A stretch of DNA of 64,000 nucleotides from Bradyrhizobium sp. STM 3843 (GTDB taxonomy: Bacteria > Pseudomonadota > Alphaproteobacteria > Rhizobiales > Xanthobacteraceae), in the NCBI RefSeq assembly GCF_000239815.1, contig NZ_CAFK01000299.1:124001-188000 (forward strand). The letters are read 5' to 3'. Every line of letters starts with the position of its first letter. The first letter of the stretch is position 1. A program made the position numbers and the translations under genes. The notes beneath the pieces were generated by a model. It saw nothing but the letters and a program-made list of their open reading frames with translations, did not search any database and was not told where the DNA came from. Below are positions 1 to 64,000 of the stretch, in pieces.

Positions 1-849
1 ATACTTTCCTCACTGCGGGGTCTGGACAAGGACAACACCGGCTACGATCTGAACCAGCTGTTCATCGGCAGCGAGGGCACGCTGGGCGTTGTTACTCGTG
101 CGAGGCTGCGTTTGCATCCCAAGCCCGTCGCCGAAGCCAACGCCTTCCTAGCGGTGCCGTCCGTCGAGGCGGCGTTGGGCCTCCTTGGCCGGCTGCGACG
201 AGCTCTTGGTCCTTCTCTGTCGGCCTTCGAACTCATGCTTCCAGAAGCGGTTGATGGTGTCGTCAGGTTTCTCGGCATTCCGCGACCGATCCGGACAACC
301 GCCCCCGCCTACGTGCTCACCGAAGTCCAGTCCGTCAGCGAGGCGTCCATCGTCGAGACGTTTGCTTCCTGCTTGATGCAGGAAATCGAAGACGGTCTCG
401 CACTCGATGGGGTCGTTTCACAATCCTCTCGGGAATTCCGATCGTTGTGGGATATGCGCGATTCCTGTGCCGACTATGTCCGTAGTCTTCAACATGTCGT
501 CGGCCTCGATATCAGCGTTCCAACGTATCGGATCGTGGACTTTCTTCGGGACGGCCAAGCCGAGCTGAGGGCCATCGATCCCTCAACCGAACTGATCGTG
601 TTCGGCCACGTCGGCGACGGCAACCTGCACTATGTCATTCGAACCCCCAGACACCACGAAGCCGCGGAGAAGATCTATCACCTGGTCGCCCGACACAACG
701 GCTCGATCTCGGCCGAGCACGGCATCGGCATCGACAAGAAAGCTTGGCTGCACCTTTCTCGAAGCCCCGCGGAACTCAGGACGATGCGTCTGCTGAAGTC
801 CGTTTTCGACCCGAAAGCAATCCTTGGTCGCGGACGCATTTTCGACTGA
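1..849 (+). CDS. FAD-linked oxidase, GlcD/D-lactate dehydrogenase type, C-terminal part
   Basis: The reading frame is open from base 1, so the gene starts before the window. The first residues include DNTGYDLNQLFIGSEGTLG, the end of the FAD-binding type 4 (PCMH) domain. The rest is the FAD-oxidase C-terminal domain, with the typical GHVGDGNLHY and SAEHGIG motifs near residues 205-245 of the visible part. These residues bind the substrate and metal in D-2-hydroxyacid dehydrogenases. The family (glycolate oxidase GlcD, D-lactate or D-2-hydroxyglutarate dehydrogenase) oxidises a D-2-hydroxy acid and passes electrons to a flavoprotein or quinone. The exact substrate cannot be read from the sequence. 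The gene ends at TGA 847-849. Confidence 0.9.
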   Translation: MLSSLRGLDKDNTGYDLNQLFIGSEGTLGVVTRARLRLHPKPVAEANAFLAVPSVEAALGLLGRLRRALGPSLSAFELMLPEAVDGVVRFLGIPRPIRTTAPAYVLTEVQSVSEASIVETFASCLMQEIEDGLALDGVVSQSSREFRSLWDMRDSCADYVRSLQHVVGLDISVPTYRIVDFLRDGQAELRAIDPSTELIVFGHVGDGNLHYVIRTPRHHEAAEKIYHLVARHNGSISAEHGIGIDKKAWLHLSRSPAELRTMRLLKSVFDPKAILGRGRIFD

Positions 850-1061
850 CCCGTTGGCGCCAGGCCGACCTCGCGGTTGTCGGCGCGGGTCCAGCGCATT
901 GGCGCGCTGGAGACTATGGCCGAAGGCGCCGCGCTGATGAAGGCCGGCGCCAACCGAGCCTGCGCCGAAAGCGGCCGCCGGGATTAAAGTGTGCAGCACG
1001 ATCGCGCGCGCGTCGTCCGACCGGACCCGCGCCAAGTGGATGCGACCGCCGACGCGACGGA

Positions 1062-1277
1062 TCAGGTCGGCTCCTGACGACGCGACCCGGGCTGCCCCCG
1101 CGCTTCGCCGAGAAGCTGGCCCGTCGTGCTGTTGACGAAGTGCAGCGATGTGCACGCCGGGCACCACACCGGGACGTGGGTGTCTTCGGGTTTGCGCGCT
1201 TCCAGGGCTTCCTCGTCCAGCCGGAGCTGAACGCTTATTCCCGTGCGCGGGCACTTGAACAGGATCTGCCGCCGCAT
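1062..1277 (-). CDS. small hypothetical protein with two CPxTG/CPAC motifs
   Basis: A 71-residue protein beginning MRRQILFKCPRTGI and continuing with VPVWCPACTSLHF. The two pairs CPRTG and CPAC resemble a small zinc ribbon. Similar short proteins are common in Bradyrhizobium. An in-frame GTG at 1298 would add seven residues; I chose ATG 1277 because family members begin close to this point. Neither start has a strong ribosome site. The function is unknown. The C-terminal tail GQPGSRRQEPT looks unlike the conserved part and may be variable. Confidence 0.55.
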   Translation of the reverse strand: MRRQILFKCPRTGISVQLRLDEEALEARKPEDTHVPVWCPACTSLHFVNSTTGQLLGEARGQPGSRRQEPT

Positions 1278-1298
1278 GCCGCGAACATGCGCCCTCAC

Positions 1299-1698
1299 CG
1301 CCCATCGGCGAAGTTACGGATCATTACTTAGCGCTCTCTCCGGAAGTTGAGGTGGGTCAAGGCGAACCGCAGGGGCGGGCCTAGCAAATGAACTGCATCA
1401 GGGCGCTACGACGCCGATTGCGCGAGGAGGCGAGCCCGGACTCTTAGACACTCCGAGTCTTCGCCTGTCGACTGCGCCAAGAACCGCAACAAGAGGGCCG
1501 GCTCGGAGAGCGGCCGCCCGGCAGGTTCGCTGGAACCAAACTTGGCACCGCGGGTTTCACTGCCAAAGAACTGGAAAAAAGAACCGGAAAATGGACGCAG
1601 CGAACAATCAGCCTCGGCGCTCCTTCTGCGGAAGCCGGGGCTGATTTGCGTTCGACCCTCGATCCGAAAGCTTCATCGTGGTGCTCAGGAGAGCCATG
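1299..1698. other. intergenic region, no supported gene
   Basis: No open frame here has coding character or a ribosome site. The last bases hold the ribosome site AGGAGA (1687-1692) of the next gene. Confidence 0.4.
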
Positions 1699-1965
1699 AT
1701 GTCCGTGGACCTTCACCGTGACGACCTCGCGGCCGTTGTACGCTACGCGCTCGAGACGACCCGCGCGACGACCGTGTGCCCGTTCCACGAGGAGGTCCTC
1801 ATCCGGGTGGGAGACGATGCCGCCGAGAGCCACGCGCTCGAACTCGCCAAGAGGATCACCAAGAGCGACGGATCGACATGGGACAGGGAAGCGCTGCGGC
1901 GTGAGATCGGGCGGCAGCTCGTCGCCGCAGCGGACGGCCGATGTCCGCGCTGCGAAGCCACCTAG
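1699..1965 (+). CDS. small hypothetical protein
   Basis: An 88-residue soluble protein, MSVDLHRDDLAAVVRYAL..., with a CPFHEEV motif near residue 27 and CPRC at the C-terminus, possibly a metal site. The AGGAGA ribosome site at 1687-1692 lies six bases before ATG 1699; the ATG at 1696 is too close to it. The charged, helical composition and the good ribosome site support a real gene. The family is not recognised and no function can be given. Confidence 0.55.
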   Translation: MSVDLHRDDLAAVVRYALETTRATTVCPFHEEVLIRVGDDAAESHALELAKRITKSDGSTWDREALRREIGRQLVAAADGRCPRCEAT

Positions 1966-2576
1966 CCAGCGTAAACAGCAACCTACGTCCCGCGCGCGAG
2001 TTTGAAGCGGAAACTCCTTTCCGGTTACGACATCTTTAATCGCCGGTTGGTTCGGCTTGCCTTTGGCACAAAGGAAGCGAGGCCTGCGTTCGAGCGCACC
2101 ATGCAACTCCTTTCCAGCGCGAATAACCGCACTAGTTTCGCTCCAGAAACAGCGCGAACTAACCGTGACGAACGCGATCGAACCCGAATGAAAACGAAGG
2201 AAACTCAACGACGGCGATCGATACCCTGCCGCTCATAACGGTTTGGTTGCAGGTTCGAGTCTTGCCGGGCACCAGCCTTCGCTCGCGAAGTGAGTGAAGG
2301 ATGCCGCGCCGAGCCCAACGGGCTAGCGAGCTACGGCTCGGCAAGCCAGCTCACCGTCGGGGCTACGCGGCGCACCCGCTCCGTTCAGATCACCGCGCCA
2401 GAAACCCAGCTTGATCACCCATCGCCATATGCTCGACGGATCGTCGAACCAGCGTTGCACTTTCAGATCCACCGCGACTTCCGCACTTCAATCGCGTATT
2501 CGGCGGGCTCATCGCACAAAGCGGCCGGAGGAACTCGATGCTTAGACCACGAATCCCGATATCCAACTGCCATGCT
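1966..2576. other. intergenic region holding the left tRNA-like repeat
   Basis: No gene is supported. The region contains the left copy of a long direct repeat (2167-2274, listed separately). A perfect 8-bp inverted repeat GCCGAGCC/GGCTCGGC lies at 2308-2315 and 2335-2342, between the repeat and the 3' end of the response regulator gene. Confidence 0.4.
2167..2274 (+). repeat. left direct repeat ending in the 3' half of a CAU-anticodon tRNA (att-like)
   Basis: This stretch matches 10411-10519 in order and orientation. It begins with GAACGCGATCGAAC, continues through a purine-rich tract, and ends in the 3' half of a tRNA: anticodon loop CTCATAA, variable loop, T-arm GCAGGTTCGAGTCTTGC, acceptor strand CGGGC and an ACCA-like end. 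The D-arm and 5' acceptor half are absent, so this is not a working tRNA. Such 3' tRNA fragments are what site-specific integration into a tRNA gene leaves behind. The anticodon CAU fits tRNA-Met or the lysidine-type tRNA-Ile. Confidence 0.6.
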
Positions 2577-3269
2577 TCACGCCGCGGACCGGATACAGAA
2601 CCCGACACCCCGCACCGTGTTAATGAGCGGATAGGCCTGTTCGCTGTCGATCTTTCTTCGCAGACGTCCGACGTAAACATCAATCAGATTCGTCGCAGGA
2701 TCGAAATCCAGACCCCAGACGTGCTGCAGCAGCAGGTTTCGTGTGATGACCTCGCCAGCGTGGCGGGCAAGGTACTCGAGGAGCCTGAATTCGCGGGGCC
2801 TTAACCCGATCTGTCGGCCGGCCCGGTACGCGGTTCGAGCCACGAGGTCCATTTCCAGATCCCCCACCCGCAGCGTTGTTTCCTGCCAGACCGAAGTGCT
2901 CCGCCGGGAGAGCGCATCAACACGAGCCAGCATTTCCACGAAGGCGAACGGCTTCACCAGGTAGTCGTCGGCGCCTGCACGCAGGCCGTCCACGCGATCG
3001 GCGACTTGGCCAAGCGCGCTGATGATCAACGCAGGTGTCCCGATCCCGTATTGTCTGAGGCGCCGGATCACTTCGATCCCATCGATGCCCGGCAAGGCAC
3101 GATCAACGGTCATCACAACATATTCGGCGGAGCGACCAAAGCGCAGGCCGTTCTCGCCGTCAGTCGCGATCGTAACATCATAGCCGGCGGAACCCAAGCA
3201 ACGACCAAGCTCATTGGCGGTCTGCGAATCGTCCTCGATGACGAGAACACGACGCATGCAGTTCGGCAT
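2577..3269 (-). CDS. OmpR/PhoB-family response regulator (orphan)
   Basis: A 230-residue two-component regulator. The receiver domain (about 1-120) has acidic residues E12-D13-D14, phospho-acceptor D56 in VMTVDRALPG and the conserved lysine in YLVKPF. A winged-helix DNA-binding domain follows (about 130-230), with RPREFRLLEYLARH and the recognition region ATNLIDVYVGRLRRKID. Phosphorylation would change DNA binding and transcription of target genes. No histidine kinase lies next to it. The gene is 63 bases downstream of the Sel1 gene, in the same direction as the type I secretion genes, so it may be co-transcribed with them. A second ATG at 3257 is possible. Confidence 0.9.
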   Translation of the reverse strand: MPNCMRRVLVIEDDSQTANELGRCLGSAGYDVTIATDGENGLRFGRSAEYVVMTVDRALPGIDGIEVIRRLRQYGIGTPALIISALGQVADRVDGLRAGADDYLVKPFAFVEMLARVDALSRRSTSVWQETTLRVGDLEMDLVARTAYRAGRQIGLRPREFRLLEYLARHAGEVITRNLLLQHVWGLDFDPATNLIDVYVGRLRRKIDSEQAYPLINTVRGVGFCIRSAA

Positions 3270-3332
3270 GACATCAACTCCATCGCAGGGTTTTGGCTTC
3301 GCGATCCAGGTCGCAGACTGCTCATAGCAGCT

Positions 3333-5198
3333 TCAGAGCTTTGCTAGATGGATAGGACGGCGCATTCGTTCAGACGATTGCGTCGGCGGCACGAACTGTT
3401 TCGAAGCGAGATCAAGCCCAGCGTCCGCCAGGACTTGAGCTGACGCACGCCCCAGCCACAGACGTGCTGCTTCCAGATCCCGCTCGCCCGCCAACCCTTG
3501 CGCCAAATATCGATCCAGCATCTTCTGAGCTTCGGAATGGCCCCGCTCAGCTGCTGCTCGGAACCAATGCTGCGCCACCGGCGAATCCGTCGGCACGTCA
3601 TGTCCACCGCCGCTCAACACGCCCAGCGCGTACATCGCGCCAACGTGCCCTTTGCCGGCCGCCTTCTCGAACAACGCGGCTGCCGCGAGATGATCGCGCG
3701 GTCCGCCGCGGCCATTCACCATCATTTCCGCCAGAGCCGCCTCGGCATCCGCAATGCCGACCGCGGCAGCGCGCGCGATCCAGGCACGACCTGCCTCGGC
3801 ATTGGCCTCGGTACCACGCCCGTCGACAAGCATGCGGCCATACCAATATTGCGCGTTCGCTACCCCATCGGCGGCACGGCGGAGATATCGGACCGCTTGC
3901 CGATCATCGCGCTCAACGCCGGCCCCTTCCGCCAGACAGAGGCCGTAGTTGAGCGCCGCCACCAGATTACCGGCCGAAGCCGCCTGCTCAAGCCAATGGC
4001 GCGCATCGGTCAGGTCTTCGGCGCGCCCATCGCCGAAACCTCGCAAGAGAAGATTGGCGAGATCCACCCGAGCCTGCGCATCGCCGCCATCGGCGGCGAT
4101 GCGCAACCAGCTCGCCGCCTCTTTCGGGTCGCACGCCACCCCGGCGCCAGTCAAATAAAGCAGTCCGAGCGCCCGCGCCGCCGTCTGGTGGCCGGCTTCT
4201 GCCGCACGGCGAAACCAGATGGCCGCTTCTGCATGATTGGGCGGCAACGCCCCTCTCTTGGCGTAGAGGTCGCCGACAAACGCCGCCGCATCCGGATCGC
4301 CGGCCAGTGCCGCCCTGCGGAGCCACGACTCACCTTCTGCCGGGTTTGGTTTGACTCCAAGCCCTTGCATCAGCATGCGTCCCCAGTTTGCCTGGCCCGA
4401 GCGACTGTTCTTGGCAGCCGCTTGCCGGTAGAGCTCGGCGGCAGCCGCGGGATCTCGCTCCGTTCCACAACCGTGTTCGGTCATCACGCCAAGCAGATGA
4501 ATCGCTGGTGCCAATCCGGCCTGTGCAGCACGACGGAGATTTTCGACAACCCTGCGCCGCCCTTCCTCATCCTTGACTGATCGAGCCAGCGACTGCGCAT
4601 ATCCGAGCGCGCCCTGAGGACAACCGGCCTCGGCGGCGCGCTTATACCACGCGTGCGCCTCTTCCGGGTTGCGCATCGATTCCGGGCCAGAGGTCAGGAT
4701 ATAGGCAAGCACGGCCTGTCCGTCCGCGGAGCCGCGCTCGGCTGCCCGCCGCGCCCATTTTTCCGCCGCGACAAAGTCGGGAGCCGGCGCTCGCTTCGCT
4801 GGGAATAGATTTGTGGACGTGGACTCGCCTGCAAGGGCTTGCGGGTCCGCTCCGGCGCCAACCCCGTGAATGTGCAGTGCCGCGAGCAACCACTGGGCCT
4901 CGACATGTTCCTGAGCCGCGGCGCGCGTGAGCCAGCGCGCGCTCTCGGCGACGCTGAGCGGGACGCCAGACCCCTCCAGATAGCAGCGCCCGACCTCGTA
5001 TGCGGCCTCTGCGATGCCGGCATCGGCGGCAAAGGCGAACAGCGCAAAGGCCCGTGTTGTCTGAGACTGCTTCTTCAGTCGGATCGCACGTCGTAATGCT
5101 GCCGATGACGACAGCAGGCCGACAACACGATCGAGAATACGTGCTCGTCTCGTAGCTGCGCATTTGCGACCCGCGGTCCCTTCCTCGGTGCATCTCAC
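3333..5198 (-). CDS. Sel1-repeat (TPR-like) protein
   Basis: A 621-residue protein made almost wholly of about twelve Sel1-like repeats of ~36 residues, each with the pattern A..LG..Y..G.GV..D..A..W...AA..G. Such solenoids act as protein-protein scaffolds, and bacterial Sel1 proteins are often linked to secretion, signalling or exopolysaccharide production. There is no signal peptide in the first 60 residues (basic, then helical). The GTG start (5196-5198) overlaps the HlyD stop by four bases (GTGA), which implies translational coupling with the secretion genes. Its role with the transporter is inferred only from this arrangement. Confidence 0.85.
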   Translation of the reverse strand: MRCTEEGTAGRKCAATRRARILDRVVGLLSSSAALRRAIRLKKQSQTTRAFALFAFAADAGIAEAAYEVGRCYLEGSGVPLSVAESARWLTRAAAQEHVEAQWLLAALHIHGVGAGADPQALAGESTSTNLFPAKRAPAPDFVAAEKWARRAAERGSADGQAVLAYILTSGPESMRNPEEAHAWYKRAAEAGCPQGALGYAQSLARSVKDEEGRRRVVENLRRAAQAGLAPAIHLLGVMTEHGCGTERDPAAAAELYRQAAAKNSRSGQANWGRMLMQGLGVKPNPAEGESWLRRAALAGDPDAAAFVGDLYAKRGALPPNHAEAAIWFRRAAEAGHQTAARALGLLYLTGAGVACDPKEAASWLRIAADGGDAQARVDLANLLLRGFGDGRAEDLTDARHWLEQAASAGNLVAALNYGLCLAEGAGVERDDRQAVRYLRRAADGVANAQYWYGRMLVDGRGTEANAEAGRAWIARAAAVGIADAEAALAEMMVNGRGGPRDHLAAAALFEKAAGKGHVGAMYALGVLSGGGHDVPTDSPVAQHWFRAAAERGHSEAQKMLDRYLAQGLAGERDLEAARLWLGRASAQVLADAGLDLASKQFVPPTQSSERMRRPIHLAKL

Positions 5199-6601
5199 GG
5201 TTCGCGCATCCCTTCCGACATCACTGGTAGTATCCGGCCAAGCAGATAAGCCATCACGGTGCGCTTGCCGACCTTGATGTCGGCGGCAACCGGCATGCCG
5301 GGCATCATGTGAAAGCCAGCCGGCAGGTCGTGCAGCATCAATCGGTCGAGAGTGATGCGCGAACGGTAGAAGGGCTCGGCGCCGGCCCGGTTCACAGGAC
5401 TAGCGCCGGTGCGGGCTTTCGTGCTGTCCTCCACGGCAAAACTATCGGCGCTGATGGTGCGAACCGTTCCATAAGCCAATCCGTACTGTGTCGACTGAAA
5501 GGTGTCGAACTTGACAGCGACAGGGGATCCGATGCGGACGAAGCCATGATCACGCCCTGCAATGTCCGCTTCGATCTCGAGCGGTGCATCATCGGGCACC
5601 AGCGTAATCAGCTGCTCGCCCGCTTGCAGAACGGAGCCCTCTGAAACCCTGGCAATCGTCAGCACGGCGGCATTCCGGTCCGCGCGCATTTCGATCAACT
5701 CGCGCCGCAACAGCGCCTTGTTCAGCGACTCCCGCGCATCGCTCAACTTACGAGATGCTTCCGACAGCGCTTGGCCGATCTGGCCATGCCAGTCTTGAAC
5801 GTAGGCGTCACGCTCAGCGATCATCGCGGCAAGTTCTGCCTTGGCGCTCTCCGCTGTATTGAGAGCCGTGGTCAGACTGCGCTCAATCTCGAGCCGGCTG
5901 TCGGTCGCGATCAAGGCGTTGAGCTGACTTCCGACCTGCAATGCCTCCAATTTCTTGCGCATGGCCTCCACTGCTTGGGCAACGGCTAGCCGCTCGCGGA
6001 AGGCTTTGGCATCCGCGGTCGACCGCGCCGCTGTGGATGCCAGGGCATCGATCTTCTGTCGATAGAATTCCAGCTTGGACCTCCGTTCCGCCTCGCGCCG
6101 CGCGTAGATGCCAGCCTGAAGCAACATTGGCTGATCAGTCCCCGAATACTGGAAGGACCGCTGCTCCACCTCGGCCTGCATGCGCGCCACCTCGGCTTGC
6201 AAGCTCGCGACTTGTGCCTGCAGCGCGCCGACATCGGCGCTGGTAAAGGTCGGATCAAGCCGAGCAAGCACGTCGCCCGCGTGAACGCTTTGTCCTTCCG
6301 TCACATTAATCGAGCGGACAATCGAGGTCTCCAGAGGCTGCACGACCACCATCGGTGCCCGGGAGACTACCTTTCCGCGCGCCGTCACAACCCTGTCGAT
6401 CGGGAACAGCCACATCACCGCCGCGCACGCGGCGAACATGCCACCAATCATCCAGATTGTGCCGCGCGCGGCGCGGGGAACAGGAGCTGCAATGATTGCC
6501 GTGGTCGGCGACTGGAATTCCAAGACCATCGGAAGCGTCAAATCATCCGATCGGCTGGTGAGACTAGCTGCACCGGAGCGGCGAGTGAGCAAGAGCGGCA
6601 T
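5195..6601 (-). CDS. HlyD-family type I secretion periplasmic adaptor subunit
   Basis: A 468-residue membrane-fusion protein. One N-terminal membrane segment (about residues 47-65, IWMIGGMFAACAAVMWLF) is followed by a lipoyl half (GKVVSRAPMVVVQPLETSIV), a long coiled-coil hairpin rich in A/E/R (about 125-310), the second lipoyl half and a beta-barrel region (GSPVAVKFDTF). It would link the inner-membrane ABC exporter to a TolC-type outer-membrane channel. I chose ATG 6601 because AAGGG lies seven bases upstream and the protein then begins MPLLLTRRSG; this overlaps the ABC gene by 38 bases. A longer frame to 6736 has no better start. No TolC gene is visible in the window. Confidence 0.88.
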   Translation of the reverse strand: MPLLLTRRSGAASLTSRSDDLTLPMVLEFQSPTTAIIAAPVPRAARGTIWMIGGMFAACAAVMWLFPIDRVVTARGKVVSRAPMVVVQPLETSIVRSINVTEGQSVHAGDVLARLDPTFTSADVGALQAQVASLQAEVARMQAEVEQRSFQYSGTDQPMLLQAGIYARREAERRSKLEFYRQKIDALASTAARSTADAKAFRERLAVAQAVEAMRKKLEALQVGSQLNALIATDSRLEIERSLTTALNTAESAKAELAAMIAERDAYVQDWHGQIGQALSEASRKLSDARESLNKALLRRELIEMRADRNAAVLTIARVSEGSVLQAGEQLITLVPDDAPLEIEADIAGRDHGFVRIGSPVAVKFDTFQSTQYGLAYGTVRTISADSFAVEDSTKARTGASPVNRAGAEPFYRSRITLDRLMLHDLPAGFHMMPGMPVAADIKVGKRTVMAYLLGRILPVMSEGMREP

Positions 6602-8888
6602 GACGTAGCCCTTGGCTTTCGAAATGGCGGCTTTGCTGCATCCAGAGCTGACGGTAGATGGTGCAGCGTTCGAGGAGCACGCGGTGCGGCGCGATGTCGA
6701 CCGCCCTGCTCCTCTCCAGAACGAGGATCTGATCACAATCTATCAACGATGAAAGGCGATGCGACACGATCACCATCGTCCGGCCGCGTGCAATGCGAAC
6801 CAGATTGGCGTTCAGCAGCGCCTCGCTCTCCGGATCGAGCGCACTGGTCGCTTCGTCCAGGATCAGGATTCGCGGATCGCTGATTAGTGCCCGCGCAATC
6901 GCCAGCCGCTGCCGTTGTCCGCCTGAAACATTCGGCGAACCTTCCTCGATCAGCGTCTCGTAGCCATTCGGCATGCGCTCGATGAATTCTTCGGCGCCGG
7001 CAAGGCGCGCGGCGATTACAGCGTCGTCTAGCGTCAGTCCCGGCCGCCCCGCGATGATGTTGTCGCGTATTGAGCCGCGGAACAGGAAGTTCTCCTGCAG
7101 CACCACGCCAAAGTTCTGGCGCAGGTGACGCAGATTGATCTCGCGCACGTCGTTGCCGTCGATCTTCAGGAAGCCGGTATAGTCGCGGTTGATGCCCTGC
7201 AGCAGCCGCGTCAACGTCGATTTGCCGGATCCGCTACGTCCGACGATACCAAGCATCGTGCCGGCCGGAACGTCAAAGGTCACGCGGTCAAGCGCTGGAA
7301 GCGTTGTTCCCTCATAGGTGAAGCTGACATCCTCGAATGAAATGGCGCCCGCAAACCGTGGCAGCAGCCCGCCAAAGGCGGCCTCGGACTCCGGCGGACG
7401 ATTCAGCACCGAGGCTGCTTCACCGACCGCGGCTGCGACGCTTTGGTAATCCTCTATCAGACGTGCCAGCCCGGCGAGCGGCTGGGCCACACGCATGCTG
7501 AGCATCATGAAGGCGAACAGCGCACCGACCGCATAGCCGCTATTGTCCGCCAGCGCCATATAAGCCCCCACCAAAACGATACCAGTGGACAGGAAACGCT
7601 CGATCGGGGCGACGATCGTCTGCGGCCAGTTCGTCAACCTACCGAAGGCAAGGCGCCACGTCGCGGCATCGGCGACACGCACATCCCATAGCGCGATGCG
7701 TTGCCGTTCCAGGGCGAGTGATTTGATCGTCTTGATCCCGAAAATGGTCTCGCCCAGCGCCGAGGCCTTGTCGGTCTCGGCGCGAACCACCCTGGCGAAT
7801 ACCCGCCGCAAGGGCTTCAGGAAAGCAAGGATGACCAACATGATCGACGCCGCGCAGGCCAGGACGATCCACGCCAGAGTGGTGTTGAGAAAGAACAGGA
7901 ACGGCAGCAGCACGACGAGCGTCGTCAAATCGAGAAACGTACTCAGCAGCTTTCCGGTGAGGAATTCGCGGACCTTGTAGACTTGCACGATCTTGTGCAT
8001 GGTTTCGCCGGTGGGATGCCGCTCGAAATAGTCAAGCGGAAGCCGCAACACACGATTGAAGACATACAGGTTCAGTTTTGCATCGAGCCGCGTGCCGACG
8101 ACGAGAACGATCAGCCGACGGGCATAGCCGAGAAGGACCTCAAACACGGCAGCAGTCGCGAGCAGCACAGCGAGCAGCGCGAGCGTTGAGTAGCTATTGT
8201 GGGTCAGGACCTTATCGACCACGCTCATGACCAGCAATGGCGGAAAAATCGTCAGAAAGCTCAACGTCAGCGATGCCAGCCCCACATCGCGCAGCGATCG
8301 CTTCTCCTGCAACACCAGGCCCGCGAGCCAGCTCAGGCCAAATGGCTTTTCGGCCTCCGGCTGACTACGCGGGGCGCGCAGCAGGACCGCCTCGCCCGAC
8401 CAGACCTGTTCCAGCCGCAGCCTGTCCGCGGCAATCGTGCATCCGCCTGCAGCCGCGCGGACATCCTTGAGGACGACGATATTGTGCTCGGCATTCGCAC
8501 CGACCAGCAACGCGGCACCACCGTCCGTGAACAGCAGCACCACCGGCCCGGCGTCCTGCAACCGCATGAGTTGACGCCACCGCAGCCGCACCGCGCGTGC
8601 CCACATGCCGGCGTTCTGCAACCAGGCGGAGAGCGCAGCAGCGGAGGGCACTTGGTCGCCGTCGGTGCAGGGAAACTCGCGCGGGTCGAGCGCAATGCCA
8701 TGGAATCGGGCTGCATTGATCACGGCCTCTAGGCGCGGATGAACCGCGTGGCCGCCGGCACGAGGGCGGGCCAGGCCATTCCCCACCGCATGCCCATCAC
8801 CGGGATTGGCTGCTCCGGGATCGGCTGCGGATATTCGCGACCGACTATCGATATCCAAGCCGAAAGACTGCCCGCCCAATATCTCCAT
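6564..8888 (-). CDS. type I secretion ABC transporter, permease/ATPase with degenerate C39 domain
   Basis: A 774-residue exporter. Residues ~50-170 form a peptidase-C39-like domain, but the position of the catalytic Cys reads HPRLEAVINAARFHG with no Cys, so it is a non-cleaving CLD domain. Residues ~200-470 are the six-helix ABC membrane domain. The ATPase has Walker A GRSGSGKST (550-558), signature VSGGQ (654-658), Walker B ILILDE (674-679) and switch His710. Exporters of this kind send unprocessed proteins with C-terminal signals straight out of the cell. It heads the operon ABC-HlyD-Sel1. The likely cargo is not certain; the beta-propeller gene just upstream is a candidate. Confidence 0.9.
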   Translation of the reverse strand: MEILGGQSFGLDIDSRSRISAADPGAANPGDGHAVGNGLARPRAGGHAVHPRLEAVINAARFHGIALDPREFPCTDGDQVPSAAALSAWLQNAGMWARAVRLRWRQLMRLQDAGPVVLLFTDGGAALLVGANAEHNIVVLKDVRAAAGGCTIAADRLRLEQVWSGEAVLLRAPRSQPEAEKPFGLSWLAGLVLQEKRSLRDVGLASLTLSFLTIFPPLLVMSVVDKVLTHNSYSTLALLAVLLATAAVFEVLLGYARRLIVLVVGTRLDAKLNLYVFNRVLRLPLDYFERHPTGETMHKIVQVYKVREFLTGKLLSTFLDLTTLVVLLPFLFFLNTTLAWIVLACAASIMLVILAFLKPLRRVFARVVRAETDKASALGETIFGIKTIKSLALERQRIALWDVRVADAATWRLAFGRLTNWPQTIVAPIERFLSTGIVLVGAYMALADNSGYAVGALFAFMMLSMRVAQPLAGLARLIEDYQSVAAAVGEAASVLNRPPESEAAFGGLLPRFAGAISFEDVSFTYEGTTLPALDRVTFDVPAGTMLGIVGRSGSGKSTLTRLLQGINRDYTGFLKIDGNDVREINLRHLRQNFGVVLQENFLFRGSIRDNIIAGRPGLTLDDAVIAARLAGAEEFIERMPNGYETLIEEGSPNVSGGQRQRLAIARALISDPRILILDEATSALDPESEALLNANLVRIARGRTMVIVSHRLSSLIDCDQILVLERSRAVDIAPHRVLLERCTIYRQLWMQQSRHFESQGLRHAALAHSPLRCS

Positions 8889-9032
8889 GAGCGGTCCTCC
8901 TCAGACTAGCACTCCCATGCATTTCCAGGAATTCGGCGCTGCGGCGCCGCCGGTACGGAGCTCCACACGTGCGTAGAACTCCATGCAGCAGAACGAAAAG
9001 CCGAGCGCCGTCTCTCAGTGATGGCACCGCCC

Positions 9033-10148
9033 TCAGCCGTGCGGATGCGAGCCCGGCATCGACATGGAGGATCGATCCGGCTCGGGGGTCGCCGACAAGG
9101 TGCCAAACAGGCCCTGTGCTTCGTCCTGCACACCGGCCGTAAAATAGATCTTGTTGGGGTCGCTGTTGCCACTGCCATTGCCGGGAACCAGAGCCCAGAG
9201 ATCACCAATGGTGATTGGAGCGCCGGCGGCGTCGAGCAACTTGCCGTCAAAGTGATCGCTCTTCAGATTGAAGGCATTGATGGTGCCGTCACCGAAATTT
9301 CCGACCAGTAGATCGCCGCTCAGCTCTCCAAAGGAGGCGGGCGCGATTGCAAGCCCCCAGGGCGAATCGAGCGGCCCGTGCGATGCCACCCTTTGGAGCA
9401 AGTGCCCGTCGAGGTCGAACTCGTCGACGAAGCCGTTGCCCGCACCGGCGACGTCGTCATGCTTGGCCGCATCCTGCAATGCGAACGTAACGAACAAGTG
9501 GCCATCAAGGACCTGGACATTAAAGGGCGCATAGCCGTGCGGCAGATGCTTGTCGGTAAAGCTGTTCACCTGATTGAAGTTCTGGTCGAAGACATCGACC
9601 TTCCCACTGTTGAAGTTCGCAGCGAAAAGGAAGGTACCCTCGTCATTAGTGCCGATCGCGAGACCCTTGTAGACGGCGCCCTTGCTCGAATTATCGACCG
9701 CGATGACCGAGCTCGTGGGATCTACGTTCGGGCTCCAGCCGGATATTGTGCCGTCCTCCGTTGCGAAGATGAACTTCGCCGAGTCAGTCTTGCCGCCACT
9801 GGTGACGTCGAAACCGCTTCCTGCATTGAAGACCTGTCCGGTGGGGGCGGAATGGTCTTCTCCGGCGATTCCTGCGACCGTTACAAGCTGAGGCCCGGCC
9901 GGCATTCCGGCAGCATTATAGATCGTCGTCACGCCCTTGCCATTGTCCGAAACCCAGAAAAGCCCAGTCGGGCTTTCGGCAATGCCCCAGGGATTGATGA
10001 GGTTTGGATCGATTGTCGTTGTCGCCGTGACACCAGGGGTCTGTGCGCTATCTGCAACCAGATTGGTCTGCGTGACGGCGACCTCCTGGTTTTCGCGATC
10101 GTGATTGTGGTGATGACGATGGTGATGATCCGGATTCATTGCGTCCAT
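9033..10148 (-). CDS. TIGR03118-family beta-propeller protein, possible secretion substrate
   Basis: A 371-residue protein. The N-terminus MDAMNPDHHHRHHHNHD is extremely His/Asp-rich and is not a Sec signal. The body has repeated propeller blades (NPWGIAESPTGLFWVSDNG, LDSPWGLAIAPASFG, LLVGNFGDGTINAF) as in the TIGR03118 family of NHL-like proteins. ATG 10148 is preceded by GGAGG at five bases; a longer frame to 10310 lacks such a site. Base 9032 to 8889 separates it from the ABC exporter, which reads in the same direction. A protein without a Sec signal next to a type I exporter suggests it is the cargo, but no RTX repeats are present. The His stretch may bind metal. Confidence 0.75.
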   Translation of the reverse strand: MDAMNPDHHHRHHHNHDRENQEVAVTQTNLVADSAQTPGVTATTTIDPNLINPWGIAESPTGLFWVSDNGKGVTTIYNAAGMPAGPQLVTVAGIAGEDHSAPTGQVFNAGSGFDVTSGGKTDSAKFIFATEDGTISGWSPNVDPTSSVIAVDNSSKGAVYKGLAIGTNDEGTFLFAANFNSGKVDVFDQNFNQVNSFTDKHLPHGYAPFNVQVLDGHLFVTFALQDAAKHDDVAGAGNGFVDEFDLDGHLLQRVASHGPLDSPWGLAIAPASFGELSGDLLVGNFGDGTINAFNLKSDHFDGKLLDAAGAPITIGDLWALVPGNGSGNSDPNKIYFTAGVQDEAQGLFGTLSATPEPDRSSMSMPGSHPHG

Positions 10149-10410
10149 GATTTCCTCCAGTTCCGTGGCGCGCCCATCCCAACGCCGATCAAACGACACG
10201 CGACCTCTCGAGCCCTCTCCATCTCGGAGCGGGCAGCGCTTCTGGCAAAGGAAATTTCCGAACGCTCGTGAAGGACGAGCGACAACTTGCAGTATCTCTT
10301 CCGGCATCACGCCAACTCAAATGACCTTTTTGTTAGTTTTTTCACGATCGGGTGACACTCGCGGGTGGCACTTGGCGCGTTCGGATATTTCATCTCATCG
10401 TTCGAATGCA

Positions 10411-10519
10411 ATGAACGCGATCGAACGCAAACGAAAGCGAAGCAAAATCAACGAAGCCAAGCGATATGCTTGCCGCTCATAACGGTCTGGTTGCAGTTCG
10501 AGTCCTGCGGGGCCCACCA
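10411..10519 (+). repeat. right direct repeat ending in the 3' half of a CAU-anticodon tRNA (att-like)
   Basis: This is the counterpart of 2167-2274. It shares GAACGCGATCGAAC, the purine-rich tract ATCAACGAAGCCAAGCG, and the tRNA 3' half with anticodon loop CTCATAA, T-loop TTCGAGT and the end GGGCCCACCA. One G is missing from the T-stem compared with the left copy, and the D-arm is absent, so it is not a functional tRNA. The two copies enclose about 8.2 kb that includes the type I secretion genes. No integrase gene is found between them. Confidence 0.6.
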
Positions 10520-11054
10520 ATGTTATCCAATGTTATTAGGCCTTCATTTCGTTGCCGTTGGGCCACCGCACCAGAAGCGCCTCACTTCGTGACTGACTGC
10601 CATTACTTCAGCAGTCCGCAAACTACCGCTCTACACTTGCTCTAGCTATGGTTCTCCGCGTGCTTCGTAGATTCGGCTGCGGGATCGCACGAAACGGCCA
10701 AACGGTGCGCTTCTTCGTCGAACTGCTTATCAACAGTTGCCAGCTCGTAAGTGTCCGGTCTGCGCCGATAGCGGCCCTCACCGCCGAAGGGCTTTTGGCA
10801 CGGTCCCAAACACGTCATCGATCGCCTCAATCGTGGCTCGGCAAACGATCCCTGCAGCTGCTATTTCTGCACTGCGCCATACTTCGCCTCAATCGCATTT
10901 GTTCGGTGCTACCGGCTCTCGTGTGGGCGACCGGAGAGGCCTTGGCGCCAGAGATCGAACATTGCGATGTTTTTGTTTGTCCACAATCGACCCCTCTTGT
11001 ATAATCTGCGCGCTTTTTCAGTCTCCTGAGCTCAGTCTCCTGAAGAGACCTGCC
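10520..11054. other. intergenic region, no supported gene
   Basis: Open frames exist on both strands, but none has a ribosome site with coding-like composition. The right end has a promoter (listed separately) and a short tandem duplication of CAGTCTCCTGA (11022-11044) just before the next gene. Confidence 0.4.
10977..11005 (+). promoter_or_regulatory. sigma-70-type promoter for the small membrane protein gene
   Basis: TTGTCC (10977-10982) and a perfect TATAAT (11000-11005) are separated by 17 bases. Transcription would start near 11012, about 43 bases before the ATG at 11055. Confidence 0.55.
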
Positions 11055-11177
11055 ATGAAAGCCTTCCTGCTAGCCTGCATCGCCGCCATCATTATTGCTG
11101 CGGCTGCCGTTGTCGTGCTCAACCGGGTTCAAGAGCCAGTGCAAGAGGCCTTTGCAACGACAGCTGTGCGTCTCTAA
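11055..11177 (+). CDS. very small membrane protein (40 aa)
   Basis: MKAFLLACIAAIIIAAAAVVVLNRVQ is one hydrophobic helix of about 20 residues, followed by QEPVQEAFATTAVRL. The gene has its own promoter (TATAAT at 11000) and a GAAGAG purine tract before the ATG. Similar 40-residue single-helix proteins are widespread in Bradyrhizobium and have no known function. Confidence 0.6.
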   Translation: MKAFLLACIAAIIIAAAAVVVLNRVQEPVQEAFATTAVRL

Positions 11178-11357
11178 GCGTCGCGCTGAGAGATTCCAGG
11201 CAGGGATAACGATTTGCGTACCGCTTGTTTACGAAGCGCTCAAGGCGGCTCCGTAACGTGTGATCGCGACGCCGACCTTAACGGTTCGTGAAGTTCTTCC
11301 GTTCCGCTTTGAACCGTGTGCAGCCTTACGCCGACAGGGGCTGAACGAAGATTCTCC

Positions 11358-11555
11358 ATGCGTTCGACGATACTCGCTCTCACAATCGCTCTTACGATTG
11401 TTGCCGGTTCTTCGACCTTGCTGCGATCATGGTCGCTTTCGACTGAATCACCCTCAGCTGGCATGCCGCCGTTGCAAGAACTTTATAAATTGGCCGGCGT
11501 AGACAAGCTTCCGGCTCAACAGATCGAATATCTGTCGATGGAGACACGACTGTAA
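11358..11555 (+). CDS. small exported protein (65 aa)
   Basis: It begins MRSTILALTIALTIVAGSST, a clear signal peptide or membrane helix, then a short polar tail with LQELYKLAGVDKLPAQQIEYLS. The tail resembles that of the 71-residue protein at 24834-25049, which has LHSMQSGRGAENLPVDEFDDRSL, so the two may be distant paralogues. The ATG at 11358 is the natural start because it begins the hydrophobic segment. An upstream in-frame GTG at 11316 would hide the signal. The function is unknown. Confidence 0.55.
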   Translation: MRSTILALTIALTIVAGSSTLLRSWSLSTESPSAGMPPLQELYKLAGVDKLPAQQIEYLSMETRL

Positions 11556-11617
11556 TTTCTGTCAGGCCTCTGCGAGGAGCGCGAGGCGCTCTGAAGCGAC
11601 GCCGGGCTGCCGGATTT

Positions 11618-12616
11618 CTACTCAGCCGCAGTCGCAGCGGTCCGCGCATGATTTGCATCCGCGCGCGCGATCTCGTTTTCAAGCCAGAGGTTATGGTGCT
11701 CCCTGGCCCAGTTGACATCGACGGTGCCGCTGCCCATTGCTTCGAACGCACCTTCCATGCCAATCGTGCCAATGTAGATATGCGCCAGCATCGCTGCGAT
11801 GAACAACATCGCCACGATGGAGTGGACGATTTGCGCGAGCTGCATCCCTTCAATCCCGGACAGATAGAAGGGGAACATCAGGTTATATCCGGTGGCCGCC
11901 ACCAAACCTCCGCCGATGACCACGATCCAATAGATCGCCTTCTGGCCGGCGTTGAAGCGATAGGCCGGGGGATGATCGTGACCCACGATACCGCCGCGGC
12001 GCTTGAGCCACTCGACATCCACCTTGTTCGGGATGTTGCCCGCGATCCACATCAGGAAGATCAGCACGACTCCGATGGTGAATGGGAAGCTCAGATAGTT
12101 ATGTGCGTATTTTGCCCACTGCGACCAGTCGGAAAAGGCCTCGTGGCCGATCAGTGGCAGGAGCAACGGACGACCGAAGGTGACGTTCAATCCGGAAATC
12201 GCAAGAACGATGAAGCAGGTCGCGGTCATCCAATGCACGAAGCGCTCGAATGAGCTAAAGCGCACGATGGCCCGCCCCGAGCGACCGCTCTCCAGTCGTA
12301 CCATGCCGCGGCTAAGATAGAAGATGATCAACACCGCGAGCATGCCAAGAATGGCGATGCCGCCAATCCAGCGCAGCGCAACGTCGCGGAACTCACGCCA
12401 CTCGCGCCCGGCTGGTTGCACGAGCACACTGGAGCGCTGGTCGGGAATGCTGACGCGCCCTTGGATCCGGTCCATTTTCTGAAGAAGCTGCAGCTCCCTG
12501 ACCGAGCTGGCGGTCGGGTTGACCTGCTGAGCAACAGACGGTGCAGCCACGGAGACGAGAAGCACCAGTGCGCCCGCGCCAATCGCGAGTCGAATAAATC
12601 GTGCAAGACACACCAT
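11618..12616 (-). CDS. formate dehydrogenase gamma subunit, cytochrome b556
   Basis: A 332-residue membrane subunit. A signal-like N-terminus (to about residue 29, ending PSVAQQ) is followed by one helix (about 83-103) and a four-helix cytochrome b core with heme-ligand histidines in FERFVHWMTA, AKYAHNYLSF and MLAHIYIGTIG. It takes electrons from the iron-sulfur beta subunit across two b hemes and reduces quinone. GGGAGG lies five bases before the ATG. It is the last gene of the structural operon, 42 bases after the beta subunit. Its length fits FdoI/FdnI relatives with an extended N-terminus, the form typical of rhizobia. Confidence 0.93.
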   Translation of the reverse strand: MVCLARFIRLAIGAGALVLLVSVAAPSVAQQVNPTASSVRELQLLQKMDRIQGRVSIPDQRSSVLVQPAGREWREFRDVALRWIGGIAILGMLAVLIIFYLSRGMVRLESGRSGRAIVRFSSFERFVHWMTATCFIVLAISGLNVTFGRPLLLPLIGHEAFSDWSQWAKYAHNYLSFPFTIGVVLIFLMWIAGNIPNKVDVEWLKRRGGIVGHDHPPAYRFNAGQKAIYWIVVIGGGLVAATGYNLMFPFYLSGIEGMQLAQIVHSIVAMLFIAAMLAHIYIGTIGMEGAFEAMGSGTVDVNWAREHHNLWLENEIARADANHARTAATAAE

Positions 12617-12658
12617 ACATTCCTCCCGATATTAAGCGATCGCTGGCGTTATCGCCTT

Positions 12659-13255
12659 TCAGGACTCGATCGTCTCGCGATAAGCGGTCTTCCAGCCCCA
12701 GGCACCGGAGCCGTAGCCGCGCTTCATCACGCGCTCCTTGTAGATCTGGGCAATGATTTCGCCGTCGCCGGCGAGCAACGACTTGGTCGAGCACATCTCG
12801 GCGCACAGCGGCAGCTTGCCCTCGGCCAGACGGTTCGCACCATATTTCTCGTATTCCTCCTTGCTGCCGTCGGCCTCGGGACCGCCGGCGCAGAACGTGC
12901 ATTTGTCCATCTTGCCGCGAGAGCCGAAATTGCCGACCTTCGGATATTGCGGCGCGCCGAACGGACAGGCGTAGAAGCAATAGCCGCAGCCGATGCACAG
13001 ATCCTTGGAGTGAAGCACGACCCCGTCAGCCGTCGTGTAGATGCAATTCACCGGGCACACCGCCGCGCACGGGGCGTCGGTGCAGTGCATGCAAGCCATC
13101 GAGACCGAACGCTCGCCCGGCTTGCCGTCATTGATAGTAACGACGCGGCGCCGGTTGATGCCCCAGGGCACCTCGTGCTCGTTCTTGCAGGCGGTGACGC
13201 AGGCATTGCATTCGATGCAACGGTCGGCGTCGCAGAGGAATTTCATACGTGCCAT
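12659..13255 (-). CDS. fdh3B: formate dehydrogenase FDH3-type beta subunit, 4Fe-4S protein
   Basis: A 198-residue ferredoxin-like subunit with cysteine groups for four 4Fe-4S clusters: CIECNACVTACKNE, CMHCTDAPCAAVCPV, CIGCGYCFYACPFG, and CTFC with CAEMC. It conducts electrons from the molybdenum subunit to the cytochrome b subunit. It lacks the C-terminal membrane helix seen in E. coli FdnH, as is usual for the shorter FDH3 type. ATG 13255 lies 15 bases after the alpha-subunit stop, so the two are co-transcribed. Confidence 0.94.
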   Translation of the reverse strand: MARMKFLCDADRCIECNACVTACKNEHEVPWGINRRRVVTINDGKPGERSVSMACMHCTDAPCAAVCPVNCIYTTADGVVLHSKDLCIGCGYCFYACPFGAPQYPKVGNFGSRGKMDKCTFCAGGPEADGSKEEYEKYGANRLAEGKLPLCAEMCSTKSLLAGDGEIIAQIYKERVMKRGYGSGAWGWKTAYRETIES

Positions 13256-13270
13256 GGTCGTCGTTGCTCC

Positions 13271-16219
13271 CTATGCTGCCGCGATCTGACAGAGAGTGAC
13301 TTTGGGCTCCTGCATGCCGGTCGCCGGATCGTACCCGTAGGTGGTGATCGTGTTCGCGCTTTCGCCGAGCACGATCGGATCGGTGCCCTTCGGATAGTTG
13401 CCACGCAGATCCTTGCCTCCGAACCAGCCGCCGAAGTGGAAAGGCATCCAGGCCACTCCCTTGCCGACGCGCTCGGTCACCAACGCCTTCATCCTGGCGC
13501 GCGAATTGTTTTCGGCACCGGTGACCCAGACCCAGCCGCCGTCCTTGACACCGCGGTCGGCCGCATCGGCAGGATTGATCTCGATGAACATGTCCTGCTG
13601 CAACTCGGCAAGCCAGGGGTTGGTGCGCGTTTCTTCGCCGCCGCCCTCGTACTCGACGAGACGACCCGATGAGAGGATAAGCGGGAATTGCTTGGCGATG
13701 CCCTTCTCTACCGCCGCCTTCTGTACGGAAAAGCCGATATTTGGCATTCGGAACTGCTTGGCATCGGGCAGTGTCGGATATTTCGCGACTAGATCGACGC
13801 GCGGCGTGTAGATCGGCTCGCGATGAACCGGAATGGGATCGGGCAAGCCGAACGCATTCATGCGCGCCTTGCCGTTGCCGTAAGGCACGCAGCCGTGTTT
13901 GAGCGCCACGCGCTGGATGCCGCCGGACAGGTCCAGCGACCATGAGACCGTATCCGGATTGGCCGAGTTGACCTTGTTGATGGTCGCCACTTCGGCTTCG
14001 CTGAGGTCCGTGTCCCATCCGAGCTTCTTCAGGACCGCCAGCGTGAATTCCGGATAGCCGTCCTGGATTTCCGAACCCTTGGAATAGGACCCGTCCGCAA
14101 GCAGGCTGACCTTCCGCGTCGTGCCGTCAGGAAGCTTTTCCTCGCGCTCGAGCCCGAAGCGGGGCCTGAACGTGCCACCACCATCCATCACGTGGAGATT
14201 GGTATTGTAGAGCAGCGGGGTGCCGGGATGCCGCACTTCGGGCGAGCCCCAGCATGGCCACGGCAGGCCGTAATAGTCGCCGCCGACCTCCGGATCGTCC
14301 TTGGGCGCCCGCATGGTTAGGAAGTCGAACTTGGCCTGGTTCTTCATGTGCGCCTTCAGTCGCTCGGGCGACTGCCCGCAATAGCCGGTAGACCAGCTGC
14401 CGCGATTCATTTCCCGAAGCACATCCTCGGCTTCCGGCAGATTGTTCTCGACCTTGATATTCTTGAACATCTTGTCGGCGAACCCGCACTTCTTCGCCAT
14501 CAGATAGATGACCTCGAGGTCATCCTTCGATTCGAAGATCGGCTTCACGATCTGCTCGCCCCACTGCAGCGAGCGGTTCGAGGCGACGCGCGAACCCTTG
14601 CACTCGAATTGCGTGGCAATCGGAAGAATGTAGACGCCGTCCTTGCGTCCGGCCTCCACCGCGAGCGATGCCCAGGTGGTTGGATGCGGGTCGGCAATGA
14701 CGAGCACTTCGAGCGCCTTCAGACCATTGAGGGATTCAGGAATGCGCGTGATGCTGTTGCTGGCGTGCCCCTGCACGAACACCGCCCGCACGTTGTCTCT
14801 CTGCGCCACCTGCTCTTTCGGCAGCGTCACCGCTTCGAACCAGCGGGTGAGCGGGATGCCGGGGGTTTCCATGATCTGCTTGCTGTCGAAGCGAGACTTC
14901 AGGAAGTCGTAGTCGACTTCCCAGACCCGCGACCAATGCTTCCATGCGCCTTCGGCGAGGCCGTAGTAGAACGGCAGCGTGACGATATCGAGCCCGACGT
15001 CGGTCGCTCCCTGCACGTTGTCATGGCCGCGGAAGATATTGGCGCCCATGCCCTGTCCACCGACATTTCCGGTCATCAGGAGTAGGATGCAACTCGCCCG
15101 CACATTGGCGGTACCGACCGTCTTCTGGGTCTGGCCCATGGCCCAGATCAGCGTCGAAGGCTTTTCCGTCGCAAACATCTTGGCGACACGCTTGAGCTGT
15201 TCGCCAGGAATACCGCTGACGCGCTCAACCTCTTCCGGATTCCATTTCTCGACCTCCTTGCGAAGATCGTCGAAACCGTAGACGCGCTGCCGGATGAACT
15301 CCTTGTCCTCCCAGCCGTTCTGGAGGATGTGCCACATCATGCCGTAGAGCACCGGGATGTCGGTGCCCGGCCGCATGCGCACATACTCGGTGGCATGTGC
15401 CGCGGTCCGGGTCAGACGCGGGTCGATGACGATGAAGTTCGCCCTTTGAAGCTCCTTGCCCTCGAGCAGATGCTGAAGCGATACCGGGTGCGCCTCGGCG
15501 GGATTGCCGCCCATGATCATTTGGGTTTTGGCATTGCGGATATCATTGTAGCTGTTGGTCATCGCGCCGTAGCCCCAGGTGTTGGCGACGCCGGTGACCG
15601 TCGTTGAATGGCAGATGCGCGCTTGATGGTCGGTGTTGTTGGTACCCCAGAATGCGCCGAGCTTGCGGAACAGATAGGCGCCCTCATTCGTCATCTTGGC
15701 CGAACCGAGCCAATAAACGGAATCCGGGCCCGACTTCTCACGAATCTCGAGCAGCTTGTCGCCGACCTCGTTGATTGCCGTGTCCCAGGAGACGCGCGTC
15801 CATTGCCCACCCACGAGCTTCATCGGATAACGCAGCCGGCGCTCGCTGTGCACGAGTTCGCGCACGGAGGCGCCCTTGGCACAATGCGATCCGCGATTGA
15901 TCGGAGAATCCCAGCTCGGCTCCTGGCCGATCCACACCCCGTTCAACACCTCCGCGGTCACAGTGCATCCAACCGAGCAATGCGTGCAAATGCTCTTGCG
16001 AACGGTCGCTCCGGATGAAAGGGGACCCACCGCTGCCGCCTTTGTCTGGCGCACGCCGCCAAGCGGCAGCGTGCCCAATGCGGCGAGCGCGCCGCCGGCA
16101 AGGCCCGATCGGCGCAGGAACGTGCGACGGTCGAGGCCACTGGTTTGCCCGGACAGGCCGGCCGCGATTGATCCGCGTGAGGCGGTTTCGGAACGCTGTT
16201 GTGTTCTCTTGATCAGCAT
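13271..16219 (-). CDS. formate dehydrogenase alpha subunit, molybdopterin (Cys type)
   Basis: A 982-residue catalytic subunit. The Tat signal RRTFLRRSGLAGG sits at about residues 31-43. The N-terminal 4Fe-4S cluster uses CTHCSVGC and a later Cys (about C78, C81, C85, C113). The Mo/W-bis-MGD domain follows, with the active-site Cys203 in HQARICHSTTV where E. coli FdnG has selenocysteine; the next His is conserved. It oxidises formate to CO2 in the periplasm. I chose ATG 16219 because GGGAGG lies six bases upstream; an upstream TTG would add five residues. The gene sits between the small Tat protein and the beta subunit. Confidence 0.95.
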   Translation of the reverse strand: MLIKRTQQRSETASRGSIAAGLSGQTSGLDRRTFLRRSGLAGGALAALGTLPLGGVRQTKAAAVGPLSSGATVRKSICTHCSVGCTVTAEVLNGVWIGQEPSWDSPINRGSHCAKGASVRELVHSERRLRYPMKLVGGQWTRVSWDTAINEVGDKLLEIREKSGPDSVYWLGSAKMTNEGAYLFRKLGAFWGTNNTDHQARICHSTTVTGVANTWGYGAMTNSYNDIRNAKTQMIMGGNPAEAHPVSLQHLLEGKELQRANFIVIDPRLTRTAAHATEYVRMRPGTDIPVLYGMMWHILQNGWEDKEFIRQRVYGFDDLRKEVEKWNPEEVERVSGIPGEQLKRVAKMFATEKPSTLIWAMGQTQKTVGTANVRASCILLLMTGNVGGQGMGANIFRGHDNVQGATDVGLDIVTLPFYYGLAEGAWKHWSRVWEVDYDFLKSRFDSKQIMETPGIPLTRWFEAVTLPKEQVAQRDNVRAVFVQGHASNSITRIPESLNGLKALEVLVIADPHPTTWASLAVEAGRKDGVYILPIATQFECKGSRVASNRSLQWGEQIVKPIFESKDDLEVIYLMAKKCGFADKMFKNIKVENNLPEAEDVLREMNRGSWSTGYCGQSPERLKAHMKNQAKFDFLTMRAPKDDPEVGGDYYGLPWPCWGSPEVRHPGTPLLYNTNLHVMDGGGTFRPRFGLEREEKLPDGTTRKVSLLADGSYSKGSEIQDGYPEFTLAVLKKLGWDTDLSEAEVATINKVNSANPDTVSWSLDLSGGIQRVALKHGCVPYGNGKARMNAFGLPDPIPVHREPIYTPRVDLVAKYPTLPDAKQFRMPNIGFSVQKAAVEKGIAKQFPLILSSGRLVEYEGGGEETRTNPWLAELQQDMFIEINPADAADRGVKDGGWVWVTGAENNSRARMKALVTERVGKGVAWMPFHFGGWFGGKDLRGNYPKGTDPIVLGESANTITTYGYDPATGMQEPKVTLCQIAAA

Positions 16220-16230
16220 GGCCGCCTCCC

Positions 16231-16440
16231 TCAACCAGGATATCGATTGACGCGGTAGTAGGCTTTCACGTGGTCGGTTTCCTTGTAGCGCGCCTTGCGT
16301 TTCTCCTGGTCGGTCTCGCTGTCAGCCTGCGCTTGTGTGATCAAGGGCTTTGCCAGCGTCGCTCCCGCGCCGACCGTGCCGATGCCGACCTTGCGAAGGA
16401 AGTCGCGGCGCCCGACAGTCGTTTTCTTCTCGTCTCGCAT
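16231..16440 (-). CDS. small Tat-signal protein of the formate dehydrogenase operon
   Basis: A 69-residue protein with a Tat motif (GRRDFLRKVG at residues 10-19), a short hydrophobic stretch, and a charged mature part ending HVKAYYRVNRYPG. Proteins like this precede the alpha subunit in many alphaproteobacterial FDH3 operons and are thought to be a small subunit or maturation partner. It ends 11 bases before the alpha-subunit ATG. The name and role rest on conserved position, not on a known activity. Confidence 0.8.
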   Translation of the reverse strand: MRDEKKTTVGRRDFLRKVGIGTVGAGATLAKPLITQAQADSETDQEKRKARYKETDHVKAYYRVNRYPG

Positions 16441-16468
16441 CGCATCTCTCCTGGACCAGCGGCGTTGG

Positions 16469-17239
16469 TCAGTTGGCGAACGTGAAAGCCTCGCTTTCTA
16501 TTTCCAGAAAAACTCGTCCAAGCGTCCCGACCAACCGGTAGAATTTGGCGGCTTCCGCCTTCTCCATGTCGGCGAACAAACGTCCCACCCAGCGCGACAC
16601 ATGCTTCTCGAAGAAAGCGCGTTGTACCTCCGGCGATCCCGCAAAGCGGCCCGCCGCAAGGCCTGCCATGATCTCGCACAGCGTCGCCGCGTGATCCTCC
16701 GGCTCGGGATTGTTCTCCATCCGCTCGATGCCGAGCGCAGCCAGATCGTTGCGCAAGCGCGACAGCGGGCGTTCGTTGAGAAAGCCGGTCAGGTAATAGG
16801 ATGCGTAAGGAAGCAACTCGCCACGGCCGAGGCCGACGAACAGATCGAAATATTCGCGCTCGATCTCGGATACGACGCCATTCGACGCAGCGTCTGAAAG
16901 AGCGGCGTGGGCGCGCCCAAGCGGCGTCGCATCGCCCTTCAGTTGCGCGATCTGCTCAAGCAATGCGGCCGACGGCGCCGAAGATAGCAAGGCCGCAAGC
17001 AGCGCGTATTCCTGCATGCGGGCTGCGTCGATCGGATCAACCGCGACAATAGGCTCACTATAGAGATCGGGACGGAGCACCTTGCGCGACACGCCGGTTG
17101 CGCCTTCGACCGCAATCACTCGTTGCGCCGGCACCCGCTCCCAGTTCGACACCGAAGGCTGGGCAACACCGATTTTTCGGGCAAGCTGGGCAACGCCGCC
17201 CGCCGCATCGATGGCACGTTCAAGGCCTGCATCGCGCAT
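16469..17239 (-). CDS. TorD-family maturation chaperone with N-terminal YdaS-like HTH domain
   Basis: A 256-residue protein with two parts. Residues 1 to about 60 (AGGVAQLARKIGVAQPSVSNWERVPAQRVIAVEGATGVSR) match the Cro-like YdaS helix-turn-helix fold. Residues ~70-256 are an all-helical TorD/DmsD-like chaperone with EREYFDLFVGLGRGELLPYASYYLTGF, which binds the Tat signal of molybdoenzymes and guards cofactor insertion. GGAGGAGGT precedes ATG 17239 at a good distance. It lies in the FDH operon, so the client is probably the alpha subunit. The DNA-binding domain suggests it may also report on maturation by controlling transcription, which is an inference. Confidence 0.85.
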   Translation of the reverse strand: MRDAGLERAIDAAGGVAQLARKIGVAQPSVSNWERVPAQRVIAVEGATGVSRKVLRPDLYSEPIVAVDPIDAARMQEYALLAALLSSAPSAALLEQIAQLKGDATPLGRAHAALSDAASNGVVSEIEREYFDLFVGLGRGELLPYASYYLTGFLNERPLSRLRNDLAALGIERMENNPEPEDHAATLCEIMAGLAAGRFAGSPEVQRAFFEKHVSRWVGRLFADMEKAEAAKFYRLVGTLGRVFLEIESEAFTFAN

Positions 17240-17353
17240 GCTGACCTCCTCCCATCCGGGGGCCAATTGCGGTTGCGGACCAAAGATTACGGCGCGCGTC
17301 GGGAACTGGTCAATTGCATGCCATAGCTAAAGGCTATCACATTTAGTCGCAGG

Positions 17354-18001
17354 CTATTTTGGCAGCGCTCCGCCGTGTGCGCGGCGCGGAAGGGAAGTCT
17401 CTTCACGCGCGGCTTCCGATTGCGATGCAGCAGAATTCGTCGGCAATTCCGCAGCTGCTGACTCATCAAACGGTGGAAGTTCCGTGACGGTCTTTGCGGG
17501 AGTTGATGATTGCGCAAAGCCAGCGTTCGCACGAGCCGATGGCGCATCATCTTCGGCAGCTTCTGTAAGCGGCTCGATGAGCCCCTCGGCGGTCCCCACT
17601 ACGCCGTCGACGATGCCGCGAACGAGCGCGTCCACCTGCTCGGCAGAATAATCCAGCGGACCGAAGCCGGCCATGGCGTTCGGGTCATTGAAATCCCAGG
17701 CGTTCTCGGCCAACCCCACGAAATCGCGGATGGCGGGATCAGCACTCCAGGCTCGACGAAGCGCCGCACGGCCCAACTCCTGCGGAATACCTTTGCTCAG
17801 GAAAGCAGTGATGTCGGTGGCAGCATCAATCGATTCGATTGGGGGCAAGTGCGAGAGATCTGTCTCGGGGAGAGCCGGCTCTGCCGCGGCGCAGTCGGAC
17901 GGTGCCGACCCCTGCTCAGCAGCCCCTTTGGGCGCCAATTCAGCGTGATCGGCGTCCTGCTTGCGACGCGACCAGCGCGCTAGAAATTGCTCCTCGCTCA
18001 T
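17354..18001 (-). CDS. DUF3306-domain protein
   Basis: A 215-residue soluble protein starting MSEEQFLARWSRRKQ, with LPPIESIDAATDITAFLSKGIP and LRRAWSADPAIRDFVGLAENAWDFNDPNAMAGFGPL, the hallmarks of DUF3306. The C-terminal third is low in complexity. Its ATG overlaps the DUF3305 stop by four bases (ATGA). DUF3306 genes nearly always travel with FDH genes and the neighbouring DUF3305 and DUF6352 genes, so a role in formate dehydrogenase assembly or electron supply is likely, but no activity is known. Confidence 0.88.
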   Translation of the reverse strand: MSEEQFLARWSRRKQDADHAELAPKGAAEQGSAPSDCAAAEPALPETDLSHLPPIESIDAATDITAFLSKGIPQELGRAALRRAWSADPAIRDFVGLAENAWDFNDPNAMAGFGPLDYSAEQVDALVRGIVDGVVGTAEGLIEPLTEAAEDDAPSARANAGFAQSSTPAKTVTELPPFDESAAAELPTNSAASQSEAAREETSLPRRAHGGALPK

Positions 18002-18513
18002 TCGTGCCCACCTTCACGGTGGCGCCGCGCAAGCGCCTCTGGATCGGCGCGGCGCCGCTCGCGCTTGACGAACTCCGTCTCGACATGGTTCTCGGCGACG
18101 AAATTTTCAATCGCCCGGTGCAGCACCTCAGGCATCGGCACCGCTTCGACCAGATTGGCACCTGCTTCCGTGAATGCCTCCCCTTCGGCGGGGTCCGCGG
18201 TGACGGCGGAAACGGCGTAGGGCCAGGTGCCCTCGGACGGAGTGAGTACGATCCAGACACTGGGAGCGCCGCTGGCGAGGTTATCGCGATACCGCGCCGT
18301 TTCCGAACGATAAAGATCGACCGTCGCCCTCCCGGCATAAAACAGCGTCGTTCCCGCCTGCTCCCGGACGACAGTCCACGGCGCCATCTCCGGCTCATCC
18401 GGTAACACGCCAGCGCCACGCCAGACAAAATCGATCCATGGCGAATCCGCTCTTCGGCGCTCGACCACGACGCCGACCGGGATGCGCAACAACGGCAGGG
18501 CGGCGGGGCTCAC
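17998..18513 (-). CDS. DUF3305-domain protein
   Basis: A 171-residue soluble protein with PVGVVVERRRADSPWIDFVW, DLYRSETARYRDNLAS and PSVWIVL, typical of DUF3305. Its start overlaps the upstream DUF6352 stop and its stop overlaps the DUF3306 start, each by four bases, so these genes are translated as one coupled unit. The family is found only with FDH clusters of this type. The biochemical role is unknown. Confidence 0.88.
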   Translation of the reverse strand: MSPAALPLLRIPVGVVVERRRADSPWIDFVWRGAGVLPDEPEMAPWTVVREQAGTTLFYAGRATVDLYRSETARYRDNLASGAPSVWIVLTPSEGTWPYAVSAVTADPAEGEAFTEAGANLVEAVPMPEVLHRAIENFVAENHVETEFVKRERRRADPEALARRHREGGHE

Positions 18514-19517
18514 GTTGCAGCCTCCAGGTGTTTGATCGGCAGCCCCGTCAACAGATTCTGCGGCTTCATCCGCACGAGCTGATCGGAGGTCATCGCAAAT
18601 ATCAGATAGACCGGCTCGCGCCCGACAGCATCGACGAGCAGAGCTGCATCGGCAAAAATGACCCGAAACAGCGTCAACACGCGTGCCATCGTTCGGTCAT
18701 CGAGCGTCTCACCATGCCACAGCCGGTCGCCGATCCCCGTCGCTTCAGCATCGAGCCCGACGTACCAGGTGAGCTTCGCATTGCGCAGCGCTGTGAGTGG
18801 CTCGATTGCGACGTCAACTCCAAGCAAATGACAAATCCAGCACCTCATGGCCTCTGCCAGCGCAGCCGGCCCCCTTGTTCCGCCGGTGAAATCAAGCGCA
18901 AGATCGAACCGGTCGCTGCGGTGCCAGTAGCTGTCGGCATTCTCCTCGCTCAAGACGTCGACCCCAGCGCTGGTTGCGGCCCCCAACATGGAGATCAGCG
19001 ACAACACGGGCGTCGGGCTAGGCCCGCCAATGACTTCCTCGTCACCCAGCAGCAACGAATGCTCGTGAGGCACAATGCGCTGAGGCCGGAAGAACAGCTC
19101 GGCCGCACGCAGCACGTACGGATCCTCGCAGCCGTGCAGTGCGTTACGCACGATGACGTGCACGAGCTGGTTCAGGAACAGGGGCGGCAAATTGACCGAC
19201 GGAGAACGAACCAGCGCAAGGTAGGCCGCCTCCAATGTGGGCTGCCCCAGCAGAAGATCACGAAATGCCAGCACGAAATGCCAGTTCTCCCGTGCATCCG
19301 TATCGGCGATCGCCGCAACGTCCGTCGCGGCGACTGCTCGGCGCGGGTCTGAAAGCAGCTCCCGATGCAGCCTGCGTTCGACCTTGCAGGCATCGTCGGG
19401 CGGCATCAGCTCGGGACGGGCAAAATAGGCCTTCAGGAACTCATCCGTGACCACCAGCCCACCGCTCGCGTTGTGATCGAGCAAGTGGTAGCCGCAGGCG
19501 ATCCAGAAATCCTTCAT
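18510..19517 (-). CDS. DUF6352-family protein
   Basis: A 335-residue protein beginning MKDFWIACGYHLLDHNASGGLVV, with VTDEFLKAYFARPELMPPD and NLPPLFLNQLVHVIVRNALHG, the pattern I associate with DUF6352. No signal peptide, membrane segment or catalytic motif is visible. It overlaps its neighbours on both sides by four bases. Its conservation with FDH genes points to a shared process, but the function is unknown. The DUF number is from memory. Confidence 0.75.
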   Translation of the reverse strand: MKDFWIACGYHLLDHNASGGLVVTDEFLKAYFARPELMPPDDACKVERRLHRELLSDPRRAVAATDVAAIADTDARENWHFVLAFRDLLLGQPTLEAAYLALVRSPSVNLPPLFLNQLVHVIVRNALHGCEDPYVLRAAELFFRPQRIVPHEHSLLLGDEEVIGGPSPTPVLSLISMLGAATSAGVDVLSEENADSYWHRSDRFDLALDFTGGTRGPAALAEAMRCWICHLLGVDVAIEPLTALRNAKLTWYVGLDAEATGIGDRLWHGETLDDRTMARVLTLFRVIFADAALLVDAVGREPVYLIFAMTSDQLVRMKPQNLLTGLPIKHLEAAT

Positions 19518-20056
19518 CGGCGTGACGGCTCCCCGCTCGTATTCGCAAGGTTGAAATTGCTGTCCGGCTCGGTGTCATCCTCTACTTCTGGCATAAACGA
19601 GAACGCCTTGCCGTGTTCCTGTCCCTCTCGCAGCTGCAACCTGCGGAACGACTCGCGGACCTCGCCCTCGCTCGCCGAGCGATGGACTGCGATCAGCGCG
19701 CTGATCGGATGCGTGCAGAGCGACTGCGCAAACTCGACTTCTTCTTCTGCGGCAAGGCGCGCGGTAGCGAGGTCCGGAGCCCCGAACCGTTCCACCAGCT
19801 GCTTCGCAAGGAGTTCTACCAACGCGCGGCGATCGTCCTCCGTCGCGTGGACGATTTGTGCCAGCGTCGACCAGCCCCACGACTTTACTCCGAGAAAGCC
19901 GCTGCGGAATGCCGAACGATCCTTGCCGCTCAGCTCCGCCGGATCCCGATCACAAAATCGGAATGCGCCTGACACCGCCCAATCGCCCGGTTCAGCCGGC
20001 ACGTCGAACACGAACGTGTCGGATGGATCGAGTGCGATAGTGCGCAAGAGTTTCAC
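19514..20056 (-). CDS. DUF6505-family protein
   Basis: A 180-residue protein. I chose the GTG at 20056 (VKLLRTIALDPSDTFVF) because it overlaps the previous stop as GTGA and GGAGG lies nine bases upstream; an upstream frame to 20089 has no such site. Recognisable parts are EPGDWAVSGAFRFCDRDP and GFLGVKSWGWSTLA, which I associate with DUF6505. It is part of the chain of four-base overlaps in this accessory operon. No function is known. The Glu-rich AAEEEVEFAQ segment forms a helix. Confidence 0.75.
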   Translation of the reverse strand: MKLLRTIALDPSDTFVFDVPAEPGDWAVSGAFRFCDRDPAELSGKDRSAFRSGFLGVKSWGWSTLAQIVHATEDDRRALVELLAKQLVERFGAPDLATARLAAEEEVEFAQSLCTHPISALIAVHRSASEGEVRESFRRLQLREGQEHGKAFSFMPEVEDDTEPDSNFNLANTSGEPSRR

Positions 20057-20877
20057 AGGCGCGGTCCTCCGAGTTTCGGATCGAGCCACGACGGCGACAG
20101 CAATTCCTTCCTCAGGTCACGCCGATCGGTCATGTTCGTCCCGGTCCGGTGCGTGATAAGGTCACCGTTGTCACCGATCACATGCGCGGTCTGCGGTTTG
20201 CGCGACAGCCGAGCCAGATATTCGCGTGCGATGCTGTCGAATCCGTCGGTTTGCCAGCCGTCCAGCGCGCGCATCAGGTGCCGCGCAAAGCTATCGGTCA
20301 GCTGAACCGCGCCCGCCTCACCAAAGCCCTCCTGATCCAGTGCGGACGCAAGCGGATACACGCCGGCTTCCCTGTCGATCATCGCAACAGTCCGGATCAT
20401 CACGCCGAACACCAGCCAGCGCGGAGGCTCATCCTCCGCCGATGGCGGCCAGCCAAGCCGCCCGCCACCGACAAGGCCACCGTCGACACGGATCGCGTCC
20501 GGCCAGTCGATCGCGATCTCCTTGTTCGGCGGCGCATAAGCACGCAAGGCGTCGGTCAGCGCCACCATGCCCGCGTAGAAAGCGCGGCGTGCAGTGCACA
20601 AGGGTTCGCCGGGCTCAAGCACGACTGCGAACTCGGCAAGATCGAACCGTCCTACATAGGTCAGCGTACCTGCTCCGCTCTCTTTCGCGATGCTGATGGC
20701 GTGGGCAAACGCGTCACGACTTTCGCGCAGCCTCACCAGCCTGAATGGCGGGGGCAGATTGATAGGCTCCGAAACGGCCGAGCGCCTGGGGGCTGCCGGT
20801 TTCAGTCGGACCTCCAGCTTCCTTTTCCTCTCTCGTGAGAATAACTTAATCGAGCAGAAGGGCCGATGCGAGTCCAC
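20053..20877 (-). CDS. biotin/lipoate A/B ligase-family protein with DUF4444
   Basis: A protein of up to 274 residues related to biotin/lipoate protein ligases; INLPPPFRLVRLRESRDAF and GAGTLTYVGRFDLAEFAVVLEP mark the N-terminal ligase-like fold, and a DUF4444-type C-terminus holds the tail SRKPQTAHVIGDNGDLI. It is first in the minus-strand FDH accessory operon. The start is uncertain: the GTG at 20877 has no ribosome site, whereas GGAGG stands five bases before a CTG inside (reading LKPAAPRRS), which would remove about 25 residues. What it would ligate is unknown; no lipoyl domain is encoded nearby. Confidence 0.75.
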   Translation of the reverse strand: MDSHRPFCSIKLFSRERKRKLEVRLKPAAPRRSAVSEPINLPPPFRLVRLRESRDAFAHAISIAKESGAGTLTYVGRFDLAEFAVVLEPGEPLCTARRAFYAGMVALTDALRAYAPPNKEIAIDWPDAIRVDGGLVGGGRLGWPPSAEDEPPRWLVFGVMIRTVAMIDREAGVYPLASALDQEGFGEAGAVQLTDSFARHLMRALDGWQTDGFDSIAREYLARLSRKPQTAHVIGDNGDLITHRTGTNMTDRRDLRKELLSPSWLDPKLGGPRL

Positions 20878-20918
20878 TCGCGGTCGTTCCCTGCCTTTCG
20901 GAAGGTGAGCACCGGCGC

Positions 20919-22937
20919 ATGTCCGAACCGCCGAAAACGATCCTGATTTGCTCGTGCGAAGACACGATGCGCCTCGATACGGGCGCCATCAGACGAGGAT
21001 GCCGCAAAAGCGAAATCGCCGAATTCCGTCAGCTCTGCCGCGCCGAGCTTGATCATTTCCGCAACGCCGCAAGGGCGAACGCAGCGCTCATCGTCGGCTG
21101 CACCCAAGAAGCCCCGCTGTTTGGCGACGAGGCGAAAGGGCGTTCCGGCAAAACGGAATTCGTCAATCTTCGCGAGACGGCCGGCTGGTCGACGGAGGGA
21201 ACGAAGTCGGGCCCAAAAATGGCCGCGCTGCTCGCAGCCACGTCCGAGGCCGCGCCTGCTTTTCCGTTCGTCACGCTATCGAGCGAAGGGGTGATCCTGG
21301 TTTACGGCCGCGACGAAGTTGCGATCGAAGCTGGCCGACTGCTTGCCGAGCATCTGGACGTGACCGTCATGATCACGAAGCCGTCGCAAATCATGCCGCC
21401 GGCAACGACATCGTTCCCGATCGTCCAGGGCACGATACGCAACGCGAGGGGCCATTTGGGGGCCTTTGAGTTGACTGTCGACGACTACGGCACTCCCCGC
21501 CCCTCCTCGCGCGACGCGCTTGTCTTTGAAGCTCCGCGCAGCGGCCTGACCTCGCGCTGCGATATCGTCCTCGATCTCTCCGGCGGAACGCCGCTTTTCC
21601 CCGCGCATGATTTGCGCGACGGCTATCTGCGCGCCAACCCGCGAGATTCGGCCGTTATGCTGCGCGCGGTGCTCAGGGCGCGCGACCTTGTCGGCAGCTT
21701 CGACAAACCCGAATACGTCAATTTCACCGCAAATATCTGCGTCCATTCGCGGTCGAAGCTGACGGGTTGCCATCGCTGCCTCGATCTATGTCCGACCGGA
21801 GCGATCACGCCGAATGGCGACCACGTCAAAATCAACGCGGAAGTCTGTGCCGGATGCGGCCTGTGCGCCGCAGCCTGTCCGACGGGCGCAGCAACTTATG
21901 CCCTGCCGCCGGCCGACGCGCTGCTGCACAAATTGCGCGCGATGCTTTTGACCTACCGCGAGGCCGGCGGCTCAGACGCCATTGTGCTGTTCCACGACGG
22001 CCAACACGGCACCGCGCTGATCGATGCGCTCGCCCGCCACGGCGATGGGCTTCCAGCCAATGTGCTGCCGTTCGCCGTCAATGAGGTGACGCAGGTTGGA
22101 CTCGAAGCGATCGCAGCGTCCTTTGCCTATGGTGCATCGGGAATCCGTTTTCTTCTGCGGGCAAAACCGCTTCACGATGTCGCCTGTCTTTCCCAAACCA
22201 TAGCGATGGCTGATGCCGTTATTTGCGGGCTCGGATTCGCCGGGCGACGCGTCTCGACAATCGAAACAGACGATCCAGATGTGTTGGGGGACCTGCTGTG
22301 GGCGGTCGAACCCGCGCCGGCCGTGGAGCGTCCCGCAACCTTCAAAACTTTCGGCAAGCGGCGCGATCTGCTCCGGCTCGCTCTTCACGAACTGCACCGC
22401 GTCGCGCCTGCGCCGACCGACGTGATCGCTCTGCCTGAAGGCGCACCACTCGGTGCGGTCAGCATCAATGTCGATGGGTGCACCCTGTGCCTGTCCTGCG
22501 TCTCGGCCTGCCCCACCGGCGCGCTCCGCGACGATCCCGAATGTCCCGTGCTCAAATTCGTCGAAGACGCTTGCGTGCAGTGCGGATTATGCCAGAGCAC
22601 CTGTCCGGAAAAGGTCATTACATTAAAGCCACAGATCGATTTTGGTGCAGCCAGGGCAGCGCCGCGGATCATCAAGGAAGAGGCGCCGGCGCTTTGCATC
22701 CGCTGCAACAAGCCGTTCGGCGTGAAAAGCACGATCGACAAGATTGCCGCGAAGCTCGAAGGACGGCACTGGATGTATCCAGCGGGCGACAAGCGGCTTG
22801 ACGTGGTGAGAATGTGTGCGGATTGCCGCGTGATCGCCATGAGCGAGCAAGAATTCGATCCGTTCAAGGGCGTTCCTGAACGCGCGCCGCCGCGCACGAC
22901 CGAGGATTATTTGCGTCACCGCGAAGACGATGACTAG
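20919..22937 (+). CDS. 672-aa protein with several 4Fe-4S ferredoxin motifs, FDH-associated
   Basis: An iron-sulfur protein read divergently from the FDH accessory operon, 41 bases away. The N-terminal half (to about residue 260) shows NILICSCEDTMRL-like cysteines and no obvious known domain. Ferredoxin-type motifs begin near residue 275: GCHRCLDLCPTG, CAGCGLCAAACPTG, CTLCLSCVSACPTG and CVQCGLCQSTCPEK, so at least four clusters are likely. Extra cysteines at CIRCNKPFG and CADC near the C-terminus may hold zinc or another cluster. Such a protein could carry electrons between formate oxidation and another enzyme. The partner is not known. GGAAGGTGAG precedes ATG 20919. Confidence 0.88.
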   Translation: MSEPPKTILICSCEDTMRLDTGAIRRGCRKSEIAEFRQLCRAELDHFRNAARANAALIVGCTQEAPLFGDEAKGRSGKTEFVNLRETAGWSTEGTKSGPKMAALLAATSEAAPAFPFVTLSSEGVILVYGRDEVAIEAGRLLAEHLDVTVMITKPSQIMPPATTSFPIVQGTIRNARGHLGAFELTVDDYGTPRPSSRDALVFEAPRSGLTSRCDIVLDLSGGTPLFPAHDLRDGYLRANPRDSAVMLRAVLRARDLVGSFDKPEYVNFTANICVHSRSKLTGCHRCLDLCPTGAITPNGDHVKINAEVCAGCGLCAAACPTGAATYALPPADALLHKLRAMLLTYREAGGSDAIVLFHDGQHGTALIDALARHGDGLPANVLPFAVNEVTQVGLEAIAASFAYGASGIRFLLRAKPLHDVACLSQTIAMADAVICGLGFAGRRVSTIETDDPDVLGDLLWAVEPAPAVERPATFKTFGKRRDLLRLALHELHRVAPAPTDVIALPEGAPLGAVSINVDGCTLCLSCVSACPTGALRDDPECPVLKFVEDACVQCGLCQSTCPEKVITLKPQIDFGAARAAPRIIKEEAPALCIRCNKPFGVKSTIDKIAAKLEGRHWMYPAGDKRLDVVRMCADCRVIAMSEQEFDPFKGVPERAPPRTTEDYLRHREDDD

Positions 22938-22996
22938 CAGGGTCCGACAGCTCGGCTGGAATCTTGGCTCGACAAACCCGCGGGCGAAGCCACACG

Positions 22997-24293
22997 TTAT
23001 TTCGACGTCGCGCGCGCCAGAAAGTCCGTGAGCGCCTTGCGATCCTCCGCCGATCCAATCCGCTGCTCCGGCATTTTTGTCCCGGGCGTATAGGTGTTTG
23101 GACCGAGCTCAAATAGTTTTGACACCGTCTCGGGCGTCCACACGATGTCCATCCGCTTCAACGCGTCGGAGAAGCGATAGCCGGGTAGCGACGCAATCCT
23201 GCGGCCGTACAGGCCCGCAAGCGTGGGGCCGGCGCGTTGCGCGTCGTTCTCCGACAGGGTATGACAGGCTACACACGCCCTGAACACCTCGGCGCCGTGA
23301 TCTCCGGCATAGGCGGCAAGCGGATCGCGCGACGTGGCTTGCAACGATGAGCCAATGGGATCGCCGGTGCGCGCGTTCCAACGCCGGATCTTGCCGTCGG
23401 CGCCGCTCGTCAGCAGCGTTGCGTTGTCCGCCAAGAAAGCGACCGACCACACAGGCGGGTCCGGATCAACCAGCGTTCGCTCGACGCTTCGCGATTTTCG
23501 GTCGATGACCGCCACGCCACCTCCCATTCCTGCAGCAGCAACCGACGTGCCGTCCGAAGAGATCGCCAGCGCGACAATCGGCGTCCGGCCGGCCTGCACC
23601 TCGGTGCTTTGCTGGCCCGCCGACATCAGAAAGCGCAGCTTTCCGTCTGCACCACCCGTCACGATCTCGCCATCCGGCGCGACCGCCACGGCGTTGAGCG
23701 GTGAAGCCAGCATGATGACAGTTGGGGTGCCGCCCACAAGTGACCAGATCCGCAGCTCACGATCGTAACCCACGCTCACCAGCGATCGTCCATCCGGTGT
23801 GAATGCGACGCCGTTGACGTTTTGCGAATGCCCTTCCAGCACCTGCTGCGCGCCGTCGCCGAGCGACCAGATGCGAACCGTATGGTCCCAGGAGGCAGAT
23901 GCCAATTTTGCGCCATCCGGCGAGACAGCGAGTGAAACGATCGGCGCGGTGTGGCCTCGAACGACGGACCGGCTGTTGCCGGCCGAACGTCCAGATCGCT
24001 ACCTTTGCATCCGCGCCGGCGGTCGCCATTCGCCCATCCTTCAGGAAGGCAACCGCGTTCACGGCATCAGAGTGAAACCGAAGGACCTGCTCAGCGGCTT
24101 CGGTCTTGAGCGACCATCGGATGGCGGCGGTGTCGAAGCTGCCCGAAAGAAGGCTGTCGCTATCACTGGAAATCGCGATGGCCCGCACGGGCCCGCCGTG
24201 ACCTGCCAGCTGCGCACGCGCCGACGCCAAATGCATTGCCATCGCAGCTGCAACGATGCGGAGACTTGTGCTGAGACCTGGGATCCGATTCAT
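22997..24293 (-). pseudogene. WD40-repeat cytochrome c protein, frameshifted
   Basis: Two overlapping frames make one gene. The first (from 24293, MNRIPGLSTSLRIVAAAMAM, a signal peptide) encodes WD40 blades as far as AIWT. The second (to 22997) continues with RGHTAPIVSLAVSPDG, ASASWDHTVRIWSL, more blades, and a C-terminal cytochrome c domain with the heme motif CVACH. The switch lies at about 23960-23990, so a single-base indel breaks a ~430-residue secreted protein. Full-length versions of this WD40-cytochrome c fusion are known to me from Bradyrhizobium. Whether this is a real lesion or an assembly error cannot be told from the sequence. Confidence 0.8.
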
Positions 24294-24500
24294 CTGCGGC
24301 TTACGGGCGGTCCGGACATATCATCGGCGGTTACACCGGGTATTTACGCTCAGTCGGTCTTGTAAACGATTGAAGCCGTTGCCCGGCTGCACCGCAGGAA
24401 GGGAATGCCATCTGCTACTCAATGCCGCAACAGGTGTTATCGTCTTGAACCAGGCATAGCCAAATCCTATGCTTGATCATGACCCGTCAAGGATGACGGC

Positions 24501-24740
24501 ATGCAAATACGACCTAAAACGTATCTGCATCTCATCTCCTTGTGGCGAACATTTCGCGATGCGATTTCGCCACATCGTGACGCTGTGGCCGCCAGAGTCT
24601 CACCGTCCCTCATCTATACCGCGGTCGTGCTGGCGTTTCTCTTGGCCATTTTGGAAGTCGATGCTCATCGAGGTGAGCTGGAGTCGCTTGGTCTGTTGGG
24701 GAACGACCACACCATCCAGACCGTTTTTCTGGGTCCGTAA
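24501..24740 (+). CDS. small membrane protein (79 aa)
   Basis: The first half is basic and amphipathic, followed by one membrane segment SPSLIYTAVVLAFLLAILEVD (about residues 34-54) and a short polar tail. AAGGA lies seven bases before the ATG. No family is recognised and the gene stands alone between two minus-strand genes, so it may be spurious, but the clear membrane segment and ribosome site argue for a real gene. Confidence 0.45.
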   Translation: MQIRPKTYLHLISLWRTFRDAISPHRDAVAARVSPSLIYTAVVLAFLLAILEVDAHRGELESLGLLGNDHTIQTVFLGP

Positions 24741-24833
24741 CGTTCGCCGCTCGACTAAGCTCTCCTCCAACCTCGAAGCCTCATTCAAGCGGCCCTATGG
24801 TGCGAGCCTTGGCGATAAGCGCGACCGATTCGG

Positions 24834-25049
24834 TTAGCGCTTCGGTTCTCGCGGAAAGACCAATGACCGATCATCAAATTCGTCAACCGGGAGGTTTTCT
24901 GCGCCGCGACCGCTTTGCATGCTGTGCAATGTCGACGTGTTTCCTGTTCCAGCACGCCCGACTGTCGACACGGTGTGTGAGCGCGGGCTACCGGTCACGA
25001 CGGCAAGCAGACCGATGACTGCGATTATAGAGATAATCAAAAGCTTCAT
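24834..25049 (-). CDS. small exported protein (71 aa)
   Basis: MKLLIISIIAVIGLLAVVTGS is a signal peptide or single helix, then RSHTVSTVGRAGTG and a tail ENLPVDEFDDRSLVFPREPKR. AGGAGA stands five bases before ATG 25049, while an upstream in-frame ATG at 25079 would spoil the signal. The tail resembles the 65-residue protein at 11358-11555. The family is common in Bradyrhizobium and uncharacterised. Confidence 0.65.
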   Translation of the reverse strand: MKLLIISIIAVIGLLAVVTGSPRSHTVSTVGRAGTGNTSTLHSMQSGRGAENLPVDEFDDRSLVFPREPKR

Positions 25050-25351
25050 GGAAATCTCCTGTTGCTTCAAACACAGCAACCTCTTGCAGCCATCTGATTA
25101 GTGCGAGACGCGACGTGGAGTTGTGAGCAACCTCACACCTCCTGAGATTCTCGCACTCAAGGACCGGTCAAGTTCCGGATTTGGAACCTGCGCGTCGACT
25201 GCGATAGCGGCGGATGGCAAAAGCTCGTACCTCTCCTAAAGCGAGCAACCCCAGGGCGCTGCAGGACAACTCGGATCGGCACGCCTGATGCTCGGAACGG
25301 ACGAACAATCTGTTCGTTTAAGGGCTGATGATTCAGAGAAGGATGAAATCC

Positions 25352-25780
25352 ATGAGAGCCTCCGCCATCATAGCCGCACTGGCGATCATGCTCGGCGGCA
25401 CCGCGCTTTCGCTGGCGCAACAGAATGCACAGGGCGCGGTTGAACTGAGCAACGGCACAAAGGTGCCGCAGAATCCTTCGCTGTCGAAACTCAATCTCAC
25501 GAACATGCAGCGCGAGCAGATTCGCAAGGCCGTGCTAACTGAACACAACGAGATCGAATTCCGGCTAGCAGCCACCAAATCTGCCAAGGATTTTAGCCCT
25601 GCAGTTGGCGCGACGATTCCAAAAGGAGTTAAGGCCCAATCGCTGCCATCGCCGGTTCTATCGCAAATGCCCGAACTGCGCGACTACATGTACGTGAAAA
25701 TGAAGGACCAGGTGTTGATCGTGAACGGCATGACCAACAAGATCGTTGATATGTTCCCGGAAACGCAGCCGCTTTCCTGA
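25352..25780 (+). CDS. DUF1236-like secreted protein
   Basis: A 142-residue protein with a signal peptide (MRASAIIAALAIMLGGTALSLAQQ). The mature part contains NLTNMQREQIRKAV, FSPAVGATIPKGVKAQSLPSP and a C-terminal YVKMKDQVLIVNGMTNKIVD, matching the DUF1236 pattern of P..v.l..lP and an 'ivlVdp.t..IV' end. DUF1236 proteins are periplasmic or surface proteins of rhizobia and have no known activity. I chose ATG 25352 because GAGAAGGA lies eight bases upstream; ATGs at 25328 and 25343 are also in frame. Confidence 0.75.
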   Translation: MRASAIIAALAIMLGGTALSLAQQNAQGAVELSNGTKVPQNPSLSKLNLTNMQREQIRKAVLTEHNEIEFRLAATKSAKDFSPAVGATIPKGVKAQSLPSPVLSQMPELRDYMYVKMKDQVLIVNGMTNKIVDMFPETQPLS

Positions 25781-25979
25781 AAGCAATAGCGGCGATTTCG
25801 TCGAACCAGACGGTGCATCCGTTAAAATCAAGAAGTGCAGGAATCTTCACGACCCATCGCTCTCATCTCCTTACATTCTCCCATGGGTGTCTGGCGATCG
25901 GCGGCGCTTTGGGGCTGCTGCCGCTCCCACCCGGCACAGAACTGCGATTGATACAATCGCGCGTTAACAGGAGATATTC

Positions 25980-26210
25980 ATGAAACTCGTGAAGTCGCTC
26001 AGGACGGTGGTGCTGCTCGGTGTCGTGATTGGCGCCACCACCTTATCGTCGGTTGCACCGACGTTCGCGTTGGGCGCCTGCGGTCGGAACGGCCATCGCA
26101 ACCCGTGGGGCAATTGCGTATGGGGCGGTCAAAATCAAAGCTGGTGTCTAAGACAAACGGGCCATACCGCCACTTACGTGGGCAATGGAGTGTACCGCTG
26201 TTTAAGGTGA
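25980..26210 (+). CDS. small Cys-rich secreted protein (76 aa)
   Basis: Residues 1-31 form a signal peptide (VVLLGVVIGATTLSSVAPTFA). The mature part of about 45 residues holds four cysteines (GACGRNG, NCVWGG, SWCLRQ, YRCLR), enough for two disulfides. AGGAGA stands just upstream of ATG 25980. A strong hairpin follows at 26273. Similar proteins are found in Bradyrhizobium, but I know of no assigned role. Confidence 0.7.
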   Translation: MKLVKSLRTVVLLGVVIGATTLSSVAPTFALGACGRNGHRNPWGNCVWGGQNQSWCLRQTGHTATYVGNGVYRCLR

Positions 26211-26272
26211 TCGCCTGGATCCCGCCTTCAAAGCCTAGCGATTTCGCCAGTGAGCGTACGGGTTGTTGAAGC

Positions 26273-26303
26273 GAGAACTGGCCGGACCGTCCGGCCGGTT
26301 CTC
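26273..26303. terminator. hairpin downstream of the Cys-rich protein gene
   Basis: GAGAACTGGCCGGAC (26273-26287) pairs with GTCCGGCCGGTTCTC (26289-26303), with one G-T pair, and is followed by CCTCGAGCTTTT. It lies 62 bases after the stop at 26210 and is a good intrinsic terminator for that gene. Confidence 0.6.
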
Positions 26304-26599
26304 CCTCGAGCTTTTGGACCAGATTGATTTCCGCGTGTCTCTCCGACCCCGAAGGCAACACCGGAGCTTGCGGCGAGCTTGAGGACGTCAATGGAATCGT
26401 TCGACGGCAGATTTGACTAGGTACGAGAAATTGTAACGGATTGTCAGATCGCAACAGCGCGAGACGATGCACCATCGACCGTGTTCCAGAGACCTGAGGC
26501 ACGCCCTAGTCGCCGGGACCAATCAGATCCTTTCTGACCCTTTGACGGTGTCGTACATATGCGATTGCCAACAGTCTTCGGGCTGACCACAACACCGCC

Positions 26600-26794
26600 C
26601 TAGGCTGCAACCGTATGGCTGAAACACCTTTGTGATGCAGGCAGCCGTTGGGCCAGCCTCGACGGCCGCCCTAGGTGGCACGTAGATCGCCCCCTCGCAC
26701 CGACAACGACCACATCAAACCTGTGATCGACGAATTCGTATGCACGTATCGAAGTCATGCTGTCCCTCGACGCGCCAAGATCGAATGTCGACAA
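26600..26794 (-). pseudogene. relic of sdhA (succinate dehydrogenase flavoprotein N-terminus)
   Basis: The frame reads AYEFVDHRFDVVVVGA, the start of the SdhA FAD-binding domain, and ends SHTVAA, which in intact SdhA follows ITKVFPTR as SHTVAAQGG. A second frame in the same DNA gives VEAGPTAACITKVFQP, the expected middle. At least two frameshifts therefore separate pieces of one N-terminal domain of about 60 residues; nothing further downstream matches. This is a decayed fragment and no other sdh gene is present in the window. Confidence 0.6.
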
Positions 26795-26834
26795 CTCGTG
26801 AGATACTTAAATTAGATGTTTTAGATATCACTTA

Positions 26835-26862
26835 TTGACAATATAGCATTAATAATTATGAT
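26835..26862 (+). promoter_or_regulatory. strong sigma-70 promoter of the Ehr operon
   Basis: TTGACA (26835-26840) is perfect, with TATGAT (26857-26862) 16 bases further on. The flanking DNA is much richer in A and T than the rest of the window. Transcription would begin near 26869, about 45 bases before the XRE gene ATG at 26914. The XRE gene and hyfB are joined (TAATG), so this promoter probably serves the whole operon, and the XRE product may regulate it. Confidence 0.6.
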
Positions 26863-26913
26863 GCAGCGATGATGTTTTAGCGTTCGCTCGAATCTGGATG
26901 GCGGGACAATCCG

Positions 26914-27234
26914 ATGATCACAGCGGCTCAATTGCGGGCGGCCAGGGTGCTCCTCGGTATCGATCAGCGGCGGCTCGCGGAAATGTCCGGGCTTTCCGTG
27001 CCAACCATCCAGCGTATGGAGGCTAGTGGGGCAATGGTTCGGGGCAATGTCGATTCGCTGGTGAAGCTAATTGCGGCGCTCGACGCCGCCGGCATTGAGT
27101 TGATCGACGAGCGGGCTGTCAGTAACGCCGAAGGACGCGGGGTGCGGCTGAAACTCAATTCCGGTTCGGCAAAAATCCATTTGGATAGTCGGACTGCAAA
27201 CAAAGCATCTAGCAGAGCGAAGGTGCGTACGTAA
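26914..27234 (+). CDS. XRE-family transcriptional regulator, first gene of the Ehr operon
   Basis: A 106-residue protein with a helix-turn-helix of the XRE/Cro type at about residues 5-60 (QLRAARVLLGIDQRRLAEMSGLSVPTIQRME) and a short tail ending with basic residues. Its stop overlaps the next start (TAATG), so it is translated with hyfB. It is clearly paralogous to the regulator at 34661-34981, which closes the operon on the other strand. It probably binds the promoter region at 26820-26870. Confidence 0.85.
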   Translation: MITAAQLRAARVLLGIDQRRLAEMSGLSVPTIQRMEASGAMVRGNVDSLVKLIAALDAAGIELIDERAVSNAEGRGVRLKLNSGSAKIHLDSRTANKASSRAKVRT

Positions 27235-29249
27235 TGTCGGCTGTCGTTCTGCAAATGCTGTGTGTTGCCGGGCTGCTTGGATCGGCCGTTCTGGCAATCG
27301 TTCTGAGTCGCTCGAAGATCGCTACCGCCATCATCTATAGCGCAACCTTGTCCGCGTCTGCGATCGCGTTGATTGGATCCATCCACTGGTTGCTTGGCGA
27401 CACGGCGAACGCTGTCGATCTGACCCTCCCGATCGGATTGCCATGGCTTGGCTCGCATTTCCGCCTCGACCCGTTGGCCTCGTTCTTCCTTGTTGTCGTC
27501 AACCTCGGAGGAGCAGTGGCAAGCCTTTATGGCCTCGGCTACGGTCACCACGAGGCGGCGCCCCACCGTGTGCTTCCCTTTTTCCCCGCCTTTCTGGCCG
27601 GCATGAATCTCGTGGTGCTGGCAGATGATGCGTTTTCCTATCTGCTGTGCTGGGAATTCATGTCGTTGGTCTCTTGGGCGCTGGTGATGGCGCACCACCG
27701 TGAAGCGGGCAACGCGAAGGCTGGCTACGTCTATCTGGTGATGGCGAGCTTTGGCACGCTCGCACTGCTGCTGGCTTTCGGCCTGCTTGGGGGGCCGGCG
27801 GGCGATTACGGATTTGCGGCCATTCGCGCGGCTCCGCATACACCCTACGTGGCCACGTTGGTGTTGATCCTGATGTTGCTCGGAGCCGGTTCAAAGGCCG
27901 GCCTGGTGCCGTTGCATGTCTGGCTGCCGCTCGCTCATCCCGCGGCTCCAAGCCACGTTTCCGCGCTGATGAGCGGTGTCATGACCAAGGTCGCGATCTA
28001 CGGCTTCATTCGCGTCGTGTTCGATCTGCTGGGGCAGCCGTTATGGCCGGCAAGCGTTATCGTCCTCTTCCTTGGCGGCGTCACCGCAGTCATGGGTATT
28101 TTGTACGCCATGATGGAAAAGGACCTCAAACGCCTGCTCGCTTACAGCACGATCGAAAATGTCGGCGTCATCTTCGCAAGCCTCGGCCTTGCGTTGGCCT
28201 TCCAGGCCAGTGGGCTGAAACTCCTGGCCGCGCTCGCCTTCACTGCGGCGTTGTTTCACGTTCTCAATCACTCCTTCTTCAAGAGTCTGCTTTTCTTCGG
28301 TGCCGGCGCCGTCCTGACCGCAACGGGCGAGCGGGACATGGACAAATTAGGCGGCCTCATTCACCGCATGCCTCTTACGAGCTTCGCCGTTCTCGTCGGA
28401 TGTGTCGCGATCTCGGCGCTCCCGCCCTTCAACGGCTTCGTCTCGGAATGGCTCATGTTCCAGGCCGTGCTGCAGAGCCCCGAGTTGTCGCAATGGGCGC
28501 TGAAGATCACGGTGCCTGCGGTCGGTGCGCTATTGGCCTTGGCTGCTGCGTTGGCCGCGGCGTGTTTCGTCAAGGCATACGGCGTGACCTTTCTCGGGCG
28601 GCCGCGCGGCGCCACGGCGGAAACCGCTGAGGAAGTGGATCTCTACTCGCTTTCAGCAATGTTCATCCTCGCCGCGCTTTGCTTGTTGGCCGGGATTCTT
28701 CCTGGGCTGGTGATCGACTCGCTTTCGCCGATCACGCTACAGATCCTCGGTGGCCGCATGCCGGTCCAGGCCAACGAACCTTGGCTTTCGATCGCGCCGA
28801 TTGCGGAGAGCCGTAGTTCATACAACGGCTTGCTCGTGATGGTGTTCATCACGATTTCCGCTTCGTTGGCCGTCGTCTTTATTCATCGCTTTGCCTCTCG
28901 CGCGTTGCGGCGGAGCCCGGCCTGGGGCTGTGGCTTTTCCGATCCGACGCCCGCGGCCCAATATTCGGGCGGAAGCTTCGCCCAGCCCATTCGCCGCGTT
29001 TTCGGTACGCTCGTGTTCCACGCCCGCGACCATGTTGAGATGCCGCCCCCCGGAGATATCAAGCCGGCCCGGCTGCGAATCGAACTGCACGATCTGATCT
29101 GGGAGAGAATGTATGAGCCGATAGCAGGCGCGGTTGGCTTCTCATCCGATAAACTCAATCGCCTGCAATTCTTGACCATACGCCGGTATCTCAGCCTGGT
29201 TTTTGTCACCCTCGTCACGCTCCTTCTGGTTCTCGCGATATGGTCGTGA
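27234..29249 (+). CDS. hyfB: hydrogenase-4-like membrane subunit HyfB (NuoL/N/Mrp antiporter family)
   Basis: A 671-residue protein with about 16 membrane helices. It carries the antiporter-family core: the conserved glutamate in LCWEFMSLVSWALV (about residue 142), the lysine in GAGSKAGLVPLHVWLP, and the HPAAPSHVSALMSGVMTK segment. The C-terminal soluble part around GCGFSDP resembles HyfB. The protein forms one of the ion-pumping modules of complex I-like membrane complexes. It starts immediately after the XRE gene (TAATG). It is not a plain NuoL, as judged from the gene order B-C-E-F-G-I. Confidence 0.85.
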   Translation: MSAVVLQMLCVAGLLGSAVLAIVLSRSKIATAIIYSATLSASAIALIGSIHWLLGDTANAVDLTLPIGLPWLGSHFRLDPLASFFLVVVNLGGAVASLYGLGYGHHEAAPHRVLPFFPAFLAGMNLVVLADDAFSYLLCWEFMSLVSWALVMAHHREAGNAKAGYVYLVMASFGTLALLLAFGLLGGPAGDYGFAAIRAAPHTPYVATLVLILMLLGAGSKAGLVPLHVWLPLAHPAAPSHVSALMSGVMTKVAIYGFIRVVFDLLGQPLWPASVIVLFLGGVTAVMGILYAMMEKDLKRLLAYSTIENVGVIFASLGLALAFQASGLKLLAALAFTAALFHVLNHSFFKSLLFFGAGAVLTATGERDMDKLGGLIHRMPLTSFAVLVGCVAISALPPFNGFVSEWLMFQAVLQSPELSQWALKITVPAVGALLALAAALAAACFVKAYGVTFLGRPRGATAETAEEVDLYSLSAMFILAALCLLAGILPGLVIDSLSPITLQILGGRMPVQANEPWLSIAPIAESRSSYNGLLVMVFITISASLAVVFIHRFASRALRRSPAWGCGFSDPTPAAQYSGGSFAQPIRRVFGTLVFHARDHVEMPPPGDIKPARLRIELHDLIWERMYEPIAGAVGFSSDKLNRLQFLTIRRYLSLVFVTLVTLLLVLAIWS

Positions 29250-30196
29250 TGTCAGACATTCTTGTGCAAGGCGTGCAGATGCTTCTTGTGCTGCTGCTGG
29301 CGCCGCTGCTGACCGGCTTTGTACGCAAGATCAAGGCTCGCTTGCTTCGTCGCCAGGGGGCGTCGGTCATTCAACCGTATCGAGATCTCCTGCGATTGCT
29401 CCGCAAGGAAGTCGTGCTGGCGGACAACGCCTCCTGGCTGTTCCGCGTGACGCCCTATGTCACCTTTGCCGCGATCTGGGTTGCCGCCGCCCTGGTGCCG
29501 ACCTTTGCCACCGGCCTCCTCTTCAATTGGACAGCGGACCTGATTGCCATCGTGGCGCTGCTCGGAAGTGCGCGCTTCTTTCTTGCACTCGCCGGGATGG
29601 ACGTCGGCACCAGTTTTGGTGGCATTGGCTCCAGCCGCGAAGTGATGATTGCGGCGCTTGCGGAGCCAGCGATGCTGCTGTTTGTATTTTGCATTGCGCT
29701 GGTTGCCGGCTCGACCCAACTTTCGACGGTCGCAAATTTCATAGCCTCGTCGTATGTCGGCTTACGGGTATCGCTAGGGATGGCGATGATCGCGCTCATC
29801 ATGGTCGCGCTCGCAGAGAACGCGCGAATTCCAGTCGACAATCCCGCCACGCACCTGGAACTCACCATGGTGCATGAAGCAATGGTTCTCGAATATTCGG
29901 GACGTCACCTTGCGATGATCGAATTTGGCGCCTCCCTCAAGCTGTTGCTTTATATTTCGCTGATCGCGTGCGTGTTCCTCCCCTGGAAGATAGCAGTCTT
30001 CGGTACCGGCCCGTTGTCCTACGCCATCGGCGCTGTCGCGTACCTCGTTAAGCTCACGACTGCTGGTTTTTTCCTCGCGCTGTTCGAAACAGCCACGGCG
30101 AAAATGCGCGTCTTTCGCGTCCCCCAATTTCTCGGTGCGGCCCTCATGCTGGGCCTGCTCGGCACACTCCTCCTGTTCGTGTCAAAGAGCTTCTGA
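29249..30196 (+). CDS. hyfC: hydrogenase-4-like membrane subunit HyfC (NuoH-like)
   Basis: A 315-residue, eight-helix protein of the NuoH/HycD/HyfC family. It contains LLRLLRKE and ENARIPVDNPATHLELTMVHEAM, the conserved quinone/loop region that contacts the large subunit. ATG 29249 overlaps the hyfB stop (TGATG); an upstream ATG at 29240 is also in frame. In complex I the subunit links the ion pump to the quinone-proximal arm; in hydrogenases it links to the catalytic arm. Confidence 0.88.
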   Translation: MSDILVQGVQMLLVLLLAPLLTGFVRKIKARLLRRQGASVIQPYRDLLRLLRKEVVLADNASWLFRVTPYVTFAAIWVAAALVPTFATGLLFNWTADLIAIVALLGSARFFLALAGMDVGTSFGGIGSSREVMIAALAEPAMLLFVFCIALVAGSTQLSTVANFIASSYVGLRVSLGMAMIALIMVALAENARIPVDNPATHLELTMVHEAMVLEYSGRHLAMIEFGASLKLLLYISLIACVFLPWKIAVFGTGPLSYAIGAVAYLVKLTTAGFFLALFETATAKMRVFRVPQFLGAALMLGLLGTLLLFVSKSF

Positions 30197-30864
30197 TGCA
30201 GATGCACAGCCTCGAATTCGACATCTCGCATGCGCTCGCAGGCGGGCTCGTCCTGATCAGCTTCATGATGCTGTACCAGGACCGGCTCTACTCACTGCTC
30301 AACGTATTCGCACTGCACGCTCTGGTGCTCGCGCTTTCCGTTGCCTGGCAAGCCTTCATCCAGAACGCACCTCATCTTTACGTGACCGCGGCAATCGCCC
30401 TCGTCTTCAAGGCAATCGTCATTCCCGTCGCGCTTCACCGCATTATCAAACAGCTCGGGATTCACCGCGACATCGAGTCGGCGGTGGGGATCGGTCCGAC
30501 CATGCTGGCAGGGATGGGGCTCGTCGCCCTCTCCATGGTGCTGATCCTGCGGGTGACCGCAGAGGCAGACCCTTTGGCGCGGGAGGATATCGCCTTTGCC
30601 TTGTCGGTCGTGCTGCTCGGACTTCTGGTCATGGTAACGCGCCGCAACGCTGTCAGTCAGGTCGTCGGATTCATGTCGCTTGAGAACGGACTGGTGCTCG
30701 CAGCGACCGGTGCCAAGGGCATGCCTCTCGTCGTTGAGATCAGCGTCGCCTTCTCGATCCTGATCGCGTTCATCGTCATCGGCATCTTCCTGTTCCGGAT
30801 CCGCGAACGCTTCGATTCGGTTGATGTCTCCGCACTCGACGACTATCGGGGCGAACGGCGATGA
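30196..30864 (+). CDS. hyfE: hydrogenase-4-like membrane subunit HyfE
   Basis: A 222-residue, seven-helix protein of the HyfE family, related to NuoK (SLENGLVLAATGAKGMPLVVEISVAF is the NuoK-like region). It starts on the stop of hyfC (TGATG) and overlaps hyfF by four bases. It is a structural part of the membrane arm. Confidence 0.85.
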   Translation: MQMHSLEFDISHALAGGLVLISFMMLYQDRLYSLLNVFALHALVLALSVAWQAFIQNAPHLYVTAAIALVFKAIVIPVALHRIIKQLGIHRDIESAVGIGPTMLAGMGLVALSMVLILRVTAEADPLAREDIAFALSVVLLGLLVMVTRRNAVSQVVGFMSLENGLVLAATGAKGMPLVVEISVAFSILIAFIVIGIFLFRIRERFDSVDVSALDDYRGERR

Positions 30865-32312
30865 ACCCGCATTCCTTCGACCCGGTGGCGGCGGTTCTGC
30901 TGATCCCGATCGGCTCGGCAGCGTTGTTGGCCATGCTGCCGGGCTACCGGCTGACGGCGCGGCTGAACGTCGTCGCAAGCTTGGCGACATTTCTGTCGGC
31001 GCTCTTGTTGTTCGTGATCGAGCGTCCACAACCAGGGCCATACGTGCTGGTCGACGACCTCAACATCGTCTTCATCGTGCTCAACACCTTCGTGGGATTT
31101 ACGACCAGCATCTTCAGCGCGAGCTACATCGCGCATGAACTCGAGACCGGCCGGTTAACGCCGGTCTACCTGCGATTCTATCACGCCATGTACCAGACCA
31201 TGATGTTCGGCATGAACCTCGCTTTCGTGTCGAACAATATCGGCCTGATGTGGGTGGCGGTGGAGATCGCCACCCTGACCACGGTGCTGATGGTCGGCAT
31301 CTATCGCACGCACGCCGCTCTGGAAGCAGCATGGAAATATTTCATCCTCGGCAGCGTTGGAATTGCGTTCGCGTTGTTCGGCACGATTCTGGTCTACATG
31401 GCGGCGCGCCCGGTGGTTGGCGAGGGCCAGGACGGCATGATCTGGACTGCCTTGGTCGAGCATTCGCAAGCTTTCGATCCCGCGCTTCTTAATGTCGCTT
31501 TCATCTTTTTGTTTCTCGGCTACGGCACCAAGGTCGGGCTGGCACCACTTCACGCCTGGCTGCCTGACGCCCATGCCGAAGGTCCGACGCCGATTTCCGC
31601 CGTGTTGTCGGGCCTGCTGCTCAACGTCGCGCTTTATGCGTTGTTGCGCTTCAAAATATTGCTTGCGGCAAATCCGGCGGCAATTGCTCCCGGGCCCCTG
31701 ATGGTGACGATGGGGCTGCTTTCACTCGTGTTCGCGGCGTTCATGCTCTACCGCCGGCGCGATATCAAGCGGCTGTTCGCCTATTCCTCGATCGAACATA
31801 TGGGCATCATCGTCTTTGCGTTTGGGATGGGCGGCCCTCTGGCTAATTTCGCCGGGCTTCTCCACATGGTGATGCACAGCCTCACCAAGTCGGCGATTTT
31901 CTACGCTGTCGGCCACATCTCGCAGATCAAGGGAACGCAGCGGATCAGCAGGATCCGGGGCTTGACCGTGAGCCATCCGGCGCTGGGCTGGGGTCTGGTG
32001 ACGGGCGTGGTCGCGATCGCCGGCTTGCCGCCGCTCGGCATTTTCATGAGCGAATTCCTGGTCGTAAGCTCGACCTTCGCGCGCCAGCCCCTGCTCGCAA
32101 TCGTACTGGTGCTCGGGCTGTTGTTAGCGTTCGGTGCATTGACGTTGCGCCTGACAAGCGTCGCATTCGGTGAGCCTCGCGGCAGCACCAAGCCTGCCGA
32201 GGCTTCTTATGTGCCGATGTTTGCGCATCTTGCACTGGTTCTGATGGCGGGGATCTATCTTCCCGCGCCGCTCGTCGTCTGGTTCCAGCATGTAGCTCGT
32301 CTTTTAGGATAG
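30861..32312 (+). CDS. hyfF: hydrogenase-4-like membrane subunit HyfF (NuoL/M family)
   Basis: A 483-residue, ~14-helix antiporter-like subunit with FLGYGTKVGLAPLHAWLPDAH, the conserved Lys/His/Asp network, and KRLFAYSSIEHMGIIV. It is the second ion-pump module of the complex, so the operon codes for two such modules (HyfB and HyfF). Its ATG overlaps the hyfE stop (ATGA). It lacks the long lateral helix of NuoL. Confidence 0.87.
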   Translation: MNPHSFDPVAAVLLIPIGSAALLAMLPGYRLTARLNVVASLATFLSALLLFVIERPQPGPYVLVDDLNIVFIVLNTFVGFTTSIFSASYIAHELETGRLTPVYLRFYHAMYQTMMFGMNLAFVSNNIGLMWVAVEIATLTTVLMVGIYRTHAALEAAWKYFILGSVGIAFALFGTILVYMAARPVVGEGQDGMIWTALVEHSQAFDPALLNVAFIFLFLGYGTKVGLAPLHAWLPDAHAEGPTPISAVLSGLLLNVALYALLRFKILLAANPAAIAPGPLMVTMGLLSLVFAAFMLYRRRDIKRLFAYSSIEHMGIIVFAFGMGGPLANFAGLLHMVMHSLTKSAIFYAVGHISQIKGTQRISRIRGLTVSHPALGWGLVTGVVAIAGLPPLGIFMSEFLVVSSTFARQPLLAIVLVLGLLLAFGALTLRLTSVAFGEPRGSTKPAEASYVPMFAHLALVLMAGIYLPAPLVVWFQHVARLLG

Positions 32313-32330
32313 TTTAGGGATTAGCCGGAC

Positions 32331-33842
32331 ATGCCATCGCTGATCGATCTCATGCTTGAGGGCCGCTCGGTCCAACAACACAGCCCGTGGCCGCGAGTTG
32401 CGGTCGATGCTTCGGTATGGACATTTGCCGCAAGCGAGCTGGCACAGGGACGCTGGAGCCTGCTCGGCCTTTGGGGAGAACTCTCAACGGTGCACATGGC
32501 GATCATGGATGGACATACGGCAGAGATCGCCACCGTCAGCCTGGACTGCCCTGATCACAGTTATCCTTCGGTCGGCAAGCACCACCCGCCGGCGCTTCGA
32601 CTGGAACGCGCTATCTTCGATCTGTTTGGACTGTCGGCCGAAGGCTCAACCGATTCGCGCCCCTGGCTTGATCACAACAATTGGGGCGTACGCTTTCCAC
32701 TGGGAGATCGCATCGACGCGCTGTCGCAGTCGTCGCCCTATCGCTTCCTGCCGGCGGAGGGCGATAGCCTGCATCAAATCGCGGTCGGTCCGGTGCACGC
32801 AGGGATTATCGAGCCCGGGCATTTTCGGTTTACGGCAAGCGGGGAGACCGTGGTCCGTTTGGAGGAGCGGCTCGGATATACCCACAAGGGTATCGAGGGG
32901 CTCATGATTGGCGCCAGTGTGGAGCGAGCTGCTCAACTCGCAGGACGCGTGTCAGGCGACAGCACAGTCGCCTATGCCTTTGCGTTTTCGCGGGCGGCCG
33001 AGGCCGCCTTACAGCTTGTCGTGCCGGATCGTGCAATCTGGCTGCGTGCTCTCCTTGCAGAGTTCGAGCGGCTCGCCAATCATCTCGGCGACATTGGGGC
33101 GATCTGCAACGATGCCTCTTTCGCGCTGATGCAAGCTCACTGCGGCGTGTTGCGCGAGAGCGTCCTACGTGCATCAAATGCAGCATTCGGTCATCGCTTG
33201 ATGCGGGATATTGTCGTGCCCGGTGGCGTGACCCATGACCTGAACGGCGACGGGACAGCAATCATCCGAGCGGCGCTGGCTAACATCCGCCGGCGGTTTC
33301 CGGCTTTGGTCGAATTATACGACAACACCGCATCCCTGCAGGATCGTACGGTGGATACCGGCGTGCTCAAGCCAACGCTAGCCAGGCAATACGCCGCCGG
33401 AGGCTACGTCGGCCGCGCGTCTGGCCGATCCTTTGACGCGCGCCGGACACTGGCCTACCCGCCGTATGACAGTTTGCACTTTGAAGTACCGGTCCTGACT
33501 GAGGGCGATGTCAATGCGCGCGTCTGGATCCGCGTGCGTGAGGTTGAGCAGAGCCTCTCTTTGATCGACCAGATATTGGACCGCCTTCCCGAGGGTTCGA
33601 TCGGAACGCGTGTGGCGCATCGGCCGGAGCCGCGCGAAGGCATGGCAATCGTCGAGGGATTTCGCGGCGACGTTTTGATTTGGCTGCGCTTACAGGATGG
33701 GCGGGTGGAACGATGCCACCTGCGCGACCCCTCATGGTTTCAATGGCCGCTCCTGGAAGCTGCCATCGAGGGCAATATCGTGGCAGATTTTCCGCTCTGC
33801 AATAAGTCGTTCAACTGTTCCTATTCGGGCCAGGATCTCTAG
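32331..33842 (+). CDS. hyfG: hydrogenase-like large subunit HyfG without NiFe ligands
   Basis: A 503-residue fusion of a NuoC-like N-terminus (to about residue 120, with LERAIFDLFGL) and a NuoD/HycE-like large subunit. In NiFe hydrogenases two CxxC pairs bind the metal. Here the first pair is replaced: GRVSGDSTVAY (S208, S211) stands where HycE has RVCGICGFAHSTAY. The C-terminal pair DPCYSC is replaced by SFNCSYSGQDL (residues 493-503). The conserved HKGIEGLM helix is kept. It therefore cannot form a NiFe site and belongs to the Ehr class of hydrogenase-related complexes. The gene follows hyfF by 18 bases. Confidence 0.88.
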   Translation: MPSLIDLMLEGRSVQQHSPWPRVAVDASVWTFAASELAQGRWSLLGLWGELSTVHMAIMDGHTAEIATVSLDCPDHSYPSVGKHHPPALRLERAIFDLFGLSAEGSTDSRPWLDHNNWGVRFPLGDRIDALSQSSPYRFLPAEGDSLHQIAVGPVHAGIIEPGHFRFTASGETVVRLEERLGYTHKGIEGLMIGASVERAAQLAGRVSGDSTVAYAFAFSRAAEAALQLVVPDRAIWLRALLAEFERLANHLGDIGAICNDASFALMQAHCGVLRESVLRASNAAFGHRLMRDIVVPGGVTHDLNGDGTAIIRAALANIRRRFPALVELYDNTASLQDRTVDTGVLKPTLARQYAAGGYVGRASGRSFDARRTLAYPPYDSLHFEVPVLTEGDVNARVWIRVREVEQSLSLIDQILDRLPEGSIGTRVAHRPEPREGMAIVEGFRGDVLIWLRLQDGRVERCHLRDPSWFQWPLLEAAIEGNIVADFPLCNKSFNCSYSGQDL

Positions 33843-33853
33843 GGACCGCACAA

Positions 33854-34387
33854 ATGCGCAAGCTGCTCTTCCAAAGCCTGTTCCGGCCGCCATTGACCGA
33901 GCAGGCGCCGTTGCCAGACGACACCGCGGTAACCGAGCTCGCAACAGCGGTCGGTCGCGCTGCGCGGCGACACCTCGGCCGAAGTCTCTCAATACGCGAG
34001 GTCGACGCCGGATCCTGCAATGGATGCGAACTTGAAATCCACGCGTTGAATAATGCCTACTACGACATCGAGCGCTTCGGTCTCAAGTTCGTGGCCTCGC
34101 CACGGCACGCAGACGTGCTGATGGTGACGGGACCGGTGACGAAGAACATGCGCGACGCGCTGGAGCGCACCTATCACGCGACCCCGAATCCGAAATGGGT
34201 CGTCGCCGTGGGGGATTGCGCCCGCGATGGCGGTTGCTTCGCCGGCAGCTATGCGGTGGCGGGAGGGGTCTCGCAGGTAGTTCCCGTCGATCTTCATATT
34301 CCCGGTTGTCCTCCCTCTCCCACGATGGTCTTGCAGGGACTTCTTGCCTTGCTCGATCGAGCGGCCCCAAACGCCACTTCGGCGTAA
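33854..34387 (+). CDS. hyfI: hydrogenase-like small subunit HyfI (NuoB-type 4Fe-4S)
   Basis: A 177-residue subunit with the complete NuoB-type ligand set for the proximal 4Fe-4S cluster: SCNGCE (C55, C58), GDCARDGGC (C122) and IPGCPPSP (C152). It would pass electrons to or from the site in HyfG. It is the last gene of the operon, 11 bases after hyfG. No hyfA/H-type ferredoxin gene and no hyfD are found, so the cluster is smaller than in E. coli. Confidence 0.88.
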   Translation: MRKLLFQSLFRPPLTEQAPLPDDTAVTELATAVGRAARRHLGRSLSIREVDAGSCNGCELEIHALNNAYYDIERFGLKFVASPRHADVLMVTGPVTKNMRDALERTYHATPNPKWVVAVGDCARDGGCFAGSYAVAGGVSQVVPVDLHIPGCPPSPTMVLQGLLALLDRAAPNATSA

Positions 34388-34660
34388 GCCTCCGGGGAGG
34401 ACGTTTCATGCCGTCTTTCGAGACTGATCTTGCAGCCAGCGGCCCGCTGTTTGTTTCCTATTTGCGTCCATCGGAAGCGTGACGTTTGCCTGCAACCGCC
34501 TCGCAGCATGCGGGCGATATACCGATCAAATCGTTCCTGTTGCCCTGAGCTGCTATCTAGGCGCTTTAAGGCGCCAGAACCCGCTTGCGAGTACACTTCT
34601 CTTCAGTAATCTCACCACGCCCGATCAGGAAACCCATCTCCCGGATGACTCGGGGGAGGT

Positions 34661-34981
34661 TCATCGCGCCCGTTCTAAAGTCCGTGGCGAAGCCTTGGGC
34701 TGCTTCGTGTTCTTCATCTTCGGCTTCGTGACGTGTTGTTCTCTGAGACGAACGCCTCGACCACCGGCCGAACTCGCAACTCCCGGATTGATCAACTCGA
34801 TCCCGGCATTCTCCAGCGCGGAAACTAATTTCACCAGGGAATCGACATTCCCGCGGATAACGCCGTCACTTGCTTCCATGCGTTGAATGGTAGGGACTGA
34901 AAGATCAGCGAGCTCGGCCATCTGACGCTGGTCGATATTCAGAAGCGCGCGGGCGGCCCTAAGTTGGTTGGCCGTGATCAT
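34661..34981 (-). CDS. XRE-family transcriptional regulator, paralogue closing the Ehr operon
   Basis: A 106-residue helix-turn-helix protein, MITANQLRAARALLNIDQRQ..., closely similar to the protein at 26914-27234 throughout; both keep SVPTIQRMEAS, RGNVDSLVKL and GRGVRL. I chose ATG 34981 by comparison with that copy; an upstream frame to 35032 adds only unrelated residues. It reads towards the operon end, convergent with hyfI. The tail is rich in K and P. Two similar regulators facing inward may bind a common operator. Confidence 0.85.
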   Translation of the reverse strand: MITANQLRAARALLNIDQRQMAELADLSVPTIQRMEASDGVIRGNVDSLVKLVSALENAGIELINPGVASSAGGRGVRLREQHVTKPKMKNTKQPKASPRTLERAR

Positions 34982-35056
34982 GAAATGGCGAGCTCCGGTG
35001 AGATTCTCATTGAAGATACCTACACCATCCAAATTGCTGCCTCAAGCATCAATCTA

Positions 35057-35071
35057 GATATAAATTATATC
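35057..35071. promoter_or_regulatory. perfect AT-rich palindrome upstream of the second XRE gene
   Basis: GATATAA (35057-35063) and TTATATC (35065-35071) form a perfect 7-bp inverted repeat around one base. It lies in an AT-rich region 76 bases upstream of the XRE gene start at 34981 and is a good candidate operator for an XRE dimer. Confidence 0.4.
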
Positions 35072-35240
35072 ATTGAAAAATTTATGGCAGCTCGGACTGG
35101 ATTGAGCTGGAGACTTCAATCGAATTTCTATCGAGCAACGCGGAAACATTGCCGGCAGTATCGACATCGTTGGTGCCCCGCAAACTACATGATAAGAGAT
35201 GTTTAATGCATGTATTCTGATACTCTAGTCTTTGGGATAG

Positions 35241-35954
35241 TTGCCTGTCGTGAAACTGCTGGGGCGTTATCAAGGGAAGAACGGACAGATCGACATCGTC
35301 GAGTGTTCATGGGATGGAACACGCGTGTACTTCGAAGAAGGCGTAAGGCAAAGTCAGGCAACGCCCGACGGTGAAAGCGTCTTCACCTACGTCAAGCTTA
35401 TGGACGAACTCTTATCCCGTTCTGAACAGATACTCGTCCTGGGCTGCGGCGGCGGAAATCTTGCGACACGGCTGTGGCGTCTCGGCAAGAGATTGACCAT
35501 CGTCGACATTAACCCGATCAGTTTCGTGCTCGCGCACAGGTATTTCGATCTTCCGGACGAATTGCCATGCATCGTCTCCGACTTTCGGAGATTCGTGTTC
35601 GATGACCGCGGATATTACGATGGCATTGCCATCGACGTCGGCGGACCGGGATTCCGGTTCACGGAAGAGTTTGATGCGGAGACCTGCGACGCCATCCGCG
35701 CCCGTTTGGCACCGGGTGGCCGGATCGTGATGAACGTCTTGGTCGCACACGACATTGATCCGACACCCGATCGGATTGCGGCTAGACTCGCCGGTGAAGA
35801 ACTGCGGACATGGATCGTCGATGAACCATCCATCGAGGATCGCAATGCCGTCATCGCTTGCATTTCTGAGAGGACCTTGGGTTCACGGGCAGCGCTTGAG
35901 CGCGTGATGCGCCATAGCCAAGAACGCTGGGCGATCCGCCGGGGAAGATTGTGA
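35241..35954 (+). CDS. spermidine-synthase-like methyltransferase-fold protein
   Basis: A 237-residue protein with the class I Rossmann fold: ILVLGCGGGNLATRLWR is the nucleotide-binding motif 1, and TIVDINPISFVLAHRYF follows as in polyamine synthases (SpeE). The segment YYDGIAIDV matches the catalytic D/E loop position, but the usual DSxDP motif of spermidine synthase is absent, so the substrate is unsure. The start is uncertain: TTG 35241 has GGGAT just upstream, and GTG 35250 is also possible. Confidence 0.7.
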   Translation: MPVVKLLGRYQGKNGQIDIVECSWDGTRVYFEEGVRQSQATPDGESVFTYVKLMDELLSRSEQILVLGCGGGNLATRLWRLGKRLTIVDINPISFVLAHRYFDLPDELPCIVSDFRRFVFDDRGYYDGIAIDVGGPGFRFTEEFDAETCDAIRARLAPGGRIVMNVLVAHDIDPTPDRIAARLAGEELRTWIVDEPSIEDRNAVIACISERTLGSRAALERVMRHSQERWAIRRGRL

Positions 35955-36494
35955 AGCCGCGATCTCGCGTGTGGATTGCGCCAATGTCGCAGCTTTCGGC
36001 AGACCGAAACCCGAGACGTGGATAGCGGGCGTTGGGCTTGTGTTCTCCCTGGCGAATCGAACCCCTATTTTGCCTTGACCTGAGAGGAAGACGCCCCTCT
36101 GCGCCGAAACTCGCCTGACCGAGCACCACGGGATCGCGCGAGACCGCTTGCCGGTCGAGCCAAGTTGCCCCGCTGGCCCTCATCTAGTCCTCGATGGCGA
36201 GATCCAAACGCACGGCGAGCACCACGCGCCGCCGTCTCTGCGCGTCATTAAACTTGCGCAGTGCGACAATCGAGCCGGCCCCGCTGTCGCCGGTGGCGTC
36301 GAGGTCGGGGAATTGACGTGGTGAGTACAGCCCTCGACGCCGTCGATCACGGATAGGTAGTTCGCACGCCGAGCACTGGCAGAATTGTACGCTGGTACGG
36401 AAGGACGTTGAAGACTATTCGACACCTTGTCGAATGAAAGCGACGTCCGTCGCGGAAAATCGAAAACGGCCTTTACGCGCCTAGAACGCCCCAA
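35955..36494. other. intergenic region, no supported gene; contains one short repeat copy
   Basis: No frame has coding character with a ribosome site. A repeat copy lies at 36434-36465 (listed separately). Confidence 0.4.
36434..36465 (+). repeat. 32-bp direct repeat, left copy
   Basis: TGAAAGCGACGTCCGTCGCG followed by GAAAATCGAAAA matches 46367-46398 with three mismatches, in the same orientation. In one frame both copies read ESD(V/L)RRGKSK. The pair flanks the catabolic operon and its LysR gene. The origin of the element is unknown. Confidence 0.55.
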
Positions 36495-37043
36495 CTATGG
36501 AGACATCCCGAGCATGCCTCCCGATACCGACACGAGATCTCCGGTTTCCGCCGCGCGCTCGACCGCATCGATCACTCTGAGGGTTTTCAGCCCCTCATGC
36601 CCGCTGACTACAGGCGCGGCCGTACTACGAATAACTCCACAGAAATTGACGATCTGAAGGCCAAGCGGGTCTTCCCTCTCGTAGCTCAGCCGCTCGCGCT
36701 TGATCGGCGCCCACCAGCTAGCCTTGCTTGGGTGACGCCATAGATCGAGTTGCGGAATAGCCAGCGATGCCCTCGTGCCACCGATCTGGTAACATGTCTC
36801 CGGCGTATGACTGTAAGCCGGGTTCTCACCAGCCGTGAATTCCCAGCTCCAAGGCGATTGGATGGTGTCGGAGACATTGACCGTTCCCAGTGCGCCGGAG
36901 TGAAAGTCCAGGCCGAGTTCCTTGGCCAGCGCGTGACAATCCCGCTCCACATCCGTGAGCGTCTCATGACCGTAGATGTGGGGCTGACGCTTGCCGAGCA
37001 AATTAAGATTTGGCCCGTTGAGGACGTAGACAAGACGACTCAT
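36495..37043 (-). pseudogene. in-frame chimera of AroQ N-terminus and Gfo/Idh/MocA oxidoreductase C-terminus
   Basis: The frame starts [20 protein letters not shown], the start of a type II 3-dehydroquinate dehydratase (AroQ), and keeps PHIYGHETL with its catalytic Tyr. After about residue 49 the sequence switches to a different family: [39 protein letters not shown], and [20 protein letters not shown] are from the C-terminal domain of a Gfo/Idh/MocA NAD(P)-dependent oxidoreductase. The AroQ catalytic His and Arg are lost and the oxidoreductase has no Rossmann domain, so neither activity is likely. An in-frame deletion between two adjacent genes explains it. GGAG precedes ATG 37043. Confidence 0.75.
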
Positions 37044-37056
37044 AGAATAACTCCGT

Positions 37057-37803
37057 TCAGTGATGGGCGAGGATCTCGCCAAGGAACTGCCTGGTGCGGG
37101 CGTGCTGTGGATTGCGGAAGAAAGCGTCGGGCGCGCCTTCTTCGATGATCTGCCCATCAGCCATGAAGATCACGCGATCAGCAACTTGGCGGGCAAAGCC
37201 CATCTCATGTGTCACGCAAATCATGGTCATGCCATCGTTGGCGAGGCCGATCATCGTATCGAGCACTTCCTTGACCATTTCCGGATCGAGAGCCGAGGTC
37301 GGCTCATCAAACAGCATCACCTTGGGCTGCATGCAAAGCGCACGCGCGATCGCGACACGTTGCTGCTGACCGCCCGAAAGTTGAGCCGGATACTTCTCGG
37401 CTTGATCCCCGATGCGCACCCGCTCGAGATACTTTCGCGCGATCGCCTCCGCCTCGGTCTTGCTGATGCGGCGCGCGCGAATCGGAGCGAGCATGCAGTT
37501 CTGCAACACCGTCATATGTGGGAAAAGGTTGAAGCTCTGAAACACCATGCCGACGTCCTGACGTACGACATCGATCGCCTTGATGCTGTCGTCCAGCCGA
37601 TGACCGTTCACGACAATGCTGCCCTGCTGGATCGCCTCCAGGCGGTTGATGCAGCGGATCAGCGTCGACTTGCCCGAACCGGACGGACCGCAGAGCACGA
37701 TCTTTTCACCTCTCCGCACGGTGAGATCAACGTTGCGGAGAGCTTGATACCCGCCGTACCATTTCTGCACGCCCTTCATTTCGATCAGGATCTGGTCCTG
37801 CAT
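37057..37803 (-). CDS. polar amino-acid-type ABC transporter ATP-binding protein
   Basis: A 248-residue ATPase of the GlnQ/HisP type. Walker [10 protein letters not shown], the signature LSGGQQQR, Walker [15 protein letters not shown] and the H-loop CVTHEMGFA are intact. GGAGA precedes ATG 37803. It is encoded with a binding protein and two permeases, the standard layout for polar amino acid or related organic acid uptake. The gene ends 13 bases before the chimera at 37043, so that relic lies at the 3' end of the operon. Confidence 0.93.
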
Positions 37804-37859
37804 GCTGGTCTCCGCTGTCGGGAGGCGGCCGACGCAGATCGCGCCGGCCGCTCGCCTGC

Positions 37860-38687
37860 CTACTGGACGGTGAACGGAACGCCAGGGATCTGGTCGGGGA
37901 AGGTCGGCACGGGCACCTTCATCCATTTGGCGTAGAAGGCGGCCAGCTTGCCGTCCGACTTGATCTGGTCGATGAACTTGTTGACCGTCTCGTTCCACTC
38001 CTTCTCTCCCAAGCGCGTGCATGCGCCGTTATACAGAGCGGTGAAGTGGAGCTTGGGCTCGAACCCAAGTTCTGGCTTTGCGGCGTTCAGACGCTGCGGG
38101 TAGAACAAGTTCGCGCCGACGGCCTGGACCTGGCCGGAGAGCAGCGCCTGTATCGTGGCCGCGTCATCGTCGAATCGGCGGATCTCGGTGCCCGACGGAG
38201 CGTTGTTGGTGACCTGGGTGTCTTGCGTTGAGGAGCGCGGGACGCCGATGACATATTTGCCCATATCGGCATTGCTGTTGATCGGCGTTGCCTTGGCTGC
38301 GACAAGCGTGATCTCATTGGCGACATACGGCTTGGAATACTGCACCGCCTTGGCGCGCTCCGGCAGCATGGCCATGGTCGCAAACAGGATGTCCACACGG
38401 CCCGTGGTCAGTGCCGGGATACGATTGGCCACGGCCAGCGGCGTGAATTCGGCCTTCACGCCAATGTATTCAGCGAACGCACGCCCCATGTCGGCATCGA
38501 TGCCATCCTGCTTTCCCGAGCTATCGACATAGCCCCAGGGAGGATTGTCGCCCTGAATGCCGATGACGACGACGCCCTTCTTCTTCACGTCCTCCAACGT
38601 GCCGGCCTGCACTTTGCCTGCTGTGGCGAGCGCCGCCAATACGAGCAGCGCAATGCCGAGCTGGCGGCGAGTGATCGAAAATTGCAT
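37860..38687 (-). CDS. ABC transporter substrate-binding protein, amino-acid family
   Basis: A 275-residue periplasmic protein. The signal peptide is [22 protein letters not shown] (about residues 7-28). The mature part starts [29 protein letters not shown] and contains the SBP family 3 signature of [16 protein letters not shown]. It captures the solute for the two permeases. The neighbours, which include two shikimate-dehydrogenase-like enzymes and a CoA-transferase, suggest a cyclic or aromatic acid rather than an ordinary amino acid as the ligand, but the sequence alone does not decide it. Confidence 0.9.
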
Positions 38688-38744
38688 TGTGTGTTCTCCT
38701 CCTCTTGGTAGCGGCTGTATTTTGATTGGGCAGGTGCGCCGTTC

Positions 38745-39401
38745 CTACCTTTGACTGGCCAGGGCGAGCCTGGCTTCCATCCGGCTGCCCCACCATGAGA
38801 GTGGCCAGCAGAGGATGAAATACATTGCGCCGACCACGCCGAAGACGAGCAGCGGCTGGAAGGTCTGGTTCGATACGATTTGACCGGCGCGGGCGAGTTC
38901 GATGAAGCCGACGATGGCGGCCAGCGAAGTGCCCTTGATGAGCTGGACGAGATAGCCGATCGTTGCCGGCAGCGAGATGCGGGTCGCCTGCGGAAGCACA
39001 ACGTCGCGCATGCGGGATGAATAGTGCAGTCCGAGCGCCATCGCCGCCTCGGTCTGACCGCGCGGCACGGCCTGTATCGCTCCGCGCCAGATCTCACCAA
39101 GGAAGGCCGAGGCATTCACGGTGAAGCCGATCGCCACCGCGACGAAGGCTTCGAGCTTCAGCCCGGTCAGCGCCAATCCGTAATACACGACGAACAGCTG
39201 CAGCAGCAGCGGAGTGCCCTGGAATATCCCGATGTAAATGCGGACGATCCATTCCACGCCCTTGTGACCGCAGGTGCGCAGCAATGCGACAGCCAGCCCC
39301 GCCGTGCAGCCGCCCGCAAACGCGACCAGCGTAAGCAGCATCGTCCATTGCAGTCCACGCAGCAGGAAGCCGAACTCAGGGAGGCCAAAATGCGGTGCCA
39401 T
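38745..39401 (-). CDS. amino-acid-type ABC transporter permease
   Basis: A 218-residue HisM/GlnP-type permease with about five membrane segments and the EAA loop EAAMALGLHYSSRMRDVVLPQATR. It pairs with the permease at 39412. Its start lies 11 bases after the stop of that gene. Confidence 0.9.
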   Translation of the reverse strand: MAPHFGLPEFGFLLRGLQWTMLLTLVAFAGGCTAGLAVALLRTCGHKGVEWIVRIYIGIFQGTPLLLQLFVVYYGLALTGLKLEAFVAVAIGFTVNASAFLGEIWRGAIQAVPRGQTEAAMALGLHYSSRMRDVVLPQATRISLPATIGYLVQLIKGTSLAAIVGFIELARAGQIVSNQTFQPLLVFGVVGAMYFILCWPLSWWGSRMEARLALASQR

Positions 39402-39411
39402 GATCTCCCCC

Positions 39412-40080
39412 TCAGCGTGTCGGATATGAGAAGAAGCGGTGAGAGATGACGGCGAAGCTCAGCATCAACAGCCAGGAGATCGCGAGATAGAGGAAGGTAA
39501 CGAAGAAGTAGACCTCGAAGCTGCGGAACGTGTCGCTTTCGATGCGCTGCGCAACCGACGTCAATTCGTAAGCCGACACCGCCGAACAGATCGACGAGGT
39601 CAGCGTCAGCATGATGAACTGACCCGTGAGCGAAGGGTAGATCGCGCGAAGCGCGGGCTTGAGCACAATGAACCGGAAGACCTGCCCTTTGTGCAGTCCG
39701 AGCGCGTAGCCGGCCTCCAACTGTCCTTTATGAATGGATTGTACCCCGCCGCGGATGATCTCGATGGCGTAGGCGCCGCCATTGACACCGAGTGCGATAA
39801 CGGCGGTGGCTGTCGGATTGAGCTTCAATCCGATGAGCGGCAGGGCGAAGAACAGAAAGAAGATCTGCACCAGGAAAGGTGTATTGCGCACGATCTCGAC
39901 GAAACCGATCACGAGAGCACGCAGCCATGCCGCCTTCGAATCGCGTGCCGCGACGCCGGCGACACCGATGATCATTGCGAGCGTCATTCCGGCCAGCGCC
40001 AGGCCCAAGGTGCCCACGCATCCCCACAGCAGCGCGGGCATCGCATGCCAAACCACCGAGAAATCAAGCGTGTAGCCCAT
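39412..40080 (-). CDS. amino-acid-type ABC transporter permease
   Basis: A 222-residue permease with five membrane segments and the EAA loop EAGYALGLHKGQVFRFIVL. Together with the permease at 38745 it forms the membrane pore. It follows the shikimate-dehydrogenase-like gene in the same operon. Confidence 0.9.
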   Translation of the reverse strand: MGYTLDFSVVWHAMPALLWGCVGTLGLALAGMTLAMIIGVAGVAARDSKAAWLRALVIGFVEIVRNTPFLVQIFFLFFALPLIGLKLNPTATAVIALGVNGGAYAIEIIRGGVQSIHKGQLEAGYALGLHKGQVFRFIVLKPALRAIYPSLTGQFIMLTLTSSICSAVSAYELTSVAQRIESDTFRSFEVYFFVTFLYLAISWLLMLSFAVISHRFFSYPTR

Positions 40081-40131
40081 CGTGCGTTTCCTCTCGGGCG
40101 TTGTGCGTACCGCTCGCCCATCGGTCGGGTA

Positions 40132-40995
40132 TCATCCTCCCAGAGATATGAAAGTCGCAAGGAAGATGTCTGGATCAGGTGAGATGCCCGTGAACAGGCG
40201 GAAAGCTTCGGTGCCCTGGAAGATCGCCATGCCACCACCATCGACGGTGCGGCAGCCGAGGGCACGCGCCGCGCGCAACAGTGCGGTCTCGAGCGGGAAG
40301 TAGACGATCTCGGCGACCCAGAGACTCGGACGCAGCAGAGCAGTCGGCAGCGGCGTCCCTGGATACTTCTCCATGCCGATCGGCGTCGCGTTCACAATTC
40401 CGTCTGCGGCAGCCACGGCGGCTGCGACGTCCTGGCCGACCTTCAGGCGCCCGTTTTCGAATCGAGAAGACAACCCGTCGACCACGCTCCGCGCCTTTGG
40501 CAAGTCGACATCTATGACCGTCAGATCCTGCACGCCAAGCTTCATGAGCGCGAACGCAACCGCGGCGCCCGCGCCACCCGCGCCGAACTGGACGACGCGG
40601 CCGAGCGGAGCACCTTGCATGTTGCGGCGAAAATTCTCCGCGAAGCCGAACCAGTCCGTGTTGTGGCCGGTCATTCGGCCATTCCTGATGACCACGGTGT
40701 TCACGGCGCCAAGCGCTTCTGCATCCGGCGAGAGCTCGTCCAGCAGCGGAAGGATCGCCTGCTTGCAGGGATGGGTCACGTTAAGCCCATCGAAGCCCAT
40801 CCACTTTGCTGCCGTGAGCAATTCCGGCAAGGCTTCGGCATCAAGGTTCAACTCTGCCAGATCGATCTTCTTGTAGAGATAGCGGATACCGGCCGCGTCA
40901 GCCGCGGCTTGGTGCATCGGCGGGGTGCGCGACGCCGCGATGCCACTGCCGATCAGACCGACGAGAAAGCTGGGTTTCGGATGGACCGCCAACAT
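40132..40995 (-). CDS. quinate/shikimate dehydrogenase-like protein (AroE family, YdiB type)
   Basis: A 287-residue member of the shikimate dehydrogenase family. NVTHPCK with catalytic Lys78 and NTDWFGF with Asp114 form the active site, and GAGGAGAAVAFAL is the nucleotide-binding loop. The extended 'GIGYLYKKIDL' and 'D' patterns are nearer to YdiB-type quinate/shikimate dehydrogenases than to biosynthetic AroE, although this is an impression and not a phylogeny. It probably oxidises quinate or shikimate (or a relative) for use as carbon source, with the second AroE-like enzyme next door. The start of 40995 is the only ATG near the expected N-terminus. Confidence 0.88.
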   Translation of the reverse strand: MLAVHPKPSFLVGLIGSGIAASRTPPMHQAAADAAGIRYLYKKIDLAELNLDAEALPELLTAAKWMGFDGLNVTHPCKQAILPLLDELSPDAEALGAVNTVVIRNGRMTGHNTDWFGFAENFRRNMQGAPLGRVVQFGAGGAGAAVAFALMKLGVQDLTVIDVDLPKARSVVDGLSSRFENGRLKVGQDVAAAVAAADGIVNATPIGMEKYPGTPLPTALLRPSLWVAEIVYFPLETALLRAARALGCRTVDGGGMAIFQGTEAFRLFTGISPDPDIFLATFISLGG

Positions 40996-41008
40996 GTCTC
41001 GTTGCCCG

Positions 41009-41836
41009 TCAGGTCAAGGGAACGGTTAGCTTGGCGATCACCTCAGCCGTGCTCGGCCTGACGCCGCGCCACCAGACAAAGGCTTCCGCCGCTTGCTCGA
41101 CCAGCATGCCGACACCGTCCGCCAGCTTGGCTGCGCCCGCTGCGCGGGCAGCGTGTAGAAAAGGGGTCAATCCTTTGCCATAAGCGAGTTCGTACGCCAG
41201 TTCCGCGCCCTGGAAGACATTACTTGGCAGTGGGGGCGTTTCGCCTCGCAGGCTGGCCGAGGTCGCGTTGACAACGACGTCATAGCCTTCGGCGAGATCG
41301 GCCAGTTCAGCATAGCCGCTGACGATCAGGGGACCGCGGCCCGCAAACTCGTCAGCCAGTGCCACCGCTTTCGACAGTGTTCGATTGACGAGAACCAGCT
41401 CGGAAGGCTCCTGGCGCAGGAACGGCAGCAGCGCACCACGCGCCGCCCCTCCAGCGCCGAGCATCAGGACGCGGCGGCCCTTCATCTTCACAGCGAGGTT
41501 CACGGTGATGTCGCGCACAAGGCCGACACCGTCGAAATTCTCGGCAATGACCCGGTCGTCCTCGAACTTCAGGCAGTTTGCGGCGCGAGCGCGTCTGGCG
41601 CTCTCCGAAAGCTCGGTTGCGTAGGCAAAAGCATCAAGCTTGAACGGGGCGGTGATGTTCAACCCCTTGGCGCCCTCAGCGCGGAATTGATCGACCCGTG
41701 CGGCAAAGCCGCCAATCGGGCCCTCGATCGCTTCATAGGAGAGGTCCTGCCCGGTCATTTTGGCGAACGTGCCGTGGATGAAGGGGGACTTCGTGAACCC
41801 GATCGGATTGCCTATCACGGCATAGCGGTCAGTCAT
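41009..41836 (-). CDS. aroE: shikimate dehydrogenase (AroE)
   Basis: A 275-residue enzyme with NITAPFK and catalytic Lys66, and NFDGVG with Asp102 (the usual motif is NTDG, so the Thr is Phe here). GAGGAARGALLPFL binds NADP; VNRTLSKA gives the NADP-favouring Arg. It interconverts shikimate and 3-dehydroshikimate. Its stop lies 13 bases from the start of the second family member at 40995, so two paralogous dehydrogenases are in tandem. As the operon is catabolic in appearance, this copy is probably not the biosynthetic one. Confidence 0.88.
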   Translation of the reverse strand: MTDRYAVIGNPIGFTKSPFIHGTFAKMTGQDLSYEAIEGPIGGFAARVDQFRAEGAKGLNITAPFKLDAFAYATELSESARRARAANCLKFEDDRVIAENFDGVGLVRDITVNLAVKMKGRRVLMLGAGGAARGALLPFLRQEPSELVLVNRTLSKAVALADEFAGRGPLIVSGYAELADLAEGYDVVVNATSASLRGETPPLPSNVFQGAELAYELAYGKGLTPFLHAARAAGAAKLADGVGMLVEQAAEAFVWWRGVRPSTAEVIAKLTVPLT

Positions 41837-41839
41837 CGC

Positions 41840-43081
41840 TCACTCCTCCACGGCGGCTTCGTTGTAGAGAACGCCGTCGCGGACCATCGCATCGACATTC
41901 TCCAGCGAAAAACCGAGCGATGCGGCAATGCGGCGGTTATCCTGCCCAAGCAGGGGTGCCGGAGTGCGTACCCTGGTGTCACAGTCGGAGAAGCGAAAAG
42001 GCAGGTTTGGCAATGTCACCTTGCCGAGCACCGGATGCTGCTGCTCGACCAGCATGCCGCGGGCATGGATCTGCGGATCCCTCACGACCTCTTCGATGGT
42101 CTGCACAGGAGCGGATGGCACACCTGCTTCCTCGAGTGCGGCAAGACAGGCATCCCGGGACGGCTGCGACAGCGTCCAGTTGCGCACAATCTCCATTGCC
42201 TCGGCATAATGAGCGTTCCGCGCGGCAGGCCTGGCAAAGCGCTCGTCGGATGCGAGCGCGTTTCCACCGATCAGCGTCGCCAATCGTCGCCACGCGTCAT
42301 CGACCTGCGCGGCGATGACAAGATTGCCGTCCTTGGCGGGGAAGACTCCGTAGATGGTCGAGTCTGGTTGTCCGCTGCCGGTCTGCTTGGGCAGGTCGGT
42401 GCCGCCGGAGAGGAAGTAACGCTGAACCGCGTAATCGTGCATCGAAACCATGCAGTCGTACAGCGCCAGATCGATGTGCTGGCCGCGGCCGGACGATGCG
42501 CGACCAACCAGCGCCGCATTGATCGCTGCGACACCGTGAATGCCGGTATACATGTCGGCCAGCGGCATCCGCAGCAGCGGCGGTGCTTCACCGGGCGAGC
42601 CCAGTTGCGCCAGCGCGCCCGACATCGCCTCTGCGATCAGGCCGAAGCCCGGACGGTCGGCATAGGGACCGGTGTGGCCATAGGCGGAGACCGAGCAGTA
42701 GATCAGCCTGGGATTCCGCGTGGACAGCGCCTTGTAACCGAGCCCGAGACGCGCGAGTGCGCCAGGGCGGTAGTTCTCGATGAAGACGTCGGCTGTGTCG
42801 ACCAGCTTCATCATCATGTCGAGACCACGCGTGTCGCGCAGGTCGATGCACAATCCCTGCTTTCCCATGTTCTGCTGAAGGAAGTAGCCGGATTGGCCGT
42901 CCTTGAAATACCCATGGGCGCGGCCCGCATCGCCTTGCTTCGGACGCTCCACTTTGATGACTTCCGCGCCCATCGCGGCGAGGCAGCGGCCCATGAAGGG
43001 ACCTGCCAGGAAATGGCTGTAGTCGATAACGCGAATGCCTTTGAGCGGCAGATCTTGGAGCGGCAGATCTTGCGCGGTCAT
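41840..43081 (-). CDS. CaiB/BaiF (family III) CoA-transferase
   Basis: A 413-residue family III acyl-CoA transferase. It contains DYSHFLAGPFMGRCLAAMGAEVIKVE and catalytic Asp176 in LADMYTGIHG. The reaction moves CoA between carboxylic acids through an Asp-CoA thioester. Family III enzymes next to MaoC dehydratases activate dicarboxylic or branched acids. The N-terminus has a short duplication (QDLPLQDLPLKG). ATG 43081 overlaps the MaoC stop (ATGA). Confidence 0.92.
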   Translation of the reverse strand: MTAQDLPLQDLPLKGIRVIDYSHFLAGPFMGRCLAAMGAEVIKVERPKQGDAGRAHGYFKDGQSGYFLQQNMGKQGLCIDLRDTRGLDMMMKLVDTADVFIENYRPGALARLGLGYKALSTRNPRLIYCSVSAYGHTGPYADRPGFGLIAEAMSGALAQLGSPGEAPPLLRMPLADMYTGIHGVAAINAALVGRASSGRGQHIDLALYDCMVSMHDYAVQRYFLSGGTDLPKQTGSGQPDSTIYGVFPAKDGNLVIAAQVDDAWRRLATLIGGNALASDERFARPAARNAHYAEAMEIVRNWTLSQPSRDACLAALEEAGVPSAPVQTIEEVVRDPQIHARGMLVEQQHPVLGKVTLPNLPFRFSDCDTRVRTPAPLLGQDNRRIAASLGFSLENVDAMVRDGVLYNEAAVEE

Positions 43082-43548
43082 GCCTGCTCTCCTGCGGCGC
43101 TGGTCTTCGGGCGCATTGGAATCATCAGCCGATGCTCACCCAGCTGCACCACCTCGCCGCGCTGATTGACGAGCTCCGAGGGCAGCACCACGATGCCCCA
43201 CCCATCGCGCTTGGTAGTGCGCATTGAACCGACGCGGAACTTCACGTGGACGGTGTCGCCGAGCTTGATCGGCAGCTTGAAATCCCACGTCCAGCCCAGC
43301 GACATTCCCGGAAGGAAGCGGTAGTCGGCACGAGTCTTCAAACCGTCGGCCAGCGACAGACCAAACAGCCCGTGCGCGACGCGCGTACCGAATGGTGTGG
43401 ACTTGGCGTATTCCTCGTCGACGTGAACAGGCGTAAAATCACCCGTCAATTCGGCATAGGCGTTCACCATCGCTTCGGTGACCGTCACCGAGGGAGTGAC
43501 GCATTCGTCACCGACCTTAGCATCGTCCCAGTAGCGCTCACCGGTCAT
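43078..43548 (-). CDS. MaoC-family dehydratase (enoyl-CoA hydratase type)
   Basis: A 156-residue hot-dog-fold protein with the hydratase motif GDFTPVHVDEEYAKSTPFG, whose Asp and His are the catalytic pair (the usual GDxNPxHxD), and RVAHGLFGLSLADG. It adds water to, or removes it from, an acyl-CoA. It overlaps the CoA-transferase gene by four bases, so both proteins act in one pathway. I chose ATG 43548; the longer open frame upstream overlaps the VOC gene in another frame. Confidence 0.88.
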   Translation of the reverse strand: MTGERYWDDAKVGDECVTPSVTVTEAMVNAYAELTGDFTPVHVDEEYAKSTPFGTRVAHGLFGLSLADGLKTRADYRFLPGMSLGWTWDFKLPIKLGDTVHVKFRVGSMRTTKRDGWGIVVLPSELVNQRGEVVQLGEHRLMIPMRPKTSAAGEQA

Positions 43549-43561
43549 GTCGCGTCTTCCT

Positions 43562-43948
43562 CTAGGCACGGGGATTGATCGCCAGGGCCGCTTCCACGGC
43601 ACCTGCACTGGCCTGCAAGATTTCGAGGTTGAGGCCGCCCGGCAGCTCCAGCCAGTTCGGCCCGGCAGGCAACGCCTTGGCGCCCCAGGCTGCGGCACGG
43701 GCGAGCACGCCTTCATAATCGTCGACCATGATGCCGAGATGGGCGAGACGCCCTTCCGGTCCAGCAAAGTTGGGATCTTCAATAAGTTGCACGCTTCCCA
43801 GCACCCACACTTGGCGCGGACGCGCGCCATGGCCAGGCTGCTCGTCGCGGATACCGAGACCAAGCACCTCACGAAAGAAAGCGACGTGACGATCAACGTC
43901 CGGCACGCGGATCGCGACGTGTTCGACATAGGCGCGAGGCAGCGACAT
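43562..43948 (-). CDS. VOC-superfamily protein (glyoxalase-like)
   Basis: A 128-residue single-domain protein with two vicinal-oxygen-chelate modules: MSLPRAYVEHVAIRVPDVDRH and HLGIMVDDYEGVLARAAAWG, ending in LPGGLNLEIL. It may be a lyase, epimerase or dioxygenase-like enzyme; metal ligands would be H10 and the C-terminal Glu, but the exact activity is not clear. ATG 43948 fits the family start; the longer frame upstream is not conserved. Confidence 0.8.
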   Translation of the reverse strand: MSLPRAYVEHVAIRVPDVDRHVAFFREVLGLGIRDEQPGHGARPRQVWVLGSVQLIEDPNFAGPEGRLAHLGIMVDDYEGVLARAAAWGAKALPAGPNWLELPGGLNLEILQASAGAVEAALAINPRA

Positions 43949-43952
43949 CGTC

Positions 43953-44897
43953 TCAGGTCTTTCCAGGATAATCGCTGCGGGCGTATTCGATGCCCTTGAC
44001 CAGCGCGACGAGGGTGGAGTTGACCGGGGTCGGCACCTTGAGCTTGGCGCCCCAACGCACGACGGAGCCGTGGATGTAATCAACCTCGGTCAGATTGCCG
44101 GACTGCAAGCTCTGCAACATCGACGTCTTGAACTCGGGCGGCAGTCCGGCAGACGCCATCGTCCAGGCACGTCGCGGGTCGGTAATCGAGATCTTCACGC
44201 CGGCGGCCTGCGCGACCGCGATGCCCTCTGAGATTGCGGCCAGCGCGCAATCTTCCAGGATCGGTAGCGAATAGAGGCCGCCATAGGTCAGCCCGGTAAT
44301 GGCGGTAACCCCGCCGCCGGCGACGTTGATAAAAAGCTTGTCCCACATCGTGCCCAAGATGTTGTCGCTGAGCAGCGTGAGGATGCCGGCACGATTGAAA
44401 GTCTCGGAAATTCGCCGGGCGCGTTCCGTCAAGCGTCCATCAAGTTCGCCAACAATAGTTTCCTTGCTGATGACCCCGGAGCGAACATGACCAGGGCCCA
44501 GCAGCACGCCACCGACATAGGTTTTGCCCGCCATGACCCGGTCACGACCAACCTCCTCGGACAGGATGTCCTCGTGGCCAAGACCGTTTTGAAGCGACAT
44601 CACGACCGTCCGCGGCCCAATGATCGGCGCTGCCGCCCGGATGGCATCCCGCGTGTGATAGGATTTGACCAGGACAATGACGAGGTCTGCCTCTACGCCG
44701 ACCTCGGCCGCGGAAGTGCAAGCAGTGACCTTCACGACGGTCTCGGCGTCACCTTCGAGCATGCGAAGGCCGGCGGCATTGATTGCGTCGACATGAGCCT
44801 GGAACGGATCAATCAGCCAGATCTCGGCCCCGCCGCGCGCCAGCGTGCCGCCGATGGTCGACCCTAAGGCCCCCGCTCCGATAAAGCAGATCCTCAT
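43953..44897 (-). CDS. 2-dehydropantoate 2-reductase family protein (PanE/ApbA)
   Basis: A 314-residue reductase. MRICFIGAGALGSTIGG is the nucleotide-binding motif; KLFINVAGGGVTAITGLTYG contains the conserved Lys; and SMLQSLQSGNLTEVDYIHG is the C-terminal signature (usual SMLQDxxxGRxTEID). Such proteins reduce 2-keto acids of the ketopantoate type. Since it sits at the head of a catabolic operon, a role in that pathway is more likely than pantothenate synthesis. It is the first gene after the LysR divergent promoter. Confidence 0.88.
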   Translation of the reverse strand: MRICFIGAGALGSTIGGTLARGGAEIWLIDPFQAHVDAINAAGLRMLEGDAETVVKVTACTSAAEVGVEADLVIVLVKSYHTRDAIRAAAPIIGPRTVVMSLQNGLGHEDILSEEVGRDRVMAGKTYVGGVLLGPGHVRSGVISKETIVGELDGRLTERARRISETFNRAGILTLLSDNILGTMWDKLFINVAGGGVTAITGLTYGGLYSLPILEDCALAAISEGIAVAQAAGVKISITDPRRAWTMASAGLPPEFKTSMLQSLQSGNLTEVDYIHGSVVRWGAKLKVPTPVNSTLVALVKGIEYARSDYPGKT

Positions 44898-45000
44898 CCG
44901 AACGCTTCTCCCAGCGCCTTTCTCGGCGTTGGACGCGTGGTAGCAGGCTGGTCGACATTAAGATATGCTATGATCCTTATACGTATTATTGTAAATCACA
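44898..45000. promoter_or_regulatory. divergent promoter region between PanE-like operon and lysR gene
   Basis: This 103-base AT-rich region separates the start of the operon (44897, minus) and the LysR gene (45001, plus). It includes TTAAGATATGCTATGATCCTTAT (split here as TTAAGATATGCT and ATGATCCTTAT), an imperfect dyad of the T-N11-A type that LysR proteins use. A sole site of control for both directions is likely. Confidence 0.5.
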
Positions 45001-45984
45001 ATGAAGCACTCAGATCATCGTGCCGAGACCAACCTGCTGGACCCGCGCCTGCTCAGGCTTTTCGACGCATTGTTCACCACTGGCAGCGTCACCAAGGCAG
45101 CCGAGAAGCTCGGTCAAAGTCAGCCGACGATCTCGATCTGGCTGGCACGCCTGCGAAAGGAATTGGACGATCCGCTCTTCATCCGGTCAGCGGAAGGGAT
45201 GCTGCCGACGCCGCGCGCCGATGCTCTCATCGGCACGGCCAGACAGGCGTTGGAAATGCTGCGCCGTCTCGCGGAGCTTCGCACAGACTTCGATCCGACG
45301 ACCGCAAAGCGCCGGTTTGCCATCTGCATGACGGATGGGAGCCACGTCACGCTGCTCCCCTCCATTCTCGCTCACGTCCGCCGCGTTGCCCCTGGCGTTC
45401 GTATCGAGGCGACACAGATCGGCTCCGACACCCCACGGATGCTGCAATCCGGCGAGGCCGATTTGGCGCTCGGCTACATCTCGGATCTCGACGCCGGGCA
45501 CTTCCAGCAGGCGCTCTTTCCGCAGGACTGGGTCTGTTTGACCAGCGCCAAACACGCTCGAATCCGCGACCGGATGACGGTAAGGGATTTTAGGCGCGAA
45601 GCACACGTCCTCATTCGCTCCGGCACGGGACATCAGTTGCTCGCTGGCGCGCTACGGGAGCAGCGGATAGTCCTTGAGGTTGCGCTCGAGCTACCCGGCT
45701 TTTTGGGACTACCCGCAATCATCGGGACGACTGATCTGGTCGCCACGCTTCCAAGACACATTGGCGAGACGCTGGCTCACTACTACGGACTACGCGTGCT
45801 CGACTGCCCGCTGGCAATCGCCGGGTTTACGGTGAAGCAATATTGGCACGCCCGTTTCCATCATGACCCGGCAAGCCAATGGTTGCGCCAACTCTGCGGG
45901 GAGCTCTTTCAACAGCAGGAGGTACGGGGTCTCCATCGTTCCGGTCGGCCAAGGAAACGAAGGCCACGCGATTTGCCGTCATAA
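45001..45984 (+). CDS. LysR-family transcriptional regulator
   Basis: A 327-residue regulator. The HTH domain is at residues ~15-75 (FDALFTTGSVTKAAEKLGQSQPTIS, written in part) and the inducer-binding domain follows. It is divergent from the operon of PanE-like, VOC, MaoC, CoA-transferase and dehydrogenase genes and most likely senses its substrate. The C-terminal tail (GRPRKRRPRDLPS) is unusually basic. Confidence 0.92.
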   Translation: MKHSDHRAETNLLDPRLLRLFDALFTTGSVTKAAEKLGQSQPTISIWLARLRKELDDPLFIRSAEGMLPTPRADALIGTARQALEMLRRLAELRTDFDPTTAKRRFAICMTDGSHVTLLPSILAHVRRVAPGVRIEATQIGSDTPRMLQSGEADLALGYISDLDAGHFQQALFPQDWVCLTSAKHARIRDRMTVRDFRREAHVLIRSGTGHQLLAGALREQRIVLEVALELPGFLGLPAIIGTTDLVATLPRHIGETLAHYYGLRVLDCPLAIAGFTVKQYWHARFHHDPASQWLRQLCGELFQQQEVRGLHRSGRPRKRRPRDLPS

Positions 45985-46366
45985 TGGGTCTGCTTTCGGC
46001 CCTACTTGCCATACGACCGAGCCTAAACGCCCGTTTCGCGCCAAAGCGCTGCCGATGTCATGTGCCCGGTCCTCAGCGCCGCGGTTGGTCGCAGAGGCCA
46101 AGGCTGCTCCCATCGCCTTTGCAACCGACCAATTCACGCGAATGTTCAGTGGGCTACCATCCGGAGCGTTAGATCGTAGATAATCGTGCTTTGGCGTAGA
46201 AAATCGCAGGATTGGTAGCGGGGGAGCGCTACCGCCTTTCCCCACACCACCCGAACTTACGATATTTCATTCAATCTTACGCATAGGGTCGTTTGTGAGC
46301 TCTGGGACCAACCCAGCTCTACGCTCGTATCGAGAAATAATGGAAGACCTTCGGCTACCAGTCGGG

Positions 46367-46398
46367 TGAAAGCGACCTTCGTCGCGGAAAATCGAAGA
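46367..46398 (+). repeat. 32-bp direct repeat, right copy
   Basis: TGAAAGCGACCTTCGTCGCG followed by GAAAATCGAAGA is the partner of 36434-36465 (29 of 32 identical, same strand). The two copies are about 9.9 kb apart. Confidence 0.55.
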
Positions 46399-46613
46399 TG
46401 CGCCTGGTCCGGGAATCAAGAACAACTTAGCAATGGTCCTAGCTAGTGGCGCCCTTTGACCCTGCATCTGGGCGGGCCATTGCCGCCGCCGGCAACGATA
46501 GCTGGCGGTTCAAGAGGCGAGACGACGATCACGTCACCCGCGCTCGTCTCGCCTCCGCTATCCCGGCCAGCTCCGACGAGACGAGCGCTACCGCCAGACC
46601 CCACCGCGCGAAG

Positions 46614-46665
46614 GGATCAAAATTGGACGCCGATGAGGGTCGAATTTGAACGCCGATTGACACCG
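46614..46665. mobile_element. remnant of an insertion sequence end (IS21-like)
   Basis: The stretch begins GGATCAAAATTGGACGCCGA and continues with GGGTCGAATTTGAACGCCGAT, so AATTGGACGCCGAT (46621-46634) is repeated as AATTTGAACGCCGAT (46643-46657). Tandem short repeats of this kind at an end are typical of IS21-family elements in Bradyrhizobium. No transposase gene is present, so it is only a scar. The family call is from memory and weak. Confidence 0.35.
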
Positions 46666-46894
46666 AGCAGGCGTCTATTCATTGATGGAAGCACAAACCA
46701 CTGCGCGCAACGACCAAACCGGCTCGGCGGAGACTGAAGCCGGCACAGCCGCTGCAGCTGACCGTTTTGGACCTTTACAAGCCCTTTCAGCTCGTTACGA
46801 TCCCGGATGCCTGCCAACGGATCCTGAGCCAATGATTGGCCGGAAGTTGAGGCGTGTCCGGCCGACCGATTGCTGATGCGGGAGGACCGTCGCG

Positions 46895-48481
46895 GTGAGT
46901 GAGACCGAAGGGCAGCCGCTCGCCCTCCAGACGATTGCAAAGGCTGGCCAGATCATCGCCGCCCAGATTGGCTTCGACGGAGTCGCTACAGCGCTCCTCA
47001 ATGCCTCTCTCGATCTCTCCGGCGCGGCGCGAGGCGCGGTCGTTCTCGCGGCCAAGGGCGATCTGAGGCTGAGCGAGAACGGCTTCGAACCGGGGCTTCC
47101 GTTAGTCTCCAAGCTGAAGCCCGAGGGCACGTTGACCGATTTGCCCTCGCAAGTGATGCGGGCGGTCGTGGAGACCCGAGCCCCGCACATGCGGGCGCTC
47201 CAGTCGGAATCGTCCGCCACCGTTCTATGTACGCCGGTGTTGTCCGGAAACGCGCTTAGGGGACTCCTTTATCTCGAATTCGACAGCAGTCGGCGCGAAG
47301 CGACCTCCGCCGCTGCTGCGGCTGTCACGTTGCTCGCGTCACAGGCCGCGCTGACTCTTGACGCACTCGCGGAGTTCGGATCTCAGCGCGAGGAGCCCGT
47401 CTGGAGGAGCAGAAGCCGATCGACAGGCAGCATCGCCACCTTCCGCTGGAACCCCGCGACCAGGCTGGCCACGGGGTCTCCGGAATACTACGAGATGCTC
47501 GGCTTCGATCCCGAGGGCGGTCCTATCGACTTCGTCTCGATGACGAGCCGGGTCCATCCGGCCGACTATCCCACTGCCCAAGCGGTCGTGGATGACATTG
47601 TGAGACGTCGTGCTCCGCTCAGGATGGAATTCCGGATCATCCTGCCATCAGGCGACGTCCGGCAACTTCTGTGGTCTGGTCAATTCGATCTGACGAACCC
47701 GGTCTCGCCGGAGCTGGTCGGCGTCGTCATGGACGTCACCGAACTGAGGGCCGCAGACGATCTGCTGCGCGCGGCTCAGGAGGACGCAGACCGCCAGCTG
47801 CGCCTCGCCTGGCTTGGAGAAATGGCCGGATCCATTATTCACGAGGTGAACCAACCGCTCGGAGCCATTATTTCCAGCGCGGATGCCGCGGCGCGCTGGC
47901 TCGAACGGGAGCGGCCAGATGTCGAGGCCGCGATCAAGTCGATCCAGCGGATCCGCGAAATAGCGCACAGGGCTGGGCGCACCGTTGCCGACATGCGGGC
48001 CCTCACGTCGAAATCCTCGACGGAGATCGTCGACCGATCCATGAACTCGATCCTAGGCGAGGCCCTGCAGATGTCGTCGGCAGTGCTCGGTCGCTCGGAC
48101 ATCCGAACCGATACAGCGTTCGATCCGAACCGTCCCGTGGTGAGCGTCAACCCGGCCCAACTTCTGCAGGTGATGCTGAACCTCATCCACAACGCTGTCG
48201 ACAGCATGCGCGAGGTGCGCGATAGGCAGAGGATCTTGAGCACCCGGACGCGGACCGACGGCGGCCTCGTGATCGTCGAAATCGCGGACAACGGCGTCGG
48301 ATTGCCCGGTGGCGACACCGGCCGCCTCTTCAATCCGCTGTACACGACGAAAGCGGGCGGCATGGGCCTCGGTCTTTCGATCTGTCGTCGCGTGGTTCAC
48401 GCGTACGGCGGCACCATCGCCGCGCGTCCCAATGCTGAGTTCGGCGCCACGTTCGTCGTCAGTCTTCCGCGAGCGGAATGA
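46895..48481 (+). CDS. GAF-PAS sensor histidine kinase
   Basis: A 528-residue soluble kinase with a GAF domain (about 15-160), a PAS domain (about 175-290, YYEMLGFDPEGG and RQLLWSGQ), a HisKA domain with the phospho-acceptor His316 in GSIIHEVNQPLGAI, and a catalytic ATPase domain with NLIHNAVDSMRE, ADNGVGLP and GMGLGLSICRR. There is no membrane segment. GTG 46895 is preceded by GGGAGGA eight bases away. The H-box HEVNQPL is typical of FixL-like kinases. The FixJ-like regulator at 51782 is the nearest partner. Confidence 0.9.
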   Translation: MSETEGQPLALQTIAKAGQIIAAQIGFDGVATALLNASLDLSGAARGAVVLAAKGDLRLSENGFEPGLPLVSKLKPEGTLTDLPSQVMRAVVETRAPHMRALQSESSATVLCTPVLSGNALRGLLYLEFDSSRREATSAAAAAVTLLASQAALTLDALAEFGSQREEPVWRSRSRSTGSIATFRWNPATRLATGSPEYYEMLGFDPEGGPIDFVSMTSRVHPADYPTAQAVVDDIVRRRAPLRMEFRIILPSGDVRQLLWSGQFDLTNPVSPELVGVVMDVTELRAADDLLRAAQEDADRQLRLAWLGEMAGSIIHEVNQPLGAIISSADAAARWLERERPDVEAAIKSIQRIREIAHRAGRTVADMRALTSKSSTEIVDRSMNSILGEALQMSSAVLGRSDIRTDTAFDPNRPVVSVNPAQLLQVMLNLIHNAVDSMREVRDRQRILSTRTRTDGGLVIVEIADNGVGLPGGDTGRLFNPLYTTKAGGMGLGLSICRRVVHAYGGTIAARPNAEFGATFVVSLPRAE

Positions 48482-48504
48482 GCGGAGCCGCCAAGCAGAA
48501 AGGC

Positions 48505-48756
48505 CTAGCGGGGCTTGGGTCCGCCCTGATAGTGCCATCTCGACGCGCCGGGCGTTTGCCCCATCGCGGGCTCCAAATTTCTCGTATAATCGGCGAACGC
48601 GGAATTCGGGTCCCGCTGTGAGATGGCGGCTCTGGATTGTACAGTTTTTCCGGCCGCGTCCGGCCAGTAGCTCTTGTCAGAGATTGTCGAACCGGCGTCG
48701 GCACTGGCAGGCAGCGCCGCCAGAAGCGCAACTGCGAAAAGGCTCTTCGTCAACAT
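48505..48756 (-). CDS. small secreted protein (83 aa)
   Basis: The signal peptide is MLTKSLFAVALLAALPASADA, followed by a 60-residue mature region (STISDKSYWPDAAGKTVQSR, QGGPKPR). GGAG stands nine bases upstream. It is a Bradyrhizobium-type hypothetical protein with no known role. Confidence 0.6.
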   Translation of the reverse strand: MLTKSLFAVALLAALPASADAGSTISDKSYWPDAAGKTVQSRAAISQRDPNSAFADYTRNLEPAMGQTPGASRWHYQGGPKPR

Positions 48757-48991
48757 GATTCGGCTCCATCATCTTCGCTGAAGCGCGACTGTCGCGCTCG
48801 AAAGAGGGGTTCGGCGGTGGCAACTCCTCAGTTACAAGCTCACCGCGACGTGAGATGGCGGCTTCTGTTTCCAGCACAACAGCCAGCCCATAGAATTGCG
48901 CCCGCGCCAGCGCACACGACGATCGCGCTCAAATCGTTGGCAACGAGCTCGCCAAAGCGACCTGCGCGTACCACACTGCTCGAGGCATCCC

Positions 48992-50221
48992 TCACTCTGC
49001 CGCCAGCCCGCGGTAGCGCAGGGGCAATGCGAGGCGTCTCCACACATCGCCTAAGGCTTCCGCGAGCGCCTTTATCAGGGCGTCATCGTGGTAGGGCGTC
49101 GGGGTAATGCGCAGCCGCTCGGTGCCGCGCGAAACGGTCGGATAGTTGATCGGCTGGACGTAGATGCCATGCTCGGCAAGCAGCAGATCGCTCGCGTGTT
49201 TGCACTTCTCGGGGTCACCGACCATGACCGGAACGATGTGCGTCTCGGTCAGCATCACCGGCAGACCGGCGGCATTGAGCGCAGCCTTTACTTTGGCCGC
49301 GCGATTCTGATGTCGCTCGCGCTCCCATTGCGAGGCCTTGAGGTGTCGAATTGCCCCGGTCGCGGCGGCGCACACGGCCGGCGGCAGCGCGGTGGTAAAG
49401 ATGAATCCCGGCGCGTAGGAGCGCACCGCGTCGATGACGTCGGCGCTCGCAGTGATGTAGCCGCCGAGGCAGCCGAACGCCTTCGCCAGCGTACCCTCGA
49501 CCACGTCGATGCGGTGCAACGCCCCTTCCCGCGCCGCGATGCCGGCGCCGGCCGGGCCGTACATGCCGGCCGAATGGACCTCATCGAGGTAGGTCATGGC
49601 ACCATAGCGTTCCGCCAGGTCGCAGATTTCGTTCACCGGCGCGACGTCGCCATCCATTGAATAGAGCGCCTCGAACAGGATCAGCTTTGGCCGCTCGGGC
49701 GTCTCGGCCCCCAGCAATTCTTCGAGATGATCGATGTCGTTGTGCCGCCAGATCTTCTTTTCCACGCCGGCGCGCCGAACGCCCGCGATCATCGAATTGT
49801 GGTTGCAGGCGTCCGACAGGATCACGCAGTTCGGCAGTAGCCTCGCGATCGTCGCGATGCCGGTCTCGTTGGACACGTATCCCGAGGTGAAGACCAGCGC
49901 CGCCTCCTTGCCGTGCAGGCCGGCGAGCTCACGCTCCAATTCGACCAGCGGATGGGTGGTGCCGGAAATATTGCGGGTGCCGCCGGCGCCGGCGCCCATG
50001 CGGGTCGCGCTTTCGACCATGGCGCCAATCACCTTCGGATGCTGCCCCATTCCAAGGTAATCGTTCGAGCACCAGATCACGACCTGGCGCGGACCATCCG
50101 GGGAGTGCCAGATCGCATGCCGAAAACGCCCGGCGATGCGCTCGAGATCCGCGAACACACGGTAGCGCCGCTCCGCATGCAGGCGGGCAAGCGCGCCGGA
50201 AAAGAAATGATCGTAGATCAC
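48992..50221 (-). CDS. hemA: 5-aminolevulinate synthase
   Basis: A 409-residue PLP enzyme that condenses glycine and succinyl-CoA to 5-aminolevulinate, the first step of heme synthesis in alphaproteobacteria. Markers are [39 protein letters not shown] and the PLP Lys247 in [15 protein letters not shown] chose GTG 50221 ([14 protein letters not shown]) because GGAGGGAG lies upstream and the protein then has family length; an upstream ATG at 50272 would add 17 odd residues. It stands alone. An oxygen-responsive regulator (Fnr/FixK) often drives hemA, but I see no TTGAT-N4-ATCAA box. Confidence 0.95.
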
Positions 50222-50310
50222 GGCGCGGAATCTCCCTCCGGTCGGTCTTCCCCGTTCGCAAGCGATCTCCATGCGGGCCGTCCGCTATCCATGGAACCGA
50301 TGAAGAAAGA

Positions 50311-50345
50311 GACGGCCGGTCCCCGGGAGGGAAGGACCGGCCGTC
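50311..50345 (-). terminator. strong hairpin upstream of hemA
   Basis: GACGGCCGGTCC (50311-50322) and GGACCGGCCGTC (50334-50345) form a perfect 12-bp stem. Read on the minus strand, it is followed by TCTTTCTTC, so it ends transcription from the gene at 50447-50654. Confidence 0.6.
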
Positions 50346-50446
50346 GACGCCGGCGAGCAATACCTCTGCGCCGGCGAAGGTCTTGCGCAAGCGCGCAAAC
50401 CACCGCGCCCGAAGCGGATGAGCCGGCCGGCGGCCTGATGCTCATG

Positions 50447-50654
50447 CTAGGCTTCCTTGCCATCATATCTCCCGATGACGCAGCGCCATGCCGCAAGCCG
50501 CTCGGCCGGATGCTGCTTCATCCACTCGGCGAGCTGCGGCGCGCCCATCAGGCAGGACTGCATCGACATGCTGGCGAAGTCGGAGGTGGTCACGGTCTGC
50601 TCGTGGCAAATCGCCGGAGACGAGAGACTGAAGGACCGCGATGATCTTGATCAT
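50447..50654 (-). pseudogene. small secreted protein, frameshifted near its signal peptide
   Basis: From ATG 50654 the frame reads MIKIIAVLQSLVS and then drifts. In the next frame the conserved part continues: SPAICHEQTVTTSDFASMSM, then QSCLMGAPQLAEWMKQHPAE and RLAAWRCVIGRYDGKEA, ending at 50447. So a single extra base at about 50610-50620 separates a start from a conserved ~55-residue mature part with three Cys. A one-base change would restore a 69-residue protein. The function is unknown. Confidence 0.6.
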
Positions 50655-50717
50655 GAGAGAACCTCGTTACCGCGGTCGTCCTTCGCGCCGCCGGTCGCAT
50701 GATTTCCGCGCCCTGCT

Positions 50718-50951
50718 TCAATGTGGCTTGCCGAGCACGAAAGCAAAGGGAACGAGGAACAGCTCCTCACCGAGGTCGTCGTTGACGTGCAAGACCCAGC
50801 AGCGCCAATCTTCGAGGCTCCGCACCATGGTGAGGGACCTTACGACGCGGGTCGCGTGATCCCGTGCCTCGGCGAGGTCGTCCACCACGGCACCGCGGCG
50901 GTCGACCAGAACTTCGCTCCTGTTGGAGCAGTGGAAGTACACATGGGTCAT
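50718..50951 (-). CDS. DUF6894-family protein
   Basis: A 77-residue protein, MTHVYFHCSNRSEVLVDRRG..., with the DUF6894 core YFHCSN, D..GA.V.DL.EARDHA and W...V.D..G.E.F.VPF. Tens of paralogues occur in each Bradyrhizobium genome. There is no signal peptide, and no function is known. Confidence 0.8.
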   Translation of the reverse strand: MTHVYFHCSNRSEVLVDRRGAVVDDLAEARDHATRVVRSLTMVRSLEDWRCWVLHVNDDLGEELFLVPFAFVLGKPH

Positions 50952-51020
50952 GTCCAGCCCCGCTCGACGGGCGGTCCCCCTTCGGTTCGAGCAACCGAGC
51001 GAGCCGCCGCTCTCGCTGCG

Positions 51021-51176
51021 TCAACCTGTGAGGCCTTCTCCGCGCGCCGCGTAGTCGTCGGCGAGGGCCCTGAGTTGATCCGCGACCGCGTCATCGGTCA
51101 TGGTCTTGGCGGCGCGAAATAACGTCTGCGCCGCTCTTGTATATTCTTTGCTTCGTTGCGAGATCCGGAATGTCAT
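51021..51176 (-). CDS. small protein (51 aa)
   Basis: MTFRISQRSKEYTRAAQTLF continues with RAAKTMTDDAVADQLRALAD and ends DYAARGEGLTG. It is highly helical and charged, and matches a recurring family of short Bradyrhizobium proteins by my recollection. It is one of three tiny minus-strand genes between hemA and the regulator gene. Confidence 0.55.
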   Translation of the reverse strand: MTFRISQRSKEYTRAAQTLFRAAKTMTDDAVADQLRALADDYAARGEGLTG

Positions 51177-51183
51177 GACGGCC

Positions 51184-51393
51184 TCACGCGACGCTCGGCG
51201 GCTGGTCCAACCCGCCGCGGAGCCACGTCAACCAATTGCGATCGCTTGCCCGGCGCAGATTGAAGCGATCCAGGCACGTTCTGGAGCAAAGGGGGGTTCG
51301 CCACGAGTAGTAACGGAGGAGGCCAAACTTGCCCTCACAGAACGCGCATCGTGCGGCTCTTCCGTGGTTGAGTCCCTTGGAGAAATTGTTCAT
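51184..51393 (-). CDS. small CxxC/CxxxC zinc-ribbon-like protein (69 aa)
   Basis: MNNFSKGLNHGRAARCAFCE, then GKFGLLRYYSWRTPLCSRTC. The pairs CAFC and CSRTC look like a zinc ribbon. It ends seven bases before the start of the 51-residue gene, so the two are probably co-transcribed. The function is unknown. Confidence 0.65.
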   Translation of the reverse strand: MNNFSKGLNHGRAARCAFCEGKFGLLRYYSWRTPLCSRTCLDRFNLRRASDRNWLTWLRGGLDQPPSVA

Positions 51394-51781
51394 CGCGGTC
51401 TCCTATCGGAGCTATTGGTCGATCATTCCTTTCAACAACGCGCCTCGGGAGCGACTGCGTCATTCCGAGGCATGGAGCTTTGGACCGTAGGCACAGCATA
51501 AGGCGCGCGAGCCGAACCGCTCAATTGGACGTAGGTAAGCGCCGGACGTCTGAAGGGGCTACGGACCTATACGAAGGTCTATTGCGTCCGCGCCAAAACA
51601 CCGACGTTGGGTCGTGGGGACGTCTCGGCCGCGCCGAGCCGACGATCCCGCCATGCAGCCCTCGAAGTAACATGTTCGCGCGCGTGTAACTCCGCAAACG
51701 CCATTGCCGAATTGGCAATCGGGAGGCGGGGGGCGCCAGGCGTTCGGCGCTCTACGAGCACGGATAAATCGGAGATGAGCC
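51394..51781. other. upstream region of the FixJ-like regulator gene
   Basis: No gene is supported. The part near the regulator contains ATTGCC-GAATT-GGCAAT (51703-51719), a 17-base dyad 62 bases before ATG 51782, a possible operator. GGAG lies near the ATG. Confidence 0.4.
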
Positions 51782-52579
51782 ATGCCCGCCGACCAGCCGC
51801 TCATTGCGATCATCGACGGTAACGAACCCTACCGATGGAAATTGCGCCGCCTGCTCGGGACGGCAGGTCTGACGATCGAGCTCTTCCATTCGGCCGAAGA
51901 GTTTCTCCGGAGAGGCGAGGCCTGTCCACCCCATTGCGTCGTGCTGGACGTCGAGCTGCCCGGCATGAGCGGCCTCGCGCTTCAATCGCAACAGGCGAGG
52001 ATCGGGCGACGAACGCCCCTGTTGTTTCTGACCGCACAAAACGAAGCAAGAGCGTGCGCCCGGGCGATGAAGGCGGGGGCCATCGACTATCTCGTCAAGC
52101 CCATCCAGGACGGGCAGCTCGTCGATGCCGTGCAACGGGCCATCGCGTGCGATCGGTTGCGGCGGCTGCAAGAGCAGCGCCTGGACGAGCTCCGCGCCAG
52201 GCTTGCGTCGCTTTCACCTCGCGAAAGAGAGACCATGGCGTTGCTTGCGGCAGGACAGGGACCCAAGCAGATCGCAGGACAATTGGACGTGTGTACCCAC
52301 ACCGCCCGCGTCCACGCCAGCCGGACCATGTCCAAGATGGGTGCGCAATCCATCGCGGATCTCGTGCGGATGGCGGACACTCTGAGACCCGCGTCGATTG
52401 AAGTCGTCGTCAGCCGACCGCACGACCGGCTCGACCGAAGTCAACGAGGTCCGGCATCCAATCCGCCCTTCGCAAGCATGAAGCCGGCGATTTCATCGAG
52501 GCCCTCGCCGCTCTTCAGATTGGAAAAGACGAAGGGCCGCGTGCCCCGCATGCGTCGCGCATCCGATTCCATGACCTGA
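51782..52579 (+). CDS. FixJ-like response regulator with C-terminal extension
   Basis: A 265-residue protein. The receiver domain (1-120) has Asp12 but Gly13 in place of the second acidic residue; the phospho-acceptor is Asp56 in [12 protein letters not shown]; Lys in YLVKPI is kept. The LuxR-type HTH follows (about 135-200, [23 protein letters not shown] in part). The last ~60 residues after ASIEVVV are unlike FixJ, rich in R and P, and read through the 3' end of ureG on the other strand (52441-52579). The extension may be an accidental read-through after loss of the stop. The kinase at 46895 is the likely partner. Confidence 0.85.
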
Positions 52580-53112
52580 AGATTGGCGCCGACCAGCGGC
52601 GCAAGGTCGATCTTGTTGATCACGAGCAGGTCGGATCTCGTGATGCCGGGCCCGCCCTTGCGTGGAATCTTTTCGCCCGCGGCAACATCGATCACGTAGA
52701 TGGTCAGGTCCGCCAGCTCCGGGCTGAAGGTGGCCGCGAGGTTGTCGCCACCGGACTCGACGAAGCACAGCTCGGCGCACGGGAATTTCACGTTCATGTC
52801 CGCGATTGCGGCGAGATTCATCGAAGCGTCCTCGCGGATCGCCGTATGCGGGCAACCTCCCGTCTCGACGCCCATGATGCGCTCCGCCGGCAGCGCGCCC
52901 GCGCGCGTCAGGATGAGCTGGTCCTCCTTGGTGTAGATGTCATTGGTGATGACGTAGATGTCGTAGGAGTCGCGAAGATGCTTGCAGAGCGCCTCAACGA
53001 GCGCCGTCTTGCCCGATCCGACGGGGCCGCCGATGCCGACGCGGAAGGGACCATGAAGGGTCGGGATTTTCCCGCTGAGCCGAAAGGCAGTCTGGTTTTC
53101 TAGGATCTTCAT
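52441..53112 (-). CDS. ureG: urease accessory GTPase UreG
   Basis: A 223-residue G protein. P-loop GGPVGSGKT (28-36), CPH motif C87-P88-H89 that binds nickel, VESGGDNL and the NKID specificity motif. It drives GTP-dependent nickel delivery to urease together with UreF and UreD. ATG 53112 overlaps the UreF stop by four bases. It is the last gene of the operon; the 3' end is shared with the FixJ-like gene on the other strand. Confidence 0.95.
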
Positions 53113-53831
53113 GACCGGAATAACCTCGTATATTGGGTCTCGTGCGCAATGGAGGCGAATTCGACCATGAGCCCGGCGGAGCCCAGGTCGTCGAGCGTGG
53201 CGCGCTCGTCTTGCGCGCACGCGGACAAGACGGCCTGCTCGAGTTCCGCAATCGCGAATTGGCCGTCGGTCTGGCCGAGTGGGATCAGCCGCACGCCGGC
53301 GGTGACCAGGTTGGCGACATAAGCGAGCAGGAACGCGGGCAGCGCCAGACGCAGCGGACTCCGCTCCCTCGCCGAGCGGGCGCCGAGCACGACGGCCAGG
53401 ACGGGCGGGACCTCCGTCTCCGACAAGACGTCCAGGATAGGGTCCGGCCACACCTGTCGAAGCATGCCGAGACTGGCCGCCGCCTGCTGCGATGCCTCGA
53501 GCGCGAACTCCGATGTCGCGCGGAAGGCGGCGGCGAGCTCGGCGACCTGAGCCAAGCCCGTCAGATCCTCCTCGACAGCGCAGCGATAGGCCTCGCTGAA
53601 GAAGATCGCCTCGTTGCGGCCTGATCCGTAGCGAAGGTCCGCCTCCAGCCAATCGACGAGGCTGTTGCGGTCGACGACGTGGCCTGTATCGGCCGCCCAT
53701 TCGAGGCCGTGCGAATAGCTGTAGGCGCCGTTCGGGAATGCCGGCGAGAGCCAGCTTTGCAGGCGCAGCAGCGACCGCGGTGAACAGGCGTGATCGCCCT
53801 CCGTCATGATCTGAACTTGTCGGGCTTGCAC
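53109..53831 (-). CDS. ureF: urease accessory protein UreF
   Basis: A 240-residue all-helical protein with [20 protein letters not shown] and [11 protein letters not shown], the UreF signature. It bridges UreD and UreG during activation. The gene lies 15 bases after ureC, where ureE would usually be. The GTG at 53831 has GGGAG upstream; ATG 53807 is also in frame. Confidence 0.92.
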
Positions 53832-53846
53832 GGGCGCCGTGCTCCC

Positions 53847-55550
53847 TCAGTACAGGAAGTAGCGGCGGGCCAGCGGAACCACATTCACGGGCGGACACGT
53901 CAGCAGCCGGCCGTCGGCTCGCACCTCGTAGGTTTCCGGGTCGACCTCCATCCGCGGCAGCGCGTCGTTCAGGATCATGGCGCGCTTGCCGATCCGACGC
54001 GTATTCGACACGGGCAGAAGCTGCTTCGCCAGTCCGAGCTGCCTGGTTCTTTGCAGCGAGGCCTGGCTGACGAAAGTCACCGAGCTCCTCGTCAGGGCGC
54101 GACCGAACGCGCCGAACATCGGCCGGTAGTATTCGGGTTGAGGGGTCGGGATGGAGGCATTCGGATCGCCCATGGTGGAGGCCGCGATCATGCCCGATTT
54201 GAGGACCAGGTCGGGCTTTACGCCGAAGAAAGCAGGATCCCAGACCACGACATCCGCGAGCTTTCCCACCTCGATCGAGCCGACATAGCTCGAAATCCCC
54301 TGAGCGAGCGCGGGATTGATCGTGTATTTGGCCACGTAGCGCCTCGCCCTGAAATTGTCGTTCTCGCCGACCTCCTCGGGCAATCGCCCGAATTGCTTGC
54401 TCATCTTGTCCGCGGTCTGCCAGGTGCGCGTGATCACCTCGCCGACCCGGCCCATCGCCTGGCTGTCCGAGGACATGATCGAGAGCGCGCCCAGATCGTG
54501 CAAAATGTCCTCTGCGGCGATCGTCTCCTTGCGTATCCGGCTTTCCGCGAAGGCAACGTCCTCCGGAATGCGGCGATCGAGATGATGCGTCACCATGAGC
54601 ATGTCCAGCGCCTCGTCGAGCGTGTTCACAGTATAAGGCCGCGTCGGATTGGTCGAAGCCGGGATGACGTTCTCTTCGCCGCACACCTTGATGATATCCG
54701 GCGCATGACCGCCCCCGGCGCCCTCGGTATGAAAGGTGTGGATCGTCCTGCCCTTGAATGCGGCGATGGTATCTTCCACGAACCCGCCCTCGTTCAGAGA
54801 GTCGGTATGGATCATCACCTGCACGTCCATGTCGTCCGCAATCCCAAGGCAGCAATCGATGGCGGCAGGCGTCGCGCCCCAGTCCTCGTGCAGCTTCAGG
54901 CCGCAGGCCCCGGCCTCGATCTGCTCGACGATGCCGGCGGCAAGGCTCGCATTGCCTTTGCCGAAGAATCCCAGGTTCATCGGAAACGCATCGGCGGCCT
55001 CCAGCATGCGACGGATGTGCCAGGGACCCGGCGTGGAGGTTACCGCCGTGGTGCCGGCCGCAGGTCCGGTCCCGCCGCCCATCATCGTTGTCACGCCCGA
55101 GTAGAGCGCCTCCTCGATCTGCTGCGGGCAGATGAAATGGATGTGCGTATCGATGCCTCCCGCGGTGACGATCTTGCCTTCCCCGGCGATGATCTCGGTG
55201 CCGGGCCCAATGACGATTCCGACGTCGGGCTGCACGTCGGGATTGCCCGCCTTGCCGATGGCCGCGATCAGTCCGTCCCTGATCGCGATGTCGGCCTTCA
55301 CGATGCCCCAGTAATCGAGGATCAGGGCGTTGGTGATGACGGTATCGACCGCTCCCTCGCTACGTGAGCGCTGCGATTGACCCATGCCGTCGCGGATGAC
55401 CTTCCCGCCGCCGAACTTCACCTCCTCGCCATAGGTCGTAAAATCCTTCTCGACCTCGATCAGCAGATCGGTATCGGCCAGGCGCACCCTGTCGCCGACC
55501 GTGGGGCCGAACATCTGCGCGTAAGCCGCGCGGCGCATGGTGTAGGGCAT
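53847..55550 (-). CDS. ureC: urease alpha subunit UreC
   Basis: A 567-residue catalytic subunit that hydrolyses urea. The bridging carbamylated Lys219 is in GLKLHEDWG. Nickel ligands are His136 and His138 (DTHIHF), His248 (MIHTD) and His274 (HTFHTEG), with Asp in SSDSQAMGR. The flap has the catalytic His322 region reading MVTHHLD where almost all ureases have MVCHHLD, so the mobile-flap Cys is Thr321. The rest of the sequence has family length and composition. The protein starts [16 protein letters not shown]. It follows ureB by 30 bases. Confidence 0.96.
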
Positions 55551-55580
55551 GTCTTTGCTACCTCGGTCGATGGAAGCGGG

Positions 55581-55904
55581 TCAGGCGGGAGTCACCGGCG
55601 GCAGGGCGCCCATCACGGCGCCCGCGAAGCCATAGACCGTCCGGTTACCGGCATACGGAATCAAGGAAACATCGCGCGACTGCCCCGGCTCGAACCGCAC
55701 CGCCGTTCCGGCCGGAATATCGAGACGATATCCAACCGCAGCGCTTCGATCGAAAGCGAGCGCCGCGTTTGCTTCCGCGAAATGATAGTGGCTGCCGACC
55801 TGAACGGGCCGATCCCCGGTATTCGCGACATTGATCGAAATGGGGACCCTGTCCTTGTTCAGGACGATGTCGCCGGACCTTGAAAGAACCTCGCCTGGAA
55901 TCAC
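55581..55904 (-). CDS. ureB: urease beta subunit UreB
   Basis: A 107-residue subunit. I chose GTG 55904 ([16 protein letters not shown]) because GGGAGG stands five bases upstream and the start lies just after the ureJ stop. It holds [15 protein letters not shown] and [12 protein letters not shown], the urease beta signature. With UreA and UreC it makes the trimer core. Confidence 0.94.
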
Positions 55905-55905
55905 G

Positions 55906-56478
55906 TCAGCCTCCCGACCATGCCAGTCCCGCCACGACCGCGCATGCACCCGCGCCACTCAGAAGGAGCGGCGCGGCCAGGCTCCTGAGCCCGACGCCGA
56001 TCGCGATGCCAACGGCGTGAAGCGTCACGGTGGCCAGCGTGAAGCCCATCGCATACAGGATATGGCTCGCTCCCAACGCCGCCGTTCCGTGAGCGTGTCC
56101 ATGGAAGAATGCGAAGACGCCGACCGCCAGCGCGCCCAGCACCGTCGGGGCGCGCACGCCGAGCGCAACCAGCACTCCCAGCATGACGATAGAAACGCCG
56201 ATCGCCGGCTCGACGAAGCTGACCTGCAGCCCTGCGCTCGCCGCTGCAAAGCCTGCGAGCATTGCCGCCACGAACGCCATCGGCCACACCACCACGGCAC
56301 GCCCACCCCTGAGCAGGCTCCAGAGCCCCACCATGGTCATGGCGATGATATGGTCGGCCCCGCCGAGAGGATGCGCGACGCCGGCGCCGAATGAACTCAC
56401 CGCGTCGCCCGTGTGGGCGGAGACAGGGCAAACGATCATGTCAACAAGCACCGCGCAGATCAGACCTCGCCACATCAT
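55906..56478 (-). CDS. ureJ: HupE/UreJ-family nickel transport-like membrane protein
   Basis: A 190-residue protein with about six membrane helices, a His-containing first loop ([12 protein letters not shown]) and [13 protein letters not shown], both typical of HupE/UreJ proteins. Members are thought to bring nickel into the cell for hydrogenase or urease. It lies between ureA and ureB, seven bases after ureA, which is an established but less common place. No other nickel transporter is in the window. Confidence 0.88.
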
Positions 56479-56484
56479 GTCCTC

Positions 56485-56787
56485 CTATCGAATGGGGTTA
56501 TGTACCGGCACGAGCTTCGTCCCGTCGGCGAACGTAGCTTCCACCTGCATCTCGTGGATCATCTCTGGAATGCCTTCCATGACCTGGTCCCGCGTTAGGA
56601 TTTTCCCGCTCTCGGACATGAGGTCGGCAACCGACTTGCCGTCGCGAGCGGCCTCCAGGATGAAGTCCGTGATCAGCGCGATGCTTTCCGGATAATTGAG
56701 CTTCAGCCCTCGCGCGAGCCGTCCTCGCGCGATCATCGCCGCCACGGCGATCATCAGCTTGTCCTTCTCGCGCGGTGTGAGATACAA
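56485..56787 (-). CDS. ureA: urease gamma subunit UreA
   Basis: A 100-residue subunit, [20 protein letters not shown]..., with [21 protein letters not shown] and [12 protein letters not shown], the urease gamma signature. It lies 21 bases after the ureD stop. Confidence 0.95.
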
Positions 56788-56808
56788 CGCCTTCCTCCAT
56801 GACAGCAG

Positions 56809-57720
56809 CTAGCACGACCACATCCTCGGCACCCCGAACGGGCCGGCGCCGAGCTCTCGACCGAATTGTTCCAGCAAAATTCGCAGCCCGCGTTTCAACT
56901 TGGCACCGTCGGTCGCCGCGACCCGAACGACGATGAGCGCGCCGACGATCGTTGCGGCGCATTGGCAATCGAGCGAGAGCGCTATTTCGCGCAGGCAGCT
57001 CAGCCGTGCGTCGAGACATGGCCCGAAATAGACGAGCGTGCCGGCGGCCTTCCATTCACCCAGCAGCGCCGCCCTGCGCAGCTGCCCGAAGACCTCGTTC
57101 GTCAGACGAAGGCCGTCCGCCCAGATGAGGCGACCATCCCTCCTGATGCGCCAGCCATCGGCGACGTGTCCGGCGACGACGTCCTCTCCGCGGGCGGTCC
57201 GGCCAAGAACGAGCCATTCGAGCGCAATCAGCTCCGCGCCGGAATGAAGATCAATCTCCGTTTGCCGAACGATGCGCGCGTTGTTGAAGACAATCGTCTC
57301 TTGCGGAAGCCATGCCAGCCGCGCGGTCTCGCAGACCGTCAACCTCGTCACGATCCTGGCCGGCCGATCCAGGGCGCGATAGATCTTCTCCGCGGCCTGG
57401 TTCGTGACCACGACGGCGGCCTCTCCCCGTGCGACGACCTCGATGTCCAGCCGATCTCCGCCGGCGATCCCTCCCGACGCGTTTACGATCACGACTTCCT
57501 TCGCGGATCCGCCGGCGACCTCGGGAAACATGAGCGCGATCGGAAATCGCTGATGAACCTCCGCAACGCGCGTGCGCTCTCCGATGCCGGTCAGAACGAC
57601 CCGGCCGGCACCGCGCGCCCGCTCGAGATCGACGTCGCGCACAATCGTTCCGCGCTCAGGCAGGGCCGCAGGATCGCTCGATTTCCGGTACGGACTGAAC
57701 TGGTGCGCTGCTTCCAGCAT
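56809..57720 (-). CDS. ureD: urease accessory protein UreD (UreH)
   Basis: A 303-residue protein with NASGGIAGGDRLD, TNQAAEKIYRA and LPQETIVFNNA, the UreD signature. It forms the scaffold for nickel delivery to apo-urease. It is the first gene of the operon; the stop sits at 56809, 21 bases before ureA. The upstream gap to the propeller gene (57721-57847) is short and holds a hairpin. Confidence 0.93.
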   Translation of the reverse strand: MLEAAHQFSPYRKSSDPAALPERGTIVRDVDLERARGAGRVVLTGIGERTRVAEVHQRFPIALMFPEVAGGSAKEVVIVNASGGIAGGDRLDIEVVARGEAAVVVTNQAAEKIYRALDRPARIVTRLTVCETARLAWLPQETIVFNNARIVRQTEIDLHSGAELIALEWLVLGRTARGEDVVAGHVADGWRIRRDGRLIWADGLRLTNEVFGQLRRAALLGEWKAAGTLVYFGPCLDARLSCLREIALSLDCQCAATIVGALIVVRVAATDGAKLKRGLRILLEQFGRELGAGPFGVPRMWSC

Positions 57721-57793
57721 CGGCGGAAAAGCTCTTGGGATCGGATAGGTTGACGAAGGTCGCGCATGACTCCGACAGACGGCGCGGAGCGAT

Positions 57794-57824
57794 GGGCGTG
57801 ACGACAGGCAAAGCCGTCACGCCC
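57794..57824. terminator. hairpin between the propeller gene and the urease operon
   Basis: GGGCGTGACG (57794-57803) pairs perfectly with CGTCACGCCC (57815-57824); an outer GAGC/GCTC pair lengthens the stem. It lies just past the stop of the gene at 57848 (minus strand). A T-run is lacking, so it may stop transcription only in part. Confidence 0.4.
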
Positions 57825-57847
57825 GGGTGCTCTGTTGCGAAAGCGGA

Positions 57848-59125
57848 TCAGAACCCCGCAAGTCCCTGAGGACTGTTGTATGGGATCTTGACGCTGGTGA
57901 TCTCCGTCAACGAACCGTCCGGCTGCGCGCTGTAGCCCACCAGTTTGCAGGCGTTTCCGTAGATCTGGTACAGGTACGCGCCGTCCGGCGTCATCCAGTT
58001 GTCGCTCGGCCCACTCGTCACGGTTCCGTTCAGTCCACGCGCGGTGCCGTCGCCCGGAATCCTCGCGCAGGCAGGATCGCGGGCGATCTCCAGGCCGCGG
58101 CCGTTGATGCGGTAGCTGCTGATGTTGCTGTAGCCGAAGTTCGTCGCGTACACGGTTCGGTCATCGGGAGACACGGCCAACCAGCACAGCTCCGACGGAA
58201 CGCCCGCACTCGTGTCGATCTTCACGAGCGGCCCGATGTTGACCGTGCGGTCCTTCTCGATGGTGCCCATCGAGCATCCGTCGCCGACGGCGTATCCGAT
58301 GATGAAGGTATTCGGGCGCTCGTGCAGGAAGGCGATATAGAACGGCGATCCGCCCTTCGCGTCGTAGAACCTGGCAGTGCCGAGCGAGCCGTCCTTTTGC
58401 AGGACGAAGACCGCGAGGCCATCCGGGTCCGGCGCATTCGATGCGATCGAGTGAAATGCGCCACCGCCTCGCTGAACCCAGAGAATCGGAGAGCCGTCCG
58501 GATACACGCCCGTCAGCGCGATCGGCTCATCGAACGTGGTGCCGACAAACACCAGCTCCTCGCCGGGCGAGACCACCACCATGGTCGCGACACGGTTCCT
58601 CTTGCTGTAGGTGTTCACGGAGTATCGCTCCGGTCGCAATGTGAGCTTGCCTTCGGCATCGACCGACATCAGCCGAAGATGATCCGGCCCAAACGAGTGC
58701 AACACGAACAGCGTCCGGCTCGTGGGCGCGAAAGCCAGCGACTTCGCGGTACCGCTCCTTCCCTCCACGGAATTTCCCGTCGGCTTGACGTCGAGCAGCG
58801 TGAGCCGGCCGTCGTCGCTCAAACGGAAGCTCGAGACGGAATTGTCCCCACCATTGGTGGCCAACAGAAACCGCCGATCCGGCGTCAGAATGACGCTTCC
58901 GGCACCTTCGAACGAGTTCGGCGCGCTCTCCTGGCCGCTGATCGGCTTGAATTCGCCCGAGCCGGCGCCGCCGGTGCTGACGCGCTCGACTTCGGTGAGC
59001 GCGCCAGTCGCGCTTCGCTCGTAGTGGACGATCGCGTTGTCGACCTCGTTGGTCTGCATGTAGACATGCCCGGCTTTTCCTTTAGCCATGGACATGTCCT
59101 TCGTCATCATTGCCTCTTTGGCCAT
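57848..59125 (-). CDS. beta-propeller (lactonase-like) protein
   Basis: A 425-residue protein with repeated seven-bladed propeller motifs (VYMQTNEVDNAIVHYER, VILTPDRRFLLATNGGDNSV, WLAVSPDDRTVYATNFGYSN), like 6-phosphogluconolactonase-fold proteins, but the lactonase catalytic residues were not checked. ATG 59125 follows AAGGAGA with good spacing and starts MAKEAMMTKDMSMAKGKAG. The N-terminus has no signal peptide. The gene lies 65 bases after the first cytochrome P460 gene; the functional link is unknown. Confidence 0.8.
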   Translation of the reverse strand: MAKEAMMTKDMSMAKGKAGHVYMQTNEVDNAIVHYERSATGALTEVERVSTGGAGSGEFKPISGQESAPNSFEGAGSVILTPDRRFLLATNGGDNSVSSFRLSDDGRLTLLDVKPTGNSVEGRSGTAKSLAFAPTSRTLFVLHSFGPDHLRLMSVDAEGKLTLRPERYSVNTYSKRNRVATMVVVSPGEELVFVGTTFDEPIALTGVYPDGSPILWVQRGGGAFHSIASNAPDPDGLAVFVLQKDGSLGTARFYDAKGGSPFYIAFLHERPNTFIIGYAVGDGCSMGTIEKDRTVNIGPLVKIDTSAGVPSELCWLAVSPDDRTVYATNFGYSNISSYRINGRGLEIARDPACARIPGDGTARGLNGTVTSGPSDNWMTPDGAYLYQIYGNACKLVGYSAQPDGSLTEITSVKIPYNSPQGLAGF

Positions 59126-59190
59126 GCTTGTCTCCTTCGGTTGCGTTCGGTTTCGGGGGAGCGGATGTGCCGCGTAGCGAAGCGTCCCCT

Positions 59191-59772
59191 CTATCGCTTC
59201 AGCGGCGGGTACCCGTCGACGTAAACCCAATCGGATGCCTGCGCCGGCACGTGACAGGACTGACAATCGACCTTGTAGTCTGTGGACGTTGTCCTCGAGG
59301 GATCAGTTGCGTCGAACCAGGACCATCCCCAGCCGTCGCCCCACAGCGGATTGCCCGGATGTCGGTTGGCGCGGTCCTTCACCATCACGAACCAGCCCTT
59401 TAATGCGCCGGCGCGGCTGACCGTGCCGGTCGTCATCTCACCAGTTGCGGTGCTGAACACCTCCTTGATCAGCACCGCTCCGTCCGGAAATCGTTTGTCG
59501 CGTCGATAGGCGTCGATCGTTCCCGGTGAGGCATAGACGACGTGGAGCTCCTTCGAACCCTTGCCGTCGTCGGCCGCGATCGCCCAGCTTCCGAGGACCT
59601 GATAGCTCGTCCGATAGTCATCCGGCACACGCAGATGTCCCTCGGAATCCGCGGCGGTCTTGCCGGCGGTCGCGGCACTCGATTCGGCCGCCCATATCGA
59701 AGACCGCTTGGCTGCGGCCGCGATCCCAAGGAGCACCATGACTGCGAGGCCTGCGGCGCCGATGGCTTTCAT
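59191..59772 (-). CDS. cytochrome P460-family protein (first copy)
   Basis: A 193-residue secreted protein with a signal peptide (MKAIGAAGLAVMVLLGIAAAA) and a C-terminal heme motif CQSCH. The body carries YRTSYQVLGSWAIA and WGDGWGWSWFDA, the P460 pattern. P460 cytochromes oxidise hydroxylamine; other members have unknown roles. GGAGAG precedes ATG 59772. It follows the second copy by 25 bases. Confidence 0.8.
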   Translation of the reverse strand: MKAIGAAGLAVMVLLGIAAAAKRSSIWAAESSAATAGKTAADSEGHLRVPDDYRTSYQVLGSWAIAADDGKGSKELHVVYASPGTIDAYRRDKRFPDGAVLIKEVFSTATGEMTTGTVSRAGALKGWFVMVKDRANRHPGNPLWGDGWGWSWFDATDPSRTTSTDYKVDCQSCHVPAQASDWVYVDGYPPLKR

Positions 59773-59797
59773 GCTGGTCTCTCCGCCGATCACGCGG

Positions 59798-60409
59798 TCA
59801 GCGTGCGTCCTTGTTGTCCAGGAGCGGGTAGAATTGGGTCCACACCTCGTCCTTCTTGGCGTTGGCGATATGGCAGTAGGCGCATTCGTCCTTCGCCTTG
59901 ACCCTGGCGGTCGGCGCCTTGGGCTCGTGATGATTGAAGTTGAAGTATCCCCACCCGTTGGTGTCGGCGAAGCGCTTCGAATCCTTGACCGTCACGTCGG
60001 CGCCATTCCAAGGCCCTGGGAAATATCCCCTGCCCGATGGCTCGGTTCTGGACCCGTCAGGGTTCTGCTGCGGAAGCGTGAGTTGCAGCTCCTTGAAGAA
60101 GATCGTTCCTTCGGGAAACTGCCCGGTCTTCTTGTAGATCTCGTACGACCCCGGCTCGATATAGACATTGTGAAATTCCGGGAAGTTCGCCTGGCCGCCG
60201 TTGAGAGCGTTGGGGGTGAGCGGAGATCCCACATACACCCACTCGTGAAAATTCTTCGGCAAGAGCAACTGTCCGTCCGCCGTGTATTCCGGCATGTAGC
60301 GTGCCCTGGCCGGTGTCTGCGCGCTTCCGTTCTTCGAGCCGAACAACAAGGTCGTCGCGACGACTGCGCTCACGACGACCGCGGAAGCTGCCTTAAATCC
60401 GATACGCAT
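59798..60409 (-). CDS. cytochrome P460-family protein (second copy)
   Basis: A 203-residue secreted protein: signal peptide (about 1-30, GFKAASAVVVSAVVATTLLF), then LLLPKNFHEWVYVGSPLTPN and NGWGYFNFNHHEP, ending in the heme motif CAYCH. It has the same fold as the first copy but only moderate sequence similarity. The two genes and the propeller gene form one minus-strand unit. Both lack other heme motifs, so each binds one heme. Confidence 0.8.
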   Translation of the reverse strand: MRIGFKAASAVVVSAVVATTLLFGSKNGSAQTPARARYMPEYTADGQLLLPKNFHEWVYVGSPLTPNALNGGQANFPEFHNVYIEPGSYEIYKKTGQFPEGTIFFKELQLTLPQQNPDGSRTEPSGRGYFPGPWNGADVTVKDSKRFADTNGWGYFNFNHHEPKAPTARVKAKDECAYCHIANAKKDEVWTQFYPLLDNKDAR

Positions 60410-60734
60410 CGCTTTATCTCCTGGAACATCCGCCGCTGCGTCTCCGCTTCGGCCCTGACGAAGTCTCCGATTGCGAGTTGGACGGAGGGTAACCGCCTAT
60501 CGCGCATTGCGCGCGCCCGTGATTGCCTCGTCTTTTTCAATCTTGATGCATTCAGCTCACGCTTCATCTGCAACTGACGAGCTCTCACCTCGAGCGATCG
60601 CACGACGATCCTCCCGACAGGATGGAGCGATGCCTTTGAACGATTGCGCAATGGCAATCGCCGAGGCGGTATGTCCGCGCCTCGGCGTCACGTGATGCTG
60701 TGCGAAATGGAGCAGTGGCCGCGTCGGCCTTCGG
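60410..60734. other. intergenic region with a short repeated element
   Basis: No intact gene is supported. The stretch 60518-60553 matches 62323-62358 (30 of 36 bases). In one frame both copies encode ECIKIEK, but here a stop codon lies two codons before it and no start codon follows. Confidence 0.5.
60518..60553 (-). repeat. 36-bp element shared with the region upstream of the amidase gene (copy 1)
   Basis: On the minus strand it reads GAATGCATCAAGATTGAAAA AGACGAGGCAATCACG in sum, and encodes ECIKIEKDEAIT if translated. It differs from the second copy by six transitions, two of them synonymous. It lies about 110 bases upstream of the second P460 gene. Confidence 0.5.
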
Positions 60735-62249
60735 TCACGCCTGGAGCGATCGTTCCCGGCAGATCCGGTAATGGTCTTGCCATGGCCGAAGCCGTTCGAA
60801 CGCGGCGCTCACCGCCAGCACGTCACGATCGGCGTTTCGTCGACCTATGATCTGCATTCCGACCGGGAGACCATCGGACAGTCCGGCCGGGATCGACGCC
60901 GCCGGGTGGCCGGTGAAGTTGACGAGATAGGTCAGGCCCCATCCGATGAGCGGGTCGATCTCCACGCCGTTGATGGCGCTCGGCCCCCTCGTGTTGCCGT
61001 CGCCGGCATTGTCCACGGGCGGGCAGGCGACGGTCGGCGTCACCAGCAGGTCGAAATTGTCGAACACCTTCTGGAACGCGTTGAACACCTCGGTGCGGAT
61101 CGCCTGGTCGCGGAAGAAATCGAGGCCGGACATGCGATTTGTCTTCTCGACCCAGTCCATGTACTCGGGCGGAAAGTCCTCGCGGTGCTGGCCGAGCAGG
61201 TCGATGCCGTCTCGCTTCATGCTCTCGAAAGCCTGCAGGTTCAAGAGCATGTAAAGGCGCGACCAGACGTCGCTCAACTCCCTCTGCGAACGTACGATGC
61301 CGAGATTCACCTGCTCCACGTGAGCGCCCGCCTCCTCGAACGCCCGCACGGCGCGGCTGACGGTTTCGGCCACCTTGCCGTCGACGGGGAAAACGTCGAG
61401 GTTCGGACTGTAGGCGATCTTGAGGCCACGAATGGAGCGGCGAGTAGCCTCGGTATAGTCGACCGCCGGATCGCTCAGGCTGAACGGATCCCGCGAATCA
61501 TAGCCTGCGAGGACATTGAGCGCGACGGCGGCATCCTCCACCGTTCTCGTGATCGGCCCTTCGAACAGGAACGGCGAGTCAGCCGTGCCGAAGGCATTGG
61601 GGCGCGCCAGGAAGGGTACTCGACCGAACGACGCCTTGTATCCGTAGACTCCGCACCAGGCGGCGGGAATACGTATCGAGCCGCCGGCATCCGTGCCTTC
61701 CGCAATGGGCAGCAACCCGTCGGCGACCGCCGCCGCGCTGCCGCCGGAAGAGCCGCCCGTATTCTTGGCGAGGTTGAAGGGATTGCGGGTGGGACCAAAC
61801 AGGTAGTTGTCGCAGGTGCCGCGAAATCCCATGAGCGGGCTATTGGTCTTACCCAGAAGCACCGCGCCGCCGCGCACCTCCATACGTTCGCAAAACGCGC
61901 AGTAGGCGTTGACGACGTTGTGCTTGAGCGCGCGGATGCCGCCGAGGCTCGCCGGCCACCCCGGCTTGAAATCAAAGAGATCCTTGAGCGCCGACGGGAC
62001 CCCGTGCAGCGGACCCAGCGCCTCGCCGGCAAGCACCGCGCTTTCCGCCTCTTTCGCCCTCCTGCGGGCGCCGTCGAAATCGAGATAGACCAGCGCATTC
62101 AGACTCGGGTTGCGCGCCTCGATCCGCCGGATGAACACATCGATCACCTCGACCGGCGATATTTCACGCCGCCGGATGCGAGCTGCCAGCTCGTGGGCGG
62201 TGACGTAGGCGAGTTCATCGGAATGCACGGCCTGACCCAGACTCGACAT
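60735..62249 (-). CDS. amidase (amidase-signature family)
   Basis: A 504-residue hydrolase. The Ser-cisSer-Lys triad is Lys89 (PSALKD), Ser167 in NTGGSSGGSAAA and the nucleophile Ser191 in GTDAGGSIRIP. It hydrolyses amides, possibly the carbon-nitrogen bond of a urea-like or aryl amide, which would release ammonia or an amide for the adjacent urease, though the substrate cannot be told. The gene stands alone; the ribosome site AAAGGAGAAAG is just before the ATG. Confidence 0.92.
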   Translation of the reverse strand: MSSLGQAVHSDELAYVTAHELAARIRRREISPVEVIDVFIRRIEARNPSLNALVYLDFDGARRRAKEAESAVLAGEALGPLHGVPSALKDLFDFKPGWPASLGGIRALKHNVVNAYCAFCERMEVRGGAVLLGKTNSPLMGFRGTCDNYLFGPTRNPFNLAKNTGGSSGGSAAAVADGLLPIAEGTDAGGSIRIPAAWCGVYGYKASFGRVPFLARPNAFGTADSPFLFEGPITRTVEDAAVALNVLAGYDSRDPFSLSDPAVDYTEATRRSIRGLKIAYSPNLDVFPVDGKVAETVSRAVRAFEEAGAHVEQVNLGIVRSQRELSDVWSRLYMLLNLQAFESMKRDGIDLLGQHREDFPPEYMDWVEKTNRMSGLDFFRDQAIRTEVFNAFQKVFDNFDLLVTPTVACPPVDNAGDGNTRGPSAINGVEIDPLIGWGLTYLVNFTGHPAASIPAGLSDGLPVGMQIIGRRNADRDVLAVSAAFERLRPWQDHYRICRERSLQA

Positions 62250-62289
62250 GGCTTTCTCCTTTTGCTCCGCTCACGAGCGAGACAGCGTC

Positions 62290-62397
62290 CTAGATATTGA
62301 GCCGCTCCGCGCCGCGCGCACTCGCGATTGCTCCGCCTTTCTCGATCTTGATGCATTCTCCGGAGCACCCATCGACAAGCCGTCGATCAAGCTCCAT
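62290..62397 (-). CDS. possible peptide gene upstream of the amidase gene (35 aa)
   Basis: MELDRRLVDGCSGECIKIEK is followed by GGAIASARGAERLNI. AAGG lies seven bases before the ATG. The ECIKIEK part matches the repeated element at 60518-60553. The two copies differ in two synonymous third-base positions, which hints at past coding use. It could equally be a regulatory element. Confidence 0.3.
   Translation of the reverse strand: MELDRRLVDGCSGECIKIEKGGAIASARGAERLNI
62323..62358 (-). repeat. 36-bp element upstream of the amidase gene (copy 2)
   Basis: It lies within the short open frame 62290-62397 and encodes ECIKIEKGGAIA on the minus strand. It matches copy 1 at 30 of 36 positions. It stands 74 bases or more upstream of the amidase start at 62249. 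Confidence 0.5.
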
Positions 62398-62474
62398 GTC
62401 TGGCCTTGCTGACGGCGCGAGCGAGCCACTTCGATTCCGGATTCCCGCGCACAACCGTACGAGGTCACGATCCC

Positions 62475-63092
62475 ATGGATGAACCTTCAGCACCTCGCGG
62501 CTTCAGATCGAGGCGACAAACATCCGAAAACAACCGGTTGCCTCCCGGCCAATATCTCACGACCGACTTCCCGATTCTGTCCGCCGGGCCCACGCCGGAC
62601 GTGCGCGTCGCCGACTGGAAATTAGGCCTTCAACTTGGCGGGTCATTGCTGGGCGTGTGGACGTGGGACGAGTTCGAGGCCCTGCCCCAGACCACGATCA
62701 AGACCGACATTCACTGCGTTACCAAATGGACGAAGCTCGATACGTCCTGGCAGGGGGTCACGTTCGACGATCTTCTGAAAGCGGTCGGGCTCGAGGAGCC
62801 GCCGGAAGCCTATGTCATGGCCCATTGCGACGGCGGCTATACGACCAATGTTCCCGTTGCCGATCTGATCGGCGGAAAAGCGATGATCGCGAGCCGCTAC
62901 GACGGCTTGCCGCTCGCGCCCGCCCACGGCGGCCCGGCCCGCCTCCTGGTGCCGCACCTCTACTTCTGGAAGAGCGCCAAATGGGTGCGGAGACTTCGCT
63001 TCATGGCCGAGGACGATCGGGGCTTCTGGGAATCGCGCGGATATCACAGTTACGGCGATCCCTGGAAGGAACAGCGATATGACGGCGACTGA
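62475..63092 (+). CDS. sulfite-oxidase-like molybdopterin protein (YedY/MsrP relative)
   Basis: A 205-residue single-domain protein of the oxidoreductase molybdopterin-binding family. The catalytic Cys81 is in TDIHCVTKWTKLDTSW; GYTTNVPVADLIGG, the HGGPARLLVPHLYFWKSAKW segment and RGYHSYGDPW also fit. There is no Tat signal, so it is a cytoplasmic type, which usually works with a neighbouring flavin reductase. ATG 62475 overlaps nothing upstream. It overlaps the reductase start by 14 bases. Confidence 0.88.
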   Translation: MDEPSAPRGFRSRRQTSENNRLPPGQYLTTDFPILSAGPTPDVRVADWKLGLQLGGSLLGVWTWDEFEALPQTTIKTDIHCVTKWTKLDTSWQGVTFDDLLKAVGLEEPPEAYVMAHCDGGYTTNVPVADLIGGKAMIASRYDGLPLAPAHGGPARLLVPHLYFWKSAKWVRRLRFMAEDDRGFWESRGYHSYGDPWKEQRYDGD

Positions 63093-63839
63093 TACGCGCC
63101 CGGCGCCGCGCAAGATCGAATGGCAGGTCGGCCGGGTGCAGGCTCTCGTGGACGAAACGAGCCGGGTCAAGAGCATCATCCTGCAGCCGACGAGCTGGTC
63201 CGGCCACCTGCCGGTCAGCACGTCGACGTACGCCTCACCGCCAGCAACGGCTACCGGGCCGAGCGAAGCTACTCCATCGCGTCGCCTCCGGAAGACGGAC
63301 GCCTCACGCTCACCGTGGAGCGGGTCAGGGACGGCGAGGTTTCCTCCTATCTCCTCGACGAGCTGCGCGTCGGTGACGACCTCGAATTTCGCGGCCCCAT
63401 TGGCGGCTACTTCGTCTGGAGCCGGAATCATGGTGGCCCGATCTGCCTCATCGCGGGCGGCACGGGGATCACGCCGCTGATGGCCATGCTCCGCCACCGC
63501 GAGAAGTCGTCCGACGCTACGCCCGCCCTGTTGATCTATTCGGCGCGCAGTCTGGCAGACGTGGTGTACCGCAAGGAACTCGATGCGATGGCGTCTCGCG
63601 ACGATGATTTGCGCCTGGTCTACGCGCTTACGCGCGAGCAACCGAGCGACTGGCTCGGGCATTGCGGAAGGATCGACGAGGCCCTGCTCGCGGGCCACTG
63701 CTTTCCGCGCGAACAAAACCCGACGAGCTTCGTTTGCGGACCGACGGACTTCGTCGAAAGCATCGCAAGAATGCTCGTGCGGCTCGGTTTCGATCCGCTC
63801 ACCATCAAGACCGAACGTTTCGGACCTTCGGGAGGATGA
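63079..63839 (+). pseudogene. ferredoxin/flavin reductase (FAD/NAD-binding), frameshifted
   Basis: From ATG 63079 the protein starts MTATDTRPAPRKIEWQVGRV and runs to SWSGHLP in frame one. The family then expects GQHVDVRLTASNGYRAERSYSI, which continues in another frame from about 63211 to the stop at 63839 (RSYSIASPPEDGRL, AGGTGITPLMAML, FVCGPTDFVES). One G missing from CCGG(G)TCAG at about 63211-63214 would restore a ~253-residue reductase. It probably supplied electrons to the molybdopterin protein. Real mutation or assembly error cannot be told apart. Confidence 0.75.
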
Positions 63840-63844
63840 TCGCC

Positions 63845-64000
63845 ATGGCCTGCAACATCGCCGATCTCGTGCTTGACGGGCATCCGGGCACGCACCTGCT
63901 TCAGGAGGCGTTTGCCTTCGACATCACGCTGACCTGGATCGAGTGCGAGACATGCAACAGCGTGTGCGGCCTTGGCTCTTTGACCCTGGACGGAGGCGCC
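63845..64000 (+). CDS. DUF6510-family protein, N-terminal part
   Basis: The open frame starts MACNIADLVLDGHPGTHLLQEAF and includes WIECETCNSVCGLGS, with two CxxC pairs as in a zinc ribbon. It runs off the window end. GGGAGGATGATC lies before the ATG. The trio of sulfite-oxidase-like protein, reductase and DUF6510 is a recurring arrangement that I recall from rhizobia and actinobacteria. The DUF number is from memory. Confidence 0.65.
   Translation, partial: MACNIADLVLDGHPGTHLLQEAFAFDITLTWIECETCNSVCGLGSLTLDGGA

Follow-up and report, generated by a model that had tools for sequence, protein, structure and literature searches.

A short open reading frame (ORF) in Bradyrhizobium sp. STM 3843 joins the beginning of aroQ (type II 3-dehydroquinate dehydratase) to the end of a Gfo/Idh/MocA oxidoreductase gene (gfo), and we are highly confident that it is what a deletion left of two neighbouring genes in an operon. 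It lies in a 64,000-nucleotide stretch of genomic DNA, referred to here as the window, and is a clean example of a chimeric ORF produced by a deletion between neighbouring genes, which may be named in annotation after one of its parents.

Results

Structure of the fused ORF

The first-pass annotation had proposed an in-frame fusion of aroQ with an oxidoreductase gene, without giving the strand. We confirmed this by detecting two Pfam domains within a single minus-strand frame, whose parts are as follows.

37043..36495, minus: fused ORF, 182 aa (ATG at 37043, TAG at 36495-36497)
36907..37043, minus: 5' segment of aroQ, about residues 1-46 of 149; 92% DNA identity to aroQ of the related locus L014 over 134 bases
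36897..36912, minus: junction zone, with CCTG common to both parents; per-position support in 31 intact loci
36525..36906, minus: 3' part of gfo, from about residue 217-220 to the last (344); 90% DNA identity to L014 gfo over 387 bases
36495..36524, minus: read-through tail, nine codons and a new stop, set beside the tails of 31 intact loci

The ORF contains 182 codons plus the stop, while the plus strand of 36495-37043 is interrupted by a stop. The mechanical ORF list opens the frame earlier, within the ABC gene at 37157 (220 aa); the aroQ start of relatives corresponds to position 37043.

DHquinase_II was found at residues 5-48 (E 3e-12, profile positions 2-45 of 138), matching the N-terminus of the AroQ family (PF01220 / TIGR01088) and stopping at profile position 45. 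GFO_IDH_MocA_C was found at residues 45-172 (E 2.9e-4, profile 89-217 of 218), matching the later stretch of the Gfo/Idh/MocA C-terminal domain (PF02894), with a score of 21.2 bits that lies slightly below the gathering score of 22.9 bits. Chance does not explain this second half, because residues 45-173 are up to 89% identical to Bradyrhizobium oxidoreductases; the protein match covers gfo residues 216-344. The nine residues after residue 173 derive from neither parent gene and are present because the stop codon of the relatives' GFO is absent. Compared by eye, the lost stop resembles an indel of ~5 bp just past the last gfo codon. The two-part order given in the first-pass annotation stands, with the one correction that its oxidoreductase part does not include these last nine residues.

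The parent genes are adjacent in related genomes

A search of genome contigs with the fusion found 189 relatives, and the best 80 loci were kept. In L008, L014, L015 and L023, aroQ (149 aa) is followed after 6 bases by a 344-aa oxidoreductase gene. Among the best 80 of the 189 loci, 77 showed an aroQ match that covered 141 or more of the 149 residues and ended within about 310 bases upstream of gfo; the exceptions were two loci with aroQ and gfo ~4 kb apart and one in which the contig ended inside gfo, this contig-cut locus alone having no aroQ on the stretch. In L024, one of the 77, the gfo match was split into two overlapping pieces in a frameshift-like manner. The pair occurs, among the same best 80, in Bradyrhizobium, Bosea, Sinorhizobium/Ensifer, Rhizobium, Mesorhizobium, Shinella and others, and because it is present in several genera, it probably predates the genus Bradyrhizobium. 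The comparison of the locus in relatives that had been suggested therefore recovered both original genes, adjacent and collinear, and supports the expectation that the original operon held both a dehydratase and an oxidoreductase.

For a closer view of the genus, 60 Bradyrhizobium loci were taken by their close aroQ, 53 of them at ≥83% DNA identity and seven more divergent; the set was selected via the 5' part of aroQ, so it represents loci that have kept that part, and it leaves out further divergent ones. In all 60, aroQ is full length (146-151 aa). The following gfo counts as intact, with 330 aa or more in an open frame, in 37 loci. In 15 others it is partial or its frame is broken, the smallest remnant being 34 bp, and in the remaining eight none was detected within 2.5 kb. 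Exactly 6 bases separate the aroQ stop from gfo in 31 of the 37 intact loci. One further locus, L041, with a match starting at query residue 22, was considered as a possible second fusion and rejected, as separate full-length genes are present there.

A net 969-bp deletion preserved the frame

The fusion equals the intact aroQ-gfo arrangement minus a net 969 bp, with about two thirds of each gene gone. Its oxidoreductase part is offset by 969 bp relative to 30 of the 31 intact loci, and by 965 bp relative to the remaining one, L122, whose aroQ and gfo lie 4 bp closer together. Because 969 bp corresponds to 323 codons, the frame is preserved across the junction. The first-pass suggestion of a deletion between two adjacent genes is thereby supported, since the parents lie next to each other in relatives in the predicted order and differ from the fused locus by this net length.

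Support for aroQ ends, and support for gfo starts, between 36912 and 36897. Joining the parents once, at CCTG, leaves within ten bases about four that differ from gfo sites that are nearly invariant in relatives. The junction can also be read as aroQ minus 6 bp, running on to TTTCAC, with gfo joined at TCCGGC, which leaves zero substitutions against some relatives and requires two in-frame events (chance about 1 in 9). The junction may thus reflect one 969-bp deletion with about four substitutions, or deletions of 6 bp and ~963 bp, and we prefer neither.

In the course of events that we propose, the ancestral order would have been ABC ATPase, aroQ (149 aa), 6 bp and gfo (344 aa), as it still is in most relatives examined. 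A net 969-bp deletion, its length divisible by three and each of its ends in or near the shared CCTG, would have taken out two thirds of aroQ at its 3' end, the gap, and 63% of gfo at its 5' end, thereby joining the two frames, and the gfo stop codon would have been lost in an additional small change. The resulting ORF would occupy the place of aroQ, where transcription and translation with the operon may be possible.

With a relative's 1491-bp aroQ-gfo stretch as the query, the deleted DNA turned up nowhere else in the strain's own genome: the matches were two adjacent pieces at this locus, followed by 40 short ones with E values of 0.006 or worse. We also rejected the idea that either parent survives as an intact second copy at another place, as DNA and protein searches of the genome showed none. 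The genome holds two further AroQ-like open frames, which share 54% and 38% identity with L014 AroQ and could still provide dehydroquinate dehydratase activity; no other close GFO was found in the genome, the next best match being 33% identical.

The fusion is confined to one genome in the searched set

A fusion shared by many strains with the same boundary had been named in the first-pass annotation as the sign of a functional protein. We looked for it across species (one genome per species) with a 241-bp junction query. Some match was obtained in 177 of 265 genus genomes, and a full-length match in one, the strain's own; the other matches, among those listed, were partial and fell on one parent or on other aroQ-like DNA. 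Likewise, the whole protein (residues 1-182) was matched in one of 195 genomes, again its own, among the matches listed. Full matches to the junction DNA or to the 182-aa protein would rank outside the weak end of these match lists. The fusion is not conserved as a unit across species.

We also built an operon tree from the DNA of the ABC ATPase gene and aroQ, with 54 rows comprising 53 of the 60 loci and the fused locus; the seven omitted loci had no ATPase match (five with intact gfo, two with gfo absent). The fused locus groups, with 95/96 support, with L172, L163 and L164, in which gfo is intact, and with L157, in which gfo has its full extent and a frame break, a lesion unlike that of the fused locus. 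Because the nearest rows are intact or differently broken, the loss that made the fusion falls on this genome's own branch.

Catalytic parts are missing from both halves

The fusion keeps about 46-50 of the 149 AroQ residues, the N-terminal third, and about 125-128 of the 344 GFO residues. In TIGR01088 it scores 39.5 bits, over residues 5-47 only, against a cut-off of 169.85, while the intact L014 protein scores 190.7 bits; it is thus far from a full-length AroQ domain of about 140-150 aa. The catalytic residues we take, after Mycobacterium tuberculosis AroQ, to be Arg19, Tyr24, Asn75, His81, His101 and Arg112. With the AroQ part ending at residue ~46-50, the Arg/Tyr pair near 18-24 is all of this set that can be present. 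On the oxidoreductase side, an intact relative carries MGAGLIG at around residue 10 and IEKP at around residue 94, which we assume to be the GxGxxG-type motif of the N-terminal Rossmann domain and the EKP lysine motif, respectively. The fusion begins at about gfo residue 217-220 and lacks the NAD(P)-binding domain and the EKP motif, and the first part of the GFO C-terminal domain is likewise absent. Judged from the sequence, neither enzyme can work, because AroQ is reduced to its N-terminal third and GFO has no NAD-binding domain; the first-pass view that no active site is intact holds. The fused ORF is most likely a pseudogene.

To see how the surviving codons have changed, dN was compared with 31 of the 37 intact loci (L121 and five divergent ones omitted), excluding junction codons. 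Mean dN was 0.0599 for the gfo part (122 codons), against 0.0527 (sd 0.0067) for the others, and 0.0480 for the aroQ part (44 codons), against 0.0332 (sd 0.0107), each ranking 6 of 32; the dN/dS ranks were 11 (gfo) and 10 (aroQ) of 32. No significant excess of amino-acid change over these 31 intact loci was found in the surviving codons of either part. Each part has one private amino-acid change at an otherwise invariant site (Fisher p 1.0, from very small numbers). A dN excess this small would fit either a recent deletion on the strain's own branch or an ORF that is still constrained. We favour a recent event, because the stop codon has been lost and the fusion is unique among the genomes searched; a residual function is possible.

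gfo is broken or missing in many Bradyrhizobium loci

Although aroQ is full length throughout the 60 loci, 23 of them have a broken or missing gfo, and the fused locus is the sole case seen in which aroQ was also damaged. On the operon tree, the difference between intact and broken gfo requires at least 19 changes (18-20 on bootstrap trees), a count that any recombination or regain would inflate; well-supported branches alone, 14 of the 51 inner branches, force 10. The gfo state is not clustered on the tree, as about 450 of 500 shuffles gave counts as low. The change count does not separate gain from loss; with the aroQ-gfo pair probably ancestral, many of the changes should be losses. The losses in L128 and L177 resemble internal deletions, and L155, L157 and L161 have single frame breaks in a gfo of full extent, which may be sequencing errors or young lesions.

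One tentative reading, which we hold to be rather doubtful, is that Bradyrhizobium species have repeatedly lost gfo under selection while keeping aroQ and the remainder of the operon, and that this strain would represent one such independent loss, in which the deletion ran on into aroQ. As part of that same doubtful reading, the gfo product might, for example, be useless or harmful on some plant compounds. The gfo pattern is more useful than the fusion itself, as this gene is a neighbour of aroQ in several alphaproteobacterial genera and is nevertheless so often broken or missing in Bradyrhizobium. Comparing species with and without gfo makes both the function of the operon and the dispensability of the oxidoreductase testable.

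Alternative explanations and known counterparts

The fused ORF might be translated and kept for a non-catalytic role, for instance with the C-terminal sheet of the oxidoreductase as a binding or oligomerisation module and the AroQ-derived part as a cap. The frame is open, neither part has a significant excess of amino-acid changes, and fusions made by deletion are reported to be expressed in M. tuberculosis (PMC7671302). However, the cut in AroQ falls within its domain, the stop codon has been lost too, the junction is complete in just one of 265 genus genomes, and other losses in the genus have left GFO pieces of such varied extent that no particular one is kept, all of which makes such a role very unlikely. 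An ancient functional fusion, older than the split of the genus, would share with this idea the open frame and has nothing beyond it in its favour; we give it a close to negligible chance, given that the parents are separate genes across several alphaproteobacterial genera and that the fusion is absent from the other genomes searched (195 by protein, 265 by DNA, among the matches listed).

It is also conceivable that both full genes are real and that the assembly, a draft in 349 contigs, skipped about 969 bp. The junction, however, lies deep inside a long contig (at least 253 kb), the parents share about 4 bp there and would thus offer little to collapse on, the missing sequence is on no other contig, and the stop codon is altered as well, so that an artefact is highly improbable. 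A deletion-made remnant of two neighbouring genes accordingly remains our reading, and gene loss of this sort is ordinary. Chimeric genes arising from multigene deletions are described for the ppe38-71 locus of M. tuberculosis, where a deletion over neighbouring genes likewise yields one chimeric ORF (PMC7671302). The M. tuberculosis chimera is reported as functional, with one fusion demonstrated at the protein level (PMC7671302), whereas the parents here are unrelated enzymes, both of which have lost catalytic parts.

Operon context

The fused ORF comes last in a run of minus-strand genes, which also contains an ABC importer, two genes of the shikimate-dehydrogenase family and a CoA-transferase gene.

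37057..37803, minus: ABC transporter ATPase, open frame, directly upstream of the fused ORF
37860..38687, minus: solute-binding protein (SBP_bac_3), open frame
38745..39401, minus: ABC permease, open frame
39412..40080, minus: ABC permease, open frame
40132..40995, minus: shikimate-dehydrogenase-family gene (PRK12549-like), open frame
41009..41836, minus: shikimate-dehydrogenase-family gene (aroE-like), open frame
41840..43081, minus: CoA-transferase family III gene, upstream in the same gene run

Farther upstream lie MaoC-like, glyoxalase-like and ketopantoate-reductase-like genes. With two shikimate-dehydrogenase-family genes and AroQ, the earlier description as a quinate/shikimate-type operon appears to be a fair label. 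Our literature search on this operon (quinate/aroQ/shikimate, Bradyrhizobium) found no paper, which is weak evidence given the limits of the search. A promoter and terminator scan around the fused ORF gave nothing above shuffles. Downstream of the operon, a plus-strand ORF run at 27234-34387 presumably encodes membrane and hydrogenase subunits that look like those of the hydrogenase-4/formate-hydrogenlyase type.

We also considered decay of the whole operon, using 25 of the 26 loci L008-L033 (L031 omitted; 25 or 26 rows per set). The six upstream genes tested are all open frames, and dN is ordinary for the ABC ATPase (rank 24 of 26) and one permease (15 of 26); the second permease stands at rank 5 of 26. 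In their respective sets, dN is highest for the solute-binding protein and for both shikimate-dehydrogenase genes, with dS raised too. Whole-operon decay is therefore unsupported by the open frames and the ordinary dN of the ATPase and one permease, even though the results are not uniformly plain.

Two of these genes deserve a separate remark. The solute-binding protein (37860-38687, minus) carries 11 residues that none of 31 relatives shows, seven of them within its first 26 residues, a presumed signal peptide. In the shikimate-dehydrogenase gene at 41009-41836 (minus), dN is 0.0715 against 0.0298 among relatives and dS 0.660 against 0.359, a roughly twofold divergence, and this gene is perhaps an allele from another lineage.
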